46,596 bases of DNA, taken from IMG/VR virus record IMGVR_UViG_3300045993_000225, positions 1 to 46,596 of that record; one strand, given 5' to 3'. Under the pieces are notes generated by a model. That model saw only the letters and a list, made by a program, of their open reading frames with translations. It searched no databases and had not been told where the DNA came from. The DNA is from a virus. Shown here in pieces: positions 1 to 46,596 of the stretch. How positions within the stretch are numbered: position 1 is the stretch's first letter; each line of letters begins with the position of its first letter. A program made the position numbers and the translations under genes.

Positions 1-146
1 TGCTTGTGGTTCATTGGTGTAGCTTTCAATGGTTGACGCGAAAATGCTACCATAAAGGGCGCATTCAGGAAGCCTTAAATGATGGTGAAATACACCACCA
101 ACGGGTCGACGGCGAACCCACACAACAAGGATGCGAATGGACAGCA
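1..146. repeat. Left copy of the terminal redundancy
   Basis: These 146 bases recur at 46451-46596. Positions 21-146 match perfectly (126 bp) and the only difference is at position 20 (T here, G at 46470). A perfect overlap of this size is typical of a circular contig closed by a fixed k-mer, so the biological unit is probably about 46450 bp and circular or circularly permuted. The segment holds the intergenic control region between the two divergent HTH genes and the first codons of the CI-like gene. Confidence 0.9.
83..97. promoter_or_regulatory. Inverted repeat in immunity control region (candidate operator)
   Basis: TGGTG and CACCA form a perfect inverted repeat around a five-base AT-rich centre (AAATA). 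It lies between the Cro-like gene (minus) and the CI-like gene (plus), where the operators of a genetic switch are expected. The same five bases (TGGTG) also occur near position 15. No clean sigma-70 hexamers could be assigned in this intergenic region. Operator function is inferred from position and symmetry. Confidence 0.45.
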
Positions 147-511
147 GCACCACCCGAAAGCAGAACTTCGATTTCTTGTTCAAGGAATTCAGGGACGCCC
201 GGCCAACCCTGCCCGACCGCGGGATGCTCAAGCTGTTCGCCGCGCACCTTGAACTGTCCGACCGCTACTTGTCGCATGTGAAGTGCGGACGCAAGGACAT
301 CGGCCACGCCGTAGCGCGGCACATCGAGGAGCGCTCCGGCAAGGAACCCGGGTGGCTTGACCAGCGGCACCAAGACATCGACCCCAAGGATGCCTTGGAG
401 CGCAACTTCATCGAAACGATGCTGGCGGTGTACCGGGCCAGTCCGGTCGAAGCGCGCCAGATGATGACCGACGCCCTGAAGGCACGCTTAAGCGGGCGCT
501 CCGCCGGATAA
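137..511 (+). CDS. CI-like helix-turn-helix transcriptional regulator (short, no peptidase domain)
   Basis: A 124-residue protein. Its middle third reads like the lambda-repressor-type HTH: an LFAAHLELSDRYLSHVKCGRK stretch resembles the turn and recognition helix, followed by an IEERSGKEPGWLD tail often seen after such domains. The C-terminal 45 residues are short and helical and there is no LexA/CI S24 peptidase domain, so any induction mechanism is not RecA self-cleavage of this protein. The start is taken at 137, six bases after an AAGG ribosome site; ATG at 131 is in frame but sits directly on that site. It is divergent from the Cro-like gene at 46174-46464 across the circular junction, which suggests it is the maintenance repressor. 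The HTH family is well supported; the CI role is inferred. Confidence 0.75.
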   Translation: MDSSTTRKQNFDFLFKEFRDARPTLPDRGMLKLFAAHLELSDRYLSHVKCGRKDIGHAVARHIEERSGKEPGWLDQRHQDIDPKDALERNFIETMLAVYRASPVEARQMMTDALKARLSGRSAG

Positions 512-522
512 AAATATTTGCG

Positions 523-551
523 ACCGAGTTGGTTGCGTTCGGCAGTAGACT
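523..551 (+). promoter_or_regulatory. Candidate promoter for the 49-codon gene
   Basis: TAGACT (546-551) is a -10-like hexamer followed by GACGCCCGT, a tail shared with TACAGT at 9936, TACTAT at 18672 and, less closely, TAAACT at 34394. A poor -35-like ACCGAG lies 17 bases upstream and is part of ACCGAGTTGGT, a degenerate version of the phage-wide ACCGTTTCGGT site. Promoter activity is inferred from this recurrence. Confidence 0.4.
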
Positions 552-586
552 GACGCCCGTTGTGGTTATGTGCTAAGGGGTCGCCG

Positions 587-736
587 GTGAATGAAGTTGT
601 TGGGGGTGAGCAGGCTTTCGTGGATCTGCTCAAGCAAGTGCCGGAGTCGGAGCGGGCGGAGGTGGTGGCTGAAATCGCAGCCATCGCCGCCGGCAAGGCG
701 CCTGTTTCGGTCGCTGAAACCGCGCGGAACGGATGA
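587..736 (+). CDS. Small acidic protein of unknown function, possible moron
   Basis: GTG-started gene of 49 codons, starting MNEVVGGEQAFVDLLKQVP and ending VAETARNG. A good AAGGGG ribosome site lies seven bases before the GTG. The product looks like an acidic amphipathic helix (LLKQVPESERAEVVAEIAAIAA) with no membrane segment and no cysteine. It stands alone, with a promoter-like element just upstream (523-551) and a strong rho-independent terminator downstream (816-850), the architecture of a prophage-expressed accessory gene. Function unknown. The reading frame, ribosome site and flanking signals make it a likely real gene. Confidence 0.6.
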   Translation: MNEVVGGEQAFVDLLKQVPESERAEVVAEIAAIAAGKAPVSVAETARNG

Positions 737-815
737 GTCTTTGGTAGCATGGAGGGGCGCCTTCTTTGCAGTTGGTGCTTTTTCGGGTTGCTCCACATCC
801 GCGCAAGCGGTTGAC

Positions 816-850
816 GCCGCCGGGTCACAAGCCCGGCGGCGCTCTTTTTT
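816..850 (+). terminator. Rho-independent terminator, rightward
   Basis: GCCGCCGGG (816-824) pairs perfectly with CCCGGCGGC (832-840) over a seven-base loop, then GCTC and six T residues (845-850). It ends the rightward CI-like/49-codon unit. It directly abuts the stop codon of the leftward DUF932 gene (849-851), so it also insulates the convergent leftward operon. Confidence 0.9.
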
Positions 851-1829
851 AGGCGGCGATCACGTCCATCGCGCGCTGCTTCAGGTTCGCGCCGGAGCCG
901 AACCACGACGACATCAGGCGCGTTTCGTCCGACCGGGCCGACACCTCATGGTCGGCGTATTGCGTGACGGCGTTCAGCAGGCCCCAGGCGGTCCCTGCGG
1001 ACGACGAAAGCTCCGCGCCCATGCCGACCCCGCGGAACAGGCCCATGATGGTCTTGTAGGCCCGCGTTTCCTCGACCGGCTTGACGCCCCGCGACGGCGG
1101 GAGAATCGCCTTCATCATCCATTCGGCTTCCGCCGCATTGATCTGCACCCGCGCCAGCGTTTCCGCCGTCGCTGCGTAGGCGGCGAACGACGCGCTGACC
1201 TTCTTCAGTTGCGCCTTGACCTTGTCCGGCTGGAACTTGGTCGAGTGGCGGACGGTGACGAACCGGCGCCCCCTGATGGCGATGTTGAAGGTATTGCGGC
1301 AAACCACCCGGATGGACGTGTCGCCCACCATCGTCCCCATCGACCCGTCGCAAGCGGTCGCCAGCAGCAGGCGCTGAACCACGTCGTCGCCGCCCGGCAG
1401 CGAGAACCCTTCGCCGGTCTTGACGAGGCACCACAAGCGGCGACCGCCGGCCAGCGTGCCAGCGGTTTCGATTTCATAGCCGCCGGCTTCCGTCATGTCG
1501 CGGAAGAATTCGACCGCCGTCTTGGGTTGCACCTCTTGGTACTTGGCGCTCACCACCGACAGGGGCGCCAGCGTGTCGCTGCGGTACAGCACCACCCGGT
1601 CGAAGACCGTGCCGATGTCGAGGGTTCCGTCTTCCAGCGAGCCGGTCGAGAACTTGACCGGGGACCGCTTGAGCGTCCAGTCCAGGCCGGCGGCCTTCTG
1701 CACTTGCTCGACGGTGGCGTTCTCGGGGATGAGGTTGCCGAACCCGTGCCAGGGCTTGCCGTCGGCGGCGCGGTAGGCCAGTTCGACGGTCCCGTCGGCG
1801 CGGGAGGTGAGGTCTGCGTGTTCGATCAT
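849..1829 (-). CDS. DUF932 phage/plasmid-like protein
   Basis: A 326-residue protein recognised as the DUF932 (phage/plasmid-like, TIGR03299-type) family from the N-terminal PWHGFGNLIPENATVEQ, the central ATACDGSMGTMVGDTSIRVVCRNTF and the C-terminal GTAWGLLNAVTQYADHE stretches. The family occurs widely on phages, plasmids and mobile islands, and no biochemical function is established. The length is normal. The start carries the phage's recurrent leader GGAGCAAC nine bases upstream. It is the last gene of the leftward operon that begins with the amidoligase at 3850, or of the subunit starting at the promoter near 2116-2143. Family confident; role unknown. Confidence 0.85.
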   Translation of the reverse strand: MIEHADLTSRADGTVELAYRAADGKPWHGFGNLIPENATVEQVQKAAGLDWTLKRSPVKFSTGSLEDGTLDIGTVFDRVVLYRSDTLAPLSVVSAKYQEVQPKTAVEFFRDMTEAGGYEIETAGTLAGGRRLWCLVKTGEGFSLPGGDDVVQRLLLATACDGSMGTMVGDTSIRVVCRNTFNIAIRGRRFVTVRHSTKFQPDKVKAQLKKVSASFAAYAATAETLARVQINAAEAEWMMKAILPPSRGVKPVEETRAYKTIMGLFRGVGMGAELSSSAGTAWGLLNAVTQYADHEVSARSDETRLMSSWFGSGANLKQRAMDVIAA

Positions 1830-1901
1830 TTCAGGTTGCTCCGTTCAGCGTGCCGGGATGGCGCCGCACCCTTGCACCCGCGGGGGCGCAAGCGTGTGGG
1901 G

Positions 1902-2075
1902 TCAAAACATGCTCGCCGCCAGGAGCAGCGAGGACGCCGACAAGAGGATCAGCGCCAGCGCCAGCGCGGTCAGCGCCGCATTGATCAGGACGCCCGCCGT
2001 CACGCGGACGTGGAACGCGCGGAACAGGACGCGGGGCTCCGCGTTCGGCTTGCAGGTCTGTCGGTAGCGATTCAT
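1902..2075 (-). CDS. Small one-helix membrane protein, unknown
   Basis: 57 residues: a basic N-terminal half (MNRYRQTCKPNAEPRVLFRAFHV, split here by its position before residue 25) and then a long hydrophobic segment, roughly residues 28-54 (INAALTALALALILLSAS and on). The predicted product is a single-pass or hairpin inner-membrane protein with a cytoplasmic basic start. A strong GGAGGA ribosome site lies about five bases before the ATG. A good sigma-70-like promoter (TTGCAC, 16 bases, TATACT) begins 41 bases upstream. No family recognised. Its own promoter suggests it can be expressed separately from the amidoligase genes. Confidence 0.65.
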   Translation of the reverse strand: MNRYRQTCKPNAEPRVLFRAFHVRVTAGVLINAALTALALALILLSASSLLLAASMF

Positions 2076-2104
2076 CAGTCCTCCGATCGGGTCGCGAAAG
2101 CGCG

Positions 2105-2143
2105 ACCACAACGGTAGTATAACCGGGCAAATGGGAAGTGCAA
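2105..2143 (-). promoter_or_regulatory. Leftward sigma-70-like promoter with operator-like site
   Basis: On the minus strand TTGCAC (2143-2138) and TATACT (2121-2116) are separated by 16 bases. ACCGTTGTGGT (2115-2105) follows immediately and is a degenerate copy of the ACCGTTTCGGT element found at other promoters. It lies upstream of the small membrane protein gene (start 2075). Confidence 0.6.
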
Positions 2144-2163
2144 CCGGCGGGGTCGCACTTCCC
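2133..2163. terminator. Perfect inverted repeat overlapping a -35 box (terminator or attenuator candidate)
   Basis: GGGAAGTGC (2133-2141) and GCACTTCCC (2155-2163) are perfect nine-base arms around a 13-base GC-rich loop. The repeat lies just after the stop of the cyclotransferase gene (2171) and overlaps the -35 hexamer of the next promoter. Without a T-run it is not a classic intrinsic terminator. It could terminate weakly, stabilise the transcript end or act as an operator. Confidence 0.45.
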
Positions 2164-2170
2164 GGCAAAA

Positions 2171-2722
2171 TTACGCCATCGACCACAGATCGGCGGGGTT
2201 CTTGAAGCGATGCACGGGCGCCGGGCATTCTTCGATGGCGAGGTCGATTTGCTCTTGCGGCAAGCCGAATTCTTCATACCCTTCACGAAGGGTCCGTTCG
2301 TACCCGGAGTAGGGCGGCGACGCCGGGCCATCCTTCGCCATGACGTAGAACATCACGATTCGCTCAACGCCGTCCAGAACCACCTTGCCGTACTGCTTGG
2401 TGTAGAAGCTGGGGAAGCCTTCGAAGGCGTCCAGGCTGCGCTCGCACCGCGGGGTGATCCACCACAAGGCGCCGAACACGGTCCGGCCGGGAGCGCGGAC
2501 CACGTCAGCGACGCCGCGGAACTTGAGGCAGTGGTCTTCCAGCATCATCTTGCCGACCGGGTCAGCGTCGGGGCAGCGACTGTCCATCGACGCGAGGTTG
2601 GTGTTCGCCCCGTAGGCGAAGTAAAGGATTCGGTCGGCGCGGTTGGCGGGTTTGCGCTTGGGGACGGGCTTCGACAGGCCGGGAAGGGCGCGCTGGCGGG
2701 CTTTGGTGGTGGTCTTGGTCAT
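2171..2722 (-). CDS. Gamma-glutamylcyclotransferase-like (GGCT/AIG2) protein
   Basis: 183 residues. After a 30-residue basic N-terminus comes RILYFAYGANTN, the YGxN substrate-loop motif of the GGCT/AIG2 fold (residues 32-42). ERSLDAFEGFPSFY (about 94-107) contains the expected catalytic glutamate, E101. Family members cyclise gamma-glutamyl amides, releasing 5-oxoproline and an amine, or cleave gamma-glutamyl isopeptides. In this operon it follows an amidoligase gene, a pairing known for predicted peptide or metabolite tagging systems in which the cyclotransferase reverses or trims the ligase product. The start has the GGAGCAAC leader. The family is confident; the true substrate is unknown. 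Confidence 0.85.
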   Translation of the reverse strand: MTKTTTKARQRALPGLSKPVPKRKPANRADRILYFAYGANTNLASMDSRCPDADPVGKMMLEDHCLKFRGVADVVRAPGRTVFGALWWITPRCERSLDAFEGFPSFYTKQYGKVVLDGVERIVMFYVMAKDGPASPPYSGYERTLREGYEEFGLPQEQIDLAIEECPAPVHRFKNPADLWSMA

Positions 2723-2760
2723 GGTGGTTGCTCCGGTTGTTGGTGGGGTTTGGTGGGGGT

Positions 2761-3012
2761 TCAGTGGGCGTCGCCGAAGGTGATGACGCCGTGGCGCACC
2801 AAGTCGTCGAGGAACGCCGACGGGGAGTCGGTGCAGATCACGTCGCCATTCAGCGTCGCGCAGCGCGATGCGACGCCGCGCATGTACTCGGCAGGGGACT
2901 TGGCCGCGGTGAAGACGTTTGCTTCGAGCATCCGCGCGACCACGTCGGCCGCGGTTGCGCCGGCGTAGGCGCGGTCGTCAGGGGTGTAGATCACGATGGT
3001 TTTCCTGTTCAT
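2761..3012 (-). CDS. Small unknown protein between amidoligase and cyclotransferase genes
   Basis: 83 residues, soluble, starting MNRKTIVIYTPDDRAYAGAT, with a DVVARMLEANVF helix and a C-terminal FLDDLVRHGVITFG. No family recognised. It lies 25 bases after the amidoligase stop and 38 bases before the cyclotransferase start, so it is almost certainly cotranscribed with both. It could be a partner or the modified substrate; that is speculation from position only. There is no strong ribosome site. Confidence 0.6.
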   Translation of the reverse strand: MNRKTIVIYTPDDRAYAGATAADVVARMLEANVFTAAKSPAEYMRGVASRCATLNGDVICTDSPSAFLDDLVRHGVITFGDAH

Positions 3013-3037
3013 GGCAGTGGGTTCGGTGGGTTGAAGA

Positions 3038-3850
3038 TCAGGCGCGGGTCGCGGCCAGGGCGGCTTGACGAGCGCGGAAGAAAGCGCGGGCCTTGCGGTC
3101 CTTGGTGTTGGCGAGCAGGCGGTTCAGGTCACCGGCGCCGGCCGGGCTGATCCGGGTCGCGTTCGCCGCTTCGTCAGCGAAGTCGACAACCAGACGCACC
3201 CAGTTGATGATCTTTTCGGCTTCCGTCGTGCCGCCGTGCTGGCGGAATTCGACGGTGCCGTGGCGCAGCAGGGCGCAGAGGTTCAGCTTGTGATAACGGC
3301 CGTTGTCGTCGGCGGCGCGGTTCGTCACCATCAGGAGCGAGTGCAGCGTGGTCACGGCGCCGATGGCTTGAAAGGCGTCGGCCACCGAACCGTGGCGGCG
3401 CAGGTTGCTGTTGCAGTAATGGTTGTCGCGGCGCGACGCCGGAACCAGTTGGTCGAAGCAGGTTTCGTACTTCATCCACATGCGGGCAAGGTTCTTGATC
3501 TTGTTCAGGTTTTGGGAGAAGTCCCGACCGTCGACGTGGACGTGCAAGCCGCACGACGAATTCACCGTGCAACCCAGTTCGTTCAGCACACGGCAGACGG
3601 TGGCGATTTGTTCCAGGCCGGCGTCGCCGCGCAGGATCGGGGACACAAGCTCGAAAGGCAGCGAGCCGGCGACGGACACGTCGGAAACCACCTTCCAAGA
3701 TGCCACCGCCGTGTGGCTGTAGCCGGCGTCGTAGCAGTCGATGCCAGCGCGACGCAGCGCGGTTGCGACGGCGCCGCGGGTTGCGCCGACGGCTTCGATT
3801 TCGACGCCGAAGGTGCGGGTGGACATTGTGTTTTTTGCTGCGGTGGTCAT
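3038..3850 (-). CDS. Putative amidoligase (glutamine-synthetase-like fold)
   Basis: 270 residues with the landmarks of the putative amidoligase family (PF12224-type): FGVEIE (14-19), FELVSP (66-71), CGLHVHVD (100-107), RYHKLN (185-190) and EFRQHGGT (201-208). The acidic, histidine and arginine residues correspond to the metal- and ATP-binding positions of the glutamine-synthetase-like fold. Members are predicted to form amide or peptide bonds at a carboxylate using ATP. The start is set at 3850, preceded by GGAGCAAA; the frame stays open to 3925 but that extension would cover the promoter. It is first in a leftward operon with a small protein and a GGCT-like protein. Family confident, substrate unknown. 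Confidence 0.88.
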   Translation of the reverse strand: MTTAAKNTMSTRTFGVEIEAVGATRGAVATALRRAGIDCYDAGYSHTAVASWKVVSDVSVAGSLPFELVSPILRGDAGLEQIATVCRVLNELGCTVNSSCGLHVHVDGRDFSQNLNKIKNLARMWMKYETCFDQLVPASRRDNHYCNSNLRRHGSVADAFQAIGAVTTLHSLLMVTNRAADDNGRYHKLNLCALLRHGTVEFRQHGGTTEAEKIINWVRLVVDFADEAANATRISPAGAGDLNRLLANTKDRKARAFFRARQAALAATRA

Positions 3851-3889
3851 GGCGTTTGCTCCGTTGTTTGCCGTGATTCGATGGTTCCC

Positions 3890-3918
3890 ATTGTGATACC
3901 GAAACGGTAGCACGTCAA
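3890..3918 (-). promoter_or_regulatory. Leftward promoter with ACCGTTTCGGT operator in the spacer
   Basis: On the minus strand TTGACG (3918-3913) and CACAAT (3895-3890) are 17 bases apart. The palindrome ACCGTTTCGGT (3908-3898) lies in the spacer, two bases from the -10. A TAAGGGTTT-like box (TTAGGGTTTG, around 3955-3946) lies upstream, and an AACACG/CGTGTT hairpin (3926-3941) sits between that box and the -35. The 21 bases at 3873-3893 are identical to 36711-36731 in the same orientation. It drives the amidoligase operon. Confidence 0.75.
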
Positions 3919-4020
3919 CGACCAAAACACGAAATCGTGTTGGGACAAACCCTAATAAGTTGACCAGCCGTCTTTAGAGCCTCCCCGTCGCCGTGTTCTT
4001 TCGGCTACCATGCCGGTCGC

Positions 4021-4299
4021 ATGAGCAATCCAATGACCGAAAACCAGTTCAGCGACTTCGTCGGCGCGCACCGATGGACGTTCGCCAAGACCATGCCGCA
4101 GAACCCTCACGAATGGCTGGCCCGCAAAGCTGTGCCGGACGCTGACTTCGTCGCTGCGGTGCTGTTCATCCGAGCCAACGGCTACACCAAGATGTTCGGC
4201 CGCAAGGGCTACGTCTGCTTCAACTTGGGGCCGCATCGCTACTGGACGATGGGCAACCCGATGAGTGACACGACCATCATCAACAGGGCGGTGAACTGA
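4021..4299 (+). CDS. Small conserved-type protein heading the modification-like cassette
   Basis: 92 residues, soluble, aromatic-rich, with WTFAKTMPQNPHEWLARK (about 19-36), a central FGRKGYVCFN and C-terminal HRYWTMGNP. I recall proteins of this appearance in phages and mobile elements near methyltransferase or PAPS-reductase-like genes, but cannot name a family. The ATG has no visible ribosome site and lies only nine bases after a -10-like TACCAT (4006-4011), so the message may be leaderless. Its stop overlaps the next start by one base, placing it first in an operon with the glycosyltransferase-like, methyltransferase and IbrA/IbrB genes. Function unknown. Confidence 0.65.
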   Translation: MSNPMTENQFSDFVGAHRWTFAKTMPQNPHEWLARKAVPDADFVAAVLFIRANGYTKMFGRKGYVCFNLGPHRYWTMGNPMSDTTIINRAVN

Positions 4300-4952
4300 T
4301 GCAGGTGTTCGTCCAGGCGGTGCGGGAGCGCTTGCCCTACATCCAGGCCAGCATGGCGCCAGCAATCGCCGCCGCGGGGTGGGAGTCGCCCCGACTGTCG
4401 GTCGACCATGACCGCCGCGGTCCGCTATGGAACGCGCGGCGGATCTGGCAAGGCATCGCGGAAAGCGGCCGCCCGGCCGTCGTCCTGCAAGACGACGTGG
4501 TTCTGCGCAAGGGCATCGGCGCCAGCGTCGCGGAGGTCATGTTGCACATCGACTCCGGCCGGATGCAGGCGGTGTCGTTGTTCGCCCCGCCGCGAGCGGT
4601 CATGCGGCGAGCCTACGACGAGGGTCACAACTTCGTGGAAACCTTCGATTTCTTGTGGGCGCAAGGTCTGCTGCTGACGCCGGCTTTCTGCGCCGGGTTG
4701 GTGGAGTTCTCCGCCGGGATGACCACCAAGCATGACGACTCTGTGATGCGCGACTACTCCGTCGCGAAGGGTGTCCCGGTGTTCAACTGCCTGCCGTCGC
4801 TGGTGCAGCATGACCTCAACCTGAAGTCCACGCTGGGCACGCCGAAGTCGCTGCTGGGAAAGATGCGCCGCTCCGACGTGTGGGAGTGTGCGCCGGTGCC
4901 GGCCGGGCATTTCGCGCAAGTCCGCGCAATCCGCCAGGGGCGCCGCGGATGA
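4299..4952 (+). CDS. Glycosyltransferase-like protein
   Basis: 217 residues. The pattern resembles small GT-A glycosyltransferases: VVLQDDVVL (about 63-71) looks like the DxD-type nucleotide-sugar and metal site after a hydrophobic strand, KHDDSVMRDYSVAKG holds a second acidic pair, and PSLVQHD resembles the C-terminal histidine region of such enzymes. No signal peptide or membrane segment, so cytoplasmic action is expected. It is sandwiched by one- and four-base overlaps between a small unknown protein and a DNA methyltransferase-like protein, so a role in glycosylating a phage product, possibly modified DNA, is conceivable. The family call is moderate and the substrate is unknown. Confidence 0.6.
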   Translation: MQVFVQAVRERLPYIQASMAPAIAAAGWESPRLSVDHDRRGPLWNARRIWQGIAESGRPAVVLQDDVVLRKGIGASVAEVMLHIDSGRMQAVSLFAPPRAVMRRAYDEGHNFVETFDFLWAQGLLLTPAFCAGLVEFSAGMTTKHDDSVMRDYSVAKGVPVFNCLPSLVQHDLNLKSTLGTPKSLLGKMRRSDVWECAPVPAGHFAQVRAIRQGRRG

Positions 4953-5557
4953 AAGCCGTCGACAAGCAACGAATCCTGCCGCACCGCGTCAGCCTGGGGT
5001 CGCTGATGGGGCCGCAGTTGGACAACATCATCCAGGGCGAGTCGATCCACGTCCTGTATTCAGATCCACCGTGGGGCGACGGCTATCTCAAGATGTTCGC
5101 CACCTACACCGAGAAGGTGACCGGCAAGCGCCCTGTTCAGCCGACACATGCGCAGATGTGCGCCCGGTACGCCCAACTGGTGCAGCGGCACGTCACCGGC
5201 TACGTCTTCATCGAAACGTCGCTGGCCTGCTCCGGTGAGTTCATCGCCGCACTGCGCCCGGTGGTCGGCACGATCCGCCACCAGCAGATCACCTATGCCA
5301 ACGAGTTGAAGGCGATCCTGATCATGGCGGCGATGCCGGGGAAGAGCCTGCCGGCGATCCGCACCGACGGGCTCAAGGGGATTGCGTTCGTCACCGCCGT
5401 GCTGCGCACCGTCGAAAAGCGTGGCGCATTCGTCCTCGACCCGTGCTGCGGCGCCGGCTACACCGCCCGGGCGGCGAAGTCTCTCGGAATGATCTTCCGC
5501 GGGAACGAACTGAACCCGGCGCGCCTGGAAAAGACCATCGCCCACCTGTCCGCATGA
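4949..5557 (+). CDS. DPPW-type SAM-dependent nucleic-acid methyltransferase
   Basis: 202 residues. LYSDPPWGDG holds the amino-methyltransferase catalytic motif IV DPPW (39-42), and LDPCCGAGYTARAA holds the SAM-binding motif I (164-170). The motif order, catalytic before SAM-binding, fits a beta-class or MT-A70-like N6-adenine or N4-cytosine enzyme. It is short, with little room for a target-recognition domain between the motifs. The start at 4949 shares ATGA with the previous stop; the frame is open upstream but would overlap the glycosyltransferase. It lies between glycosyltransferase-like and IbrA-like genes, which suggests a DNA modification or anti-restriction cassette. Family confident; target and specificity unknown. 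Confidence 0.82.
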   Translation: MKAVDKQRILPHRVSLGSLMGPQLDNIIQGESIHVLYSDPPWGDGYLKMFATYTEKVTGKRPVQPTHAQMCARYAQLVQRHVTGYVFIETSLACSGEFIAALRPVVGTIRHQQITYANELKAILIMAAMPGKSLPAIRTDGLKGIAFVTAVLRTVEKRGAFVLDPCCGAGYTARAAKSLGMIFRGNELNPARLEKTIAHLSA

Positions 5558-6669
5558 GAATCTATCGCAACCAGACGGTGTTCGACGCCGCCCTTGAGCG
5601 CATCCGGTGGCTATTCAGCGAGTTCGATCACATCGTCGTCGCCTTCAGCGGCGGCAAGGACTCGACCGTCGTCTTCAACCTGACGTTGCAGGTGGCGCGC
5701 GAACTGGGCCGCCTGCCGCTGACGGTTATGTGGATCGACCAAGAGGCGGAATGGCAGGCCACGCACGATCAAGCCTGCATCGTCATGCGCCACCCGGACG
5801 TCCGCCCGCGTTGGTACCAGATGCCGATGCGCCTGTTCAACGCGACCAGCAAGGATGAACACTGGCTGATGTGCTGGGATGCCGCGGCCGAAGACCGCTG
5901 GATGCGCCCGCGGGAGCCTGACAGCGTCCACGTCAACGACTACGGCACCGACCGATTCGGCGCCCTGTTTGACGCCATCATCGCCAAGGAGTACGCCGGG
6001 CAATCGGCCTGCATCATCGGCGGCGTGCGCTGCGAGGAAAGCCCCGCGCGCACCGTCGGGCTCACCCACATGCCGACGCACAAGTGGGCAACCTGGGGTA
6101 AGCGACTGACCAAGGGCGAGAACCACGTCGCCATGTACCCGATCTATGACTGGTCATACACCGATGTGTGGGTGGCGATCCACAAGAACGGGTGGCCCTA
6201 CAACGCGATATACGACACGCAATACGCCTACGGCGTGGGGCTGCGCGACATGCGGGTGTCCAACGTCCACCATGAGACAGCGGTCGGGCACCTGTTCTAC
6301 ATGCAGGAGGCGGAGCCGGCGACCTACGTCAAGCTGACCCGCCGCATCCAGGGCATCGACATGGCCGGGAAAATGGCCGACGACTACTTCCCGACCGAGC
6401 TTCCGTTCATGTTCAAGGACTGGCGCGAGTACCGCGACTACCTGCTGGACAAGCTGATCGACAAGCCGGAATGGCGCTCCGGCATGGCCGCCGCCTTCAA
6501 GCGCCAGGACGACATCTACGGCGCGACGTTCGGTTTCGACCGCATCGCCCGCTATCACATCACGTCCATCCTCACGAACGACTGGGAACTGATCAAGACC
6601 CGGGCGATGGAAACAACCGGGTGGGCAATCGCTCACCGACGCAAGCTGGCCGGGAAGGCGACATGGTGA
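5554..6669 (+). CDS. ibrA: IbrA-like PAPS-reductase-family PP-loop protein
   Basis: 371 residues. VVAFSGGKDSTVV carries the PP-loop SGGKDS (32-37) that binds ATP pyrophosphate in adenylating or thiolating enzymes. Downstream blocks IIGGVRCEES and YPIYDWSYTDVWVAIHKNGWPYN fit the phage PAPS-reductase-like group typified by E. coli IbrA. Family members are usually followed by a ParB-like IbrB, as here (seven-base overlap). IbrA/IbrB were described as activators of prophage eib gene expression; the chemistry is unknown, and related PP-loop enzymes (DndC) act in DNA sulphur modification. The start shares ATGA with the methyltransferase stop. PP-loop family is certain, IbrA orthology likely, function open. 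Confidence 0.85.
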   Translation: MRIYRNQTVFDAALERIRWLFSEFDHIVVAFSGGKDSTVVFNLTLQVARELGRLPLTVMWIDQEAEWQATHDQACIVMRHPDVRPRWYQMPMRLFNATSKDEHWLMCWDAAAEDRWMRPREPDSVHVNDYGTDRFGALFDAIIAKEYAGQSACIIGGVRCEESPARTVGLTHMPTHKWATWGKRLTKGENHVAMYPIYDWSYTDVWVAIHKNGWPYNAIYDTQYAYGVGLRDMRVSNVHHETAVGHLFYMQEAEPATYVKLTRRIQGIDMAGKMADDYFPTELPFMFKDWREYRDYLLDKLIDKPEWRSGMAAAFKRQDDIYGATFGFDRIARYHITSILTNDWELIKTRAMETTGWAIAHRRKLAGKATW

Positions 6670-7328
6670 CACTGGAAGACGCGAAAACGACCCTACGGCG
6701 CGCGGTGGAAGCATCGGGCGACCCAACGTCCACCATCGAAGCGCTGCGAGCCCTGATGCACGATCTGAGCCCGCAGCGGCATAACCCCGTCGACTGGGTG
6801 CGGTGGATTCCCATAGACCAGGTGGAGGCGAACGACTACAACCCGAACGCGGTGGCGATGAACGAAATGCGCCTGCTGCACGTCAGCATCACGCATGACG
6901 GGTACACGCAGCCGGTGGTAGTGGTTTTCGACCCGGAGCGCAGCAAGTTCGTCATCGTGGACGGGTTCCACCGTTACACCACGATGAGGCTGAACCCCGA
7001 ACTGCTCGCGCGCAACGGCGGCCTGTTGCCCTGCGTGGTGCTGAACAAGTCGATCAATGACCGCATGGCGTCCACCGTCCGCCACAACCGCGCGCGGGGG
7101 AAGCACTCCATCACCGGGATGGCAAGCATGGTCTTCACCATGCTGGAAAACGGCTGGACCGACGAAGCGATCTGCGCCGAGATTGGCGTGTCGGTCGATG
7201 AACTGGTCCGACTCAAGCACGTCACCGGGTTCAGCAAGCTATTCGAGAACGCCGACTACAAACGGGCGTGGGAAACCACGCGCCAGATCGAACTACGCCG
7301 CGACCACAAGAAGGCAAACCCTGCATGA
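6663..7328 (+). CDS. ibrB: IbrB-like ParB/Srx-fold protein
   Basis: 221 residues, with HNPVDWVRWIP (40-50), NDYNPN (57-62), HDGYTQPVVV (79-87), the ParB-type motif VDGFHRYTTM (99-108) and RHNRARGKHSI (140-150). These match the IbrB group of ParB N-terminal-domain proteins as I know them. An HTH-like segment DEAICAEIGVSVDELVRLKHVTG follows (about 165-187). ParB-fold proteins bind DNA and nucleotides and some are nucleases or CTPases. It overlaps the IbrA gene by seven bases and the next ParB gene by four. The paired order IbrA-IbrB supports joint function. GTG at 6666 is an alternative start. Confidence 0.85.
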   Translation: MVTLEDAKTTLRRAVEASGDPTSTIEALRALMHDLSPQRHNPVDWVRWIPIDQVEANDYNPNAVAMNEMRLLHVSITHDGYTQPVVVVFDPERSKFVIVDGFHRYTTMRLNPELLARNGGLLPCVVLNKSINDRMASTVRHNRARGKHSITGMASMVFTMLENGWTDEAICAEIGVSVDELVRLKHVTGFSKLFENADYKRAWETTRQIELRRDHKKANPA

Positions 7329-7900
7329 AGATCCAACAGATCCCGCTCACCCTGATCAAGCCATACTGGCGCAACCCGCGCGACAACGCCGGCGCAGTCG
7401 ACGCCGTCAAGACCTCCATCATGGAGTTCGGCGTCAATCAACCGCTGGTGCTGGACAAGGACAACGTCATCGTTGTCGGGCACACCCGCTACAAGGCGCT
7501 GATGGAGTTGGGCCACGAAAAAGCGCCCTGCGTGGTGCTGACCGGGCTGGACCCGGCGCGCGTCAAGGCGTACCGCATCGCGGACAACAAGACGAACGAA
7601 CTGGCCGAGTGGGACATCGCCAAACTGGTGCCGGAGCTTCGCGAAATCAGCGACGCCGTGGACATGGAGGCATTCTTCACCGACGGCGAGCTTGAAAAGC
7701 TGCTGGCGGACGCTGGCGGCCTGGATGTCGCCGGTGCGTCGCAGAGTGACATCGACGCGGCCAGCGAGCGCGCATCGACGCAATTCGACGGCATCGAAGG
7801 GGTAGCGTCCGAGAAGCAAGTCCCGATCATCTGCGTCCACTGCGGCGAAACCATCTTCGTCCAGGCTGAAGCGGTCGCACGCGAGGCAGCGCGCAAGTGA
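7325..7900 (+). CDS. ParB/Srx-domain protein next to terminase
   Basis: 191 residues. The N-terminal 100 residues are a ParB nuclease-like domain: IPLTLIKPYWRNPR, FGVNQPLVLDKDNVIVVGHTRY (GHTRY 52-56) and RIADNKTNELAEWD are the usual signatures of the type found before phage terminases or fused to DNA methylases. The C-terminus carries an ICVHC pair (C170, C173) that may be half of a zinc knuckle. The start shares ATGA with the IbrB-like stop and the stop shares GTGA with the small terminase gene, linking the modification cassette to packaging. A role in DNA binding or processing before packaging is inferred. Confidence 0.85.
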   Translation: MKIQQIPLTLIKPYWRNPRDNAGAVDAVKTSIMEFGVNQPLVLDKDNVIVVGHTRYKALMELGHEKAPCVVLTGLDPARVKAYRIADNKTNELAEWDIAKLVPELREISDAVDMEAFFTDGELEKLLADAGGLDVAGASQSDIDAASERASTQFDGIEGVASEKQVPIICVHCGETIFVQAEAVAREAARK

Positions 7901-8421
7901 AGAAGAAACCCGCACCCCGCGGCGCCACGCAGCGAGCCGACTGGCCGGCGATCAAGCTGGCCTTCATCAAGGGCACGATGTCAACGGCTGAACATGCCGC
8001 GACATTTGGGGTCACTTTGGACGCCATGAGGCAGCGTGTGGCGCGCGGAAAGTGGATGGCTGAGCGACACGCGATGTCGCAAGCGGTCACAGTTGTCGCA
8101 ACGGCGAAGGCGATCCGCTCGAAAGCCGAGCAACTGGCCGAGTTCGACGCGCAGGACGCCTCCATGAGTCGCGCGCTCCGCGGCGTGGCCGCCCGAATGC
8201 TGGCCGACGCGAACAAGCAGGACGGCCGCAAGCTGACGGCGAGCGAAGCCCGCACCATCGCCAGCCTTGCCGAAGCCGCGCAGAAGATCGGCCGCATCGC
8301 CCTTGGCGGCACCACCGAGAACCACGGCGTCGGCGGGCTGGCCGGCGCTCCGCCCATCGCCACGTCGAACATGACGCCCAAAGCGAAGAAGGCGATGGAT
8401 GATTACCTCCGCGACTACTGA
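7897..8421 (+). CDS. Putative terminase small subunit
   Basis: 174 residues from a GTG start sharing GTGA with the previous stop. The N-terminal region WPAIKLAFIKGTMSTAEHAATFG, then VTLDAMRQRVARGKWMAERH, reads as a helix-turn-helix of the kind seen in small terminases and phage MerR/HTH adaptors, followed by a long helical stretch (about 60-135) suited to oligomerisation. The call rests mainly on the HTH and on its position directly upstream of, and overlapping by 23 bases, the large terminase gene. Small terminases recognise the packaging site and stimulate the large subunit. Confidence 0.7.
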   Translation: MKKKPAPRGATQRADWPAIKLAFIKGTMSTAEHAATFGVTLDAMRQRVARGKWMAERHAMSQAVTVVATAKAIRSKAEQLAEFDAQDASMSRALRGVAARMLADANKQDGRKLTASEARTIASLAEAAQKIGRIALGGTTENHGVGGLAGAPPIATSNMTPKAKKAMDDYLRDY

Positions 8422-9916
8422 CGCCGAAGACGCGGCGAGCGTCCTGGCCGGGCAGCAAGAGGCGGCCCGCCGGTCGCTGCTGGCCTTCACGCGCTTCATG
8501 TTCCGGTCGCGCAAGGGTTATGACTTCGTCGTCAACTGGCACCACATCGAAATCTGCCGCGCGCTGATGCGGGTGTTCCGGGGTGAATGCACGCGCCTGA
8601 TCATCAACATCCCGCCGCGCTACAGCAAGACCGAGATAGCGGTGGTCAACTTCATCGCGTGGGCGCTGGGCCACGTCCCCGATGCGGAGTTCATCCACAC
8701 GTCCTACTCAGGTGGGCTGGCCGCCAACAATGCCTTCATGGCGCGCAATCTGGTCGAGACAGACGCCTACGCCGGCATTTTCCCGGGCGTCCGGCTGCGC
8801 ACCGACTCGAAAGCGCGCAACGACTGGCGCACTGTGGACGGCGGCGTGGTCTACGCGCAAGGCTCCGGCGGCACCATCACCGGCTACGGCGCCGGCAAGC
8901 TGCGCCAAGGGTTCGGCGGCGCCATCATCATCGACGACCCCCACAAGGCGGACGAGGCGCGGTCGGACACGATGCGCAAGAACGTCATCGACTGGTTCGG
9001 GAACACGCTTGAGAGCCGCGGCAACGGCGAGAACCGCTCCACGCCGATCATCGTCATCATGCAGCGCTTGCATGAGTCGGACCTGTCCGGCTTCCTGCTG
9101 GCCGGCGGCAACGGCGAGAAGTGGGACCACGTCGCCTTTCCGGCGCTGAGTGATGACGGCGCCACCGCGTTGTGGCCGGCGAAGCACACCGTCCAGGCGC
9201 TGCAAGCGATGCAGCGCGCGAACCCCTACGTCTTCGCTGGGCAGTACCAGCAACGCCCGGCACCGCTGGCCGGCGGCGAGTTCAAGCCCGACGCCATCGG
9301 CTACGTCGACGCCATCCCGGTGGGCACACGCATGGTGCGCGCGTGGGACTTCGCCGGGACGGAAGCCGATGGCGACTTCACCGCGGGCGCCGCGCTGGGC
9401 CAGATCCCCGACGGCCGCTACATCATCGCGGACATGGTCCACATGCAGGAAGCCTCCGAAAAGGTCGATGAGGCGCTGGTGAACACGGCCGGGCGCGACG
9501 GGGTGGGGGTGTCCATCGCCATCCCGCAAGACCCGGGCTCCGCCGGCAAAGGCGTCGCGCGCGCCATGACGAAACTGCTGGCGGGCTACAGCGTGTCATC
9601 GAAGCCGGTCAGTGGCGACAAGGTGCTGCGCGCGCGCCCGCTCGCGTCCCAGGTCAACGTCGGCAACGTCGTCATGCTCCGCGCGCCTTGGAATCTGGCG
9701 CTGGTGAACGAAATGCGCAACTTCCCCAACGGGAAGAACGACGACCAGATTGACGCGCTGTCGCTGGGCTTCGATTCGCTCACCGACAACACGCTGGGCC
9801 TGTTGGAGTATTACAAGCAAGAGGCGGCGGAAGCCGCGCAGCTACGCACCGCAGCGAAGGCCCAACCCGGGCCGCCGGCCGCCTTCGACGGGTTCAAGGG
9901 GTTCATCGGCAGGTGA
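8399..9916 (+). CDS. terL: Terminase large subunit
   Basis: 505 residues. The ATPase half has a deviant Walker A, IINIPPRYSKTE (about 68-79), and Walker B IIIDDP (176-181) followed by HKADEA. Next come IVIMQRLHESDLSG and FAGQYQQRP, typical of the phage uncharacterised C-terminal-domain terminase group (TIGR01630-like). The nuclease half begins at MVRAWDFAGTEADGDFTAG (acidic residues for metal binding) and closes with KNDDQIDALSLG, the last catalytic aspartate. It powers DNA translocation into the prohead and cuts the concatemer. The near-identical ends of the contig fit circular permutation by headful packaging, though cos packaging is not excluded. Confidence 0.95.
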   Translation: MITSATTDAEDAASVLAGQQEAARRSLLAFTRFMFRSRKGYDFVVNWHHIEICRALMRVFRGECTRLIINIPPRYSKTEIAVVNFIAWALGHVPDAEFIHTSYSGGLAANNAFMARNLVETDAYAGIFPGVRLRTDSKARNDWRTVDGGVVYAQGSGGTITGYGAGKLRQGFGGAIIIDDPHKADEARSDTMRKNVIDWFGNTLESRGNGENRSTPIIVIMQRLHESDLSGFLLAGGNGEKWDHVAFPALSDDGATALWPAKHTVQALQAMQRANPYVFAGQYQQRPAPLAGGEFKPDAIGYVDAIPVGTRMVRAWDFAGTEADGDFTAGAALGQIPDGRYIIADMVHMQEASEKVDEALVNTAGRDGVGVSIAIPQDPGSAGKGVARAMTKLLAGYSVSSKPVSGDKVLRARPLASQVNVGNVVMLRAPWNLALVNEMRNFPNGKNDDQIDALSLGFDSLTDNTLGLLEYYKQEAAEAAQLRTAAKAQPGPPAAFDGFKGFIGR

Positions 9917-9941
9917 AATGCGACCGTTTCGGTGGTACAGT
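9913..9941 (+). promoter_or_regulatory. Rightward promoter with ACCGTTTCGGT site, upstream of lipoprotein and portal
   Basis: GTGAAA (9913-9918) and TACAGT (9936-9941) are 17 bases apart. The palindrome ACCGTTTCGGT (9923-9933) sits in the spacer two bases before the -10, the same phasing as in the leftward promoters at 3890, 36728 and 41169. The tail GCGCCCGTC after the -10 is shared with the elements at 546 and 18672. It overlaps the terminase stop codon. Confidence 0.6.
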
Positions 9942-9969
9942 GCGCCCGTCTTACGAGGGCACGCGCACC

Positions 9970-10089
9970 ATGAGGGGACCGTTTCGCATCATCCTGCTGG
10001 TTGTCAGCGTCGCAACGCTCACCGCCACCGTCTTGTCATCGTGTAACGGGCGCGAGGTCGCCACCCTCATCGGGCCGGAGCGCCTGTGA
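9970..10089 (+). CDS. Very small putative lipoprotein
   Basis: 39 residues: a basic start (MRGPFR), a hydrophobic core IILLVVSVATLTATVLSSC with a lipobox-like LSSC (cysteine at residue 25), then 14 polar residues ending GPERL. This predicts a lipoprotein signal peptide leaving a tiny lipidated peptide in the inner or outer membrane. The stop overlaps the portal GTG start by four bases, so both are translated together. A promoter-like element with the phage-wide operator lies 29 bases upstream. Superinfection exclusion or envelope interaction is possible from analogy with small phage lipoproteins; no homologue is claimed. Confidence 0.65.
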   Translation: MRGPFRIILLVVSVATLTATVLSSCNGREVATLIGPERL

Positions 10090-11567
10090 GCGACAAGCCG
10101 ATCAAGACCCCCATCGACGCCAGCGTCATCGCTCGCGTGATCACCGGCGTGCGCTACGCCTTGAGCGGCGTGACGCCGAACGGGTGGCTATCGCCCGGCC
10201 AGCCGATCCAGCCGGTCGCGCAGCAAGAGGCGAAGGGCCGCGCCTTCGACTTCGCGCCCAACGTCAACATCAAGCAGAACCCGCGCAGCGAGGAAGCCGT
10301 CACGGCGGCACAACTGCGAGCGCTGGCCGACGGGTATGACTTGCTGCGCTTGGTGATCGAAACGCGCAAGGACCAGATGTCGCGGCTGGCGTTCAGCATC
10401 CGCCCGCGCGACGAAGACGCCGACCCCGACGACCGCTGCAAGCAAGTCGAGGATTTCCTGCGCTTCCCCGACCGCGAACACCCCTGGCAAGACTGGCTCC
10501 GCATGGTGCTGGAAGACCTGTTCGTGCTGGACGCGGCGACCATCTACCCGCGGATGACCAACGGCGGCACGCTGTACGCCCTGGAAACCATCGACGGCGC
10601 GACCGTGCGCCGCATCATCGACGCGACCGGCCGCACGCCCGTGGCGCCCGACCCCGCCTATCAGCAGTTGATCCGCGGCCTGCCGGCGGTGAATTACTCG
10701 CGCGACGAATTGATCTATCGCCCGCGGAACCTGCGCACGCACAAGATCTACGGGTTCGGCCCGGTCGAACAGATCATCACCACGGTGAACATCGCCGTCC
10801 GCCGGCAGTTGTACCAGTTGCAGTACTTCACCGAAGGGTCGGTGCCGGATCTGATCATGCAGGTGCCGGCCGAATGGAACCCGTCGCAGATCAAGGAGTT
10901 TTCGGCGTGGTGGCAGTCCATGCTCGCCGGGAACACCGCCGAGCGCGCCCGCGCCATGTTCGTGCCGTCGGGCGTCACGCCGGTGGACACGAAGGAGAAG
11001 GCGCTTCACGACCAGTTCGATGACTGGCTGGCCCGCATCGTGTGCTACGCCTTCAGCGTGAGCCCGCAAGGCTTCGTCAAGGACCAGAACCGCGCCACCG
11101 CGAACACCGCCAAAGCCATCGCCGCCGAGGAAGGCTTGCTTCCGATCATGCAGTGGGTCAAGGGCGTCATCGACACGGTGATCTGGCGCTATTTCGGGTT
11201 CATGGATCTGGAATTCGAGTGGGACCAAGAAGAAGACCACGACCCGATCCAGCAGGCGCAGATCAACAAGATCTACCTCGACGCCAAGGTGGTTACGCCG
11301 GACGAAATCCGCGCGGGCCTTGGCATGGACCCGCTCACCGATGAGCAGAAGGCCGAGCTTGCGCCGCCGCCGCCGCCGATGGCGGTCGGTCCCGATGGCA
11401 AGCCCGTTCCAGGGGCTGAGCAGGGGGCCGCCGTGGGCGCCAAGCGCGTCGATGGGGCGAACAACGACCCAACCCCGCCCAAGGGTGAAGACGCGGCTCA
11501 GAAGGCTCAAAAAAAAAGCCCCTACACGCGCGCCCGCTTGACCGCGAACGACTCTCTGTCCGCTTGA
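10086..11567 (+). CDS. Portal protein
   Basis: 493 residues from a GTG start sharing GTGA with the lipoprotein stop. The domain order is typical of lambda/HK97-like portals: an N-terminal wing with PNVNIKQNPRSEEAV and LLRLVIETRKDQMSRLAFSI (about 85-104), the core VLEDLFVLDAATIYPRM, the clip and stem region FGPVEQIITTVNIAVRRQLYQ, then RIVCYAFSVSPQGF and a C-terminal helix with VTPDEIRAGLGMDPL. The last 60 residues are proline-rich and disordered. It forms the dodecameric ring through which DNA enters the head. Nine consecutive A residues (11509-11517) near the C-terminus form a candidate frameshift site into the next gene. Confidence 0.92.
   Translation: MSDKPIKTPIDASVIARVITGVRYALSGVTPNGWLSPGQPIQPVAQQEAKGRAFDFAPNVNIKQNPRSEEAVTAAQLRALADGYDLLRLVIETRKDQMSRLAFSIRPRDEDADPDDRCKQVEDFLRFPDREHPWQDWLRMVLEDLFVLDAATIYPRMTNGGTLYALETIDGATVRRIIDATGRTPVAPDPAYQQLIRGLPAVNYSRDELIYRPRNLRTHKIYGFGPVEQIITTVNIAVRRQLYQLQYFTEGSVPDLIMQVPAEWNPSQIKEFSAWWQSMLAGNTAERARAMFVPSGVTPVDTKEKALHDQFDDWLARIVCYAFSVSPQGFVKDQNRATANTAKAIAAEEGLLPIMQWVKGVIDTVIWRYFGFMDLEFEWDQEEDHDPIQQAQINKIYLDAKVVTPDEIRAGLGMDPLTDEQKAELAPPPPPMAVGPDGKPVPGAEQGAAVGAKRVDGANNDPTPPKGEDAAQKAQKKSPYTRARLTANDSLSA
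11509..11517 (+). other. A9 slippery run at the portal C-terminus
   Basis: Nine A residues are read CAA AAA AAA AGC in the portal frame, giving the heptamer A AAA AAA. A -1 shift enters a frame that stays open through the TTG start of the Mu-F-like gene (11564) and would fuse the two proteins. Third positions after the run are more GC-rich in the portal frame, so the unshifted frame appears used too. The run is conspicuous in this GC-rich sequence and could also be a homopolymer error. Confidence 0.5.
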
Positions 11568-12340
11568 CGCGCGCCGCCATGCAGGACTTGCTCACGCCGT
11601 ACCTGAAAACGAAGGGCGCAGCCGTCGCTGAGCAAGCCGCCGCGCTGCTGTCGCGCCTGGGCAAGTCGCCCCGCACCGATGAGTTCCGCCGCAAGATCGA
11701 CGCGCTGCTGGACGAAATCGACCTCGACTGGTCGGATCTGCCGGCCGACGTCGCCGCCATCCTGTCGCCGTTCGCGTCGGACGCCGCAACGGATGCGATG
11801 CGCCAGATCGACGTCAACGTGGCCGCCGCGGTCGACCTGTCCAACGACCGGGCCGCCGAATGGGCCGCCGACCGCGCTGCTGAGCTTGTCGGTATGAAGT
11901 GGGTCGACGGCGAACTGGTGCCGAACCCGGCCGCCGAGTGGGTCATCACCGATTCAACCCGCGAAATGCTCCGCGGCAACGTCACGCAAGCCATCGAAGA
12001 AGGATGGTCAAACGACCGGCTGGCCGATTCGATCCGCGAAGACGAAGCCTTCAGCGAATCCCGCGCCATGACCATCGCCCGAACGGAAACGGCGATGGCT
12101 GACGTCGAAGGCAACCTCATCGCCTACCGCGCCGCGGAGGAGTCCGGCATTGATCTGCGCAAGGAGTGGATCACCGCTGGCGACGACCTTGTGACGCCGG
12201 ATTGCAAGTCCAACGGCGAGCAAGGCCCGATCCCCTTGAGCTCGAAATTCCAATCCGGCGTCGATGCGCCGCCGGACCACCCTAACTGCCGGTGCGATGT
12301 GCTGCCGGTGCGATTCCAGACCGACTCCGAAGGAGAGTGA
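11564..12340 (+). CDS. Mu gpF-like minor head (head morphogenesis) protein
   Basis: 258 residues from TTG 11564, which overlaps the portal stop by four bases (TTGA); ATG 11579 is an alternative. The C-terminal third carries the phage Mu F-like signature: SRAMTIARTETAMADVEGNL, then EWITAGDDLVTPDCKSNGEQG and HPNCRCDVLPV with conserved cysteines. The N-terminal two thirds are helical. Such proteins are minor internal head components placed next to the portal. The end is followed two bases later by the next ATG, with an AAGGAGAG ribosome site inside the stop region. Could be expressed partly as a portal fusion by frameshifting. Confidence 0.88.
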   Translation: MTRAAMQDLLTPYLKTKGAAVAEQAAALLSRLGKSPRTDEFRRKIDALLDEIDLDWSDLPADVAAILSPFASDAATDAMRQIDVNVAAAVDLSNDRAAEWAADRAAELVGMKWVDGELVPNPAAEWVITDSTREMLRGNVTQAIEEGWSNDRLADSIREDEAFSESRAMTIARTETAMADVEGNLIAYRAAEESGIDLRKEWITAGDDLVTPDCKSNGEQGPIPLSSKFQSGVDAPPDHPNCRCDVLPVRFQTDSEGE

Positions 12341-12342
12341 CC

Positions 12343-12918
12343 ATGAAAGACAAGATCCTGCCCCTGGCAATGGCCGCCGCCGCCGTCGCGTCGGGGGCTT
12401 CGCACGCCGATGCGCTGATGACCGCCGGCACCTACACCGTGGAGTGCCGCGACGCCGCCGGCAATGTGAAGTGGGTCGACACGATCCACAACCTTGTCAC
12501 CACGGTCGGCAAGAACGACTTGCTGGACAAGTACCTCGCCGGCTCCGCCTACACGGCGGCGTTCTTCGTGGGGCTGATCAGTTCCACCACCTACACGACC
12601 GGCCCGGCCGCCACCGACACGATGGCGTCGCACGGCGGATGGGTGGAAGCTGGCGGCGCGACCGCCCCGCTGTACTCGCAAGCCGCGCGCCCGACCGCCG
12701 TGTGGAGCGCAGCCGCCGCCGGCGCCAAGGCGCTGTCCGCCGCGCTGACGTTCAGCATCGTGACCACCGGCGGCACCGTCAAGGGTTGCTTCTTGACCAC
12801 GATTTCGACCAAGGACGGCACCACCGGCATCTTGTTCAGCGCTGGCACCTTCACCGGCGGCGACAAGATCGTCGCGCCCGGCGACACGCTGAGCGTCAGC
12901 TATTCGCTCACCGTCTAA
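12343..12918 (+). CDS. Putative virion structural protein with signal-peptide-like N-terminus
   Basis: 191 residues. The N-terminus MKDKILPLAMAAAAVASGAS, followed by HADALM, looks like a cleavable secretion signal with an AxA-like site (SHA), which is odd for a virion protein. The body is glycine-, threonine- and alanine-rich with WVDTIHNLVTTVGKNDLLDKY and AAFFVGLIS, a pattern I associate with phage head-region structural proteins of unknown role. Strong ribosome site AAGGAGAG. It is the first of seven genes between the Mu-F-like gene and the protease. Structural assignment is by position and composition; the specific role is unknown. Confidence 0.6.
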   Translation: MKDKILPLAMAAAAVASGASHADALMTAGTYTVECRDAAGNVKWVDTIHNLVTTVGKNDLLDKYLAGSAYTAAFFVGLISSTTYTTGPAATDTMASHGGWVEAGGATAPLYSQAARPTAVWSAAAAGAKALSAALTFSIVTTGGTVKGCFLTTISTKDGTTGILFSAGTFTGGDKIVAPGDTLSVSYSLTV

Positions 12919-12932
12919 ACAAAGGAACCGAC

Positions 12933-13118
12933 ATGGCACTGCAATTCAAGCCCGGCGACCAAGTGCGCCAAGTGGTCACCCCGATCCAGGGTGAGGTGGT
13001 CGGCGTCGCCATCGTGGACGCCGACGTCCAATTCGAGGTGAAGTGGACCGACGCCGCCGGCACGCACACGCGTTTCTTCACAGGCGAGCAGATCGAAGCC
13101 ACGCCCGCGCCGGTGTGA
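12933..13118 (+). CDS. Small unknown protein, predicted beta barrel
   Basis: 61 residues: FKPGDQVRQVVTPIQGEVVG, then VDADVQFEVKWTDAAGTHTRFFTGEQIE. The alternating pattern and GDxVRQ...GxVxG turn resemble small SH3/KOW-like beta barrels found in several phages. An AAAGGAACC ribosome site precedes the ATG. It lies 14 bases after the previous stop and 23 bases before the next gene, within the structural block. No function can be assigned. Confidence 0.6.
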   Translation: MALQFKPGDQVRQVVTPIQGEVVGVAIVDADVQFEVKWTDAAGTHTRFFTGEQIEATPAPV

Positions 13119-13141
13119 CCCGGGCCGCAAAGGACTGAACC

Positions 13142-13684
13142 ATGCTCACGCCCGCACAACTTTTGATCTTGAAAGCCGCCATCCTGGCCGAAACGGACGC
13201 CGGCTTTGTGGCGGCCCGCGCGGTCGGGAACATCGGCATCATGGCGGCGTTCCTGAACGCCCCGTCGGCGGTGACCGTCTGGAAAAGCTACACCGACGGC
13301 GACGCGCTGCGCAACGCGGTCATTTGGGCCAACATGACGCCGGCACAGACGCCCGACGGCACCACCATCTGGACGAACAGGAACCTCGCCGCCCAATCCA
13401 AGCAGATTTCCCTGCAAACCTTGGTGCAGGGGCAGTCCCGCATCGCGTCCGGCCTGCCCAACATCCGCGGGGGCTTGCAGGACTGCCTCACCGCGCTGCC
13501 GACCAGCGTCACGGGCACCAACCAGGGCGCCGGCTGGACCACCGTGCAAGCGCTGATGCAGCGCGTCGCCACCGTGGGCGAGGCGTTGTTCATCGATACC
13601 GCCACCGGCGCCGCGCCGTGGGATTTGGTGTGGGAGGGCACGCTGTCCAACAACAACCTCCAAGACGCGCTGAACGCGGCCTGA
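13142..13684 (+). CDS. Putative virion-associated protein, unknown
   Basis: 180 residues. The start MLTPAQLLILKAAILAETDAG and the later FLNAPSAVTVWKSYTDGDALRNAV resemble a group of phage proteins encoded beside head and neck genes; no family name is recalled with certainty. It contains TLVQGQSRIASGLPNIRGGLQ but no membrane segment, signal or catalytic motif. It lies between a small beta-barrel-like protein and a predicted beta-rich protein and is followed one base later by the next ATG. Structural role inferred from the block only. Confidence 0.55.
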   Translation: MLTPAQLLILKAAILAETDAGFVAARAVGNIGIMAAFLNAPSAVTVWKSYTDGDALRNAVIWANMTPAQTPDGTTIWTNRNLAAQSKQISLQTLVQGQSRIASGLPNIRGGLQDCLTALPTSVTGTNQGAGWTTVQALMQRVATVGEALFIDTATGAAPWDLVWEGTLSNNNLQDALNAA

Positions 13685-13685
13685 T

Positions 13686-14114
13686 ATGCCGACGCCAATC
13701 TACCGACAGGCGGCGACCGCCGTCACCATCGGGTCACTCACGGCAGCGAGCGGCGCTTACAGCGGCGCGCTGCGCGTGCAGCAGTCGGCGTTATCCATCG
13801 TTGGCGCGCTCTTGGCCGACTTCCGCATCACGGGCGGAACGTGGTCGGGGGCGCCCACTGGCGGCGCCATTCAACTGGTAGCCGTCGACCGCGACTTTGC
13901 TGGGACGGCAGGTGGCACGCCGGGCAGCACGATCCCGCCGCGCTTTGTGGGGACGTTCACGCCGGCAGGGCAGACGACCTCGACATTCGGCGCGCTCGCC
14001 CTCAACGCGGTGGCGTTGTCGCCCGACTGCGACTATTACGTCTACAACAACGGCACGGGGGTGTCGCTCAGCACGTTCACCCTGACATGCACGCCGTGGA
14101 CGCCGGGCACCTAA
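13686..14114 (+). CDS. Small beta-rich structural protein, unknown
   Basis: 142 residues, rich in glycine, threonine, serine and alanine, with regular beta-like alternation (AVTIGSLTAASGAYSGALRV; FVGTFTPAGQTTSTFGALAL; DYYVYNNGTGVSLSTFTLTC). This composition is typical of decoration or fibre-accessory proteins. Its TAA stop directly abuts the ATG of the lectin-like gene, and it may form part of the same appendage. No domain recognised. Confidence 0.55.
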   Translation: MPTPIYRQAATAVTIGSLTAASGAYSGALRVQQSALSIVGALLADFRITGGTWSGAPTGGAIQLVAVDRDFAGTAGGTPGSTIPPRFVGTFTPAGQTTSTFGALALNAVALSPDCDYYVYNNGTGVSLSTFTLTCTPWTPGT

Positions 14115-15278
14115 ATGCTGGCTGACCTGGGTCAATTCATCTGGCCGGATGTGGCGCAGGGGCGGCAACCGCAGTTCCGCGCCGCAGTCAACACGCGCTG
14201 GCCGTGGATTCATATGTGGTGCGGGAGTTTCGGCTTCCCCGACATCATCAGCGGCGAGTACAGCGGGCAGGCCGCGAACAATGTCATCACGACTGCGCAG
14301 CAAAATGGCATCGCTTTTCTGACGCCTAACAACGTCGTCTATGACGTTTACTTTCTTAACCGAACTGCTGGCGTCACGCTTGCGCTGCCTACCTCGGCTG
14401 TGACTCTGGTGATCTGTGGGTGTTCCTTGAACACCGCGACTGAGGCTGACATTGGAAGCTCAAGCACGACGCTGACGGACCGTCTTGGCGGTCACTTCCC
14501 GTACAGCGACGGCAACATCTATTGGGACTTTGGCGGCACTACTGCTGGTTTGACGCGGCTATTTGCTGCATGTGGCACGGTGCAGCAGTCCGATGTGATG
14601 GTGCTGACCGCAGGCCCTAGAGGCATGGAAATCTGGCGCAACGGCGCTCTTCTGGCATCCCAGGCAAACGCACCGTCACGCACGAATCAAGTCGGCGGTG
14701 CCTGGGGTCTTGGGATGCATGGGTCTTCTGGTTCAGTGAACAACGCCGCCGCAGCGTGGTCATTCATCGGCATGATTGACGGGCAGATCGACGCCGCAAG
14801 CGCGCAGCGGATGTCTCGCAGCCATGCAGCGGTCTACGCGGAGGCCTTCGCCGCCCCCACGCTCCCCTTCGCAGCAGGCATCACCGGCACCATCAGCCGC
14901 CCCGGGTCCGACATCGCGGTCAGTGGCTGGACGTTCACGGGCGCAAGCCTAAGCGCCAGCATCAACGAAGCGACCCGCAATGACGCCAGCTACGCGGAGG
15001 CGCCGTTCAGCGCCAGCGGCGCCATCACCACGCTGGAAGACGGCGCGGGCAACGCTATGCCGCTGGCGCCGGGCACCTACAACCTGTCATTCGCTGGTGA
15101 CTACCTGACCGCGGCGGCGGCGTCTTGCCAGTTCCGGTTCAGCGCGCTGGATAGCAGCAACGCCGTGCTGGGCGTTTCGCCCTGGCAAGCCACGACCAGC
15201 AGCGTCGCGCAATACACCGTCCCCCTAACCGTCGCTGGCGGCACCGCTACGCGGCTCAAGATCGAGATTCAAGCATGA
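14115..15278 (+). CDS. Lectin-like (concanavalin A/LamG-type) virion protein
   Basis: 387 residues. Residues about 80-245 resemble a LamG/ConA-like sandwich: DRLGGHFPYSDGNIYWDFGG, GPRGMEIWRNGALLASQ and AAAWSFIGMIDGQIDAASAQ match the strand pattern seen in such domains of phage receptor-binding and decoration proteins. The C-terminal part (about 255-387) is a second beta module (GSDIAVSGWTFTGASLSASIN; GTYNLSFAGDYLTAAAA). The DNA encoding the lectin-like part (about 14230-14850) looks visibly less GC-rich than its flanks, suggesting a horizontally acquired module. The 3' end overlaps the next gene by four bases. Carbohydrate or surface binding is inferred. Confidence 0.6.
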   Translation: MLADLGQFIWPDVAQGRQPQFRAAVNTRWPWIHMWCGSFGFPDIISGEYSGQAANNVITTAQQNGIAFLTPNNVVYDVYFLNRTAGVTLALPTSAVTLVICGCSLNTATEADIGSSSTTLTDRLGGHFPYSDGNIYWDFGGTTAGLTRLFAACGTVQQSDVMVLTAGPRGMEIWRNGALLASQANAPSRTNQVGGAWGLGMHGSSGSVNNAAAAWSFIGMIDGQIDAASAQRMSRSHAAVYAEAFAAPTLPFAAGITGTISRPGSDIAVSGWTFTGASLSASINEATRNDASYAEAPFSASGAITTLEDGAGNAMPLAPGTYNLSFAGDYLTAAAASCQFRFSALDSSNAVLGVSPWQATTSSVAQYTVPLTVAGGTATRLKIEIQA

Positions 15279-16918
15279 CCGCAACCGTCACCACCCTGAA
15301 CGCCGGCTCCGGCGGCGCATCCGTCCTTGTCGACTCGCTGACCACCGTCGACGGCGGCGCGGCTCCGGCAACGTCCATCGCGCAGATGGTCAAGTTCGGG
15401 TTCGGCGCAGCCAGCGATTTCAAGACGCCGAGCGCGGCCACCCCGCTACCCGTCTACGACGTCCTGGCGCCCGCGCTGACGACGTCGACGCCCGCGCACA
15501 ACGCATCGGCCCCGCCGTCCCGCATCGTCGGCCTGGATCAGTGGGCGTGCAGCTTCGCCAACGTGGGCGCGTCGGTGCTGTCTGCCGACATGGTCACGCC
15601 CATCGTCGGCACGGGCGTGACGTACAACCAGACCGCCGGCTCGCTGAACATTCTGACGGGCGTGACGGTCAACGCCGAATGGTTGAGCCGGTCCACCGTG
15701 AGCTTCAAGGGCGTCATGCGGATGCGTGCGTCCATCGTCGCCAGCCAGCGCATCGCGAACCAAAACTTGCAGATCGTCCTGGCCGACCTGATCGGCGCCG
15801 GCCTCACCTTCACGATGGTCAGCGCCACCGTGGTGAACGTCACGCTGACCGCGCACGGGCTCACCGCGCAGAACGTCGGCCAGTTCATGTTCTTGGGCGG
15901 CATCGCCACCGTGGCCGGCGTGCCGGGCCGCTACGCCATCGCCGCCATCCCTGACGCGAACACGATCCAGTTCACGGTGGCAGGCTGGCCGGCTACCGGC
16001 ACGGGTACGCTGACCCTGTTCGGCTGGAACTACGTCAGGAACCTTGTCACCGGCACGGTGGCGACCAACATCGCCTTCGACGCGCAGCGCCGCGGGTGGG
16101 CGTCGGGCGACACGACGGCGACCATCAACACCACCGCAACGCCCGGCGTCATCGTTGAGAACGATATTTTCGGGCGCGAGGTGTACCTGCAAGACGCGCT
16201 GCGGGCGACGGCGACCACCCCCACCTTCGCCACCCGGGCAAGCCGCTACGAGAACATCCCCGACGAAGACACGCCGCTCTATCTGTGGATCTGGTCATAC
16301 AACGGCACCACCGCTCCGGCGACCACGACGACGTGGACGATAGGCTTCGTCGCGGTCGAGAACTTCGCGAACTTCAACGTCTTCCTGCAAGGCGTGAAAT
16401 CGCAGGGCACGGCGAACCCGCTGGCGGTGAGTGGCGCCGTCACCGCGAGCATCGCCGCCGCGCAGACGCTTGCCACGGTCACGACCGTCGGCACGGTCAG
16501 CGCCATTACCGCGCTGCCGGCGCTGGTGGCGGGCACGGCGGCCATTGGCGACGTCGGCCTTCAGCTTCGCGCCAACGCGACGGGCGCGGCTACTGTTGCG
16601 AAATTCACGGCGGCGGCGACAACGAACGCTGCGAGCGTGAAGGCATCGGCGGGCCGTGTGGTGGGCTGGAACTTGTACAACACCACCGCCGCGATCAAGG
16701 TGTTCAGGTTCTTCAATCTTGCTGTCGCGCCGACGATGGGCGCGTCGTCGCCGGCTTTCGTGGTCCCCATTGCCCCCAATTCAGCGTCGTCGGTTTCGAT
16801 CCCGGCGGGCATCGGTTTCGCCACCGGCATCGCGATTGCCTGCACGGGCGCCATTGCTGACCTCGACGCGACGGTGACGGCGGCGAACGACGTGCTGGGC
16901 GAAATCTTCTACGCCTAA
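15275..16918 (+). CDS. Large beta-rich structural protein
   Basis: 547 residues, mostly beta-like, low in charge, rich in A, T, V and G. No signal peptide. A segment TFTMVSATVVNVTLTAHGLT and on to FLGGIATVAGVPGRYAIAAI (about 178-225) reads like the ubiquitous virion-associated beta module in which a quantity is defined over a range. The C-terminal 120 residues (KASAGRVVGWNLYNTTAAIK; PAFVVPIAPNSASSVSIP) resemble a capping domain found in other phage decoration or fibre proteins. The start shares ATGA with the lectin-like gene stop. Probable appendage component; the exact role is unknown. Confidence 0.55.
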   Translation: MTATVTTLNAGSGGASVLVDSLTTVDGGAAPATSIAQMVKFGFGAASDFKTPSAATPLPVYDVLAPALTTSTPAHNASAPPSRIVGLDQWACSFANVGASVLSADMVTPIVGTGVTYNQTAGSLNILTGVTVNAEWLSRSTVSFKGVMRMRASIVASQRIANQNLQIVLADLIGAGLTFTMVSATVVNVTLTAHGLTAQNVGQFMFLGGIATVAGVPGRYAIAAIPDANTIQFTVAGWPATGTGTLTLFGWNYVRNLVTGTVATNIAFDAQRRGWASGDTTATINTTATPGVIVENDIFGREVYLQDALRATATTPTFATRASRYENIPDEDTPLYLWIWSYNGTTAPATTTTWTIGFVAVENFANFNVFLQGVKSQGTANPLAVSGAVTASIAAAQTLATVTTVGTVSAITALPALVAGTAAIGDVGLQLRANATGAATVAKFTAAATTNAASVKASAGRVVGWNLYNTTAAIKVFRFFNLAVAPTMGASSPAFVVPIAPNSASSVSIPAGIGFATGIAIACTGAIADLDATVTAANDVLGEIFYA

Positions 16919-16930
16919 AGCCGCCTCGCG

Positions 16931-18343
16931 ATGTTGCTGACGCTGCTACAGCTTGACTTGGCGGCGGGAGCGTCGCCGGCTCAAGCGCGCATCACATGGT
17001 TGCAGATTTCATCTGCGCTGGTGGCGCTGGCGGAGGCTATATCCGCGGTCGACACCGCGTCAGCGACCTCCGCCGCTGGCGGCGTCGCCATCGCGGAAGC
17101 GGGCGCAGCTACTGACGCCCCGTCCGCAACGGTCACGACCGCCGCCGCCATCGCGGAAGCTGGCGCAGCCGTCGACACCCGGTCGGCCGCGGCAGCGATG
17201 GCCGCCGCGCTGGCCGACGCAGGGGTCGCCGCCGACACCGCCGCCGCCTTCATGGCGTTCGTCGCCGCCATCACCGAAGCCGGCGCGGCCGCGGACGCCC
17301 CGACCTCGACGGCGTCGACCAGCGCCACCCGCACCGACGCACTGGCGGGCGCGGACGCCCCATCTGCGCTGTCCGGCGGGGTCCAGGCCGCCGCCGAAAC
17401 CCTGTCGAGCGCGGATGCCCCGACCGTCACCGCCGCGCTGGGCGCAGCCGGCACCGAAACCCTGACCGCCGCGGACACCCCGTCGACGACGGCTGCGTTC
17501 GTCAGCGCCGGGGCGGAGAGCCTATCCAGCGCCGACACCGCCTCGACGTCGGGGTCCAGCGCTCCGGCCGTCGCCGCTGAAGCGCTCACCGCCGCGGAAG
17601 CCCCGGGCGTCACTGCCGCCGGCGCCGCGAGCGTCAGCGAATCAGGCTCCGCGGCCGACGCGCCGACCGGCGCCACGTCGTTCCAGGCGGCCGGCTCCGA
17701 CGCCGGAAGCGCCGTGGACACCGTGAACGCCACCGGCGCCGCGGTGCAGCAAGCCGCCGACACCCTGGCCGCCGCGGACACCGGCGCCGCCCTGGCGCAG
17801 TTCGTCGCTGCGCGTGCGGAAGCCGGGGCCGCAGCCGATACCCCTACGGCGGCACAGATAGCCACTGCAAGCGCGTCGGAGGCGGGCGCCGCTACCGATG
17901 CCCCATACAGCGGGCAGAGCGCGCCTGCCGTCGTTTCGGAGGTCGGTGCCTTGAGCGAATCCAATCTGTCCGCGTCGCTGCTGATGTCAGCCACTGCGAT
18001 CGACACCATGACCGCCGCCGAGTCGGTGGCCGCCGGGTTCGGCGCACTTGCGGCCGCGCTCACTGAATCGGGCGCCGCGTCCGACGTCATCGGCGCCGTG
18101 ATGGCATACGCCGGGGCCGCGCTGGAAGCCATCGCCGCGGGTGAGTCGGTTTCAACGACCGCCATCTTCGCAGCCGCCCGGGCGGACACGCTCACCGCGG
18201 CCGACGTGCTGGCGTTCCTGGGCGCGCTGGACATCAACCCGCGCTACATCGTCCTCGCCAGGACGCGCGGCTACACCATCGTCGCGACCGCCCGCGGGTT
18301 CACCGTCAAGGCGACGGGTCGCAACTACACCATCAAGGCATAG
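16931..18343 (+). CDS. Repeat protein made of about 18 twenty-residue units (putative fibre or stalk)
   Basis: 470 residues. After a 33-residue start, residues 34 to about 433 are about 18 to 20 consecutive units of almost exactly 20 residues with consensus (A/S/T)E(A/T)(G/L)(A/S)(A/S)AD(A/T)P(S/T) followed by about nine small residues. D and P of the ADxP core and the leading E are the most constant. The C-terminus switches to a basic beta pattern with its own short repeat (ARTRGYTIVATARGFTVKAT). Composition is extremely alanine-rich with almost no aromatics. A long, regular stalk or fibre with a C-terminal anchor or tip is the likely architecture. It lies among structural genes, and the adjacent TAGGAGG serves the next gene. 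Confidence 0.7.
   Translation: MLLTLLQLDLAAGASPAQARITWLQISSALVALAEAISAVDTASATSAAGGVAIAEAGAATDAPSATVTTAAAIAEAGAAVDTRSAAAAMAAALADAGVAADTAAAFMAFVAAITEAGAAADAPTSTASTSATRTDALAGADAPSALSGGVQAAAETLSSADAPTVTAALGAAGTETLTAADTPSTTAAFVSAGAESLSSADTASTSGSSAPAVAAEALTAAEAPGVTAAGAASVSESGSAADAPTGATSFQAAGSDAGSAVDTVNATGAAVQQAADTLAAADTGAALAQFVAARAEAGAAADTPTAAQIATASASEAGAATDAPYSGQSAPAVVSEVGALSESNLSASLLMSATAIDTMTAAESVAAGFGALAAALTESGAASDVIGAVMAYAGAALEAIAAGESVSTTAIFAAARADTLTAADVLAFLGALDINPRYIVLARTRGYTIVATARGFTVKATGRNYTIKA
17030..18230 (+). repeat. Tandem degenerate 60-bp repeats inside the stalk-like gene
   Basis: The 20-residue protein period corresponds to a 60-bp DNA period recognisable by recurring GCGGACxCCC and GCGGAAGCxGGCGC blocks. 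Copies are diverged and kept in frame, so the repeat is under protein-level constraint. Occasional units are 21-22 residues long, as near 17550 and 17960. This is a coding repeat, not a CRISPR or satellite. Confidence 0.8.
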
Positions 18344-18352
18344 GAGGCGCCA

Positions 18353-18643
18353 ATGTTCTCGCCCAAGACCCCGTCCGAAATCGTCACCATCACCTTCGAC
18401 TTCACCGCGCTGACCGCGAGCGTCAGCCTTCCGACCATCGACATCGTGGTGGCAAGCGGCGGCACCGACCCCTCACCGTCGGCGGTCAAGCGCGGGAGCC
18501 CGCAGATCCTGGGCGCCAAGGTCATGCAGGAGGTTCAAGGCGGGCTGGACGGCGTCTATTACGACGTCCGGTGCGTCGCCACCGGCGCCAATGGCAGTTC
18601 CCGTTACGAGTTGTCGGACACCCTGCCCGTCATCCAGGCGTGA
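18353..18643 (+). CDS. Small structural (fibre/tail-adaptor-like) protein
   Basis: 96 residues. FSPKTPSEIVTITFDFTALT, then PQILGAKVMQEVQGGLDGVYYD and SSRYELSDTLPVIQA match the pattern of small phage proteins encoded beside fibre or head-tail genes (DGVxYxxRCxAT...YELSxxLPV). An excellent AGGAGG ribosome site lies just before the ATG, overlapping the previous stop. It closes the 12.3-18.6 kb structural block; a promoter-like element follows before the protease gene. Family by recollection only; function unknown. Confidence 0.6.
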   Translation: MFSPKTPSEIVTITFDFTALTASVSLPTIDIVVASGGTDPSPSAVKRGSPQILGAKVMQEVQGGLDGVYYDVRCVATGANGSSRYELSDTLPVIQA

Positions 18644-18648
18644 TCGGC

Positions 18649-18677
18649 TACCGATTTGGGCGCGGTTGTTGTACTAT
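18649..18677 (+). promoter_or_regulatory. Candidate promoter upstream of protease/capsid genes
   Basis: TACTAT (18672-18677) is followed by CCGCCCCGTCC, the tail shared with elements at 546 and 9936. TACCGA lies 17 bases upstream and belongs to GCTACCGATTTGG, resembling the ACCGATTTGGT variant at 43665. The -35 match is poor, so activity would need confirmation. It would allow high expression of the capsid genes. Confidence 0.4.
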
Positions 18678-18708
18678 CCGCCCCGTCCAGACCCACTGAC
18701 GCACGCCC

Positions 18709-19941
18709 ATGAAGCTATTTGCCGAGTTCGCCAAGTCCGAAGCGCAAGCTGATGGCACCGTCAAGGTGTGGGGCTTCGCGTCCACCGGCGCCGTGGACAG
18801 TGACGGCGAAACGGTGACCCCGGAAGCCATGAAGGCCGCCATCCCCGACTACATGAAGTTCGGCGCGGTGCGCGAAATGCACCAGCAGAAGGCCGCCGGC
18901 ACCGCCATCGAAGCCAGCGTCGACGCTGAAGGACGGACTTGGTTCGGCGCGCACGTCATCGACAGCGAAGCCGTCAAGAAGGTCCAGGCCGGCGTCTACA
19001 AAGGGTTCAGCATCGGCGGCAAAGTGGTCGAGCGCGACAACCTGAACAAGTCGATCATCAAGGGCATCCGCCTGATCGAAGTGTCGCTTGTGGACCGCCC
19101 GGCCAACCCCGAAGCGGTCATCACGATCATGAAGGCCGAGCGCACGCCGGAAGACGACGTCGCTGAACTGGCCGAACTAATCGACGCGGGCACCGTCACC
19201 CCGGCGCAGTTGGTCGCACTCGCCAAGGCCGCTCAAGTCGCGCCCGTCACCCCGACCGAAACGGTCGCGAAGGGCATGGGCTCCGTCGCTGAGCTTGCGA
19301 GCCTGCTTGGCGCGGCGTACTGGCTGATGCAGTCGGTGGCGTGCGAAGCCGCGAACGAAGGCGACGGCTCGCCGCTCCCCGCCGCGCTGAAGGACTGGCT
19401 GGACGCCGGCACCGGCATCCTGAAAGACATGGTCGCGGAAGAAACCGCCGAAATGCTGGCCGAGCAGCAAGGCCCGGCTGGCGCGATCTACCTGTCGGCC
19501 AAGGCGCTTGCCCTGGCGAGCCCGGCCAGCGTCGAGAAGGCGGGCCGGGCGCTGTCGGCCGCTTCGATGGCGCAGATCCAGTCGATCCACGACGCATCCG
19601 CAGCGCTGGGCGCTTGCGCTGGCGCGCAGAAAGCCGGCCACGCCGACGACTTGCAAAAGGCGCTCCAAGCGTCCGAAGACGCGCGCGACGAAGCCATCAC
19701 CAAGCTGGAAGCCGCGCACGCCGACACCATCGCCAAGCTGAACGCCGACGCCGACGTGCTGAAGGCCCGCGTCGCCGCGCTGGAAGCCTTGCCAGCGCCC
19801 GCGAAGGCGGTGCTGATGGTGGTCCCAGCGGCCGGCGACGCATCCGCCGCGGCTGGCGGCGTCACCCCCATCGTCAAGGCCGACGGCTCCGTCAACGAAG
19901 TCGCGACGTCCATCAAGAAGATCCACGCCGGCCGTTTCTGA
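18709..19941 (+). CDS. Prohead protease (XkdF/S78-like) fused to scaffold-like C-terminus
   Basis: 410 residues. The N-terminal 145 residues are an XkdF-like/S78-type serine protease domain: KVWGFASTGAVDSDGETVTP, VREMHQQ with the probable catalytic histidine H58, KGFSIGGKVV with the probable serine S101 and LIEVSLVDRPANPEA (122-136). The remainder is alanine- and helix-rich, ending in a predicted coiled coil (EDARDEAITKLEAAHADTIA and on, about 325-365), as expected of an assembly scaffold removed by the protease. It is placed directly before the major capsid gene. This fusion is a known arrangement; catalytic residues are assigned by motif only. Confidence 0.85.
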   Translation: MKLFAEFAKSEAQADGTVKVWGFASTGAVDSDGETVTPEAMKAAIPDYMKFGAVREMHQQKAAGTAIEASVDAEGRTWFGAHVIDSEAVKKVQAGVYKGFSIGGKVVERDNLNKSIIKGIRLIEVSLVDRPANPEAVITIMKAERTPEDDVAELAELIDAGTVTPAQLVALAKAAQVAPVTPTETVAKGMGSVAELASLLGAAYWLMQSVACEAANEGDGSPLPAALKDWLDAGTGILKDMVAEETAEMLAEQQGPAGAIYLSAKALALASPASVEKAGRALSAASMAQIQSIHDASAALGACAGAQKAGHADDLQKALQASEDARDEAITKLEAAHADTIAKLNADADVLKARVAALEALPAPAKAVLMVVPAAGDASAAAGGVTPIVKADGSVNEVATSIKKIHAGRF

Positions 19942-19991
19942 CGGTCGGGTTCCAACCTCCAACCCCACACCTGCACTTTCGGGAGAACCCC

Positions 19992-21638
19992 ATGCGCAAG
20001 AATTCCCTGTTTACCGCCGCCCTGGCGATGATCGGCGCCGCTGTCCTGGCGCTGCTGGAACCGATCCACCGTGCGGTGTTCGGGTACATGGGCCGCGCCG
20101 GTTTGGTGCTGCACATGAGTGGCACGTCGACCGCCGAAACGCTGGCGCTGATGAAGGCCGCGCAAGCGAACCCGGATGACCTGATCAAGTCGTTCATCCA
20201 GCCGTCGACCGCCACGACCGGCCTGCAAGCCTACAACTTGGAAGCCCCGGCCAAGAACATGGTCCCGCGCATGACCCCGCTGCGCAACGCCATTGCGCGC
20301 GTCACCGGCGGGTTTGCGATCCAGGCCAACTGGAAGGCGATCACGAACATCAACGTCGCGAACCAGCGCATCGGCGTGGCTGAAGGCCGCCGCGGTGGTG
20401 TGATCACCCACGCGCAGAGCGAATACTTCGCCGCGTTCCGCGGGTTCGGCCTGGAAAACGACGTCACCTTCGAGGCGCAATATGCCGCCAAGAACTTCGA
20501 TGACGTGAAGGCGCTGGCCGTCGAGCAACTGCTGGGCGCCACCATGATCCGTGAAGAACTGGTCATCCTGGGCGGCAACACCAGTCTGTCGCTGGGCACC
20601 ACGCCCACCCCAACGCTGTCGACCTCGACCACCGGCGGCACCATCGCTGCCGGCACGCAGTCGGTCATCTGCGTGGCGCTGGGCCTGCAAGCCTATCTGG
20701 ATCTGGTCGGCGTCAACAACGGCGCCATTGGTCAGGCGTTCGCCCCTGCGACCACGACCCTGTCGGGCCAGATCACCCGCACCAACAAGGACGGCACCAC
20801 GACCACCTTCGGTGACGGCTCCGCGCAGAAGTCGGCCGCCAACACCGTGGCCACCACCGGCAGCACGTCCACCGTGACCGCCACGGTGGCCGCGGTGAAC
20901 GGCGCCGTCGGTTACGCGTGGTTCTTGGGCACCGCCGGTTCGGAGCGCCTTAACGGCGTGACGTCGATCAACAGCATCGTGTTCACCGCAGCGTCCAACG
21001 GCGCCGCGCAGCTTGCCTCCACCCTGGCGGCCAGCGACAACAGCACGTCGGCCGTCGACTTCGACGGCTTGCTGACGCAAGCCTTCAAGCCGGGCAGCAA
21101 TGCCTACATCGCCGTCCAGCCGGCCGGCGTCGCGGGCGTGGGCACGGGTCTGACCAGCGACGGCGCTGGCGGCATCGTGGAAATCGAAACCGCCTTCCTG
21201 TCGTTCTACAACAAGTACCGTCTGAGCCCGACGAAGATCTACCTCAGCACGCAGGAACTGGTGAACATCACCAAGAAGATCATCGGCAACGGTGGCGCTC
21301 CCCTGCTGAAGCTGAACGCCGACGTCAACGCGCAGACCGGCGCCATCGCCGCTGGCGTGGTGGTGGGTTCGTACTGGAACAAGGTGACCGGCCAGCAAGT
21401 GCCGCTGGTTGTCCACCCCAACATGCCGGCCGGGACGATCTTCTTCTTCTCGGAGTCGATCCCCTACCCGATGTCGGGCGTGGGCGAGGTGTGCCGCATG
21501 TTGATGCGCCAAGACTACTACCAGTTGGAATGGCCGCTGAAGACCCGTTCGTATGAGTACGGCGTCTATGCCGACGGCGTTTTGCAGCACTACGCGCCGT
21601 TCTCGATGGGCGTCATCACCAACATCGGCAACGCCTGA
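19992..21638 (+). CDS. Major capsid protein with inserted Ig-like domain
   Basis: 548 residues from ATG 19992 (GGGAGAACCCC upstream). The capsid fold is suggested by TTGLQAYNLEAPAKNMVPRM, TPLRNAIARVTG, QSEYFAAFRGFGLENDVTFE and the C-terminal EVCRMLMRQDYYQLEWPL and RSYEYGVYADGVLQHY. Between about residues 205 and 340 a threonine- and alanine-rich segment (GTTPTPTLSTSTTGGTIAAG to NSIVFTAAS) resembles an Ig/FN3-like insertion of the kind that decorates capsid surfaces. The first 40 residues are hydrophobic (LFTAALAMIGAAVLALLEPI), odd for a capsid; they may be a cleaved propeptide, or translation may start at MSGTST (20115). The frame is open far upstream inside the protease gene, but that is a shadow. 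Confidence 0.85.
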   Translation: MRKNSLFTAALAMIGAAVLALLEPIHRAVFGYMGRAGLVLHMSGTSTAETLALMKAAQANPDDLIKSFIQPSTATTGLQAYNLEAPAKNMVPRMTPLRNAIARVTGGFAIQANWKAITNINVANQRIGVAEGRRGGVITHAQSEYFAAFRGFGLENDVTFEAQYAAKNFDDVKALAVEQLLGATMIREELVILGGNTSLSLGTTPTPTLSTSTTGGTIAAGTQSVICVALGLQAYLDLVGVNNGAIGQAFAPATTTLSGQITRTNKDGTTTTFGDGSAQKSAANTVATTGSTSTVTATVAAVNGAVGYAWFLGTAGSERLNGVTSINSIVFTAASNGAAQLASTLAASDNSTSAVDFDGLLTQAFKPGSNAYIAVQPAGVAGVGTGLTSDGAGGIVEIETAFLSFYNKYRLSPTKIYLSTQELVNITKKIIGNGGAPLLKLNADVNAQTGAIAAGVVVGSYWNKVTGQQVPLVVHPNMPAGTIFFFSESIPYPMSGVGEVCRMLMRQDYYQLEWPLKTRSYEYGVYADGVLQHYAPFSMGVITNIGNA

Positions 21639-21645
21639 TGCCGAC

Positions 21646-21667
21646 GGGCGGGCCTACGGGCTCGCCC
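21646..21667 (+). other. Stem-loop after the capsid gene
   Basis: GGGCGGGCC (21646-21654) pairs with GGCTCGCCC (21659-21667), including one G-U pair, over a TACG loop. It sits between the capsid stop and the next ribosome site. There is no T-run, so it may protect the capsid mRNA 3' end or reduce read-through rather than terminate fully. Confidence 0.5.
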
Positions 21668-21690
21668 ATCCCTGACCCAACGGAGCAACC

Positions 21691-21864
21691 ATGCCGCAGA
21701 AATTCAAAGCCCCCGAAGGCGTCGCCGCGTTCAGCTACGAAGGCGAGCAGTTCGACGTCAAGCGCGGGGTGATCACGCTCCCCGACGACGCCCCCACGCA
21801 GATGATCATCGACGCCGTGGCGCACGGTTTCGTCAGCACGGCGGTCGAGGCCCAGGCGGAATGA
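21691..21864 (+). CDS. Small unknown protein between capsid and connector genes
   Basis: 57 residues: MPQKFKAPEGVAAFSYEGE, then FDVKRGVITLPDDAPTQMII and DAVAHGFVSTAVEAQAE. The ATG follows the recurrent GGAGCAACC leader by one base. Short proteins of this shape (a beta-hairpin followed by a helix ending in an acidic tail) are common between capsid and head-tail connector genes in siphophages. It ends one base before the next GTG start. No function assigned. Confidence 0.65.
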   Translation: MPQKFKAPEGVAAFSYEGEQFDVKRGVITLPDDAPTQMIIDAVAHGFVSTAVEAQAE

Positions 21865-21865
21865 C

Positions 21866-22420
21866 GTGGCGGCCGGCGACCTGTCCACGCTCGCCAACGT
21901 CAAGCAATGGCTGAACGTCACCGGCTCCGTTGACGACGCCTTGCTGGCGCGCCTGCTGACGTCCGTCAGCAACTTCATCCAGTCCTGGCTGAACCGCACG
22001 ATTGCGGCGACGGTCTACACCGAAACGCTGGACGGCGTCGGCGGGCAGTACCTGATGCTGCCGAACTACCCGGTCACCGCCGTTGCGTCGCTGAGCATCA
22101 ACGGCACCGCGCTGGCGGCGTCGGCGTCGGTTTCGGCGCCCGGGTACTTCTTCGATGATTACGGCGTCCACCTGCGCGGGTACACCTTCCCGCGTCTGCC
22201 GGGGTGCGTCGACATCACCTACACCGCCGGGCTTCCGTCGATCCCGGTGGAAATCGAGCAAGCCTGCGTCGAGTTGATTGCGCTGCGCTACGCCGGCCGC
22301 GCGCGCCCGGGCGTGACCAGTCGCAGCATCGGCGGCGAGTCCGTCAGCTTCTCGCAGGACGGGCTCAGCGACGCCATCAAGTCGACGCTGATGCAGTACC
22401 GCAAGGTCGCCCCATCGTGA
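21866..22420 (+). CDS. Head-tail connector (gp6-like)
   Basis: 184 residues from GTG 21866. LSTLANVKQWLNVTGSVDDALLARLLTS (split across its first 34 residues), SNFIQSWLNRTI, and the C-terminal IEQACVELIALRYAGRARPG are the hallmarks of the HK97 gp6-like connector family, in which four helices form a ring under the portal. A central beta segment (ETLDGVGGQYLMLPNYPVTA) is usual for the longer members. The stop shares GTGA with the following tail-component gene. Confidence 0.85.
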   Translation: MAAGDLSTLANVKQWLNVTGSVDDALLARLLTSVSNFIQSWLNRTIAATVYTETLDGVGGQYLMLPNYPVTAVASLSINGTALAASASVSAPGYFFDDYGVHLRGYTFPRLPGCVDITYTAGLPSIPVEIEQACVELIALRYAGRARPGVTSRSIGGESVSFSQDGLSDAIKSTLMQYRKVAPS

Positions 22421-22902
22421 CCCCGCAGTTCGTCGTCAGCGGAGAGCGCGTGGTCGCGCGCCTTGACGCGATGCCGGAGCGCGTGCGCGCGGTGGTCGCG
22501 CGCGAGGTCAACGCCTTCGCGCTGGACGTCACCAACATCGCCAAGAAGAAGGTCAGCGGCGACGTGCTGAAAGTGAAGACCGGCCGGCTCCGCCGGTCGA
22601 TCCACCCCGAGGTCAAGTCGACCGCCGCTGGCGTCGAGGGCACGGTCGGCACCAACGTGGAATACGCCGCGCGATTCGAGCTTGGGTTCAAGGGCAATGA
22701 GTCCGTCCGCGCGTTCACCCGCAAGCAGACCCAGGTGTTCGGTCGCCCCATCGCGCCGATCATGGTCCGGGTGAGCGCCTACCAGCGCCGGATCAGCATG
22801 GCCGCCCGGCCGTTCCTGGCGCCGGCGTTGAACGAAGCCACCCCGCCGCTGCAAGTCCGGCTTGAATCCGCGGTGGCGACCGCGTTGAGGGCGGGCCTGT
22901 GA
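22417..22902 (+). CDS. HK97 gp10-like tail completion protein
   Basis: 161 residues from GTG 22417, which shares GTGA with the connector stop; the frame is open upstream but overlaps the connector. The pattern LDAMPERVRAVVAREVNAFA, LKVKTGRLRRSIHPEV and VGTNVEYAARFELGFKGNES is diagnostic of the gp10/minor tail (tail-completion) family, with MAARPFLAPALNE near the C-terminus. It probably sits at the head-tail junction or tail terminus. Four-base overlap with the next gene. Confidence 0.88.
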   Translation: MTPQFVVSGERVVARLDAMPERVRAVVAREVNAFALDVTNIAKKKVSGDVLKVKTGRLRRSIHPEVKSTAAGVEGTVGTNVEYAARFELGFKGNESVRAFTRKQTQVFGRPIAPIMVRVSAYQRRISMAARPFLAPALNEATPPLQVRLESAVATALRAGL

Positions 22903-23324
22903 ACCGCGAGCCGATCATCCAGGCGCTGGCCGACAAGCTGTCCGCCGTGTCGGGCGTGGTGACCTTCGACCGGATCTTGCGCCATGTGTCGCAGGTTCAG
23001 CCGGGCGAATGCCCCGCCGTGTTCCTGGCTCCCCGCGGCCAATCCGCCATGCGGGTGCGCGGCCTTCCGGCGCAGTGGACCATCGACGTGTCGGTGTACG
23101 TCTACACCGCGCGGACCAGCGATTTCATCGTCCCCGACACCGAAATGAACGGCATCTTGGACGGCATCGAAGCCGCGCTTGAGCCGGCCGGCGGCGTCGA
23201 AGTTCAGACCCTTGGCGGGCTTGTCCAGCACTGCTGGATTGAGGGCGCCATCGAAACCGACGAAGGCACGCTTGGCTCGCAAGCCGTCGCCATCGTCCCT
23301 ATCCGCATTCTTGTGACCCCGTAG
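22899..23324 (+). CDS. Tail terminator-like protein
   Basis: 141 residues from GTG 22899. MNREPIIQALADKLSAVSGV, RQ...CPAVFLAPRGQS, WTIDVSVYVYTA and ETDEGTLGSQAVAIVPIRIL fit the small alpha-beta tail terminator/minor tail U-like family that caps the tail tube. Position between the gp10-like and tube genes is the standard one. An AGGAGAACC ribosome site for the tube gene follows immediately. Confidence 0.75.
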   Translation: MNREPIIQALADKLSAVSGVVTFDRILRHVSQVQPGECPAVFLAPRGQSAMRVRGLPAQWTIDVSVYVYTARTSDFIVPDTEMNGILDGIEAALEPAGGVEVQTLGGLVQHCWIEGAIETDEGTLGSQAVAIVPIRILVTP

Positions 23325-23334
23325 GAGAACCACC

Positions 23335-24093
23335 ATGCAAAACATTTTCGGCTCCGGCGTGCTGATCGGCACCCCCCTTACCGACTACTCCGGCGCAGCC
23401 ATCGTCAACCCGACGCCGGTGCAGTTCGGCGTCGCGCAAGAAATCGGCGTCGACATGAGCTTCGACACCAAGATGCTCTATGGTCAGCAGCAGTTCCCCA
23501 TCGCCGTCGGCCGCGGCAAGGGCAAGATCAGCGGCAAGGTGAAGGGCGCGCAAGTGAACGGCGCCCTGTTCAACAGCATCATGTTCGGGCAGTCGGTCAC
23601 GTCGGGCATCGTGTCCGACGTCTACGACACGATTGGCACGGTGGTCCCGTCGACCCCGTTCACCATCACCCCGACCGTCCCGGGCACCGGCACTTGGTCA
23701 TTCGACCTGGGCGTGCGCGACTCCAACGGCGTGCCGATGACGCGCGTCGCGTCCGCCCCGACGACCGGACAGTATTCGGTGGCGGCCGGCGTCTACACCT
23801 TCGCCGCGGCCGACGTCGCCAAGACGGTGTTCATCAATTTCCAGTACACGGCGACCAGCACCACGGCGAAGAAGTCCACCCTGGTCAACCCGCTGCTGGG
23901 CTACGCCCCGTCGTTCCGCTCCGACATCTACCTGCCGTTCAACGGCAAGTCGCTGATCATCACGCTGCCCAACTGCATCGCGTCGAAGATGTCCATTGCG
24001 ACGAAGCTGGACGACTTCGCCATCCCCGAATACGCCTTCGACGCCTTCGCTGATGCGTCGGGCAACGTGATGACCTGGGCGCTGTCCGAATGA
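23335..24093 (+). CDS. Major tail tube protein
   Basis: 252 residues. FGVAQEIGVDMSFDTKMLYG, QFPIAVGRGKGKISGKVKGA and VNGALFNSIMFG match the tube proteins of siphophages with GTA/HK97-like tails. A middle segment (TPFTITPTVPGTGTWSFDLG to AADVAKTVFINFQYT) is an inserted or extended beta domain, followed by LPFNGKSLIITLPNCIASKM. The protein stacks as hexamers to form the tail lumen. The stop overlaps the next start by four bases. Confidence 0.82.
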   Translation: MQNIFGSGVLIGTPLTDYSGAAIVNPTPVQFGVAQEIGVDMSFDTKMLYGQQQFPIAVGRGKGKISGKVKGAQVNGALFNSIMFGQSVTSGIVSDVYDTIGTVVPSTPFTITPTVPGTGTWSFDLGVRDSNGVPMTRVASAPTTGQYSVAAGVYTFAAADVAKTVFINFQYTATSTTAKKSTLVNPLLGYAPSFRSDIYLPFNGKSLIITLPNCIASKMSIATKLDDFAIPEYAFDAFADASGNVMTWALSE

Positions 24094-24422
24094 GTGCCGT
24101 CCGCTTCAAGGGCATCGACGTCGAGTTCTCGGACGGCGTCGTTCGCACGGTCCCGCCGCTCACGCTGCGCATGTTGCAGTCGCTGGAATCGCGCCTTTCG
24201 GGCTGGACGGGCGGCGTCGACGCGGCCAGCTTGTCCCTGGTCATCGACACCGTGGGCGCGGCGCTGCGGCGCAACTACCCGGAAGCGACCGACGACGTGG
24301 TTTCCGACATCGTGGACGTCAGCAACATGGCTGCGGTGATGCAGGCGGTCATGGGAGTGTCGGGGGTGAAAAGCGCATCGGGGGAAGCCCCGGCGACGGC
24401 GACGCCAACTGGCCCGACCTGA
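24090..24422 (+). CDS. Tail assembly chaperone, upstream part (gpG-like)
   Basis: 110 residues: MSAVRFKGIDVEFSDGVVRT, VPPLTLRMLQSLESRL and a helical middle ending in NMAAVMQAVMGVSG. Placement between tube and tape-measure genes and the short helical form identify the G-type chaperone. Near its 3' end the -1 frame is continuously open into the next ORF and encodes DANWPDLISHVVMSTGMTWD, a strong match for the T-type extension. A longer gpG-T product by -1 frameshifting is therefore expected. The last 15 residues in this frame are low-complexity, as usual for the unshifted tail. Confidence 0.8.
   Translation: MSAVRFKGIDVEFSDGVVRTVPPLTLRMLQSLESRLSGWTGGVDAASLSLVIDTVGAALRRNYPEATDDVVSDIVDVSNMAAVMQAVMGVSGVKSASGEAPATATPTGPT
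24362..24384 (+). other. Candidate -1 frameshift zone of the tail chaperone
   Basis: Two copies of TCGGGGG (24360-24366 and 24378-24384) lie near the end of the gpG-like frame, the first followed by TGAAAAG. Neither is a perfect X XXY YYZ heptamer in frame, but a GGG codon can slip to GGG. Open -1 frame from at least 24326 to the T-like ORF supports a shift somewhere in this zone. Confidence 0.5.
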
Positions 24423-24436
24423 TCTCTCACGTCGTC

Positions 24437-24646
24437 ATGTCCACCGGCATGACGTGGGATGAGGTTCAGGATCAGTTGGACTTGCCGTCGCTGAACGCCT
24501 TGACGCGGTACTGGACGCGGCACCCGCCGGTGCATTTGATGGTGGCGGCGTATTTGGGCATCAAGGCCGAGCCGGAGAAGGCTGAGCCGGTGCAGCAGGC
24601 GGACCTCTCCGCCTTCCTGGCAACGATCCCGCAGGTGAAGCGATGA
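24437..24646 (+). CDS. Tail assembly chaperone, frameshift extension (gpT-like)
   Basis: 69 residues if started at ATG 24437, but the meaningful protein begins earlier in the same frame (DANWPDLISHVV upstream of the ATG), so it is probably made only as a -1 frameshift fusion with the 24090 gene. WDEVQDQLDLPSLNALTRYW, then TRHPPVHLMVAAYLGIK is the conserved core of this GTA/siphophage T-like family. It helps recruit tube subunits onto the tape measure. It overlaps the tape-measure start by four bases. Confidence 0.75.
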   Translation: MSTGMTWDEVQDQLDLPSLNALTRYWTRHPPVHLMVAAYLGIKAEPEKAEPVQQADLSAFLATIPQVKR

Positions 24647-27027
24647 GTGACAACAAGGTAGAAGTCCAGTTCGGCGCGACCACGGCAGAGCTTGAAAAGG
24701 CGGCCGGCGTCGCGTCGAAGGCGGTTTCGGACGCCATGAACACCATGCGCGACCGCATGGTCGGCGTGGGCGACGCTGCCAAGGTCATGCACCTGAACGC
24801 AGCCGGCGCGCTCGACGGGATGCGGTCCGCCACCGAGCCCGTCACCGCCGCCTTCGGGAGCCTGAACGGAGCGGTCGCTGCGGTCACGGCGATACTGGCC
24901 GGCGGCGCGGTGTTCCGGTCGGCGGTGAACGAAACGCTGAAGCTGGGCAGCGAGGCGAAGATGCTGGCCGGCGCGTTCGCCATCACGGCGACCGAGGCGA
25001 GCGTCCTGAACATTGCGCTGGGCGACGTGTTCTTGTCGTCCGACCAAGCGGCCGGCGCGGCGTCCGGCATGGCGCGCAACATCAAGCAGAACGAAGGCGC
25101 GATGAACGCGATGGGCGTCGTCACCCGCGGGGCGAACGGCGAACTGCTGGCGACGCAAGAACTGCTGCGGAACGGCGCCAAGGTGGTCATGGATCACGCC
25201 GCCGGCATGAACCAGTCGATTGCCATGACCCAGGTCTTCGGCCGCGGGATGACCGACGTCGGCGTCGCGGTCAAGCTGGCAAACCTCGACATGGACGCGG
25301 CGCGCGCGAAGGCGGAAAGCCTTAGCCTGACCATCACCGCCGAAAACGTCGAAGCGAACAAGGCGTTCAAGAATTCGATGAACGACGTGGGCGACGTCGT
25401 CACCGGGCTGAAGAAAGCCATCGGGGACGCCTTGATCCCGGTGCTGGCGAAGTTGGGCGAATGGTTCTCGGAAATCGGCCCGGCCGCCGTCGTCACCGTC
25501 AAGGGCGCCATCGGCGGACTGGTTTCGGTGTTTTGGGCGCTCAAGAATGGCGTCGTCGTCCTATGGGAAACGCTGGACGCGATGATCTACAGCATCGCGG
25601 AGCCGTTGCTGTCGCTGGGGCGCGCGCTCTACAAGTTGGTCACCGGGGACTTCAAGGGTGCCGCGGAGGAGATGACCAACTGGCCGGACCGCATCGCGCA
25701 GCGGTGGGACGCCGCGATGAAGTCGATGGTGGCGTCGAGCGAAGACACCATGACCAAGATCGGGAACCTGTTTTCCGACGGGACCGAAGCCAAAGGCCCG
25801 AAGGGCGGCACCCGGCAAGCGTCGGTGAAAGAAGGCAAAGACGACAAAGAGCAGTCGCAGATGGGCGATTTCAAGGACGCGCTCCGCACCCGGTTGACCG
25901 AGCAGGGGCAGTTCTTCGCTGAATCGACCGGGATGGAGCTTGCCTATTGGCAGAACATCAAAGCCACCCGCACGCTGAGCGTCAAGGACGCCCAGTCGGT
26001 CAACGCGGAAATCTTCAACCTCACCCGCAAGCGGTTGCAAGACGAGCATCAGGAGCAGTTCTCCGCCATCGACAACGAACGCGCGTTGACGGGTGAGCGC
26101 CTGAACGTCAAGCGGGCGGAGCTTGACGCGCTGCGGTCGGCCGGCGAGATTTCGGCGGCGGAAGTGTCGCGCCGCGCCCGGCAGATCGACCAAGAGCAAT
26201 TCGAGGCTGAGCGTGACCTTCTGCAACAGAAGATGGCGCTGTATGGCACCACGGCGAAAGAGCGCGAGCGCTTGGAAGCTGAGCTTGCCCAGGCGGAAGA
26301 ACGCAACAACGCCGGCATCATCCGCAACACCACCGCGACGTCGGCCGCCGTCCGCAAGTCCTGGCAAGACGCGTTCTCCCCCATTTCGCAGTCTTTCGAG
26401 AAGGCGATGGGCGGGATCATCAATGGCACCATGACCCTTCGTGGCGCCATGAAAAGCATGTTGGGCGACATCGCCACCGAGTACGCCAAGCTGGGCGTCA
26501 AGTTGGTGGCGGAGTGGGCGGTCAACGAAGCCGCCAAGACGGCGGCCAGCGCAACCGGGGCGACCACCCGCGGCGGCATCGAAGCCACGGCGGCGGCCAA
26601 TTCCGTCGTCTTGTGGGCGGCCACGGCGGTGAAGAACATCCTGGCGTCAGCGTGGGAAGCGATGGCGGGCGCCTACAAAGCCATCGTCGGCATCCCCTAC
26701 GTCGGGCCGTTCATGGCCCCGGTGGTGGCGGGCGGCGCCTTCGCCGCGGTGGCCGGCTTCGCCCGCAGCGTCGCCAGCGCTGAAGGCGGCTATGACATCC
26801 CGGCCGGCATCAACCCGCTGACCCAGTTGCACGAACGCGAAATGGTCCTGCCGGCGAAGCACGCCGACACGATCCGGTCGCTGGGCGAAAGCGGCGCCAG
26901 CGCCAGCGAGGTCAACGTCACCCTGAACGCTCACCCGATGCCTGGAAACTACTTCATGGTTCACCGCGACCAACTGGTCAAGGCGCTGAAATCAGCGCAG
27001 CGCGACAACGCCTGGAAGCCGGCATGA
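24643..27027 (+). CDS. Tape measure protein
   Basis: 794 residues. An N-terminal helical domain (VEVQFGATTAELEKAAGVAS) is followed by hydrophobic segments around residues 75-90 and 275-330 (VTVKGAIGGLVSVFWALKNG; SIAEPLLSLGRALYKLV), then a long coiled-coil region rich in Q, E, R and A (about 390-560) and a lambda gpH-like C-terminal block (SFEKAMGGIINGTMTLRGAM; DIATEYAKLGVKLVAEWAVN). The C-terminus has IPYVGPFMAPVVAGGAFAAVA and TQLHEREMVLP. Its length sets the tail length and it is ejected with the DNA. Its size predicts a tail of very roughly 110-120 nm by the usual proportionality. Confidence 0.92.
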   Translation: MSDNKVEVQFGATTAELEKAAGVASKAVSDAMNTMRDRMVGVGDAAKVMHLNAAGALDGMRSATEPVTAAFGSLNGAVAAVTAILAGGAVFRSAVNETLKLGSEAKMLAGAFAITATEASVLNIALGDVFLSSDQAAGAASGMARNIKQNEGAMNAMGVVTRGANGELLATQELLRNGAKVVMDHAAGMNQSIAMTQVFGRGMTDVGVAVKLANLDMDAARAKAESLSLTITAENVEANKAFKNSMNDVGDVVTGLKKAIGDALIPVLAKLGEWFSEIGPAAVVTVKGAIGGLVSVFWALKNGVVVLWETLDAMIYSIAEPLLSLGRALYKLVTGDFKGAAEEMTNWPDRIAQRWDAAMKSMVASSEDTMTKIGNLFSDGTEAKGPKGGTRQASVKEGKDDKEQSQMGDFKDALRTRLTEQGQFFAESTGMELAYWQNIKATRTLSVKDAQSVNAEIFNLTRKRLQDEHQEQFSAIDNERALTGERLNVKRAELDALRSAGEISAAEVSRRARQIDQEQFEAERDLLQQKMALYGTTAKERERLEAELAQAEERNNAGIIRNTTATSAAVRKSWQDAFSPISQSFEKAMGGIINGTMTLRGAMKSMLGDIATEYAKLGVKLVAEWAVNEAAKTAASATGATTRGGIEATAAANSVVLWAATAVKNILASAWEAMAGAYKAIVGIPYVGPFMAPVVAGGAFAAVAGFARSVASAEGGYDIPAGINPLTQLHEREMVLPAKHADTIRSLGESGASASEVNVTLNAHPMPGNYFMVHRDQLVKALKSAQRDNAWKPA

Positions 27028-27632
27028 GTTCCGCGGTATACCCAACCATCCCCGGGCTATCGTTCGGCGTCCAGCGGTCGGTTTTGGCCCCTCCGGTGAC
27101 CATCCGCACCGCCCCGTCGCGGCGCGAGTTCCGCGGGCGCGACGCCACGGCGCCGGTGTACCTCTACACGCTGGCCTACGAGTTCCTTCGCTCAAGCGCG
27201 GCGATGACCGAGCTTCAGTCGCTGGTGGGATTCTTCAACGCCCGGGGCGGCAGCTTCGATTCGTTCCTGTTCACCGACCCTGACGATTGCGCAGCGACCG
27301 GGCAACTGTTCGGCACGGGCAACGGCACCGCCACGCAGTTCCAGTTGACGCGCGCCTTCGGCGGGTTCGGTGAAGCGGTGTGCGATTTGAACGGGACGCC
27401 GACCATCTACGGCAGCGGGTCGGTGATCAGTTCCGGCAGCTACAGCATATCTGCCACCGGGCTTGTGACCTTCACGGCGCCCATCGCCAACAGTGTGCCG
27501 CTGACGTGGACCGGGGCGTTTTACCGCCGGGTGCGGTTCATGCGCGACCAGATGGACTTGACGAAATTCATGGCGGACTTGTGGGAGGCGCGGAAAGTGG
27601 AACTGCTGTCGATCAAGGCGGGCGGGCAATGA
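27024..27632 (+). CDS. Distal tail protein, DUF2460 family
   Basis: 202 residues, with YPTIPGLSFGVQRSVLAPPV, ALAYEFLRSS-like YTLAYEFLRSSAAM, LVGFFNARGGSFDSFLFTDP and FYRRVRFMRDQMDLTKFMAD; these are the core motifs of the DUF2460 family, which occupies the hub-proximal position in GTA-like tails. The start shares ATGA with the tape-measure stop and the end shares ATGA with the DUF2163 gene. Predicted to assemble at the tail tip together with the next three products. Confidence 0.9.
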   Translation: MSSAVYPTIPGLSFGVQRSVLAPPVTIRTAPSRREFRGRDATAPVYLYTLAYEFLRSSAAMTELQSLVGFFNARGGSFDSFLFTDPDDCAATGQLFGTGNGTATQFQLTRAFGGFGEAVCDLNGTPTIYGSGSVISSGSYSISATGLVTFTAPIANSVPLTWTGAFYRRVRFMRDQMDLTKFMADLWEARKVELLSIKAGGQ

Positions 27633-28501
27633 GGGCGGCCATTTGGGAAACGTCGACCGGCGCGCTGGCGGCGCTGCTGAATTCGCGCGCCCCGATCAAC
27701 AAGGCGGACCTCTACACCGTCACGCTGTCCGGCGGGTCGGTGCTGCGGTGGAGCGGCAGCGACCTTGCCTTGTCGGGCGGCGGGAACACCTGGGCGCTGG
27801 GTCCGGGGCTTAAGCGCAACGGCGTGCGGTTCATCGTCGGCGTCGAGGTCGACGCGCTGAACATCACCCTGAACGACAACGCCAGCACCACGATCAACGG
27901 CGTCCCGCTGGTGCAGTTCATCCGGGCCGGCGGCCTGAACGGCGCCCGCATCCAGTTGGACAAAGCCTTTTGGGGCGCGACCGACACCGCCCCGGTCGGC
28001 GCGGTGCAGTGGTTCGCCGGCCGCGTCGCGGAAGTGTCGACCGACCGCTACGAGGCCCGCATCACCGTCAAGAGCGACATCGAACTGCTTGACGTGATGG
28101 TGCCGCGCGACCTGTATCAAGCCGGGTGCCTCAACACGCTCTACGACTCCATGTGCGGCCTGGACAAGACAGCGCTCGCCGTCAACAGCACCGCATCCGG
28201 CGCCACCGAGTCGCGGCGCATCACGTTCTCGCACGCGCTGGGGCAAGCCGACGGCTATTTCGACCTGGGTGTGGTCAAGTTCACCACCGGCGCGAACGCC
28301 GGGATCAGCCGCACCATCAAGACGCACGTCGCCGGGTCGATCACTGTGCTGCAACCGTGGCCCTTCCCGGTCGCGGTCAGCGATGCCTTCACCGCCTACC
28401 CCGGGTGCAACAAGCTGCAAAGCACCTGCACGTCGAAGTTCGGCAACCTCGCCCGGTTCCGCGGGATGCCCTACATCCCCGTCCCCGAAACGATTGTGTG
28501 A
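27629..28501 (+). CDS. Tail hub protein, DUF2163 (BR0599-like) family
   Basis: 290 residues, with LYTVTLSGGSVLRWSGSDLA, VEVDALNITLNDNA, RITVKSDIELLDVMVPRDLYQ (near 145-165), the CLNTLYDSMCGLDK cysteine block and NKLQSTCTSKFGNLARFRGMP at the C-terminus. These are the landmarks of the DUF2163/phage conserved BR0599 family that forms a hub ring in GTA-type tails and carries an iron-sulphur-like or structural cysteine set. The stop overlaps the NlpC gene start by one base. Confidence 0.9.
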   Translation: MRAAIWETSTGALAALLNSRAPINKADLYTVTLSGGSVLRWSGSDLALSGGGNTWALGPGLKRNGVRFIVGVEVDALNITLNDNASTTINGVPLVQFIRAGGLNGARIQLDKAFWGATDTAPVGAVQWFAGRVAEVSTDRYEARITVKSDIELLDVMVPRDLYQAGCLNTLYDSMCGLDKTALAVNSTASGATESRRITFSHALGQADGYFDLGVVKFTTGANAGISRTIKTHVAGSITVLQPWPFPVAVSDAFTAYPGCNKLQSTCTSKFGNLARFRGMPYIPVPETIV

Positions 28502-28947
28502 TGCCGCAGCACACAGACCCCCAACAGGCCCGCGCATCGGTCATTGCGGAAGCCCTGGCGTGGGTGGGAACCCCATACCACCACCACGGGCGGATCAAGG
28601 GCGTAGGCGTCGATTGCGCAATGCTGCTGGCCGAAGTGTACGAAGCGGCCGGCATCATCCCGCGCTTGGACGCCGGGTTTTACCCGCGCGATTGGCACCT
28701 GCACCGCGGCGAAGAAGTCTTCCTCGACTGGATGCGGCTGGCCGGCGGCCGGGAAATCAGCGACCCGAAGCCGGGTGACGCTGCGGTTTTCCGGTTCGGC
28801 CGCACGTTCAGCCACGGCGCCATTGTCGAGTCGGCTGATCTGACCCTCATCCACGCCTACGTCGGGCGCGGCGTCATCCGCTCACGCTTGAGCGAGGAAC
28901 CGCTGTACCGGCGCGAATGCAAGTTCTTCACCCTTTTCAGCGAGTAG
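28501..28947 (+). CDS. NlpC/P60 tail-tip peptidoglycan hydrolase
   Basis: 148 residues. AWVGTPYHHHGRIKGVGVDC contains the catalytic cysteine C39; TFSHGAIV gives histidine H105 and LIHAYV a third polar residue near H118. This is the standard cysteine-peptidase triad layout of tail-associated NlpC/P60 proteins (lambda gpK-like). It probably cleaves peptidoglycan peptides locally during DNA entry. No signal peptide. It is the only recognisable cell-wall-degrading enzyme in the genome, but its place in the tail-tip gene order argues against it being the lysis endolysin. Confidence 0.9.
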   Translation: MPQHTDPQQARASVIAEALAWVGTPYHHHGRIKGVGVDCAMLLAEVYEAAGIIPRLDAGFYPRDWHLHRGEEVFLDWMRLAGGREISDPKPGDAAVFRFGRTFSHGAIVESADLTLIHAYVGRGVIRSRLSEEPLYRRECKFFTLFSE

Positions 28948-28950
28948 CGC

Positions 28951-31900
28951 ATGGCCGGCGGCACCGTCAATCTGTCAGAAACCAAGATCGAGGCGATGAA
29001 GCTGCAAAGCAGCGCCTACGGTGTGCCCATTGCGCTGACCTGGGGCGTCACGCGCATCGCCGGCAACATGGTTTGGTGCGGGGATTTCAAGGCGGTCCCG
29101 CATTCGCAGACGACCGGCGGCAAGGGCGGCGGCGTCAAGACGGTGAACACCACCTACAGCTATCAGGCCGGCGTGGTCATGGGGCTGGCGGCCGGGCCGA
29201 TCATCGGCATCCCGCGCGTGTGGCGCGGCAAGAAGCTGTATTCGGACGGGTTCACCGGCGCCAACATCGTCGCCACGACGCAGACCTTCACCCCTGGCGT
29301 CGGCGGCGTGACGTTCACGCTGACGCACGCGGCCTCGTTCCTGTGCATTACCTACGTCACCCAGGTTGGCCGCGGTGATTCGCCGGGCGAAAACGACATC
29401 CTGTCCGAAGGGCGCGACTATTCGGTGACGCCGGCCGGCGTGGTGACCTTCTCCGGCGCGGCGCTGTACGGGCGCGCGGTGGTGGTCTATTACCAGTACA
29501 CGGCCAGCGCCATCGACTTGCCCAACGCCGCCGCCCTGGTCGGGCTGACCCTTGTCACCGGGTCGGTCGGGCAAGCGGCGTGGAGCGGGCTTGCGACGCA
29601 TGGAACGGAAAGCATCGGGTACAGCGGGCTCGCCCTGGTCGCCGGCCAGGACTACGACCTTGGCCCGGGCGCGCAGATCGAAAACCACAATTTCGAGGTA
29701 GTCGGCCCGCTGGCCTACCACCTGGGCGGGCTGATCCCCGACGTCGACCCGAGCCGGGTCATGCTGGACTTGCTGAGCAACGGCAGCGCGGGGGTCAGCT
29801 TCCCCGCGTCGCAGTTGGCGGACTGGGCCGATTGGAGCGCGTTTTGCGTCGCGTCGGGCTTGCTGGTGAGCCCGGCAATCACCAAGCAAGAGAAGGCCGC
29901 CGACATCCTGGCGCAAGCGGCGAAGCTGACGAACACCGGGGTGGTGTGGAGTAGCGGCCGGCTGAAGATGATCCCCTACGCGGACACCAGCGCGACCGCG
30001 AACAGCGTGACGTTCACGCCGAACACCACGCCGGTCTACAACCTTGACGACGACTGCTGGATTGCAGCGCCGGGTGATGCGGCGCTGCGGCACACGGCGC
30101 GCAGTCCTGCCGACCGCTTCAACCACATCCGGGTCGAATACCTCGACCGCTCCAACCAGTACGCACCCGCCATCGCGGAAGCCAAGGACCAAGCGGACAT
30201 CGACACCTACGGGCTGCGGTCGCAAGACGTCGTCCAAGCGCATTGGATCTGCGAGTCGATCATCGCTCGCAAGGTCGCGCAGATCTTGTTGCAGCGCAGC
30301 TTGTACGTCGTCAGCGAATACGAGGCGATCCTGCCCTGGCACTTCGCCTTGCTTGAGCCGATGGATCTGGTCACGCTGACCGACGCCGGCCTTGGGCTCG
30401 CCACCACCGGCGCCCGCGTCACCGTCATCGAAGAAGACGAGGACGGGTTCTTGTCGATGACGTTTGAAGACGCGTCGTCCGTCAGCAGCGCAGCGACCTA
30501 CCCGTCGCAGTCGTCCACCGGGTATCAGGCGGACTACAACGTCGCCCCGGGCAACGTTAACGCCCCGGCGTTTTTCGAGTCCCCCGCAGACTGGTCTTCG
30601 ACCGGGCTTGAAGTGGGCGTCGCCGTCAGCGGTGCCGGCGCGAACTGGGGCGGGTGTCAGGTGTGGGTGAGCCTGGACGGCACCAATTACAAGAGCTTGG
30701 GCACGGTGTACGGCGCGGCCCGGTTCGGCACGCTGTCGGCCGCGGCATCGGCCGGCGCCACGTCCATCGCGGTGCAGGGGCTGGCGTCGCCGCTGTACGG
30801 CGGCAGCGCGTCCGACGCCGGGGCGCTGAACACCCTTTGCTTCGTCGGCGGCGCGAACCCGGAATTCTTCGCATTCCAGAACGCCACCCTCACGGCGGCC
30901 GGCGCCTACACGCTGTCGCCCATCACGCACGCCGCCTACGGGTCGCAGGCGCTGGCGCACGCAAGCGGAGCCCCGTTCATCCGCCTGGACGAGCGCGTCA
31001 TAACCAGCGGGCCACTGGACATCCTCTACGTCGGCAAGACGATCAGCTTCAAGTTCCTGTCGTTCAACCTGACCGGCGGCGGGCAGCAAGCGCTGGGCGA
31101 CGTGTCGCCCTACACCTACACGGTGCTGGGCTACGGCGCAGCGATGAAACCCGGCGCCGCCGGCAAGGGGCTGCGGCTGCGGTCCAGCGCCACGACGTTC
31201 CAGATCAATTCGTCCAGCGTCGCGAGCCCGGCCAGCATCACCCTCACCGCGCTGCGGACCGGCGTGCTGGAAGGCGCCGTCACGTTCAGCGTCCAGGCCG
31301 GCACGCTCACGCTGACCGGCTCCGGGGACTCGCGCAGCATCGACCCGGCGTCGATGACGACGGACTCCGCCACGGTGCGGGCAAGCGTCACCGACGCGCT
31401 GACGACGTACTTCGATGACGTCACCATCGCCAAGGTGCGCGATGGCACCGGCGCGGCCGGCGCAAACGGCACGCAAGCGGCGCCCGTCTACCTGTACCAA
31501 TGGGGCGCCACGCAGCCGGGCGACCCGTCGGGGCAGACCACCTACACCTGGGCCAGCGCGACCAACGCCAGCTACACCGGCGCGAATGGCTGGCAAGTCA
31601 CCGTCCCCGCCAACCCCACCACGCCGGGCGTGAGCCTTTGGGTGGCGAGCAAGTCCACCACCGCGACCGCCGGGACGACGTCGACCGTGGTCAGTTGGGC
31701 GGCCGGGTTCACGGTGGCCGCCTGGGCGCAAAACAGCGCGCAAGGCCCGACCGGGACCACCGGCGTGCAAACCGCGCAGCCGACCGTTTACCAGTGGGCG
31801 GCGACCATCCCGAGCGCACCGAGCGGCAGCGTCACCTACACCTGGGCGACCGCCGATTTTGGCGCGGCACCGTCGGGCTGGACACTCACACCGGGGGCGT

Positions 31901-34374
31901 CGCCGTCGGCCGGCTTTACCTTGTGGGGCGCGTCCGTTGCGCTTGTCGGCAGCGCCTCCAACACCACCGCGGCGCTGAACTGGGGCGCGTCGGTCATCAC
32001 CGCGCGCGGCTACGCCGGCAGCAACGGCAGCAACGGGACCAATGGCACGAACGGGACCAACGGCAGCAACGGCAGCAACGGCGTGCAGGGCGCGTCGGCG
32101 CGGTTCGCCTACGCCCTGGTCACCGGCGCGACATTGAGCTCTACGCCGTCATCGACTACGACCGCCGGCAGTACCAGTTTCCCGAGCATCGGCACCTGGG
32201 GTGGTGGTGAAACATGGCAGGCCACGTCACCGACGCCATCGGCCGGGCAAAGCGTGTTCCAGACCGTCGGCGTCTATGACCCGGCGACGGGATACACCAC
32301 CTGGGGCGTTCCGTTCCTGTCGAATCTGAAGGTCGGCAACCTCTCCGCCATCACCGTGAACACGGGCGACCTGACCCTTAACGGCGCGCTCACCATGACC
32401 GCCGCCGGGTCGATCACGGCCGGCGCAGGGTATGCGGCGGCCGGCGGGTGGTTCGCCGGCTACAGCGGCGGCCAGTACAAGTTCAGCCTAGGCGACAAGC
32501 TGACCTTCGACGGCAGCACGCTGAGCGTTCCGGCCCTGTCGATCACGGGGCAGATCACCGCGGCACAGTTCGGTGGCAGCGTGGGCGGCGGCAACCTGCT
32601 GTCGAACACCGCCTTCAACTACTTGAGCGCGTGGGACGCCACGCCGTCGGGCCAGCCGTGGGGATGGACGATCATCTCACCAACCGTCACGACGTCCTAT
32701 GGCTCGCCATACAGCTACTCCCGAATGGGCAGCGCCTTGCGGGTGAGCATTGATTCGGCAGGATCAGGGTTCGTTGGGGTCAGGACGGACCAGACCATGA
32801 ACGACCCGCTGGCCCTTGTTTATGGTGGAGCCTCACGGTATCGCGGCGACACCGCCTATGTGCTGTCGTTCTATGCCCGAGGGGAAGTGGCGACCAGCGT
32901 CACCATCGACTGGGCGGCGACTACCATGACGCCAGCCAGTGAGCTTTGGGTGCAGAACCCGACCCTCATCAGCGGGACGTGGCAGCGTTACGTTTACCGC
33001 TTCACGACGGACGCAAGCTGGGATAGCGACTACCCGTTGCAGATCATGGTCGGCGGCGCCGGGTTCACATTGAACCTGGGCGACACGGTGGACTTTTCCG
33101 ACGTGCAGCTTGAGCTTGGTGACGTCCCGACAGCATGGTCAACCAAACCTGGGGAAATTCTCCCTGGGGTCGATGGCCGTGTCATGCTGGACAGATCGGT
33201 TGAAGGGACCAAGATCACCTACAACTCGATCACGACCAATGAAATTGCCACCCGTACGTTGACGACCAGCAACCTCGTACTGGACCTGAGACTGACTAAT
33301 ACTGGGTCGATAGGGGCTGCAACACCCCAGGTAATATGCAGCACGAACTATCTGGCTGGGTCGGCCGGCTTTGCTATTGACGGCGATGGCAACGCTGAAT
33401 TCAACGATGGTCTATTCAGGGGCACCCTGAAGGTCGGCACCGCTGCTGTCAGTGGGTCCACCATGACTGGCTCTGGCGGCAGCATCCAGAAAGATGGCAA
33501 GTGGTCGCTGGGCAACGCCACGACCAACATCACTTTCAACGGCTCCGCCATCACGGTGAACGGCCCCCTGGTCACGGGCGACAACATAAGCGGGACGCTT
33601 GGCGAGTCGAAGATCACGCCCAATTCGCTGAGCAGCGGAAGCCTTGCGCGCGTGATCACCTTGCAGACGGACGCCCCAACGTCGACGGCGCAGGTGATCC
33701 GGTCCGGCAACTACAACCCGGGCGTGACCGGCTTCGCCATCGACAGCAACGGAAATGCTGAGTTCAACAGCGGGTTGTTCCGGGGCAGTGTAAAGGTCGG
33801 CACTGCGGTGGTGAGCGGAACCGGCATGACCGGGACCGGCGGAGTCATCAACCAAGACGGCACCTGGGCGATGGGCAACGCCTCCAAGAACATCACCTTC
33901 GACGGCTCAATGGTGGTGGTTAACGGCGACCTTATTGCCACCGGGAACATAGTAGCCGGCGCCATCACCGCGGTCCTGCCGAACGATGTGGCAGGCCCGG
34001 TGGGCATCGCCAATAACACCAGCATCGCCTACCCGACGGGGACCAGCGTCGCAACGGTCGCTTATGGGCCTTACGCCGACAACTGCAAGCTGATCATCAC
34101 CGCGATCTTCAACGCCAAGTCGTCCGCGACGTACCAGTTCGGGTTCTGGTTGTCGGACGGAAATGGGCACTATTCCCCACAGTACGCCACCGGCATCTTC
34201 TCCCCGTCGCAAGATGTGTCGAAACAGGTTAGCTGGACGGTGGATTACGTCGCAGGGACCGGGCCATTCAATGCCGCGCTGATCGGCAAGGGCGGCTGGC
34301 CGACGGGTCTGGCTGGCGCTCCGTCGCTGTCGATGGCGGACATTCATTTGCGAGTCGAGGTCATCAAGCGTTGA
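28951..34374 (+). CDS. Tail tip / host-specificity (J-like) protein
   Basis: 1807 residues, the largest gene. The N-terminal ~700 residues are a GTA/J-like tail-tip module (YGVPIALTWGVTRIAGNMVW; YQAGVVMGLAAGPIIGI; LPWHFALLEPMDLVTLTDAG; a phage-tail_3-like region). Residues about 845-1015 are two tandem Trp-rich modules (QWGATQPGDPSGQTTYTWA; QWAATIPSAPSGSVTYTWA). A collagen-like GSN/GTN tract lies near 1023-1046. The C-terminal 400 residues hold a carbohydrate-binding-like stretch (about 1210-1410) and a tandem duplication of about 120 residues (FAIDGDGNAEFNDGLFRG; FAIDSNGNAEFNSGLFRG) before a short tip domain. The 32.6-33.5 kb part looks less GC-rich. It determines host recognition, with the variable tip at the C-terminus. 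Confidence 0.9.
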   Translation: MAGGTVNLSETKIEAMKLQSSAYGVPIALTWGVTRIAGNMVWCGDFKAVPHSQTTGGKGGGVKTVNTTYSYQAGVVMGLAAGPIIGIPRVWRGKKLYSDGFTGANIVATTQTFTPGVGGVTFTLTHAASFLCITYVTQVGRGDSPGENDILSEGRDYSVTPAGVVTFSGAALYGRAVVVYYQYTASAIDLPNAAALVGLTLVTGSVGQAAWSGLATHGTESIGYSGLALVAGQDYDLGPGAQIENHNFEVVGPLAYHLGGLIPDVDPSRVMLDLLSNGSAGVSFPASQLADWADWSAFCVASGLLVSPAITKQEKAADILAQAAKLTNTGVVWSSGRLKMIPYADTSATANSVTFTPNTTPVYNLDDDCWIAAPGDAALRHTARSPADRFNHIRVEYLDRSNQYAPAIAEAKDQADIDTYGLRSQDVVQAHWICESIIARKVAQILLQRSLYVVSEYEAILPWHFALLEPMDLVTLTDAGLGLATTGARVTVIEEDEDGFLSMTFEDASSVSSAATYPSQSSTGYQADYNVAPGNVNAPAFFESPADWSSTGLEVGVAVSGAGANWGGCQVWVSLDGTNYKSLGTVYGAARFGTLSAAASAGATSIAVQGLASPLYGGSASDAGALNTLCFVGGANPEFFAFQNATLTAAGAYTLSPITHAAYGSQALAHASGAPFIRLDERVITSGPLDILYVGKTISFKFLSFNLTGGGQQALGDVSPYTYTVLGYGAAMKPGAAGKGLRLRSSATTFQINSSSVASPASITLTALRTGVLEGAVTFSVQAGTLTLTGSGDSRSIDPASMTTDSATVRASVTDALTTYFDDVTIAKVRDGTGAAGANGTQAAPVYLYQWGATQPGDPSGQTTYTWASATNASYTGANGWQVTVPANPTTPGVSLWVASKSTTATAGTTSTVVSWAAGFTVAAWAQNSAQGPTGTTGVQTAQPTVYQWAATIPSAPSGSVTYTWATADFGAAPSGWTLTPGASPSAGFTLWGASVALVGSASNTTAALNWGASVITARGYAGSNGSNGTNGTNGTNGSNGSNGVQGASARFAYALVTGATLSSTPSSTTTAGSTSFPSIGTWGGGETWQATSPTPSAGQSVFQTVGVYDPATGYTTWGVPFLSNLKVGNLSAITVNTGDLTLNGALTMTAAGSITAGAGYAAAGGWFAGYSGGQYKFSLGDKLTFDGSTLSVPALSITGQITAAQFGGSVGGGNLLSNTAFNYLSAWDATPSGQPWGWTIISPTVTTSYGSPYSYSRMGSALRVSIDSAGSGFVGVRTDQTMNDPLALVYGGASRYRGDTAYVLSFYARGEVATSVTIDWAATTMTPASELWVQNPTLISGTWQRYVYRFTTDASWDSDYPLQIMVGGAGFTLNLGDTVDFSDVQLELGDVPTAWSTKPGEILPGVDGRVMLDRSVEGTKITYNSITTNEIATRTLTTSNLVLDLRLTNTGSIGAATPQVICSTNYLAGSAGFAIDGDGNAEFNDGLFRGTLKVGTAAVSGSTMTGSGGSIQKDGKWSLGNATTNITFNGSAITVNGPLVTGDNISGTLGESKITPNSLSSGSLARVITLQTDAPTSTAQVIRSGNYNPGVTGFAIDSNGNAEFNSGLFRGSVKVGTAVVSGTGMTGTGGVINQDGTWAMGNASKNITFDGSMVVVNGDLIATGNIVAGAITAVLPNDVAGPVGIANNTSIAYPTGTSVATVAYGPYADNCKLIITAIFNAKSSATYQFGFWLSDGNGHYSPQYATGIFSPSQDVSKQVSWTVDYVAGTGPFNAALIGKGGWPTGLAGAPSLSMADIHLRVEVIKR
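32017..32088 (+). repeat. Collagen-like GXN triplet repeat in the tail-tip gene
   Basis: Seven in-frame nine-base units encode GSN or GTN, followed by GVQG. Gly-X-Y tracts form trimeric collagen-like stalks in phage fibres, here linking the Trp-rich modules to the C-terminal receptor part. The DNA repeat is also a likely site for copy-number change by slippage or recombination. Confidence 0.85.
33211..33960 (+). repeat. Tandem duplicated C-terminal module in the tail-tip gene
   Basis: Two consecutive segments (about 33211-33594 and 33601-33960) encode related modules of about 120 residues. Each has GFAID..GNAEFN.GLFRG, KVGTA.VSG..MTG.GG and NITF.G....V.GxL. The copies are diverged at the DNA level. 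This arrangement resembles repeating fibre domains seen in other J proteins. Confidence 0.8.
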
Positions 34375-34399
34375 GTCAGCTTGACGCCTGGGCTAAACT
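34371..34399 (+). promoter_or_regulatory. Rightward promoter before the lysis genes
   Basis: TTGAGT (34371-34376) and TAAACT (34394-34399) are separated by 17 bases, with CGCGCC after the -10 as in the other rightward elements. It overlaps the tail-tip stop codon and lies 35 bases before the GTG start of the first lysis-region gene. Confidence 0.55.
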
Positions 34400-34434
34400 C
34401 GCGCCAAGTTCCGCGACCAAAAAGGACGTACAAC

Positions 34435-34734
34435 GTGAGCAGCACCGCAACCGAATCACCGCATGTCGCCAAGAAACTTCAGTTCGACTGGACGATCACG
34501 TTCGGCAACATGCTGAGTCTGGTCGCGGCGGCGCTGGCAATCGTCACGATGGGAACCGCGGTCGACAAGCGGTTGACGATCCTTGAGGAAGCGCGGCTTG
34601 TTCAGCGCGAGCGCGACGTGCAGCAGGACACCCAACTTCGGGAACACATCCAGGGCGTCATGGTGATCTTGAACAAGATCGAAGTGCGCGTCGAAAGCAT
34701 TGGCGACAAGCTGAACGCCCGGCCGCAGCGCTGA
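34435..34734 (+). CDS. Membrane protein with coiled coil, lysis region (holin/antiholin-like)
   Basis: 99 residues from GTG 34435, preceded by AAAGGACG. The frame is open to TTG 34381 but that start lacks a ribosome site. A single transmembrane segment (NMLSLVAAALAIVTMGTAV, about residues 25-43) is followed by a charged coiled coil (RLTILEEARLVQRERDVQQD to VRVESIGDKL). This one-TM-plus-coil type is seen among phage holin partners and spanin-like proteins. It lies three bases before the holin gene. No lipobox and no cleavable signal. Call by topology and context. Confidence 0.65.
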   Translation: MSSTATESPHVAKKLQFDWTITFGNMLSLVAAALAIVTMGTAVDKRLTILEEARLVQRERDVQQDTQLREHIQGVMVILNKIEVRVESIGDKLNARPQR

Positions 34735-34736
34735 TC

Positions 34737-35297
34737 ATGGACTTCAAAGACATCGGCAACGCGCTCGCAAAGATCGGTCTGCCGCTGCTGGGTGCGGCGC
34801 TCCCCGTCCCGGGCGGCGCGGCGCTTGGAATGGCCCTAGCCAGCCACATCGGCTCGCCGTCGACCGCGGCCACCGACATCATGGAAACGCTCACGCAGAG
34901 CGCTGAAGCGCGGGAGAAGGCGGTCGAGTTCCAGGCCACGCACGCCGAAACGCTCTTGCGCATCACCACCGACGCTGAGCAGGCCCGCTATCTCGCGGAG
35001 GTGGCCGACCGCAACGGGGCGCGCGACGCTGCGGTGAAGGGCGGCACGTCGACCAAGTTGTTCTGGTTGTCGGTGCTGTTGCTGACGATCTGCCTGGGCG
35101 GCGAGCTTGCCCTGTTGTTCAAGGGCTACCCCAAGGACGTGCCGGAAATCATCGTCGGCCGGGTGCTGGGTCTGCTGGACGCGATCACCCTCATGGTGCT
35201 GGCGTTCTGGTACGGCGATAGCCACGGGAACCAGAACACCGTCGGCCTGCTGGCGCGGGCTCCGGCGATCAACGAATCACCCCGGCCGACCACCTGA
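34737..35297 (+). CDS. Holin, 3TM type
   Basis: 186 residues. The N-terminal GNALAKIGLPLLGAALPVPG then GAALGMALASHIG matches the glycine- and alanine-rich start of the phage 3TM-holin (PF11351-like) family. A polar helical middle (about 45-105) is followed by two strong transmembrane helices: KLFWLSVLLLTICLGGELAL (about 110-129) and VGRVLGLLDAITLMVLAFWY (about 142-161). The C-terminus is polar. Holins collect in the inner membrane and trigger lysis. It ends 21 bases into the convergent leftward gene (35277-35456). No endolysin gene follows. Confidence 0.8.
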   Translation: MDFKDIGNALAKIGLPLLGAALPVPGGAALGMALASHIGSPSTAATDIMETLTQSAEAREKAVEFQATHAETLLRITTDAEQARYLAEVADRNGARDAAVKGGTSTKLFWLSVLLLTICLGGELALLFKGYPKDVPEIIVGRVLGLLDAITLMVLAFWYGDSHGNQNTVGLLARAPAINESPRPTT

Positions 35298-35456
35298 CGG
35301 CGCGACTGCGACGACGGGGTCTTCGTCGTTGCGGTGGTTCCGCCACGCAGCGCGCAAAGCGCGGTCGGCGCGGTGCAGCATGGCGCGGCCAGCTTTGGTG
35401 CGCTTCGCTACCTTGCAGTGCCTGCACCCGCAGGATTTCGGGGTTTGCTTGTTCAT
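35277..35456 (-). CDS. Small basic cysteine-motif protein
   Basis: 59 residues starting MNKQTPKSCGCRHCKVAKRT, with a CGCxxC cluster that could bind zinc, then a basic helix HRADRALRAAWRNHRND. Nucleic-acid binding is plausible. The start shares ATGA with the preceding gene's stop (35453). The frame is open to 35618, but that extension overlaps two upstream genes. Its 3' end overlaps the holin gene on the other strand by 21 bases. No named family. Confidence 0.65.
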   Translation of the reverse strand: MNKQTPKSCGCRHCKVAKRTKAGRAMLHRADRALRAAWRNHRNDEDPVVAVAPSGGRPG

Positions 35457-35611
35457 CGCGTCCACTTGTTGATGGTCTTGCTGGCCGACTTGGTCAGCGT
35501 CTTGCGGGAGAGGCGCTTCGCCAGCGCAGCCGGGCCGCGGCTGGCGGCGTTGATGTCGCCCAAGATGGATGCCAGCCGGTACAGCAGGCGCCGCAGCGCG
35601 GCAAGGCTCAC
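35453..35611 (-). CDS. Very small basic protein
   Basis: 52 residues from GTG 35611: MSLAALRRLLYRLASILGDI, NAASRGPAALAKRLSRKTLT and KSASKTINKWTR. It is strongly basic and helical, resembling short phage proteins with amphipathic helices that may bind DNA or membranes. It is linked by four-base overlaps (GTGA with the previous stop and ATGA with the next start) to both neighbours, the strongest evidence that it is real. Confidence 0.65.
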   Translation of the reverse strand: MSLAALRRLLYRLASILGDINAASRGPAALAKRLSRKTLTKSASKTINKWTR

Positions 35612-35901
35612 GCCTCACCCCGGTAGTAGTACCGGGCGCCGTGGGCGGTCCCCGTCGGGATGCGCTCCGGCGCGTCGAGGCAGTACCCGACGAAGTTCAC
35701 CGGCGCCTCGACCCGGCGCGAATGCGAGAGGTTCGCCGTCGCGGCGATCAGCGTGCCGCGGCGACCGTCGGGGTAGATCGACACATCGGGCTGATGCCGG
35801 TGGCGGTTCGCCTCGTTGAAGGGGTCGTCTTCTTCGATCAGAAGGCGGGCGACAAAGGCCGGGTCGAGCCCGTTCGCGATCAGGAATTCGGCGGCGTTCA
35901 T
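35608..35901 (-). CDS. Unknown protein, leftward small-gene operon
   Basis: 97 residues from ATG 35901, with GAAAGGACC as ribosome site; a longer frame begins at 35943. MNAAEFLIANGLDPAFVARL, FNEANRHRHQPDVSIYPDGR and GTLIAATANLSHSRRVEAPV are visible, with a tyrosine-rich end RYYYRGEA. No catalytic motif, membrane segment or known family. Ten bases separate it from the preceding gene's stop. Confidence 0.6.
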   Translation of the reverse strand: MNAAEFLIANGLDPAFVARLLIEEDDPFNEANRHRHQPDVSIYPDGRRGTLIAATANLSHSRRVEAPVNFVGYCLDAPERIPTGTAHGARYYYRGEA

Positions 35902-35911
35902 GGTGGTCCTT

Positions 35912-36193
35912 TCAGGCGGGCAAGTCGTCGGGGTACATGCCACCGGCGACGGGGTCGGATTCGCAGGGCAGGTGCGCCAGCGACACCGTGGGCTCAGTCC
36001 AGCGCGACGTGAACCCTTCGGCTTGCGGGTACTTGGCGCGGGCTTCGCCTTCCGTGTCGAAGTTGTCCAAAAACACCTTCATCGGCTGGCCGGCGAGAAC
36101 GCTCCCGCGCGGGTACGTTCCGAACCCGACGACGTCGACGCCGCCGTAACGGCCGGCGCGCAGCCGCAGGTAGTGGAATTTTTGGTTCGGCAT
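35912..36193 (-). CDS. Unknown protein, leftward small-gene operon
   Basis: 93 residues with a strong AAGGAGAA ribosome site. MPNQKFHYLRLRAGRYGGVD, VVGFGTYPRGSVLAGQPMKV and NFDTEGEARAKYPQAEGFTS suggest a small mixed beta-alpha protein. The segment FxTEGEARAKYPxAEGFTSR is reminiscent of a family frequent in phage accessory regions, but I cannot name it. Cotranscribed with its neighbours from the promoter near 36728-36756. Confidence 0.6.
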   Translation of the reverse strand: MPNQKFHYLRLRAGRYGGVDVVGFGTYPRGSVLAGQPMKVFLDNFDTEGEARAKYPQAEGFTSRWTEPTVSLAHLPCESDPVAGGMYPDDLPA

Positions 36194-36205
36194 GGCGGGT
36201 TCTCC

Positions 36206-36544
36206 TTACAGGCGGACGGTGGTGGCGGGCTTGCTGGCGACGCTGGCGCTGATGCTGCCGGCCCAGTAAGCGGTGAGGGCGGCTTCGCTCGCCATGATGG
36301 CGGCGGCGCGCTGGGCGTCGAAGAAGTGCCAGCCGTTGCGGCTGATCGTCCGATTGCGGGCCAGGATGCGGCGCATCGCGTCGTCAATCCGAGCCATCTT
36401 GGCGCCGTAGTCGTGGCAGGTTTGGTCGGCTTGCGCGGCGCTGGCGTCTTGGACGGCGCGGTCCTTCTTCTGGAAGGAGCGGAGCGCGGCGGCTGGAACG
36501 AAGCCCGCCGGGCCGTTGGTGTAGCTGAAGGGGACGAGGTTCAC
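36206..36544 (-). CDS. Unknown helical protein, leftward small-gene operon
   Basis: 112 residues. MNLVPFSYTNGPAGFVPAAA is followed by a helical, charged centre (RSFQKKDRAVQDASAAQADQ; MARIDDAMRRILARNRTISR) and an alanine-rich end. No transmembrane helix is certain, though EAALTAYWAGSISASVA is mildly hydrophobic. An AAAGGAACC ribosome site precedes the ATG. Twelve bases after the stop of the preceding gene. Function unknown. Confidence 0.55.
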   Translation of the reverse strand: MNLVPFSYTNGPAGFVPAAALRSFQKKDRAVQDASAAQADQTCHDYGAKMARIDDAMRRILARNRTISRNGWHFFDAQRAAAIMASEAALTAYWAGSISASVASKPATTVRL

Positions 36545-36556
36545 GGCGGGTTCCTT

Positions 36557-36691
36557 TCAGTTCGTGCGGATGAGGCGGGCGGCGACGACGCGGATTTCGC
36601 GCGTCAGGTACATCACGGCGCTGCGGTTCTTTCCCGCGGCGGCGAGCGCGATGCATTGGCGGAGGTGGGCGATGTGTGCGGCGTTGTTCAT
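36557..36691 (-). CDS. Very small helical protein, first gene of the leftward operon
   Basis: 44 residues: MNNAAHIAHLRQCIALAAAG, KNRSAVMYLTREIRVVAARL and IRTN. It has two predicted amphipathic helices and a single cysteine. The start is set at ATG 36691, downstream of the promoter; the frame is open to 36793 but that part covers the promoter and operator. It may be a leader or regulatory peptide. No family recognised. Confidence 0.55.
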   Translation of the reverse strand: MNNAAHIAHLRQCIALAAAGKNRSAVMYLTREIRVVAARLIRTN

Positions 36692-36727
36692 GGTTGGGTT
36701 CCGGTTGGTGGTGATTCGATGGTTCCC

Positions 36728-36756
36728 ATTGGGCGACCGTTTCGGTAGCAACGCAA
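36728..36756 (-). promoter_or_regulatory. Leftward promoter with ACCGTTTCGGT operator in the spacer
   Basis: On the minus strand TTGCGT (36756-36751) and CCCAAT (36733-36728) are 17 bases apart, with the ACCGTTTCGGT palindrome (36736-36746) two bases from the -10. A TAAGGGTTTT box (36784-36774) lies upstream. The 21 bases 36711-36731 are identical to 3873-3893 downstream of the amidoligase promoter, so the two leaders share origin or regulation. The -10 is weak, suggesting dependence on a regulator. Confidence 0.7.
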
Positions 36757-36784
36757 CCCCCACGAACACGGTGAAAACCCTTAC

Positions 36785-36942
36785 GATCGACACTCATTGA
36801 TATGTAGGCGATACGGCGGGCCGTTCTCCCCTGGTAATCGTCCCGGTTGAGCTACGGGCAGTTGGTGTGCGGAGCGCCTTCTTATCGCAGGGTGCGACCT
36901 AATCGGGACTCATGAAGTATCACTTAGGATCACAACCGTGAC
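36785..36942. other. Gene-free region before integrase, putative attP
   Basis: The whole stretch from 36692 to 36969 has no supportable gene. Apart from the leftward promoter it holds a 20-base segment (36841-36860) that, read on the minus strand, resembles the 5' end of a tRNA (CCCGTAGCTCAACCGG, acceptor strand plus D-arm start); no complete cloverleaf follows. A short ACGGC/GGCCGT inverted repeat lies nearby (about 36816-36827). Position next to a tyrosine integrase suggests attP, with tRNA identity as the possible core or arm. The exact core cannot be defined without the host junction. Confidence 0.4.
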
Positions 36943-36966
36943 GATACCGAAACTGATACCGAGACT
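36943..36966 (+). repeat. Tandem 12-bp direct repeat abutting the integrase start
   Basis: GATACCGAAACT and GATACCGAGACT are tandem copies ending three bases before the integrase ATG (36970), partly continued by GATATG. They resemble the GATACCGAAAC half of the phage-wide operator. The position over the expected ribosome-binding site suggests a repressor or integrase arm-type site. There is no Shine-Dalgarno sequence. Confidence 0.7.
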
Positions 36967-36969
36967 GAT

Positions 36970-37974
36970 ATGGCAAGCATCCTTCCTGTTGGCGGCAAGT
37001 GGCGAGCGCTTATCCGCCGGAAGGGGCACAAAACGCAGTGTCGCACCTTCGGCAGCAAGGCGGCGGCTGAAGCATGGGCGCGCGGCGTCGAGACAGACCT
37101 TGACCGCGGGGTGGACCGCACGGGCGTCGTTCACACGCTCACGGTCGGTGAAATCATCACCGCCTACCGCAAGCTGCGCGACCGGACGCGGCCCATCTTG
37201 GACACGTCGACGGAGCATTACATGCTGCGGATCATCGACACCCTCCTGGGCGACAAGGCGGCATCCAAGCTGACCACGCAAGACCTTGTCGGCTTCGCGA
37301 TGGCGCGGCACGATGATGGCGCCGGTGCGTACACGGTGAATCAGGACTTGTCGAAGCTGGGCACCGTCTTTCGATACGGCGGCGCGGTGCTGAACATCGC
37401 ACTGCCCGACGTGGTCGGGGCGGCCCGGCCGACCCTCACCTACCTGGGGCTGATCGGCGGCGGCGGACGGCGCGACCGGCGACCCACGCCTGACGAGTTA
37501 GAACGGGTCATAGGGCATTTTTTGGAACGTCATGGCGCCCGCTATGCCGACGCTCTCACCGTGGCCGCTGTAACGGCGATGAGAGCCGGCGAGGTGGTCG
37601 GGCTGAAGTGGGTGGATCTGAACGAATCGACGCGCGTGGCGTCGGTGCAGCGCAAGCACCCGCGCAAGGGCAAGACGTTGGAGCGGGTGCCGCTGATGTC
37701 GCCAGCGTGGGAAGTGATCCAGGCGCAGCCGCGGGACGGCGACCTGATCTTCCCGTTCAAGTCCGGCACTCTGTCGACGTACTTCACGAAGGCGTGCCAG
37801 GAACTGTCGATCCCCGATCTGCGCTTGCACGATCTGCGTCACGAAGCGACGTCGGCCCTATTCGAACAGGGGTTCAGCATCGAGCAGGTGGCGCTGGTGA
37901 CCGGGCACAAGACCTGGGCGATGCTGCGCCGGTACACCAATCTCCGGCCGGAGGACTTGAGCGCGCCGGATTGA
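36970..37974 (+). CDS. int: Tyrosine site-specific recombinase (integrase)
   Basis: 334 residues. N-terminal arm-binding region with WRALIRRKGHKTQCRTFGSK, core-binding SAM-like region about 58-150, and a catalytic domain with AVTAMRAGEVVGLKW (first catalytic arginine), HDLRHEATSALFEQG (histidine-arginine pair), GHKTWAMLRRYTN (glycine-histidine, then nucleophile Y322). All catalytic residues are present, so the enzyme is predicted active. It should integrate and excise the phage at attP, probably just upstream. No ribosome site, and tandem repeats sit directly before the ATG, suggesting tight control. A neighbouring AlpA/PrtN-like protein may act as excisionase. Confidence 0.93.
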   Translation: MASILPVGGKWRALIRRKGHKTQCRTFGSKAAAEAWARGVETDLDRGVDRTGVVHTLTVGEIITAYRKLRDRTRPILDTSTEHYMLRIIDTLLGDKAASKLTTQDLVGFAMARHDDGAGAYTVNQDLSKLGTVFRYGGAVLNIALPDVVGAARPTLTYLGLIGGGGRRDRRPTPDELERVIGHFLERHGARYADALTVAAVTAMRAGEVVGLKWVDLNESTRVASVQRKHPRKGKTLERVPLMSPAWEVIQAQPRDGDLIFPFKSGTLSTYFTKACQELSIPDLRLHDLRHEATSALFEQGFSIEQVALVTGHKTWAMLRRYTNLRPEDLSAPD

Positions 37975-37983
37975 GGGTGGGCG

Positions 37984-38003
37984 GCCCGGGCGCAACCCCG
38001 GGC
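37984..38003. terminator. Stem-loop terminator after integrase
   Basis: GCCCGGG (37984-37990) and CCCGGGC (37997-38003) form a perfect seven-base stem over a six-base loop, followed by TATTTCC on the plus strand. It lies between the convergent integrase and early-operon 3' ends and may serve both. The T-tract is short, so efficiency is uncertain. Confidence 0.6.
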
Positions 38004-38090
38004 TATTTCCGAGCCGGTCAGTAGGTGAACCCGCCGGCCTGGATCACTGCGCGCGCAGCCGCCCCTGAAATCAGTATGTCGGCCGCGGCG

Positions 38091-38306
38091 TCACGCCGTC
38101 TGTCTGCATTGGTCGAGGTACGCCGCGACGTCGCGGTAATCCGCCCACCGCTTGCCCATCGAAACGTAGGTCTTCACCGGGCACGTTTCGGCGCTGATGG
38201 CGTTGTGCAGCGACGGGACGGTGACGCCCAGCACCTCCGCCAGTTGCTTGCTGTTCAGCCGGACGCCGAACTTCTCCACCACGAAGGCTTGCGTGATGAG
38301 GCTCAC
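38091..38306 (-). CDS. PrtN/AlpA-like HTH protein, excisionase candidate
   Basis: 71 residues from a GTG start. FVVEKFGVRLNSKQLAEVLG (9-28), then VTVPSLHNAISAETCPVKTY and GKRWADYRDVAAYLDQCR match the MerR/AlpA-like winged HTH group that includes pyocin activator PrtN and small excisionases. It is the last gene of the early leftward operon and the gene closest to the integrase. Excision control or transcription activation is therefore plausible. The start shares GTGA with the preceding gene's stop. Family likely; role inferred. Confidence 0.7.
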   Translation of the reverse strand: MSLITQAFVVEKFGVRLNSKQLAEVLGVTVPSLHNAISAETCPVKTYVSMGKRWADYRDVAAYLDQCRQTA

Positions 38307-38821
38307 CGCGGAACCTCCACGCCGCAGGTACGTTCGACGGCGCGGATTAGGGCCACGATGCGGTCATTCAATCCGCAAGGCCACCACCCGCCCGCCTCCG
38401 GTAGCGCGTTGATTTGCGCGATGGTCAGCGGCGCCCGCTGCGGTGGGGTAGTGTAGAGGGGCACCGGCTTGAGGATTGCGTATTCCTTGTCGAAGTTCGG
38501 AACGTAGCCACGATAGCGATAGTGGCCCGATGCGTCTTGATAGCGCCACGCCACCGGCTCACCCTGCGGCTGGCGCTGCGGTGGGGCGGCGCTGATTTGA
38601 CCCTTGCCCGTGGCCCCGTAGATGCTCGCCTTCCATGCGGCCTCGAATTCCTTGGACACAAGGAAGGGGCCGTCATTCGGCGGCGCATCCTGTGCGGGCT
38701 TTGCGAGCGCGGCGCGTAGACCGTTGGCGGCCCGCTCGTAGTCGCGGAAGTTGCACTCATTGTCGGCGGCGCTTTCCAGCGCTTCCAGTGCCGCTTGCAC
38801 GTCCTGCCGGCTGATGATCAT
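38303..38821 (-). CDS. Unknown phage protein with PLYTTPP-type motif
   Basis: 172 residues: helical start (MIISRQDVQAALEALESAAD), a linker rich in P, Q and A, then EPVAWRYQDASGHYRYRGYV and ILKPVPLYTTPPQRAPLT, a motif recurrent in early phage proteins of unknown function. The end has AQINALPEAGGWWPCGLNDR. No catalytic motif or membrane segment. Start shares ATGA with the previous stop, and its own stop overlaps the HTH gene. Confidence 0.6.
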   Translation of the reverse strand: MIISRQDVQAALEALESAADNECNFRDYERAANGLRAALAKPAQDAPPNDGPFLVSKEFEAAWKASIYGATGKGQISAAPPQRQPQGEPVAWRYQDASGHYRYRGYVPNFDKEYAILKPVPLYTTPPQRAPLTIAQINALPEAGGWWPCGLNDRIVALIRAVERTCGVEVPR

Positions 38822-39246
38822 GGTCGCCCCGTGATGCCGTGGGCGATTTCGGCCGCGCGCATCCCCTGGTCGAAGGCGATGGCTTCGCGGTACGGGTAGG
38901 CGTTCTGCCCGCCGCCCTCCGCCATGCGCCGGATGTAGGCGCGCTCTTGGATCGTCATGGGCACCCGGCTGGGCGGCTCAGTCCATAACGGCTTGACCTC
39001 CCAGTCGGACGTGCAGGCGTCGTCGGTCTTGCCGTGCAGGTGCGGTTGAACGCACGGGCTCCCGAAGTTCGCGGTCGGGTGTTTCCACAACCACGCCGCC
39101 GGCTTGTCGCTCAAGTCCAGCAGCGCCAGATTGAGCGCGTCGATTGCCTTGCCGGCGCGGCCCATCGCGTCCTGATCGACGCCCTCCATGTCCGGCCATT
39201 CGGCCAGCGCCGCCAGGGCGGCATTGATTGCGTGGCGCACTGTCAT
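38818..39246 (-). CDS. Unknown phage protein
   Basis: 142 residues from ATG 39246 (shares ATGA with the preceding stop). The frame continues upstream to 39654 only as a shadow over two other genes. MTVRHAINAALAALAEWPDM, KPAAWLWKHPTANFGSPCVQ and LWTEPPSRVPMTIQERAYIR resemble the same loose group as the next gene (KPxAW... LY/LW..PP..PxT), suggesting a related or duplicated family. Function unknown. Confidence 0.55.
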   Translation of the reverse strand: MTVRHAINAALAALAEWPDMEGVDQDAMGRAGKAIDALNLALLDLSDKPAAWLWKHPTANFGSPCVQPHLHGKTDDACTSDWEVKPLWTEPPSRVPMTIQERAYIRRMAEGGGQNAYPYREAIAFDQGMRAAEIAHGITGRP

Positions 39247-39425
39247 TTGGATTTCGCCTTCGCTTTGGATTGCACCCGCATCGGGAAGGCGCCGAGCGCG
39301 CCCTTGCCGGGGGCGTTCAGCTTCACCGATGAAAGAACCGGGACCGTGACCGGCCGCGGCGGTGGCGTGCCGGCGATGGCCGACCTGTAGTCGGGGCTGA
39401 AGGGATGGTCGCTTGCGTAGATCAC
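39243..39425 (-). CDS. Small basic unknown protein
   Basis: 60 residues from GTG 39425: MIYASDHPFSPDYRSAIAGT, PPPRPVTVPVLSSVKLNAPG and KGALGAFPMRVQSKAKAKSK. Proline-rich centre and a lysine-rich C-terminus of the kind that binds nucleic acid non-specifically. Four-base overlaps at both ends. No family recognised. Confidence 0.55.
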   Translation of the reverse strand: MIYASDHPFSPDYRSAIAGTPPPRPVTVPVLSSVKLNAPGKGALGAFPMRVQSKAKAKSK

Positions 39426-39661
39426 GTCGGTTGCTCCTTGGTGCGTTGTTCGGATTCGTCGGCGCGGCCGGCGGCGTAGGCTTCCATTGCGTAGCGCTCC
39501 GCGTCGCGCAGCGTGACCAGCGGTTCAACGACGCCGCGCGTGCTGACCGCGTAGGCGTCAGCGCGCCCGCGGTCGCGGGTGAGCGCCGGCCAGGGGTTGG
39601 TGCCGATGACGGAGAAGGCAACGACGGCCGGCGTCGCCGCGATGTGGTGTTCATTGGTCAA
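39422..39661 (-). CDS. Unknown small protein
   Basis: 79 residues: MTNEHHIAATPAVVAFSVIG, TNPWPALTRDRGRADAYAVS and TRGVVEPLVTLRDAERYAME. An alternating hydrophobic beginning and a helical end. It overlaps the NinB-like gene by 11 bases and the following gene by four. No family or function can be given. Confidence 0.55.
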   Translation of the reverse strand: MTNEHHIAATPAVVAFSVIGTNPWPALTRDRGRADAYAVSTRGVVEPLVTLRDAERYAMEAYAAGRADESEQRTKEQPT

Positions 39662-40070
39662 GATTGACCCCCAGTTCGGTGACGAAGAAGGCGCTCAGCG
39701 CCTCCATGTAGGCGGACATTTCCGCGGTATTCAGGCGCGTGGTGGACATCACGCAGATGCGCTCGCCAGACGGGAGCCACTGCCATTTCTCATCGCCGCG
39801 GGCGTTGCGCTCCGGCAGGAATTCCCGCTTCGCGTGTTCGTGCCATGTCTCATCGCTGAACTGCCGGCCGGCGACCCAGGCGTCCCGGGCAACCATGCCG
39901 AGCCAGACCCACATCAAAGCGTTTTGCTCGCTGGTGCGGGTCTTCCGGTACGGTGCGACGGTGACGCTCAAGGGCGTCTTGCCGGCGGCGAACACCTGCC
40001 AATTTGCGGCGAGCGCGTTCACCATCGACGTGAAGTGGACGGGCTCGCGCAAGATGAACAGGCGGTTCAT
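39651..40070 (-). CDS. ninB: NinB/Orf-family recombination protein
   Basis: 139 residues with the NinB hallmarks RKTRTSEQNALMWVWLGMVA, FSDETWHEHAKREFLPERN and STTRLNTAEMSAYMEALSAF. Lambda NinB (Orf) is a DNA-binding recombination mediator that helps load recombinases onto SSB-coated ssDNA, substituting for RecFOR functions. Length is normal. With the ERF and SSB genes in the same operon it forms a phage recombination module. Four bases after the preceding gene. Confidence 0.88.
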   Translation of the reverse strand: MNRLFILREPVHFTSMVNALAANWQVFAAGKTPLSVTVAPYRKTRTSEQNALMWVWLGMVARDAWVAGRQFSDETWHEHAKREFLPERNARGDEKWQWLPSGERICVMSTTRLNTAEMSAYMEALSAFFVTELGVNLDQ

Positions 40071-40074
40071 CGAC

Positions 40075-40494
40075 TCACTCCGCGCGCAGGACTTCGATGC
40101 CGACGCTGTTGCAGTGCGTCATGTAGGTCTGTTTGCCCCAAAGGCGGGTGCAGTACGAAGCGACGGAGCCGCGCAACGATTCGCGGTCGCGGTCATTGTC
40201 GAAGGCGCCGTAGGGGATCACCGTCATTTCACCGACAGGCAAGGCATCCAGCGGCGCCTTGTAAACCGCCATCATCGAGCCGCGGGGGACGACTTGGGTG
40301 CGAAGGCTGACCTTGGGCGGCGGCGCCAATTCCAGTTCGCCGTGCTTGGTGCCGTCGGCGTCGATGATGGCGAAGGTGGCGCCGGCTGCGCGCAGCAGCG
40401 CCATCGCCCGATTCAGTGCCATCGTCTTGACGTTGCCGGGTGCGGGCGCCTCGCTCAAGGTGGCGATGGCGTTGGTGGTGGGGGTGGTCTTCAT
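40075..40494 (-). CDS. Unknown early protein
   Basis: 139 residues. The start MKTTPTTNAIATLSEAPAPG leads to ALNRAMALLRAAGATFAIID and DGTKHGELELAPPPKVSLRT, then VGEMTVIPYGAFDNDRDRES, which could form a small beta domain. It ends with THCNSVGIEVLRAE. The ATG carries the recurrent AGGAGCAACC leader, so it may begin a translation unit. Upstream of NinB in the operon; DNA-related function is possible but unproven. Confidence 0.6.
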   Translation of the reverse strand: MKTTPTTNAIATLSEAPAPGNVKTMALNRAMALLRAAGATFAIIDADGTKHGELELAPPPKVSLRTQVVPRGSMMAVYKAPLDALPVGEMTVIPYGAFDNDRDRESLRGSVASYCTRLWGKQTYMTHCNSVGIEVLRAE

Positions 40495-40516
40495 TGCGGT
40501 TGCTCCTGGGTTGCTG

Positions 40517-40849
40517 TCAGGTGGGGGAAGGGACGGGGAGAAGGGAGTCGATCAGCGCGCGGGCGTCGGACAGGTCGCGGGCGAAGTTTTCGTAGACCTC
40601 GCCGCGGCCGGACAAGACCGGCTCAGCGTGCAACTGCGACCACATGACCATGCGCATGAGTGACCGCAACATCGGCTTTGCCGCGGCGATCAGGTCGGCG
40701 TTCGCTTGGAGGTCGCCGTCATGGCTGTAGACCAGCGCGACAAGCTGACATCCGTCGGCCCGGCCGCTATTCGTGCATCCGGTGATAGGCGGGGCGATGA
40801 CGGACACCTGCCCATCGAAGGACCAGCGGCCGGGCGTGACGCCCGACAT
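40517..40849 (-). CDS. Unknown early protein of the small xADLIAAAxxML type
   Basis: 110 residues starting MSGVTPGRWSFDGQVSVIAP, with QANADLIAAAKPMLRSLMRM matching the ADLIAAAPxLL helix common to many uncharacterised phage proteins. The likely start is ATG 40849, whose A is the last base of the preceding stop (TGATG); GTG 40852 is an alternative. The frame extends upstream to 40918 inside the preceding gene, a shadow. Function unknown. Confidence 0.6.
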   Translation of the reverse strand: MSGVTPGRWSFDGQVSVIAPPITGCTNSGRADGCQLVALVYSHDGDLQANADLIAAAKPMLRSLMRMVMWSQLHAEPVLSGRGEVYENFARDLSDARALIDSLLPVPSPT

Positions 40850-41139
40850 CACATGCACTCCTTGATTGCGGAGGCGATGGCGGGGTGACCACCGAAACGG
40901 TAGCGCTCCGGGGCGCAAGAATTCCAGATGGCGCCGTCGGCGTCGACCCGGCCGCGCATTTCGCGCAGCTTCGCCAGGGCGTTGCGGCCGCGGTTGTAGG
41001 CGGCGCTGTCGTCAGCGAATTCAAACGACCAGTCCTGCTTGCGCAGCAGGGCGATGTAGTCGGATTTTTCGCCCACCAACGGCGCCACGAAAGCGGCGTT
41101 GAGGATGCTAGAAAAAACGGGGTGCAGGTGCTGGTTCAC
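40849..41139 (-). CDS. Unknown early protein, first after an operator-bearing promoter
   Basis: 96 residues: MNQHLHPVFSSILNAAFVAP, LVGEKSDYIALLRKQDWSFE and FADDSAAYNRGRNALAKLRE. No membrane segment. The C-terminal ERYRFGGHPAIASA is encoded by a copy of the ACCGTTTCGGT sequence (40891-40901), which may be chance. A clear promoter (TTGCAA, 17 bases, CATAAT) lies upstream and the start has the GGAGCAACG leader. No known family. Confidence 0.6.
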   Translation of the reverse strand: MNQHLHPVFSSILNAAFVAPLVGEKSDYIALLRKQDWSFEFADDSAAYNRGRNALAKLREMRGRVDADGAIWNSCAPERYRFGGHPAIASAIKECM

Positions 41140-41168
41140 GGTTGCGTTGCTCCGGTTGAGGTGTAGCG

Positions 41169-41197
41169 ATTATGCGACCAAAACGGAAGCATTGCAA
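41169..41197 (-). promoter_or_regulatory. Leftward promoter with operator-like spacer
   Basis: On the minus strand TTGCAA (41197-41192) and CATAAT (41174-41169) are 17 bases apart, the best -10 of the set. TCCGTTTTGGT (41187-41177) occupies the same spacer position as ACCGTTTCGGT at 3898 and 36736, two bases from the -10. A TAAGGGTTTT box (41216-41206) sits eight bases upstream of the -35; its first three bases are the stop codon of the upstream gene. Confidence 0.8.
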
Positions 41198-41212
41198 CAC
41201 CCATGAAAACCC

Positions 41213-41425
41213 TTACCCCTCGACCGGCGCCCAGGTGACGCGGTCCAGCCATGCCGCGACGCTCAGCACCACCGCGGCGCCGAAGATGCCCCACGCCCAG
41301 GCTGGCGCGTCGATGCGGTCAAGGAACAACCACGCCGCGAGCGAAGGCGTGATTGGCAGGCGGGCGCGCGGGCGGGCTCCGTCGATTGCGCGCAAGAGGT
41401 AGGAACGCGGCATCGGTGACTCCAT
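41213..41425 (-). CDS. Small membrane protein overlapping an early gene
   Basis: 70 residues from ATG 41425, or 66 from ATG 41413 (MPRSYLLRAIDGARPRARLP). A basic start is followed by LAAWLFLDRIDAPAWAWGIF, then GAAVVLSVAAWLD, giving one long or two short membrane helices. The pattern resembles small inner-membrane proteins found in phage early regions. It overlaps the 3' end of the neighbouring gene by 107 bases in another frame. A real gene is likely, given its sensible topology and TAA stop just before the downstream promoter box. Confidence 0.55.
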   Translation of the reverse strand: MESPMPRSYLLRAIDGARPRARLPITPSLAAWLFLDRIDAPAWAWGIFGAAVVLSVAAWLDRVTWAPVEG

Positions 41426-41651
41426 TCAGTTTGTTGACGATGCGCCAGGACTCGCGGAACGCGTCGCTGGCGGCGTACTGCTTGAGGCGGATCTTGGCGG
41501 CGTCCGCCTGCGCCCGGCCGCGGTGTTTCTCCACGAACCGGAGGTAGGTGGTCGCGTCGCCGGTGCAGTGCCCTTGCAGGCCAGCGATAGCGACCACCAT
41601 GAGGCGGAACCACGCGCCCGGGTCCGCCGGGTCGGGTTCGGTGGTCGACAT
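41319..41651 (-). CDS. Unknown early protein downstream of SSB
   Basis: 110 residues: MSTTEPDPADPGAWFRLMVV, AIAGLQGHCTGDATTYLRFV and EKHRGRAQADAAKIRLKQYA. The central helices look soluble. The last 25 residues, rich in R and P, overlap the membrane-protein gene. It starts two bases after the ssb stop. No family recognised. Confidence 0.55.
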   Translation of the reverse strand: MSTTEPDPADPGAWFRLMVVAIAGLQGHCTGDATTYLRFVEKHRGRAQADAAKIRLKQYAASDAFRESWRIVNKLNGVTDAAFLPLARNRRSPPARPPANHAFARGVVVP

Positions 41652-41653
41652 CT

Positions 41654-42142
41654 TCAGAAGGGGATGTCGTCGTCCATGTCATCGAAGCCAGTGTTCGTCG
41701 CCGGCTTCGTTGCGGGCCGGCGCGGGGCCGGAGCGGGCGTTGCGGCGCTCCGGCGGGGCTCCGCTTGCTGGCGCTGCACCGAGGGGCGTTCGGCGTCGCT
41801 GTCGTCGTCCTGCTGGCGCCCGCCGAGCATCTTCATTTCGTTCGCCGAGATTTCGGTGGTGTACTTCTCGACGCCGTCCTTGTCGGTCCATTTGCGGGTT
41901 TTGATCTTCCCGCTGACGTAGACCAGCGAACCCTTCTTCAGCCACTCGCCGCAGATTTCGGCCAGCCGGCCGAAGACGTTGATGCGGTGCCATTCGGTCG
42001 CCTCCTTGGCTTCGCCGGTGGATTTGTCCTTCCACTTCTCGGTGGTGGCGACGGAGAAATTGCAGACGGCGTCGCCGTTCGGCAGGTAGCGGATTTCGGG
42101 ATCGCGGCCCAGGTGGCCGATGATTTGTGCGTTGTTCAGCAT
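41654..42142 (-). CDS. ssb: Single-stranded DNA-binding protein
   Basis: 162 residues. An OB-fold core with [40 protein letters not shown] and [20 protein letters not shown], then [20 protein letters not shown], is typical bacterial-type SSB. A disordered Q/P/R linker follows, and the C-terminus ends DDMDDDIPF, the tip that recruits partner proteins. It protects ssDNA during phage replication and works with the ERF annealing protein. The start has an AAGGAGCAACC leader and overlaps the HicA-like gene by seven bases. Confidence 0.95.
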
Positions 42143-42360
42143 GGTGGTTGCTCCTTCAGTTTCGTGAGCCTCCGCACATCGCGGAGGAAGTTCTTGCAGG
42201 CGTTGTTGTCGCTTGGCGACCGGGAAAACGTCACCACCCCGCCTGCCGGGTGGGTGACCTTTGGATGTCGTCCTTGCTTCGCCGTCCAGCCCGCCTTGAC
42301 CAGATCGGCCACGACGCGGTCGATGTCTTTGTCTGACGAGTAGGACGGGCGGGCCATCAC
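42136..42360 (-). CDS. HicA-like dsRBD-fold protein
   Basis: 74 residues from GTG 42360, or ATG 42357. [20 protein letters not shown], then [22 protein letters not shown] resembles the small HicA mRNA interferase fold: a helix, a GW turn, then a basic histidine-bearing strand. The usual catalytic histidine position is plausibly H32 (GRHPKV). No HicB antitoxin gene is adjacent, so a standalone RNA-binding protein or an orphan toxin-derived factor are alternatives. It sits between Gp157 and ssb with overlaps at both ends. Confidence 0.6.
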
Positions 42361-42869
42361 TTGATGTCCAGGCGGTAGCCGCGCGTCAGCCGCGCGCCCG
42401 GCACGTCACCGCCGCCTTCCAGCGACGCCTTGATCAGCGCCTTGTCCGGGTACGGCGCCGGTGGCGGCGACGGCTCCGGCGTTGCCATGAAGGACGCGGG
42501 GATCTGCGCCGCGTCGAAGACGTCGACCGCGGGCGGGTTGGCGCGCACACTGATGCGCAGCATCGGATGGTCGATCTTGGTGATCTTGCAGGCCTGCATG
42601 GTGTTCAGCAGGTACAGCGACACCGCCTTCTGGCGGGCTTCCGCGGATTCGCGCCGCCGCTTCATGGCCGCTTCCGCGTCCTTCATGGCGGCGATGGTCG
42701 CGCCCAGTCCGCGGATGAACATGGCGACGTTTGCTGCCTTGAGCTCAAGGTCGCCGGTCATGCTTTCGAGCGTGTCGGCCAGCGTCTGCGGGTCGAGGTC
42801 GAGGTCGGCCAGCTTGTCGGCGGCTTCGCGATACTCCGTCGCGAGTTGGTACAGCGCGACGCCGCTCAC
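42357..42869 (-). CDS. Siphovirus Gp157-family protein
   Basis: 170 residues from GTG 42869. The N-terminal helices and [20 protein letters not shown], then [20 protein letters not shown], lead to [21 protein letters not shown] and [20 protein letters not shown], the sequence landmarks of the Gp157 family encoded beside phage recombination genes. In some streptococcal phages it has been linked to phage resistance or growth interference; the biochemical role is unknown. It shares GTGA overlaps with the ERF and HicA-like genes. Confidence 0.88.
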
Positions 42870-43573
42870 GGTGCGTCACCCGTGTAGGTTCCGGCCGCGT
42901 CGGTGCGCGTTTCGTCAGCCGGCGGCGGGCCGGCGACGTCGTCGCGCGTGGCGGTCAGTTCCGCCTTGCGGGCGTCCTTGGCGGCGGTCAGCGCGTCCAC
43001 CGCGGCGACGTCAGCGCCGCAAGCGCGGACGCCAGCGACGTGCGCCCGGCGCAGCGCCGGGAGGTCGCCGGCCGCTTGGATGGCGGCGATCAGTGGCGAC
43101 GAGTTCACCGGGGCGCGCAGCGTCGCCGTCGGCTTGCGTGCGCCCTTGGGCTCCGGCGTGTCTTCGTCGGCGTCCGGCGTGCCTTCCACCGGGATGCAAA
43201 AGGCCAGCAGCGCCATGTACTTGTACGCCGCGCTCAGTGCCTTGTTGGTCGCTTTGTCGGCGCTGTCCATCGCCTCTCCGTAGGTGGCGACCGTGTGCGT
43301 CGATCCGTCGACGGCCGACACCAGATCGAATTCGACCCGCACGGTGACGCCGAACAGCATCCCGCCATTCTTGGTTTCGCGCTCCGTAACGACGCGCTCC
43401 GTCACGCGGGGCAGCACGATCAAGCCCGCCTCGCTCAGTGCCGGCGAAAGCGTGTTCAGCACGTCGTCAATGCCGCGGAATGCGTAGCCTTGCTGCGCGT
43501 TTTTCCGACCCTTCTTGATGCCGCCTGCTGACATGGCGGCGGTCACCTGCCGGATGGCTTCGTAAACCTGCAT
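42866..43573 (-). CDS. erf: ERF-family single-strand annealing recombinase
   Basis: 235 residues from ATG 43573 (AGGAGCAACC leader). VYEAIRQVTAAMSAGGIKKG, KNAQQGYAFRGIDDVLNTLS and PALSEAGLIVLPRVTERVVT are the classic ERF N-terminal motifs. EAMDSADKATNKALSAAYKY, then MALLAFCIPVEG completes the conserved domain. The C-terminal 80 residues are disordered and alanine-rich, as usual. It anneals complementary ssDNA, enabling circularisation and recombination. It starts its own transcription unit from a strong operator-bearing promoter. The frame open to 43624 covers the promoter. Confidence 0.92.
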   Translation of the reverse strand: MQVYEAIRQVTAAMSAGGIKKGRKNAQQGYAFRGIDDVLNTLSPALSEAGLIVLPRVTERVVTERETKNGGMLFGVTVRVEFDLVSAVDGSTHTVATYGEAMDSADKATNKALSAAYKYMALLAFCIPVEGTPDADEDTPEPKGARKPTATLRAPVNSSPLIAAIQAAGDLPALRRAHVAGVRACGADVAAVDALTAAKDARKAELTATRDDVAGPPPADETRTDAAGTYTGDAP

Positions 43574-43624
43574 ATCGGTTGCTCCTGTTGTTGGTGCGCC
43601 GGGGATGTCCAGCGCACGATTCAA

Positions 43625-43653
43625 ATAATACCGAAACGGTCGCGGTAGTGCAA
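43625..43653 (-). promoter_or_regulatory. Strong leftward promoter with overlapping operator (ERF operon)
   Basis: On the minus strand TTGCAC (43653-43648) and TATTAT (43630-43625) are 17 bases apart. ACCGTTTCGGT (43640-43630) overlaps the -10 by one base. A second, variant site, ACCAAATCGGT on the minus strand (43675-43665), lies upstream of the -35, and a TAGGGTTTG box (43689-43681) precedes it. Two operators centred 35 bp apart suggest cooperative repression of the recombination genes. Confidence 0.8.
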
Positions 43654-43686
43654 CAACAAACGCGACCGATTTGGTGGGGGCAAACC

Positions 43687-44085
43687 CTATGTTTCGAGGA
43701 CGTCGACGCCGTGAACCGTCTTCATCAGGTGCTTCTTCAGCCGGTAGACGTCGGTGGATGCGCCCTTGCAGTCCTCGACCACGATGCGCCCGGTGGCGAC
43801 GTCGCTGTAGACGAAGTCCGCGACGTACCGGAGTGCCGGCCGCGCGCGCTTTTCGCCCTCAATCTTCACCCCGGGGGCGAGGACGAAAGGAACTTCGCGA
43901 CTCAAGCCGGCGACTCGGCCAGCGGTGGCGAGCCACAGCAGCGCTTGCCACCTTGCGGCTTCGCGTTTGCTGCGGAACTTTTCGGCGCCGATCACGGTCG
44001 GCTTGTTTCCATACTTCAGCCGCTTCGTCGGTGACGCCGACTTTGTGGCGGGCCGCTTGGACGAGTTCAGCTTCAGTGGTTTCAT
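43687..44085 (-). CDS. DUF1064 phage protein (endonuclease-like)
   Basis: 132 residues. A lysine-rich start (MKPLKLNSSKRPATKSASPT) precedes LKYGNKPTVIGAEKFRSKRE, then ARWQALLWLATAGRVAGLSR and RYVADFVYSDVATGRIVVED, with CKGASTDVYRLKKHLMKTVH at the end. These are the landmarks of DUF1064, a phage family with a restriction-endonuclease-like core (D, E and K within DFVY..VVEDCKG). It may resolve recombination intermediates or cut DNA. Its first 227 bases overlap the HNH gene in another frame. It ends with TAG inside the upstream box of the ERF promoter. Confidence 0.85.
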   Translation of the reverse strand: MKPLKLNSSKRPATKSASPTKRLKYGNKPTVIGAEKFRSKREAARWQALLWLATAGRVAGLSREVPFVLAPGVKIEGEKRARPALRYVADFVYSDVATGRIVVEDCKGASTDVYRLKKHLMKTVHGVDVLET

Positions 44086-44290
44086 AGGTGCGAGCGAATG
44101 CCTTGGTGCCTAGCCCGTGGATGCCGGTGGCGCCGTTGTGGTGTTCCCAGCAGAGCGGCATCGTGTCGAAGTCGCTGGCGCGGCGACCGCCGCCGGTGCC
44201 GGCGCGCTGGTGGTGGACTTGCACCGGCGACGACCCGCAGATGCAGCACGGCAGGCCGGCGATGCGGCCCATGTAGTCCTTGCCTGTCAT
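43859..44290 (-). CDS. HNH-type (Ref/DUF968-like) nuclease with long 3' overlap
   Basis: 143 residues from ATG 44290. DYMGRIAGLPCCICGSSPVQ, VHHQRAGTGGGRRASDFDTM, then PLCWEHHNGATGIHGLGTKA form a cysteine and histidine HNH nuclease core of the P1-Ref/DUF968-like type; Ref is a RecA-dependent nuclease. The usual domain ends near ETTEAELVQAARHK, so the last ~60 residues, rich in R and S, run in an alternative frame through the DUF1064 gene and may be a read-through tail. The start shares ATGA with the upstream stop. Nuclease domain confident; extent uncertain. Confidence 0.8.
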   Translation of the reverse strand: MTGKDYMGRIAGLPCCICGSSPVQVHHQRAGTGGGRRASDFDTMPLCWEHHNGATGIHGLGTKAFARTYETTEAELVQAARHKVGVTDEAAEVWKQADRDRRRKVPQQTRSRKVASAAVARHRWPSRRLESRSSFRPRPRGED

Positions 44291-44493
44291 GCCAGCCGGT
44301 GCTTCGCGACCCACGCCAGGATGCGGGCGCAACTGACGGAGTAAGAGCGGTCGCCGGGCTGGTTCACGCAGAGCAGTTCGCCCCGCGGGAAGTCACCCGG
44401 GCGCCGGCCTTTGGCGGGGACGGTCAGCGTGATCCGGGACAGGCCCAGGCTCAGCGCCTCCGCTGCGGTGTCGCGCAACTGAACCGGGGTCAT
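44287..44493 (-). CDS. Small unknown early protein
   Basis: 68 residues from ATG 44493, sharing ATGA with the previous stop; an upstream in-frame start at 44532 overlaps the neighbour. MTPVQLRDTAAEALSLGLSR, ITLTVPAKGRRPGDFPRGEL, then LCVNQPGDRSYSVSCARILA. The pattern RITLTVP..G..PGDFPRGELLC recurs in other phage early regions near replication genes. Function unknown. Confidence 0.65.
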   Translation of the reverse strand: MTPVQLRDTAAEALSLGLSRITLTVPAKGRRPGDFPRGELLCVNQPGDRSYSVSCARILAWVAKHRLA

Positions 44494-44900
44494 TTGGGCA
44501 GCTTGGCGACGCGCCAAACCGTCGTCGGGCACAGATGCTGGCGCGGGTCATTGCAGGGCGCTACGCCGTCGCGGGCGATCAAGCCCAGGCGCGATGCGCG
44601 CACGGCGATGGCGCCCCACGCGCGCGGCTCCGGCGGATCGTCCAGCAGGTAGGCGCCCAGGCGGATGTCGACCACTTGGAACCGGGCGTCCACGCCGATG
44701 CGGAACAGGTGCGTGCAAAGCACCGCGAAGGCTTTGTCGCTCCACCCGGTCACCGCGCGATTCGCGCCGGCCTTGGCGCGTTCGATGGCGTTGTCGCGCA
44801 GCGCCGCAGCCTCCGCCCGCATCAACTTCCGGGCTGATCGTGTCGCCGGCTTTGGCGGCAGCAGTTCGGGCGGGAACAGGTCACACTGCATCATCTGCAT
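44490..44900 (-). CDS. Unknown protein following the replication genes
   Basis: 136 residues: MQMMQCDLFPPELLPPKPAT, then LRDNAIERAKAGANRAVTGW and SDKAFAVLCTHLFRIGVDAR, with RAWGAIAVRASRLGLIARDG near the C-terminus. The winged-helix-like end (RAWGAIAVRASRLGLIARDG...TTVWRVAKL) matches a recurrent phage family placed after lambda P-like genes. It could be a DNA-binding accessory factor for replication. It overlaps the P-like gene by 20 bases. Confidence 0.65.
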   Translation of the reverse strand: MQMMQCDLFPPELLPPKPATRSARKLMRAEAAALRDNAIERAKAGANRAVTGWSDKAFAVLCTHLFRIGVDARFQVVDIRLGAYLLDDPPEPRAWGAIAVRASRLGLIARDGVAPCNDPRQHLCPTTVWRVAKLPK

Positions 44901-45567
44901 GGCGGGCTCCGGGTTGACGTGTCATGCGGTCGGCAAGGCTCGAAACGACGCGTTGGAGGCGCGCAAGCGCAGCCGGTGGGCATGGGGTAGCGTTGTGGTC
45001 GCCCGCGATGGCTAGGGGCTGCGGCGGGACCGGCTCGCAGGTGCCGGCGGCGACCGTTGCCCAGGCGGCTTCCAGCGCGCGGGTCCAGCGGGACTTGAGC
45101 GCCGGGTAGGGCAGTCGGGTGACGTCGCCGCCCATTTCGCAAGCGGCCCAGTAGACGGCGGCGTGTGACCATGCGTCGGGCTTGCCGCGCTCGCGCAGCG
45201 CCATCTGCGCCGCGGCTTCGTAGAACGCCGTTTCGGGGTCCAGCGCCGGCCGGCACAGCATCAGGAATTCCGGCAGCGTCGGCGGCCAGCGCAGCGAGCG
45301 GCAGGCGGTTACGCCGCGGGAAATCTCGGCGGCGCTCAGTCCGCGCAGTTGGTCGCGCCAGACGGCGCGCATCGCCGGCAGCGACGCCGCGGACCATTGC
45401 ATCGCGAACTTGTCGCCGTAGAAGGCGAGCATGACTTCGAACAGTCCTTCGATGCCGGCCGGGATGCCGTCAGGGCGTGATGTCGATGACGTGGCCGCGG
45501 TTTGCGGGGCGGCCAGCGAGGTCTGCCGCGAACCGGCTCCGCTGCTGGTGTGGTGTGGTGCGTTCAT
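44881..45567 (-). CDS. Lambda P-like replication protein (helicase loader)
   Basis: 228 residues. After a disordered S/T/A-rich start (residues 1-35), IEGLFEVMLAFYGDKFAMQW, AVWRDQLRGLSAAEISRGVT and ACRSLRWPPTLPEFLMLCRP form the core of the replication protein P family, which binds host DnaB helicase and delivers it to the origin. RLPYPALKSRWTRALEAAW follows. The start carries the GGAGCAAAC leader and overlaps the O-like gene by 98 bases, so the disordered head is encoded inside its neighbour's 3' end. Family likely. Confidence 0.82.
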   Translation of the reverse strand: MNAPHHTSSGAGSRQTSLAAPQTAATSSTSRPDGIPAGIEGLFEVMLAFYGDKFAMQWSAASLPAMRAVWRDQLRGLSAAEISRGVTACRSLRWPPTLPEFLMLCRPALDPETAFYEAAAQMALRERGKPDAWSHAAVYWAACEMGGDVTRLPYPALKSRWTRALEAAWATVAAGTCEPVPPQPLAIAGDHNATPCPPAALARLQRVVSSLADRMTRQPGARHADDAV

Positions 45568-46177
45568 TCGGGTTTGCTCCGTAGGTTGATGACCCGGCCG
45601 TCGGCGCTCTGTCTTGCGCTCTGTTCAGCCAGTTGGCGAGAAACCGGACGTAGTCCGATTTGCGGTTCTTGGGATTGGCGGCCAGCCACACGGCGGCGCG
45701 CTTCACTTGCGCGACCACGTCGATGGCGGGGAACGCTTCTTGCCAGCGACCGATTTGGTCGCTTGATAGGCCGACAAAAAGCCCGCCATCGAAATCGAAG
45801 CTCACGCCCGCGCTTTCATGCTTTTTCTTCAATGACGGTTCAGTGATGGTTTGGGTGCAATGGGTTGCACCCCCTTGTGTCGCGTTTTGCACCCCCGCAA
45901 AAATTGCACCCCGCAACGCTTGCACCCCCACGAAGTACGTGTTGCACCCCTTCGGGCCGGTTCCAAGCGACACGGTTAGCTCGCCAAGGGCGCGCAGTTT
46001 GTCGACGGCGTACTGCACCGACCGTTCGCTGATCCGAGCCTTTTTCGCCAGCGTGGCGACCGCCGGGAAGGCGCGGCCGTCGTCGTCGGCAAAGTCCGCG
46101 ATGGCAAGCGCGGTCAGCAGCGTCGAGCCGTCAGCCTTGGAAAACTTCCAGACCAACGACGTGACGAAGATGCTCAC
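45470..46177 (-). CDS. O-like replication initiator (winged HTH)
   Basis: 235 residues from GTG 46177, sharing GTGA with the Cro-like stop. VWKFSKADGSTLLTALAIAD, FADDDGRAFPAVATLAKKAR and ISERSVQYAVDKLRALGELT form a winged HTH (HTH_36/DnaT-like) typical of O-type initiators. RISERSVQYAVDKL is the recognition region. The middle (about 90-120) is linker; the C-terminal part FVGLSSDQIGRWQEAFPAID contacts partners. It probably recognises an origin within its own gene; no obvious iterons are visible. A palindrome GCGACCGATTTGGTCGC (45745-45761) lies in the coding sequence. Confidence 0.78.
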   Translation of the reverse strand: MSIFVTSLVWKFSKADGSTLLTALAIADFADDDGRAFPAVATLAKKARISERSVQYAVDKLRALGELTVSLGTGPKGCNTYFVGVQALRGAIFAGVQNATQGGATHCTQTITEPSLKKKHESAGVSFDFDGGLFVGLSSDQIGRWQEAFPAIDVVAQVKRAAVWLAANPKNRKSDYVRFLANWLNRAQDRAPTAGSSTYGANPNERTTPHQQRSRFAADLAGRPANRGHVIDITP

Positions 46178-46464
46178 GCTGGCGCCCCTTGCTCCGCGGT
46201 GGCGGAGCGGCGGGCCGGCGGCGTCGCCTTGCGCAGCGCGGACAGCAAGCCGACCGACCCGGGGCGCAGCGATTCCAGGCTCAGTTCACCGCCCGACGCC
46301 TCGACCAGCGCCAGCGCCAGCGCCAGCGACGGCTTGCGCCCGTAGCACAACTGCTTGAAGTTGTTGAAGGTGCATCCGGCCTTAGCACAGACCGTTTCGA
46401 TGAACGCCTTGCTGTACTTTTGTCGGTAATGTTGTGGAGACATTGGTTGTTGCTTGTGGTTCAT
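46174..46464 (-). CDS. Cro/YdaS-like HTH regulator
   Basis: 96 residues from ATG 46464; in-frame alternatives are 46503 and 46443. FIETVCAKAGCTFNNFKQLC, then YGRKPSLALALALVEASGGE and LSLESLRPGS match the YdaS/Cro-type helix-turn-helix group. It heads the long leftward early operon and is divergent to the CI-like gene across the circular junction, the place of a Cro repressor. The polymorphic base 46470/20 lies just before its start. A weak GAAAG is the only ribosome-site candidate. Confidence 0.75.
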   Translation of the reverse strand: MNHKQQPMSPQHYRQKYSKAFIETVCAKAGCTFNNFKQLCYGRKPSLALALALVEASGGELSLESLRPGSVGLLSALRKATPPARRSATAEQGAPA

Positions 46465-46596
46465 TGGTGGAGCTTTCAATGGTTGACGCGAAAATGCTAC
46501 CATAAAGGGCGCATTCAGGAAGCCTTAAATGATGGTGAAATACACCACCAACGGGTCGACGGCGAACCCACACAACAAGGATGCGAATGGACAGCA
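46451..46596. repeat. Right copy of the terminal redundancy
   Basis: Repeats positions 1-146 with one difference (G at 46470 for T at 20). It contains the intergenic switch region and the first bases of the CI-like gene (from 46581 or 46587), which is therefore present as a second, truncated copy at the contig end rather than as another gene. Confidence 0.9.

Follow-up and report, generated by a model that had tools for sequence, protein, structure and literature searches.

IbrA-like and IbrB-like proteins occur in hundreds of phage records, and to our knowledge no chemistry has been assigned to them. The IbrA/IbrB pairs of E. coli, Flavobacterium, Streptococcus, and mycobacterial phages consist of a PP-loop protein (phrog_2302) and an adjoining ParB-like protein (phrog_2159). 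Mom of phage Mu is a single GNAT-like enzyme that is expressed late. Thymidine hypermodification (SP10, phiW-14, ViI, and M6) starts from hydroxymethyl-dU, the product of a thymidylate-synthase homologue. The base receives an amino compound or a sugar, and tailoring such as acetylation or decarboxylation follows. Phosphorothioation of the Dnd, Ssp, or BREX type 4 kind relies on a PP-loop protein, and Dnd also has a member of the ParB superfamily, DndB (PMC10853773). Viral cysH genes have been interpreted as belonging to sulphur metabolism (e.g. PMC9301287), and a link between IbrA/IbrB and immunoglobulin-binding genes is cited in PMC4541368.

The window analysed here (46,596 nucleotides) is one entire IMG/VR record whose ends share an overlap of about 146 bases, so it is probably a complete genome. 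Like the known pairs, it encodes a PP-loop protein of the PAPS-reductase fold with an adjoining ParB-like IbrB; it adds a 92-residue protein (A92), a second ParB-like gene, decoration enzymes, and a terminase alongside (Table 1). An earlier, sequence-only reading described six genes that overlap by one to seven bases and run into the terminase, and the open frames (4021-7900) agree: successive overlaps from A92 through TerS are 1, 4, 4, 7, 4, and 4 bases, and TerS and TerL, which overlap by 23 bases, continue the same run. For the A92 frame an alternative internal ATG at 4033 is possible. The amidoligase and the cyclotransferase-like gene each accompany 5 of 50 non-redundant viral cassettes, and their association with the cassette is possible, though unproven.

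Table 1. Cassette genes and neighbouring genes in the window
Feature	Coordinates	Strand	Assignment
gamma-glutamyl(amine) cyclotransferase-like protein	2171-2722	-	GGACT 1.3e-7; partner of amidoligase
amidoligase	3038-3850	-	Amidoligase_2 9.2e-43; divergent from cassette
A92 (92 aa)	4021-4299	+	core partner of IbrA; motifs WxFAKTMPxxPHxY ... YWTMGxP ... INRA
GT217 (217 aa)	4299-4952	+	slot gene; GT-A-fold, GT25-like glycosyltransferase (predicted)
MT202 (202 aa)	4949-5557	+	slot gene; DPPW amino-methyltransferase, DpnA/CcrM kind
IbrA (371 aa)	5554-6669	+	core; N-type PP-loop ATP pyrophosphatase
IbrB (221 aa)	6663-7328	+	core; ParB/Srx-superfamily protein
second ParB-like protein (191 aa)	7325-7900	+	core; phrog_620, ParB_N
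TerS, small terminase-like subunit	7897-8421	+	position, overlaps, weak similarity to pre-TerL gene of loci L006 and L014
TerL, large terminase	8399-9916	+	open frame; TerL downstream in most loci

Recurrence of the cassette

Among 29 non-redundant viral loci selected by IbrA (less than 70% identical, with wide flanks), IbrB directly follows IbrA in 28, ParB is near IbrA in 28, and A92 is present in 23; IbrA is present in 40 of the 42 viral loci selected by A92. The linkage is far beyond chance, since it recurs at about 45-60% IbrA identity and beside several unrelated large-terminase families. Judged from these neighbourhoods, the gene set is a real, recurrent modification-like cassette and no chance collection. 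The earlier interpretation had staked itself in part on the genes being found together in other phages, and the neighbourhood survey bears this out. Its suggestion that the exact combination may be undescribed needs correction: the window's gene order is repeated in full in one other locus (L145) and up to IbrB in two more (L077 and L119), and cultured phages carry fuller versions. In the accessible portions of the open-licence literature on IbrA/IbrB, or on PAPS reductase with ParB in DNA modification, no description of the cassette was found; one elsewhere is possible. A single APS kinase was seen, on the contig of locus L059.

The Microbacterium phages Hendrix and Leaf (Rogerhendrixvirus) carry a full version as one run across the genome ends, with glycosyltransferase (GT), GNAT, A92-methyltransferase fusion, IbrA, IbrB, ParB-like genes, and terminase. 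They share with the window a GT, a methyltransferase, the A92 domain, IbrA, IbrB, ParB-like genes, and the terminase, but there A92 is joined to a class I methyltransferase in one protein, and extra GTs and the GNAT are present. Both phages are cultured, which makes the question of modification directly testable. The accessible part of their genome paper proposes no function for the cassette (PMC7302621).

Slot genes and A92

The genes between the core genes, in particular between A92 and IbrA, are exchangeable, a feature that the sequence-only reading missed. Nearly all of the recognisable ones are methyl-, acetyl-, or glycosyltransferases or pyruvoyl decarboxylases, and the families listed for control genes on the same contigs include none of them. 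An exchangeable slot suggests that phages can quickly diversify the added group, as an arms race with modification-sensing restriction would lead one to expect.

In the window the slot holds two enzymes. GT217, already proposed as a putative glycosyltransferase, matches phrog_854 'glucosyltransferase' (6.7e-9), and structure prediction strengthens the proposal: the model (pLDDT 93) has a GT-A fold with an acidic metal motif, and its best Foldseek matches are mimivirus R655 (3e-9) and GLT25D1 (1e-7). D66, H171, and S177 are invariant in a 36-row alignment, and position 65 is D or E. MT202 as a single sequence matches N6_N4_Mtase at 1.2e-4, below the Pfam cut-off, while its family profile finds DpnA (9e-10) and CcrM (3e-8) in the PDB (range 1e-9 to 3e-8). 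With the DPPW motif ahead of the SAM-binding motif it is a beta-class N6/N4 amino-methyltransferase, nearest by profile comparison to DNA N6-adenine enzymes; D39, P40, P41, and E89 are invariant and W42 and D164 nearly so (27-row alignment). Single-sequence scans of viral contigs with GT217 or MT202 returned no relatives because the sequences are too diverged, and profiles or an IbrA bait are needed. Another slot family, called dioxygenase-like solely for its invariant HxD...H pattern, has no convincing match in Pfam, PHROG, or PDB. A GT lies alongside it in 14 of 15 loci, compared with 32 of 78 loci without it, as a hydroxylate-then-glycosylate route would require.

A92 is a key conserved partner in the cassette that had been overlooked. 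No Pfam family was found across 101 members. The AlphaFold model (pLDDT 95.6) has no PDB match at E<=0.001 by Foldseek and, by Foldseek with VIA-align, none above Z 3.6, which does not in itself establish a novel fold; an unnamed viral protein of 93 residues, A0A516LRX9, is a good match. Searching cultured phages with A92 by tblastn gave no match, unlike a profile search, which detects A92 in Hendrix and Leaf. Bacterial A92 domains are fused to GmrSD_N, NUDIX, and nuclease domains, and our guess from these fusions is that A92 binds the substrate before or after its modification. The domain can serve as a marker for such cassettes.

Core proteins and the sulphur question

IbrB (phrog_2159, 7e-68) has the invariant motifs DGFHR and RHNRARGxHS and weak PDB matches to ParB/Noc, SbnI, and SerK. 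The second ParB-like protein matches phrog_620 (9e-47) and ParB_N (2.5e-6). IbrA matches PAPS_reduct (6.6e-15) and phrog_2302 (3.6e-77), and the PP-loop sequence SGGKDS is invariant in 59 sequences. No cysteine is invariant among these 59: the most conserved, C107, is found in 49, the others having A, T, or I at that position, and an intact IbrA from another such cassette (L159) has no cysteine at all. Among solved structures IbrA is closest to the adenylyltransferases CysD and FAD synthase; against the NCBIfam CysD model it scores 36.1 bits, where the cut-off is 396.6.

The earlier suggestion of a tie to DNA sulphur modification fares badly against this evidence. Under such a reading IbrA would be a DndC-like sulphur transferase in a system of the Dnd, Ssp, or BREX type 4 kind, and IbrA is in fact distantly similar to DndC and BrxP (PADLOC 1e-6 and 3e-7); the lack of a conserved cysteine and the kinship with CysD and FAD synthase nevertheless lead us to reject it as very improbable. 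The Pfam matches of the slot genes include no cysteine desulphurase, DndD/E, or SspB/C. We give as little credence to IbrA being an auxiliary metabolic gene, a CysH-type PAPS reductase that aids host sulphur assimilation amid unrelated neighbours. Routine annotation does name it PAPS reductase, but the cysteine required for catalysis is not conserved, and IbrB, A92, ParB, and group-transfer partners would make no sense for sulphate reduction. If the modification reading set out below is true, IbrA-type viral 'cysH' genes belong to nucleic-acid modification and not to sulphur metabolism.

DNA protection and interpretation

Ten of 30 testable palindromic hexamers are nearly missing from the genome, as against 3 of 1788 non-palindromes. 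In this avoidance the genome resembles lambda, T7, and Mu (palindrome O/E 0.74 in the window, 0.62 in Mu) and is unlike T4, which makes complete T4-like protection unlikely. The earlier interpretation holds in part: strong general protection of the DNA is weakened by the avoidance of palindromes, and a modification-like cassette is supported by its recurrence across phages. The record has no match to the thymidylate-synthase-type base hydroxymethylase (PF00303) of T4-like or hydroxymethyl-pyrimidine hypermodification, nor to the DpdA/TGT transglycosylase (PF01702) of 7-deazaguanine DNA modification, although distant DpdA forms could escape the latter search. Thymidine hypermodification, which needs such a synthase homologue, differs from the window's system in this; what the two would share is that an amino compound or sugar is attached and then tailored.

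The explanation that we favour, with a probability of about 0.55, is a modular nucleic-acid modification cassette that would act late, probably on phage DNA around packaging, to give a partial, Mom-like decoration. We infer substrate, timing, core-protein roles, and chemistry as follows. IbrA would spend ATP, with no sulphur chemistry involved, to activate an oxygen, either a base carbonyl or a small-molecule carboxylate; nucleotide binding or DNA targeting would fall to IbrB and the second ParB-like protein; and the slot enzymes, in this phage the glycosyltransferase and the N-methyltransferase, would afterwards assemble the added group or decorate it. Such a modification is probably a partial one of the Mu Mom type; T4, in contrast, replaces a base in full. 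Mu likewise combines modification with strong palindrome avoidance; the window's cassette differs in lacking a GNAT and in having a multi-protein core. The linkage of the core across diverse phages with unrelated terminases and the position of the ParB-like genes next to the terminase would favour this explanation, and so would the slot families, the DNA-adenine affinity of the methyltransferase, the GT-A fold, and the adenylyltransferase kinship of IbrA. The pairing of GT with dioxygenase-like genes, the bacterial A92 fusions, and the full run in Hendrix and Leaf also argue for it. The near-absence of 10 of the 30 testable palindromic hexamers, as in phages without full protection, counts against it, as do the bare IbrA-IbrB pairs considered below and the frequency with which PP-loop enzymes act on tRNA.

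Strong avoidance of palindromes suggests poorly protected DNA, and PP-loop enzymes often modify tRNA. Both points speak for RNA (tRNA or mRNA) as the substrate, with IbrA acting like TilS or TtcA and the slot enzymes decorating an RNA base, as do a weak TilS match of IbrA and a weak match of A92-linked class I methyltransferases to a 'tRNA methyltransferase' PHROG, their best. We consider RNA unlikely, since the methyltransferase resembles DNA adenine enzymes most closely and the ParB-like genes adjoin the terminase. A bolder form of the DNA explanation is a proposed DNA counterpart of the lysidine/agmatidine logic: a novel kind of base hypermodification, in which IbrA, again without sulphur chemistry, would activate a base carbonyl or an amino-acid carboxylate and join an amine or amino acid to the base. 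Slot enzymes would decarboxylate (PvlArgDC, AdoMetDC- and PSD-like), acetylate, methylate, hydroxylate, or glycosylate the product in a combination particular to each phage, and A92, fused in bacteria to type IV-like restriction proteins, would be a new reader of that product. We regard this form as doubtful.

It is less probable still that IbrA and IbrB simply activate genes, as with eib expression in E. coli, and that the remaining genes are passengers. Bare IbrA-IbrB pairs, without A92 or slot genes, do exist in cultured phages, so the pair can act without decorators; two of them are annotated as co-activators of prophage gene expression, and A92 is absent from the four that were tested. 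In most related loci, however, A92 and the slot enzymes are regular partners. Activation and modification are compatible, as local DNA modification could cause activation.

Occurrence of the cassette

The cassette is real, recurrent, and modular. As the sequence-only reading had described, six overlapping open frames lead into the terminase in the window (table), where the gene for the small subunit (TerS) overlaps the end of ParB by 4 bases and is followed by that for the large subunit (TerL). The window is one entire IMG/VR record. Its ends (1-147 and 46450-46596) share an overlap of about 146 bases, identical but for one difference, and integrase, SSB, ERF, and NinB are encoded, so the window is probably a complete genome, though recorded as a linear contig, and the phage is probably temperate.

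Coordinates of cassette genes and neighbours
Feature	Position	Strand	Remark
DUF932 protein	849-1829	-	5e-53
Amidoligase + gamma-glutamyl(amine) cyclotransferase pair	2171-3850	-	divergent from cassette
A92 (92-aa domain protein)	4021-4299	+	open frame
GT (glycosyltransferase)	4299-4952	+	open frame
MTase (methyltransferase)	4949-5557	+	open frame
IbrA (PP-loop protein)	5554-6669	+	open frame
IbrB	6663-7328	+	open frame
ParB	7325-7900	+	open frame
AdoMetDC fused to A92	L014:6746-7387		slot
PvlArgDC	L039:5925-6455		slot
PS decarboxylase	L071:7719-8516		slot

Viral contigs were fetched with IbrA as bait, and viral and bacterial contigs with A92; the loci were screened by six-frame profile searches. 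Among 29 IbrA-selected loci (IbrA below 70% identity, sufficient flank), a sample skewed to relatives of the window IbrA, IbrB lies directly 3' of IbrA in 28, ParB was found in 28, and A92 in 23, lying 5' of IbrA in the same orientation in 22 of them. IbrA is present in 40 of 42 A92-selected viral loci and in only 2 of 55 bacterial ones. The neighbourhood survey called for by the sequence-only reading thus finds the families together in other phages. The large downstream genes, for the most part terminases, form several families between which no similarity was detected; the cassette therefore occurs in different phage types. The combination had been thought perhaps undescribed: searches of open-licence literature found no paper giving the cassette a function, but the order A92-GT-MTase-IbrA-IbrB-ParB is repeated exactly in contig L145, and kept as far as IbrB in L077/L119.

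Microbacterium phages Hendrix and Leaf carry GT, GNAT, an A92-methyltransferase fusion, IbrA, IbrB, ParB-like genes, and terminase in one run across the genome ends. The order is ParB-IbrA-like-ParB-methyltransferase-terminase in Arthrobacter phage Wheelbite and ParB-IbrA-like-ParB-terminase in mycobacteriophage Athena. The IbrA-IbrB pair occurs, but A92 does not, in E. coli PhiR5_2, Flavobacterium FCL-2, mycobacteriophage Nebkiss, and Streptococcus CHPC1230. Cultured phages make the function directly testable.

Core proteins and exchangeable enzymes

IbrA of the window belongs to the PAPS-reductase/PP-loop superfamily and the IbrA PHROG, and the nearest solved relatives of its profile, CysD and FAD synthase, are both adenylyltransferases. 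DndC-type and PAPS-reductase chemistry requires cysteine. No cysteine is invariant across 59 IbrA sequences; the commonest, C107, is substituted in 10 of the 59, and the L159 protein, whose SGGKDS motif is intact and whose gene still has slot and core genes beside it, has none. Sulphur chemistry was therefore rejected for the family, and with it the proposed link to DNA sulphur modification; from sequence, we infer that IbrA would perform ATP-dependent activation without sulphur.

IbrB and the next gene encode two distinct ParB-like proteins. The IbrB alignment has invariant DGFHR and RHNRARGxHS motifs, with weak similarity to ParB/Noc, SbnI, and the serine kinase SerK. The predicted structure of GT (217 aa) has a GT-A fold, with mimivirus R655 and the collagen galactosyltransferase GLT25D1 as nearest matches; this upholds the initial glycosyltransferase-like assignment of GT. 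D66 is invariant in a 36-row alignment. MTase (202 aa) is a DPPW methyltransferase nearest DpnA and CcrM. The structure of the conserved A92 domain was predicted with confidence; no Pfam family was found among 101 members, and a PDB search with that structure gave no clear relative.

The enzymes in the slot between core genes differ from phage to phage: glycosyltransferases, GNAT acetyltransferases, a dioxygenase-like family, and methyltransferases of two beta-class-like kinds and of class I, the last often fused to A92. Three families of pyruvoyl-dependent decarboxylase, one case each, suggest a role for an amine or amino acid. Every substantial Pfam family among 88 non-redundant slot genes is a group-transfer or decarboxylase family. 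The same contigs supplied 88 control genes; of their 37 families, the 25 that were listed include no slot family and are mainly structural, recombination, and the like. The control genes are shorter (median 147 versus 206 aa), so their match rate is somewhat lowered. GT accompanies the dioxygenase-like gene in 14 of 15 loci, versus 32 of 78 loci without it (Fisher p 1.6e-4, loci not fully independent).

Substrate and degree of protection

The terminase linkage, the ParB-like genes, and the DpnA/CcrM-like methyltransferase point to DNA as the substrate. No thymidylate synthase or TGT homologue was found in the window genome, so hydroxymethyl-pyrimidine or 7-deazaguanine routes of known type are not seen. 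Of the 30 palindromic hexamers that could be tested, 10 hardly occur across the whole record, versus 3 of 1788 non-palindromic ones; AAGCTT, CCATGG, CTGCAG, ACCGGT, CAGCTG, and GCATGC are among the near-absent palindromes, a strong sign of restriction pressure. Observed/expected palindromes are 0.74 in the window and have a median of 0.67 over 55 cassette loci. The ratio is 0.97 in T4 (48 kb), 0.66 in lambda, 0.63 in T7, and 0.62 in Mu; Hendrix and Leaf have 0.92 and 0.88. This avoidance argues against the protection of phage DNA suggested from sequence, if protection is meant as complete, and fits either an incomplete mark resembling that of Mom or a non-DNA substrate. The most likely function is to decorate phage DNA in part, at a late stage of infection.

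Bacterial A92 proteins and neighbouring genes

Bacterial A92 proteins carry fused domains of the GmrSD_N (1.6e-29), NUDIX (5.5e-20), and endonuclease/exonuclease/phosphatase (8e-8) families. Contigs with such GmrSD_N, NUDIX, or nuclease-like fusions are L187, L191, L212, L213, L233, L183, and L196. Five bacterial genomes tested had weak PP-loop matches only and no real IbrA. A reasonable guess is that A92 binds nucleic acid or modified nucleotides, and the bacterial fusions are possibly host sensors of modified nucleic acid.

The amidoligase/cyclotransferase pair adjoins 5 of 50 non-redundant cassette loci, including several of L005-L014; it might shield and free an amine through gamma-glutamylation, or be unrelated to the cassette. 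In one case, an APS-kinase-like gene (L059:4233-4835) lies a few kb upstream of the cassette. By eye only, a gene a few kb before the Hendrix cassette (L253:504-1505) looks similar to the DUF932 gene of the window.
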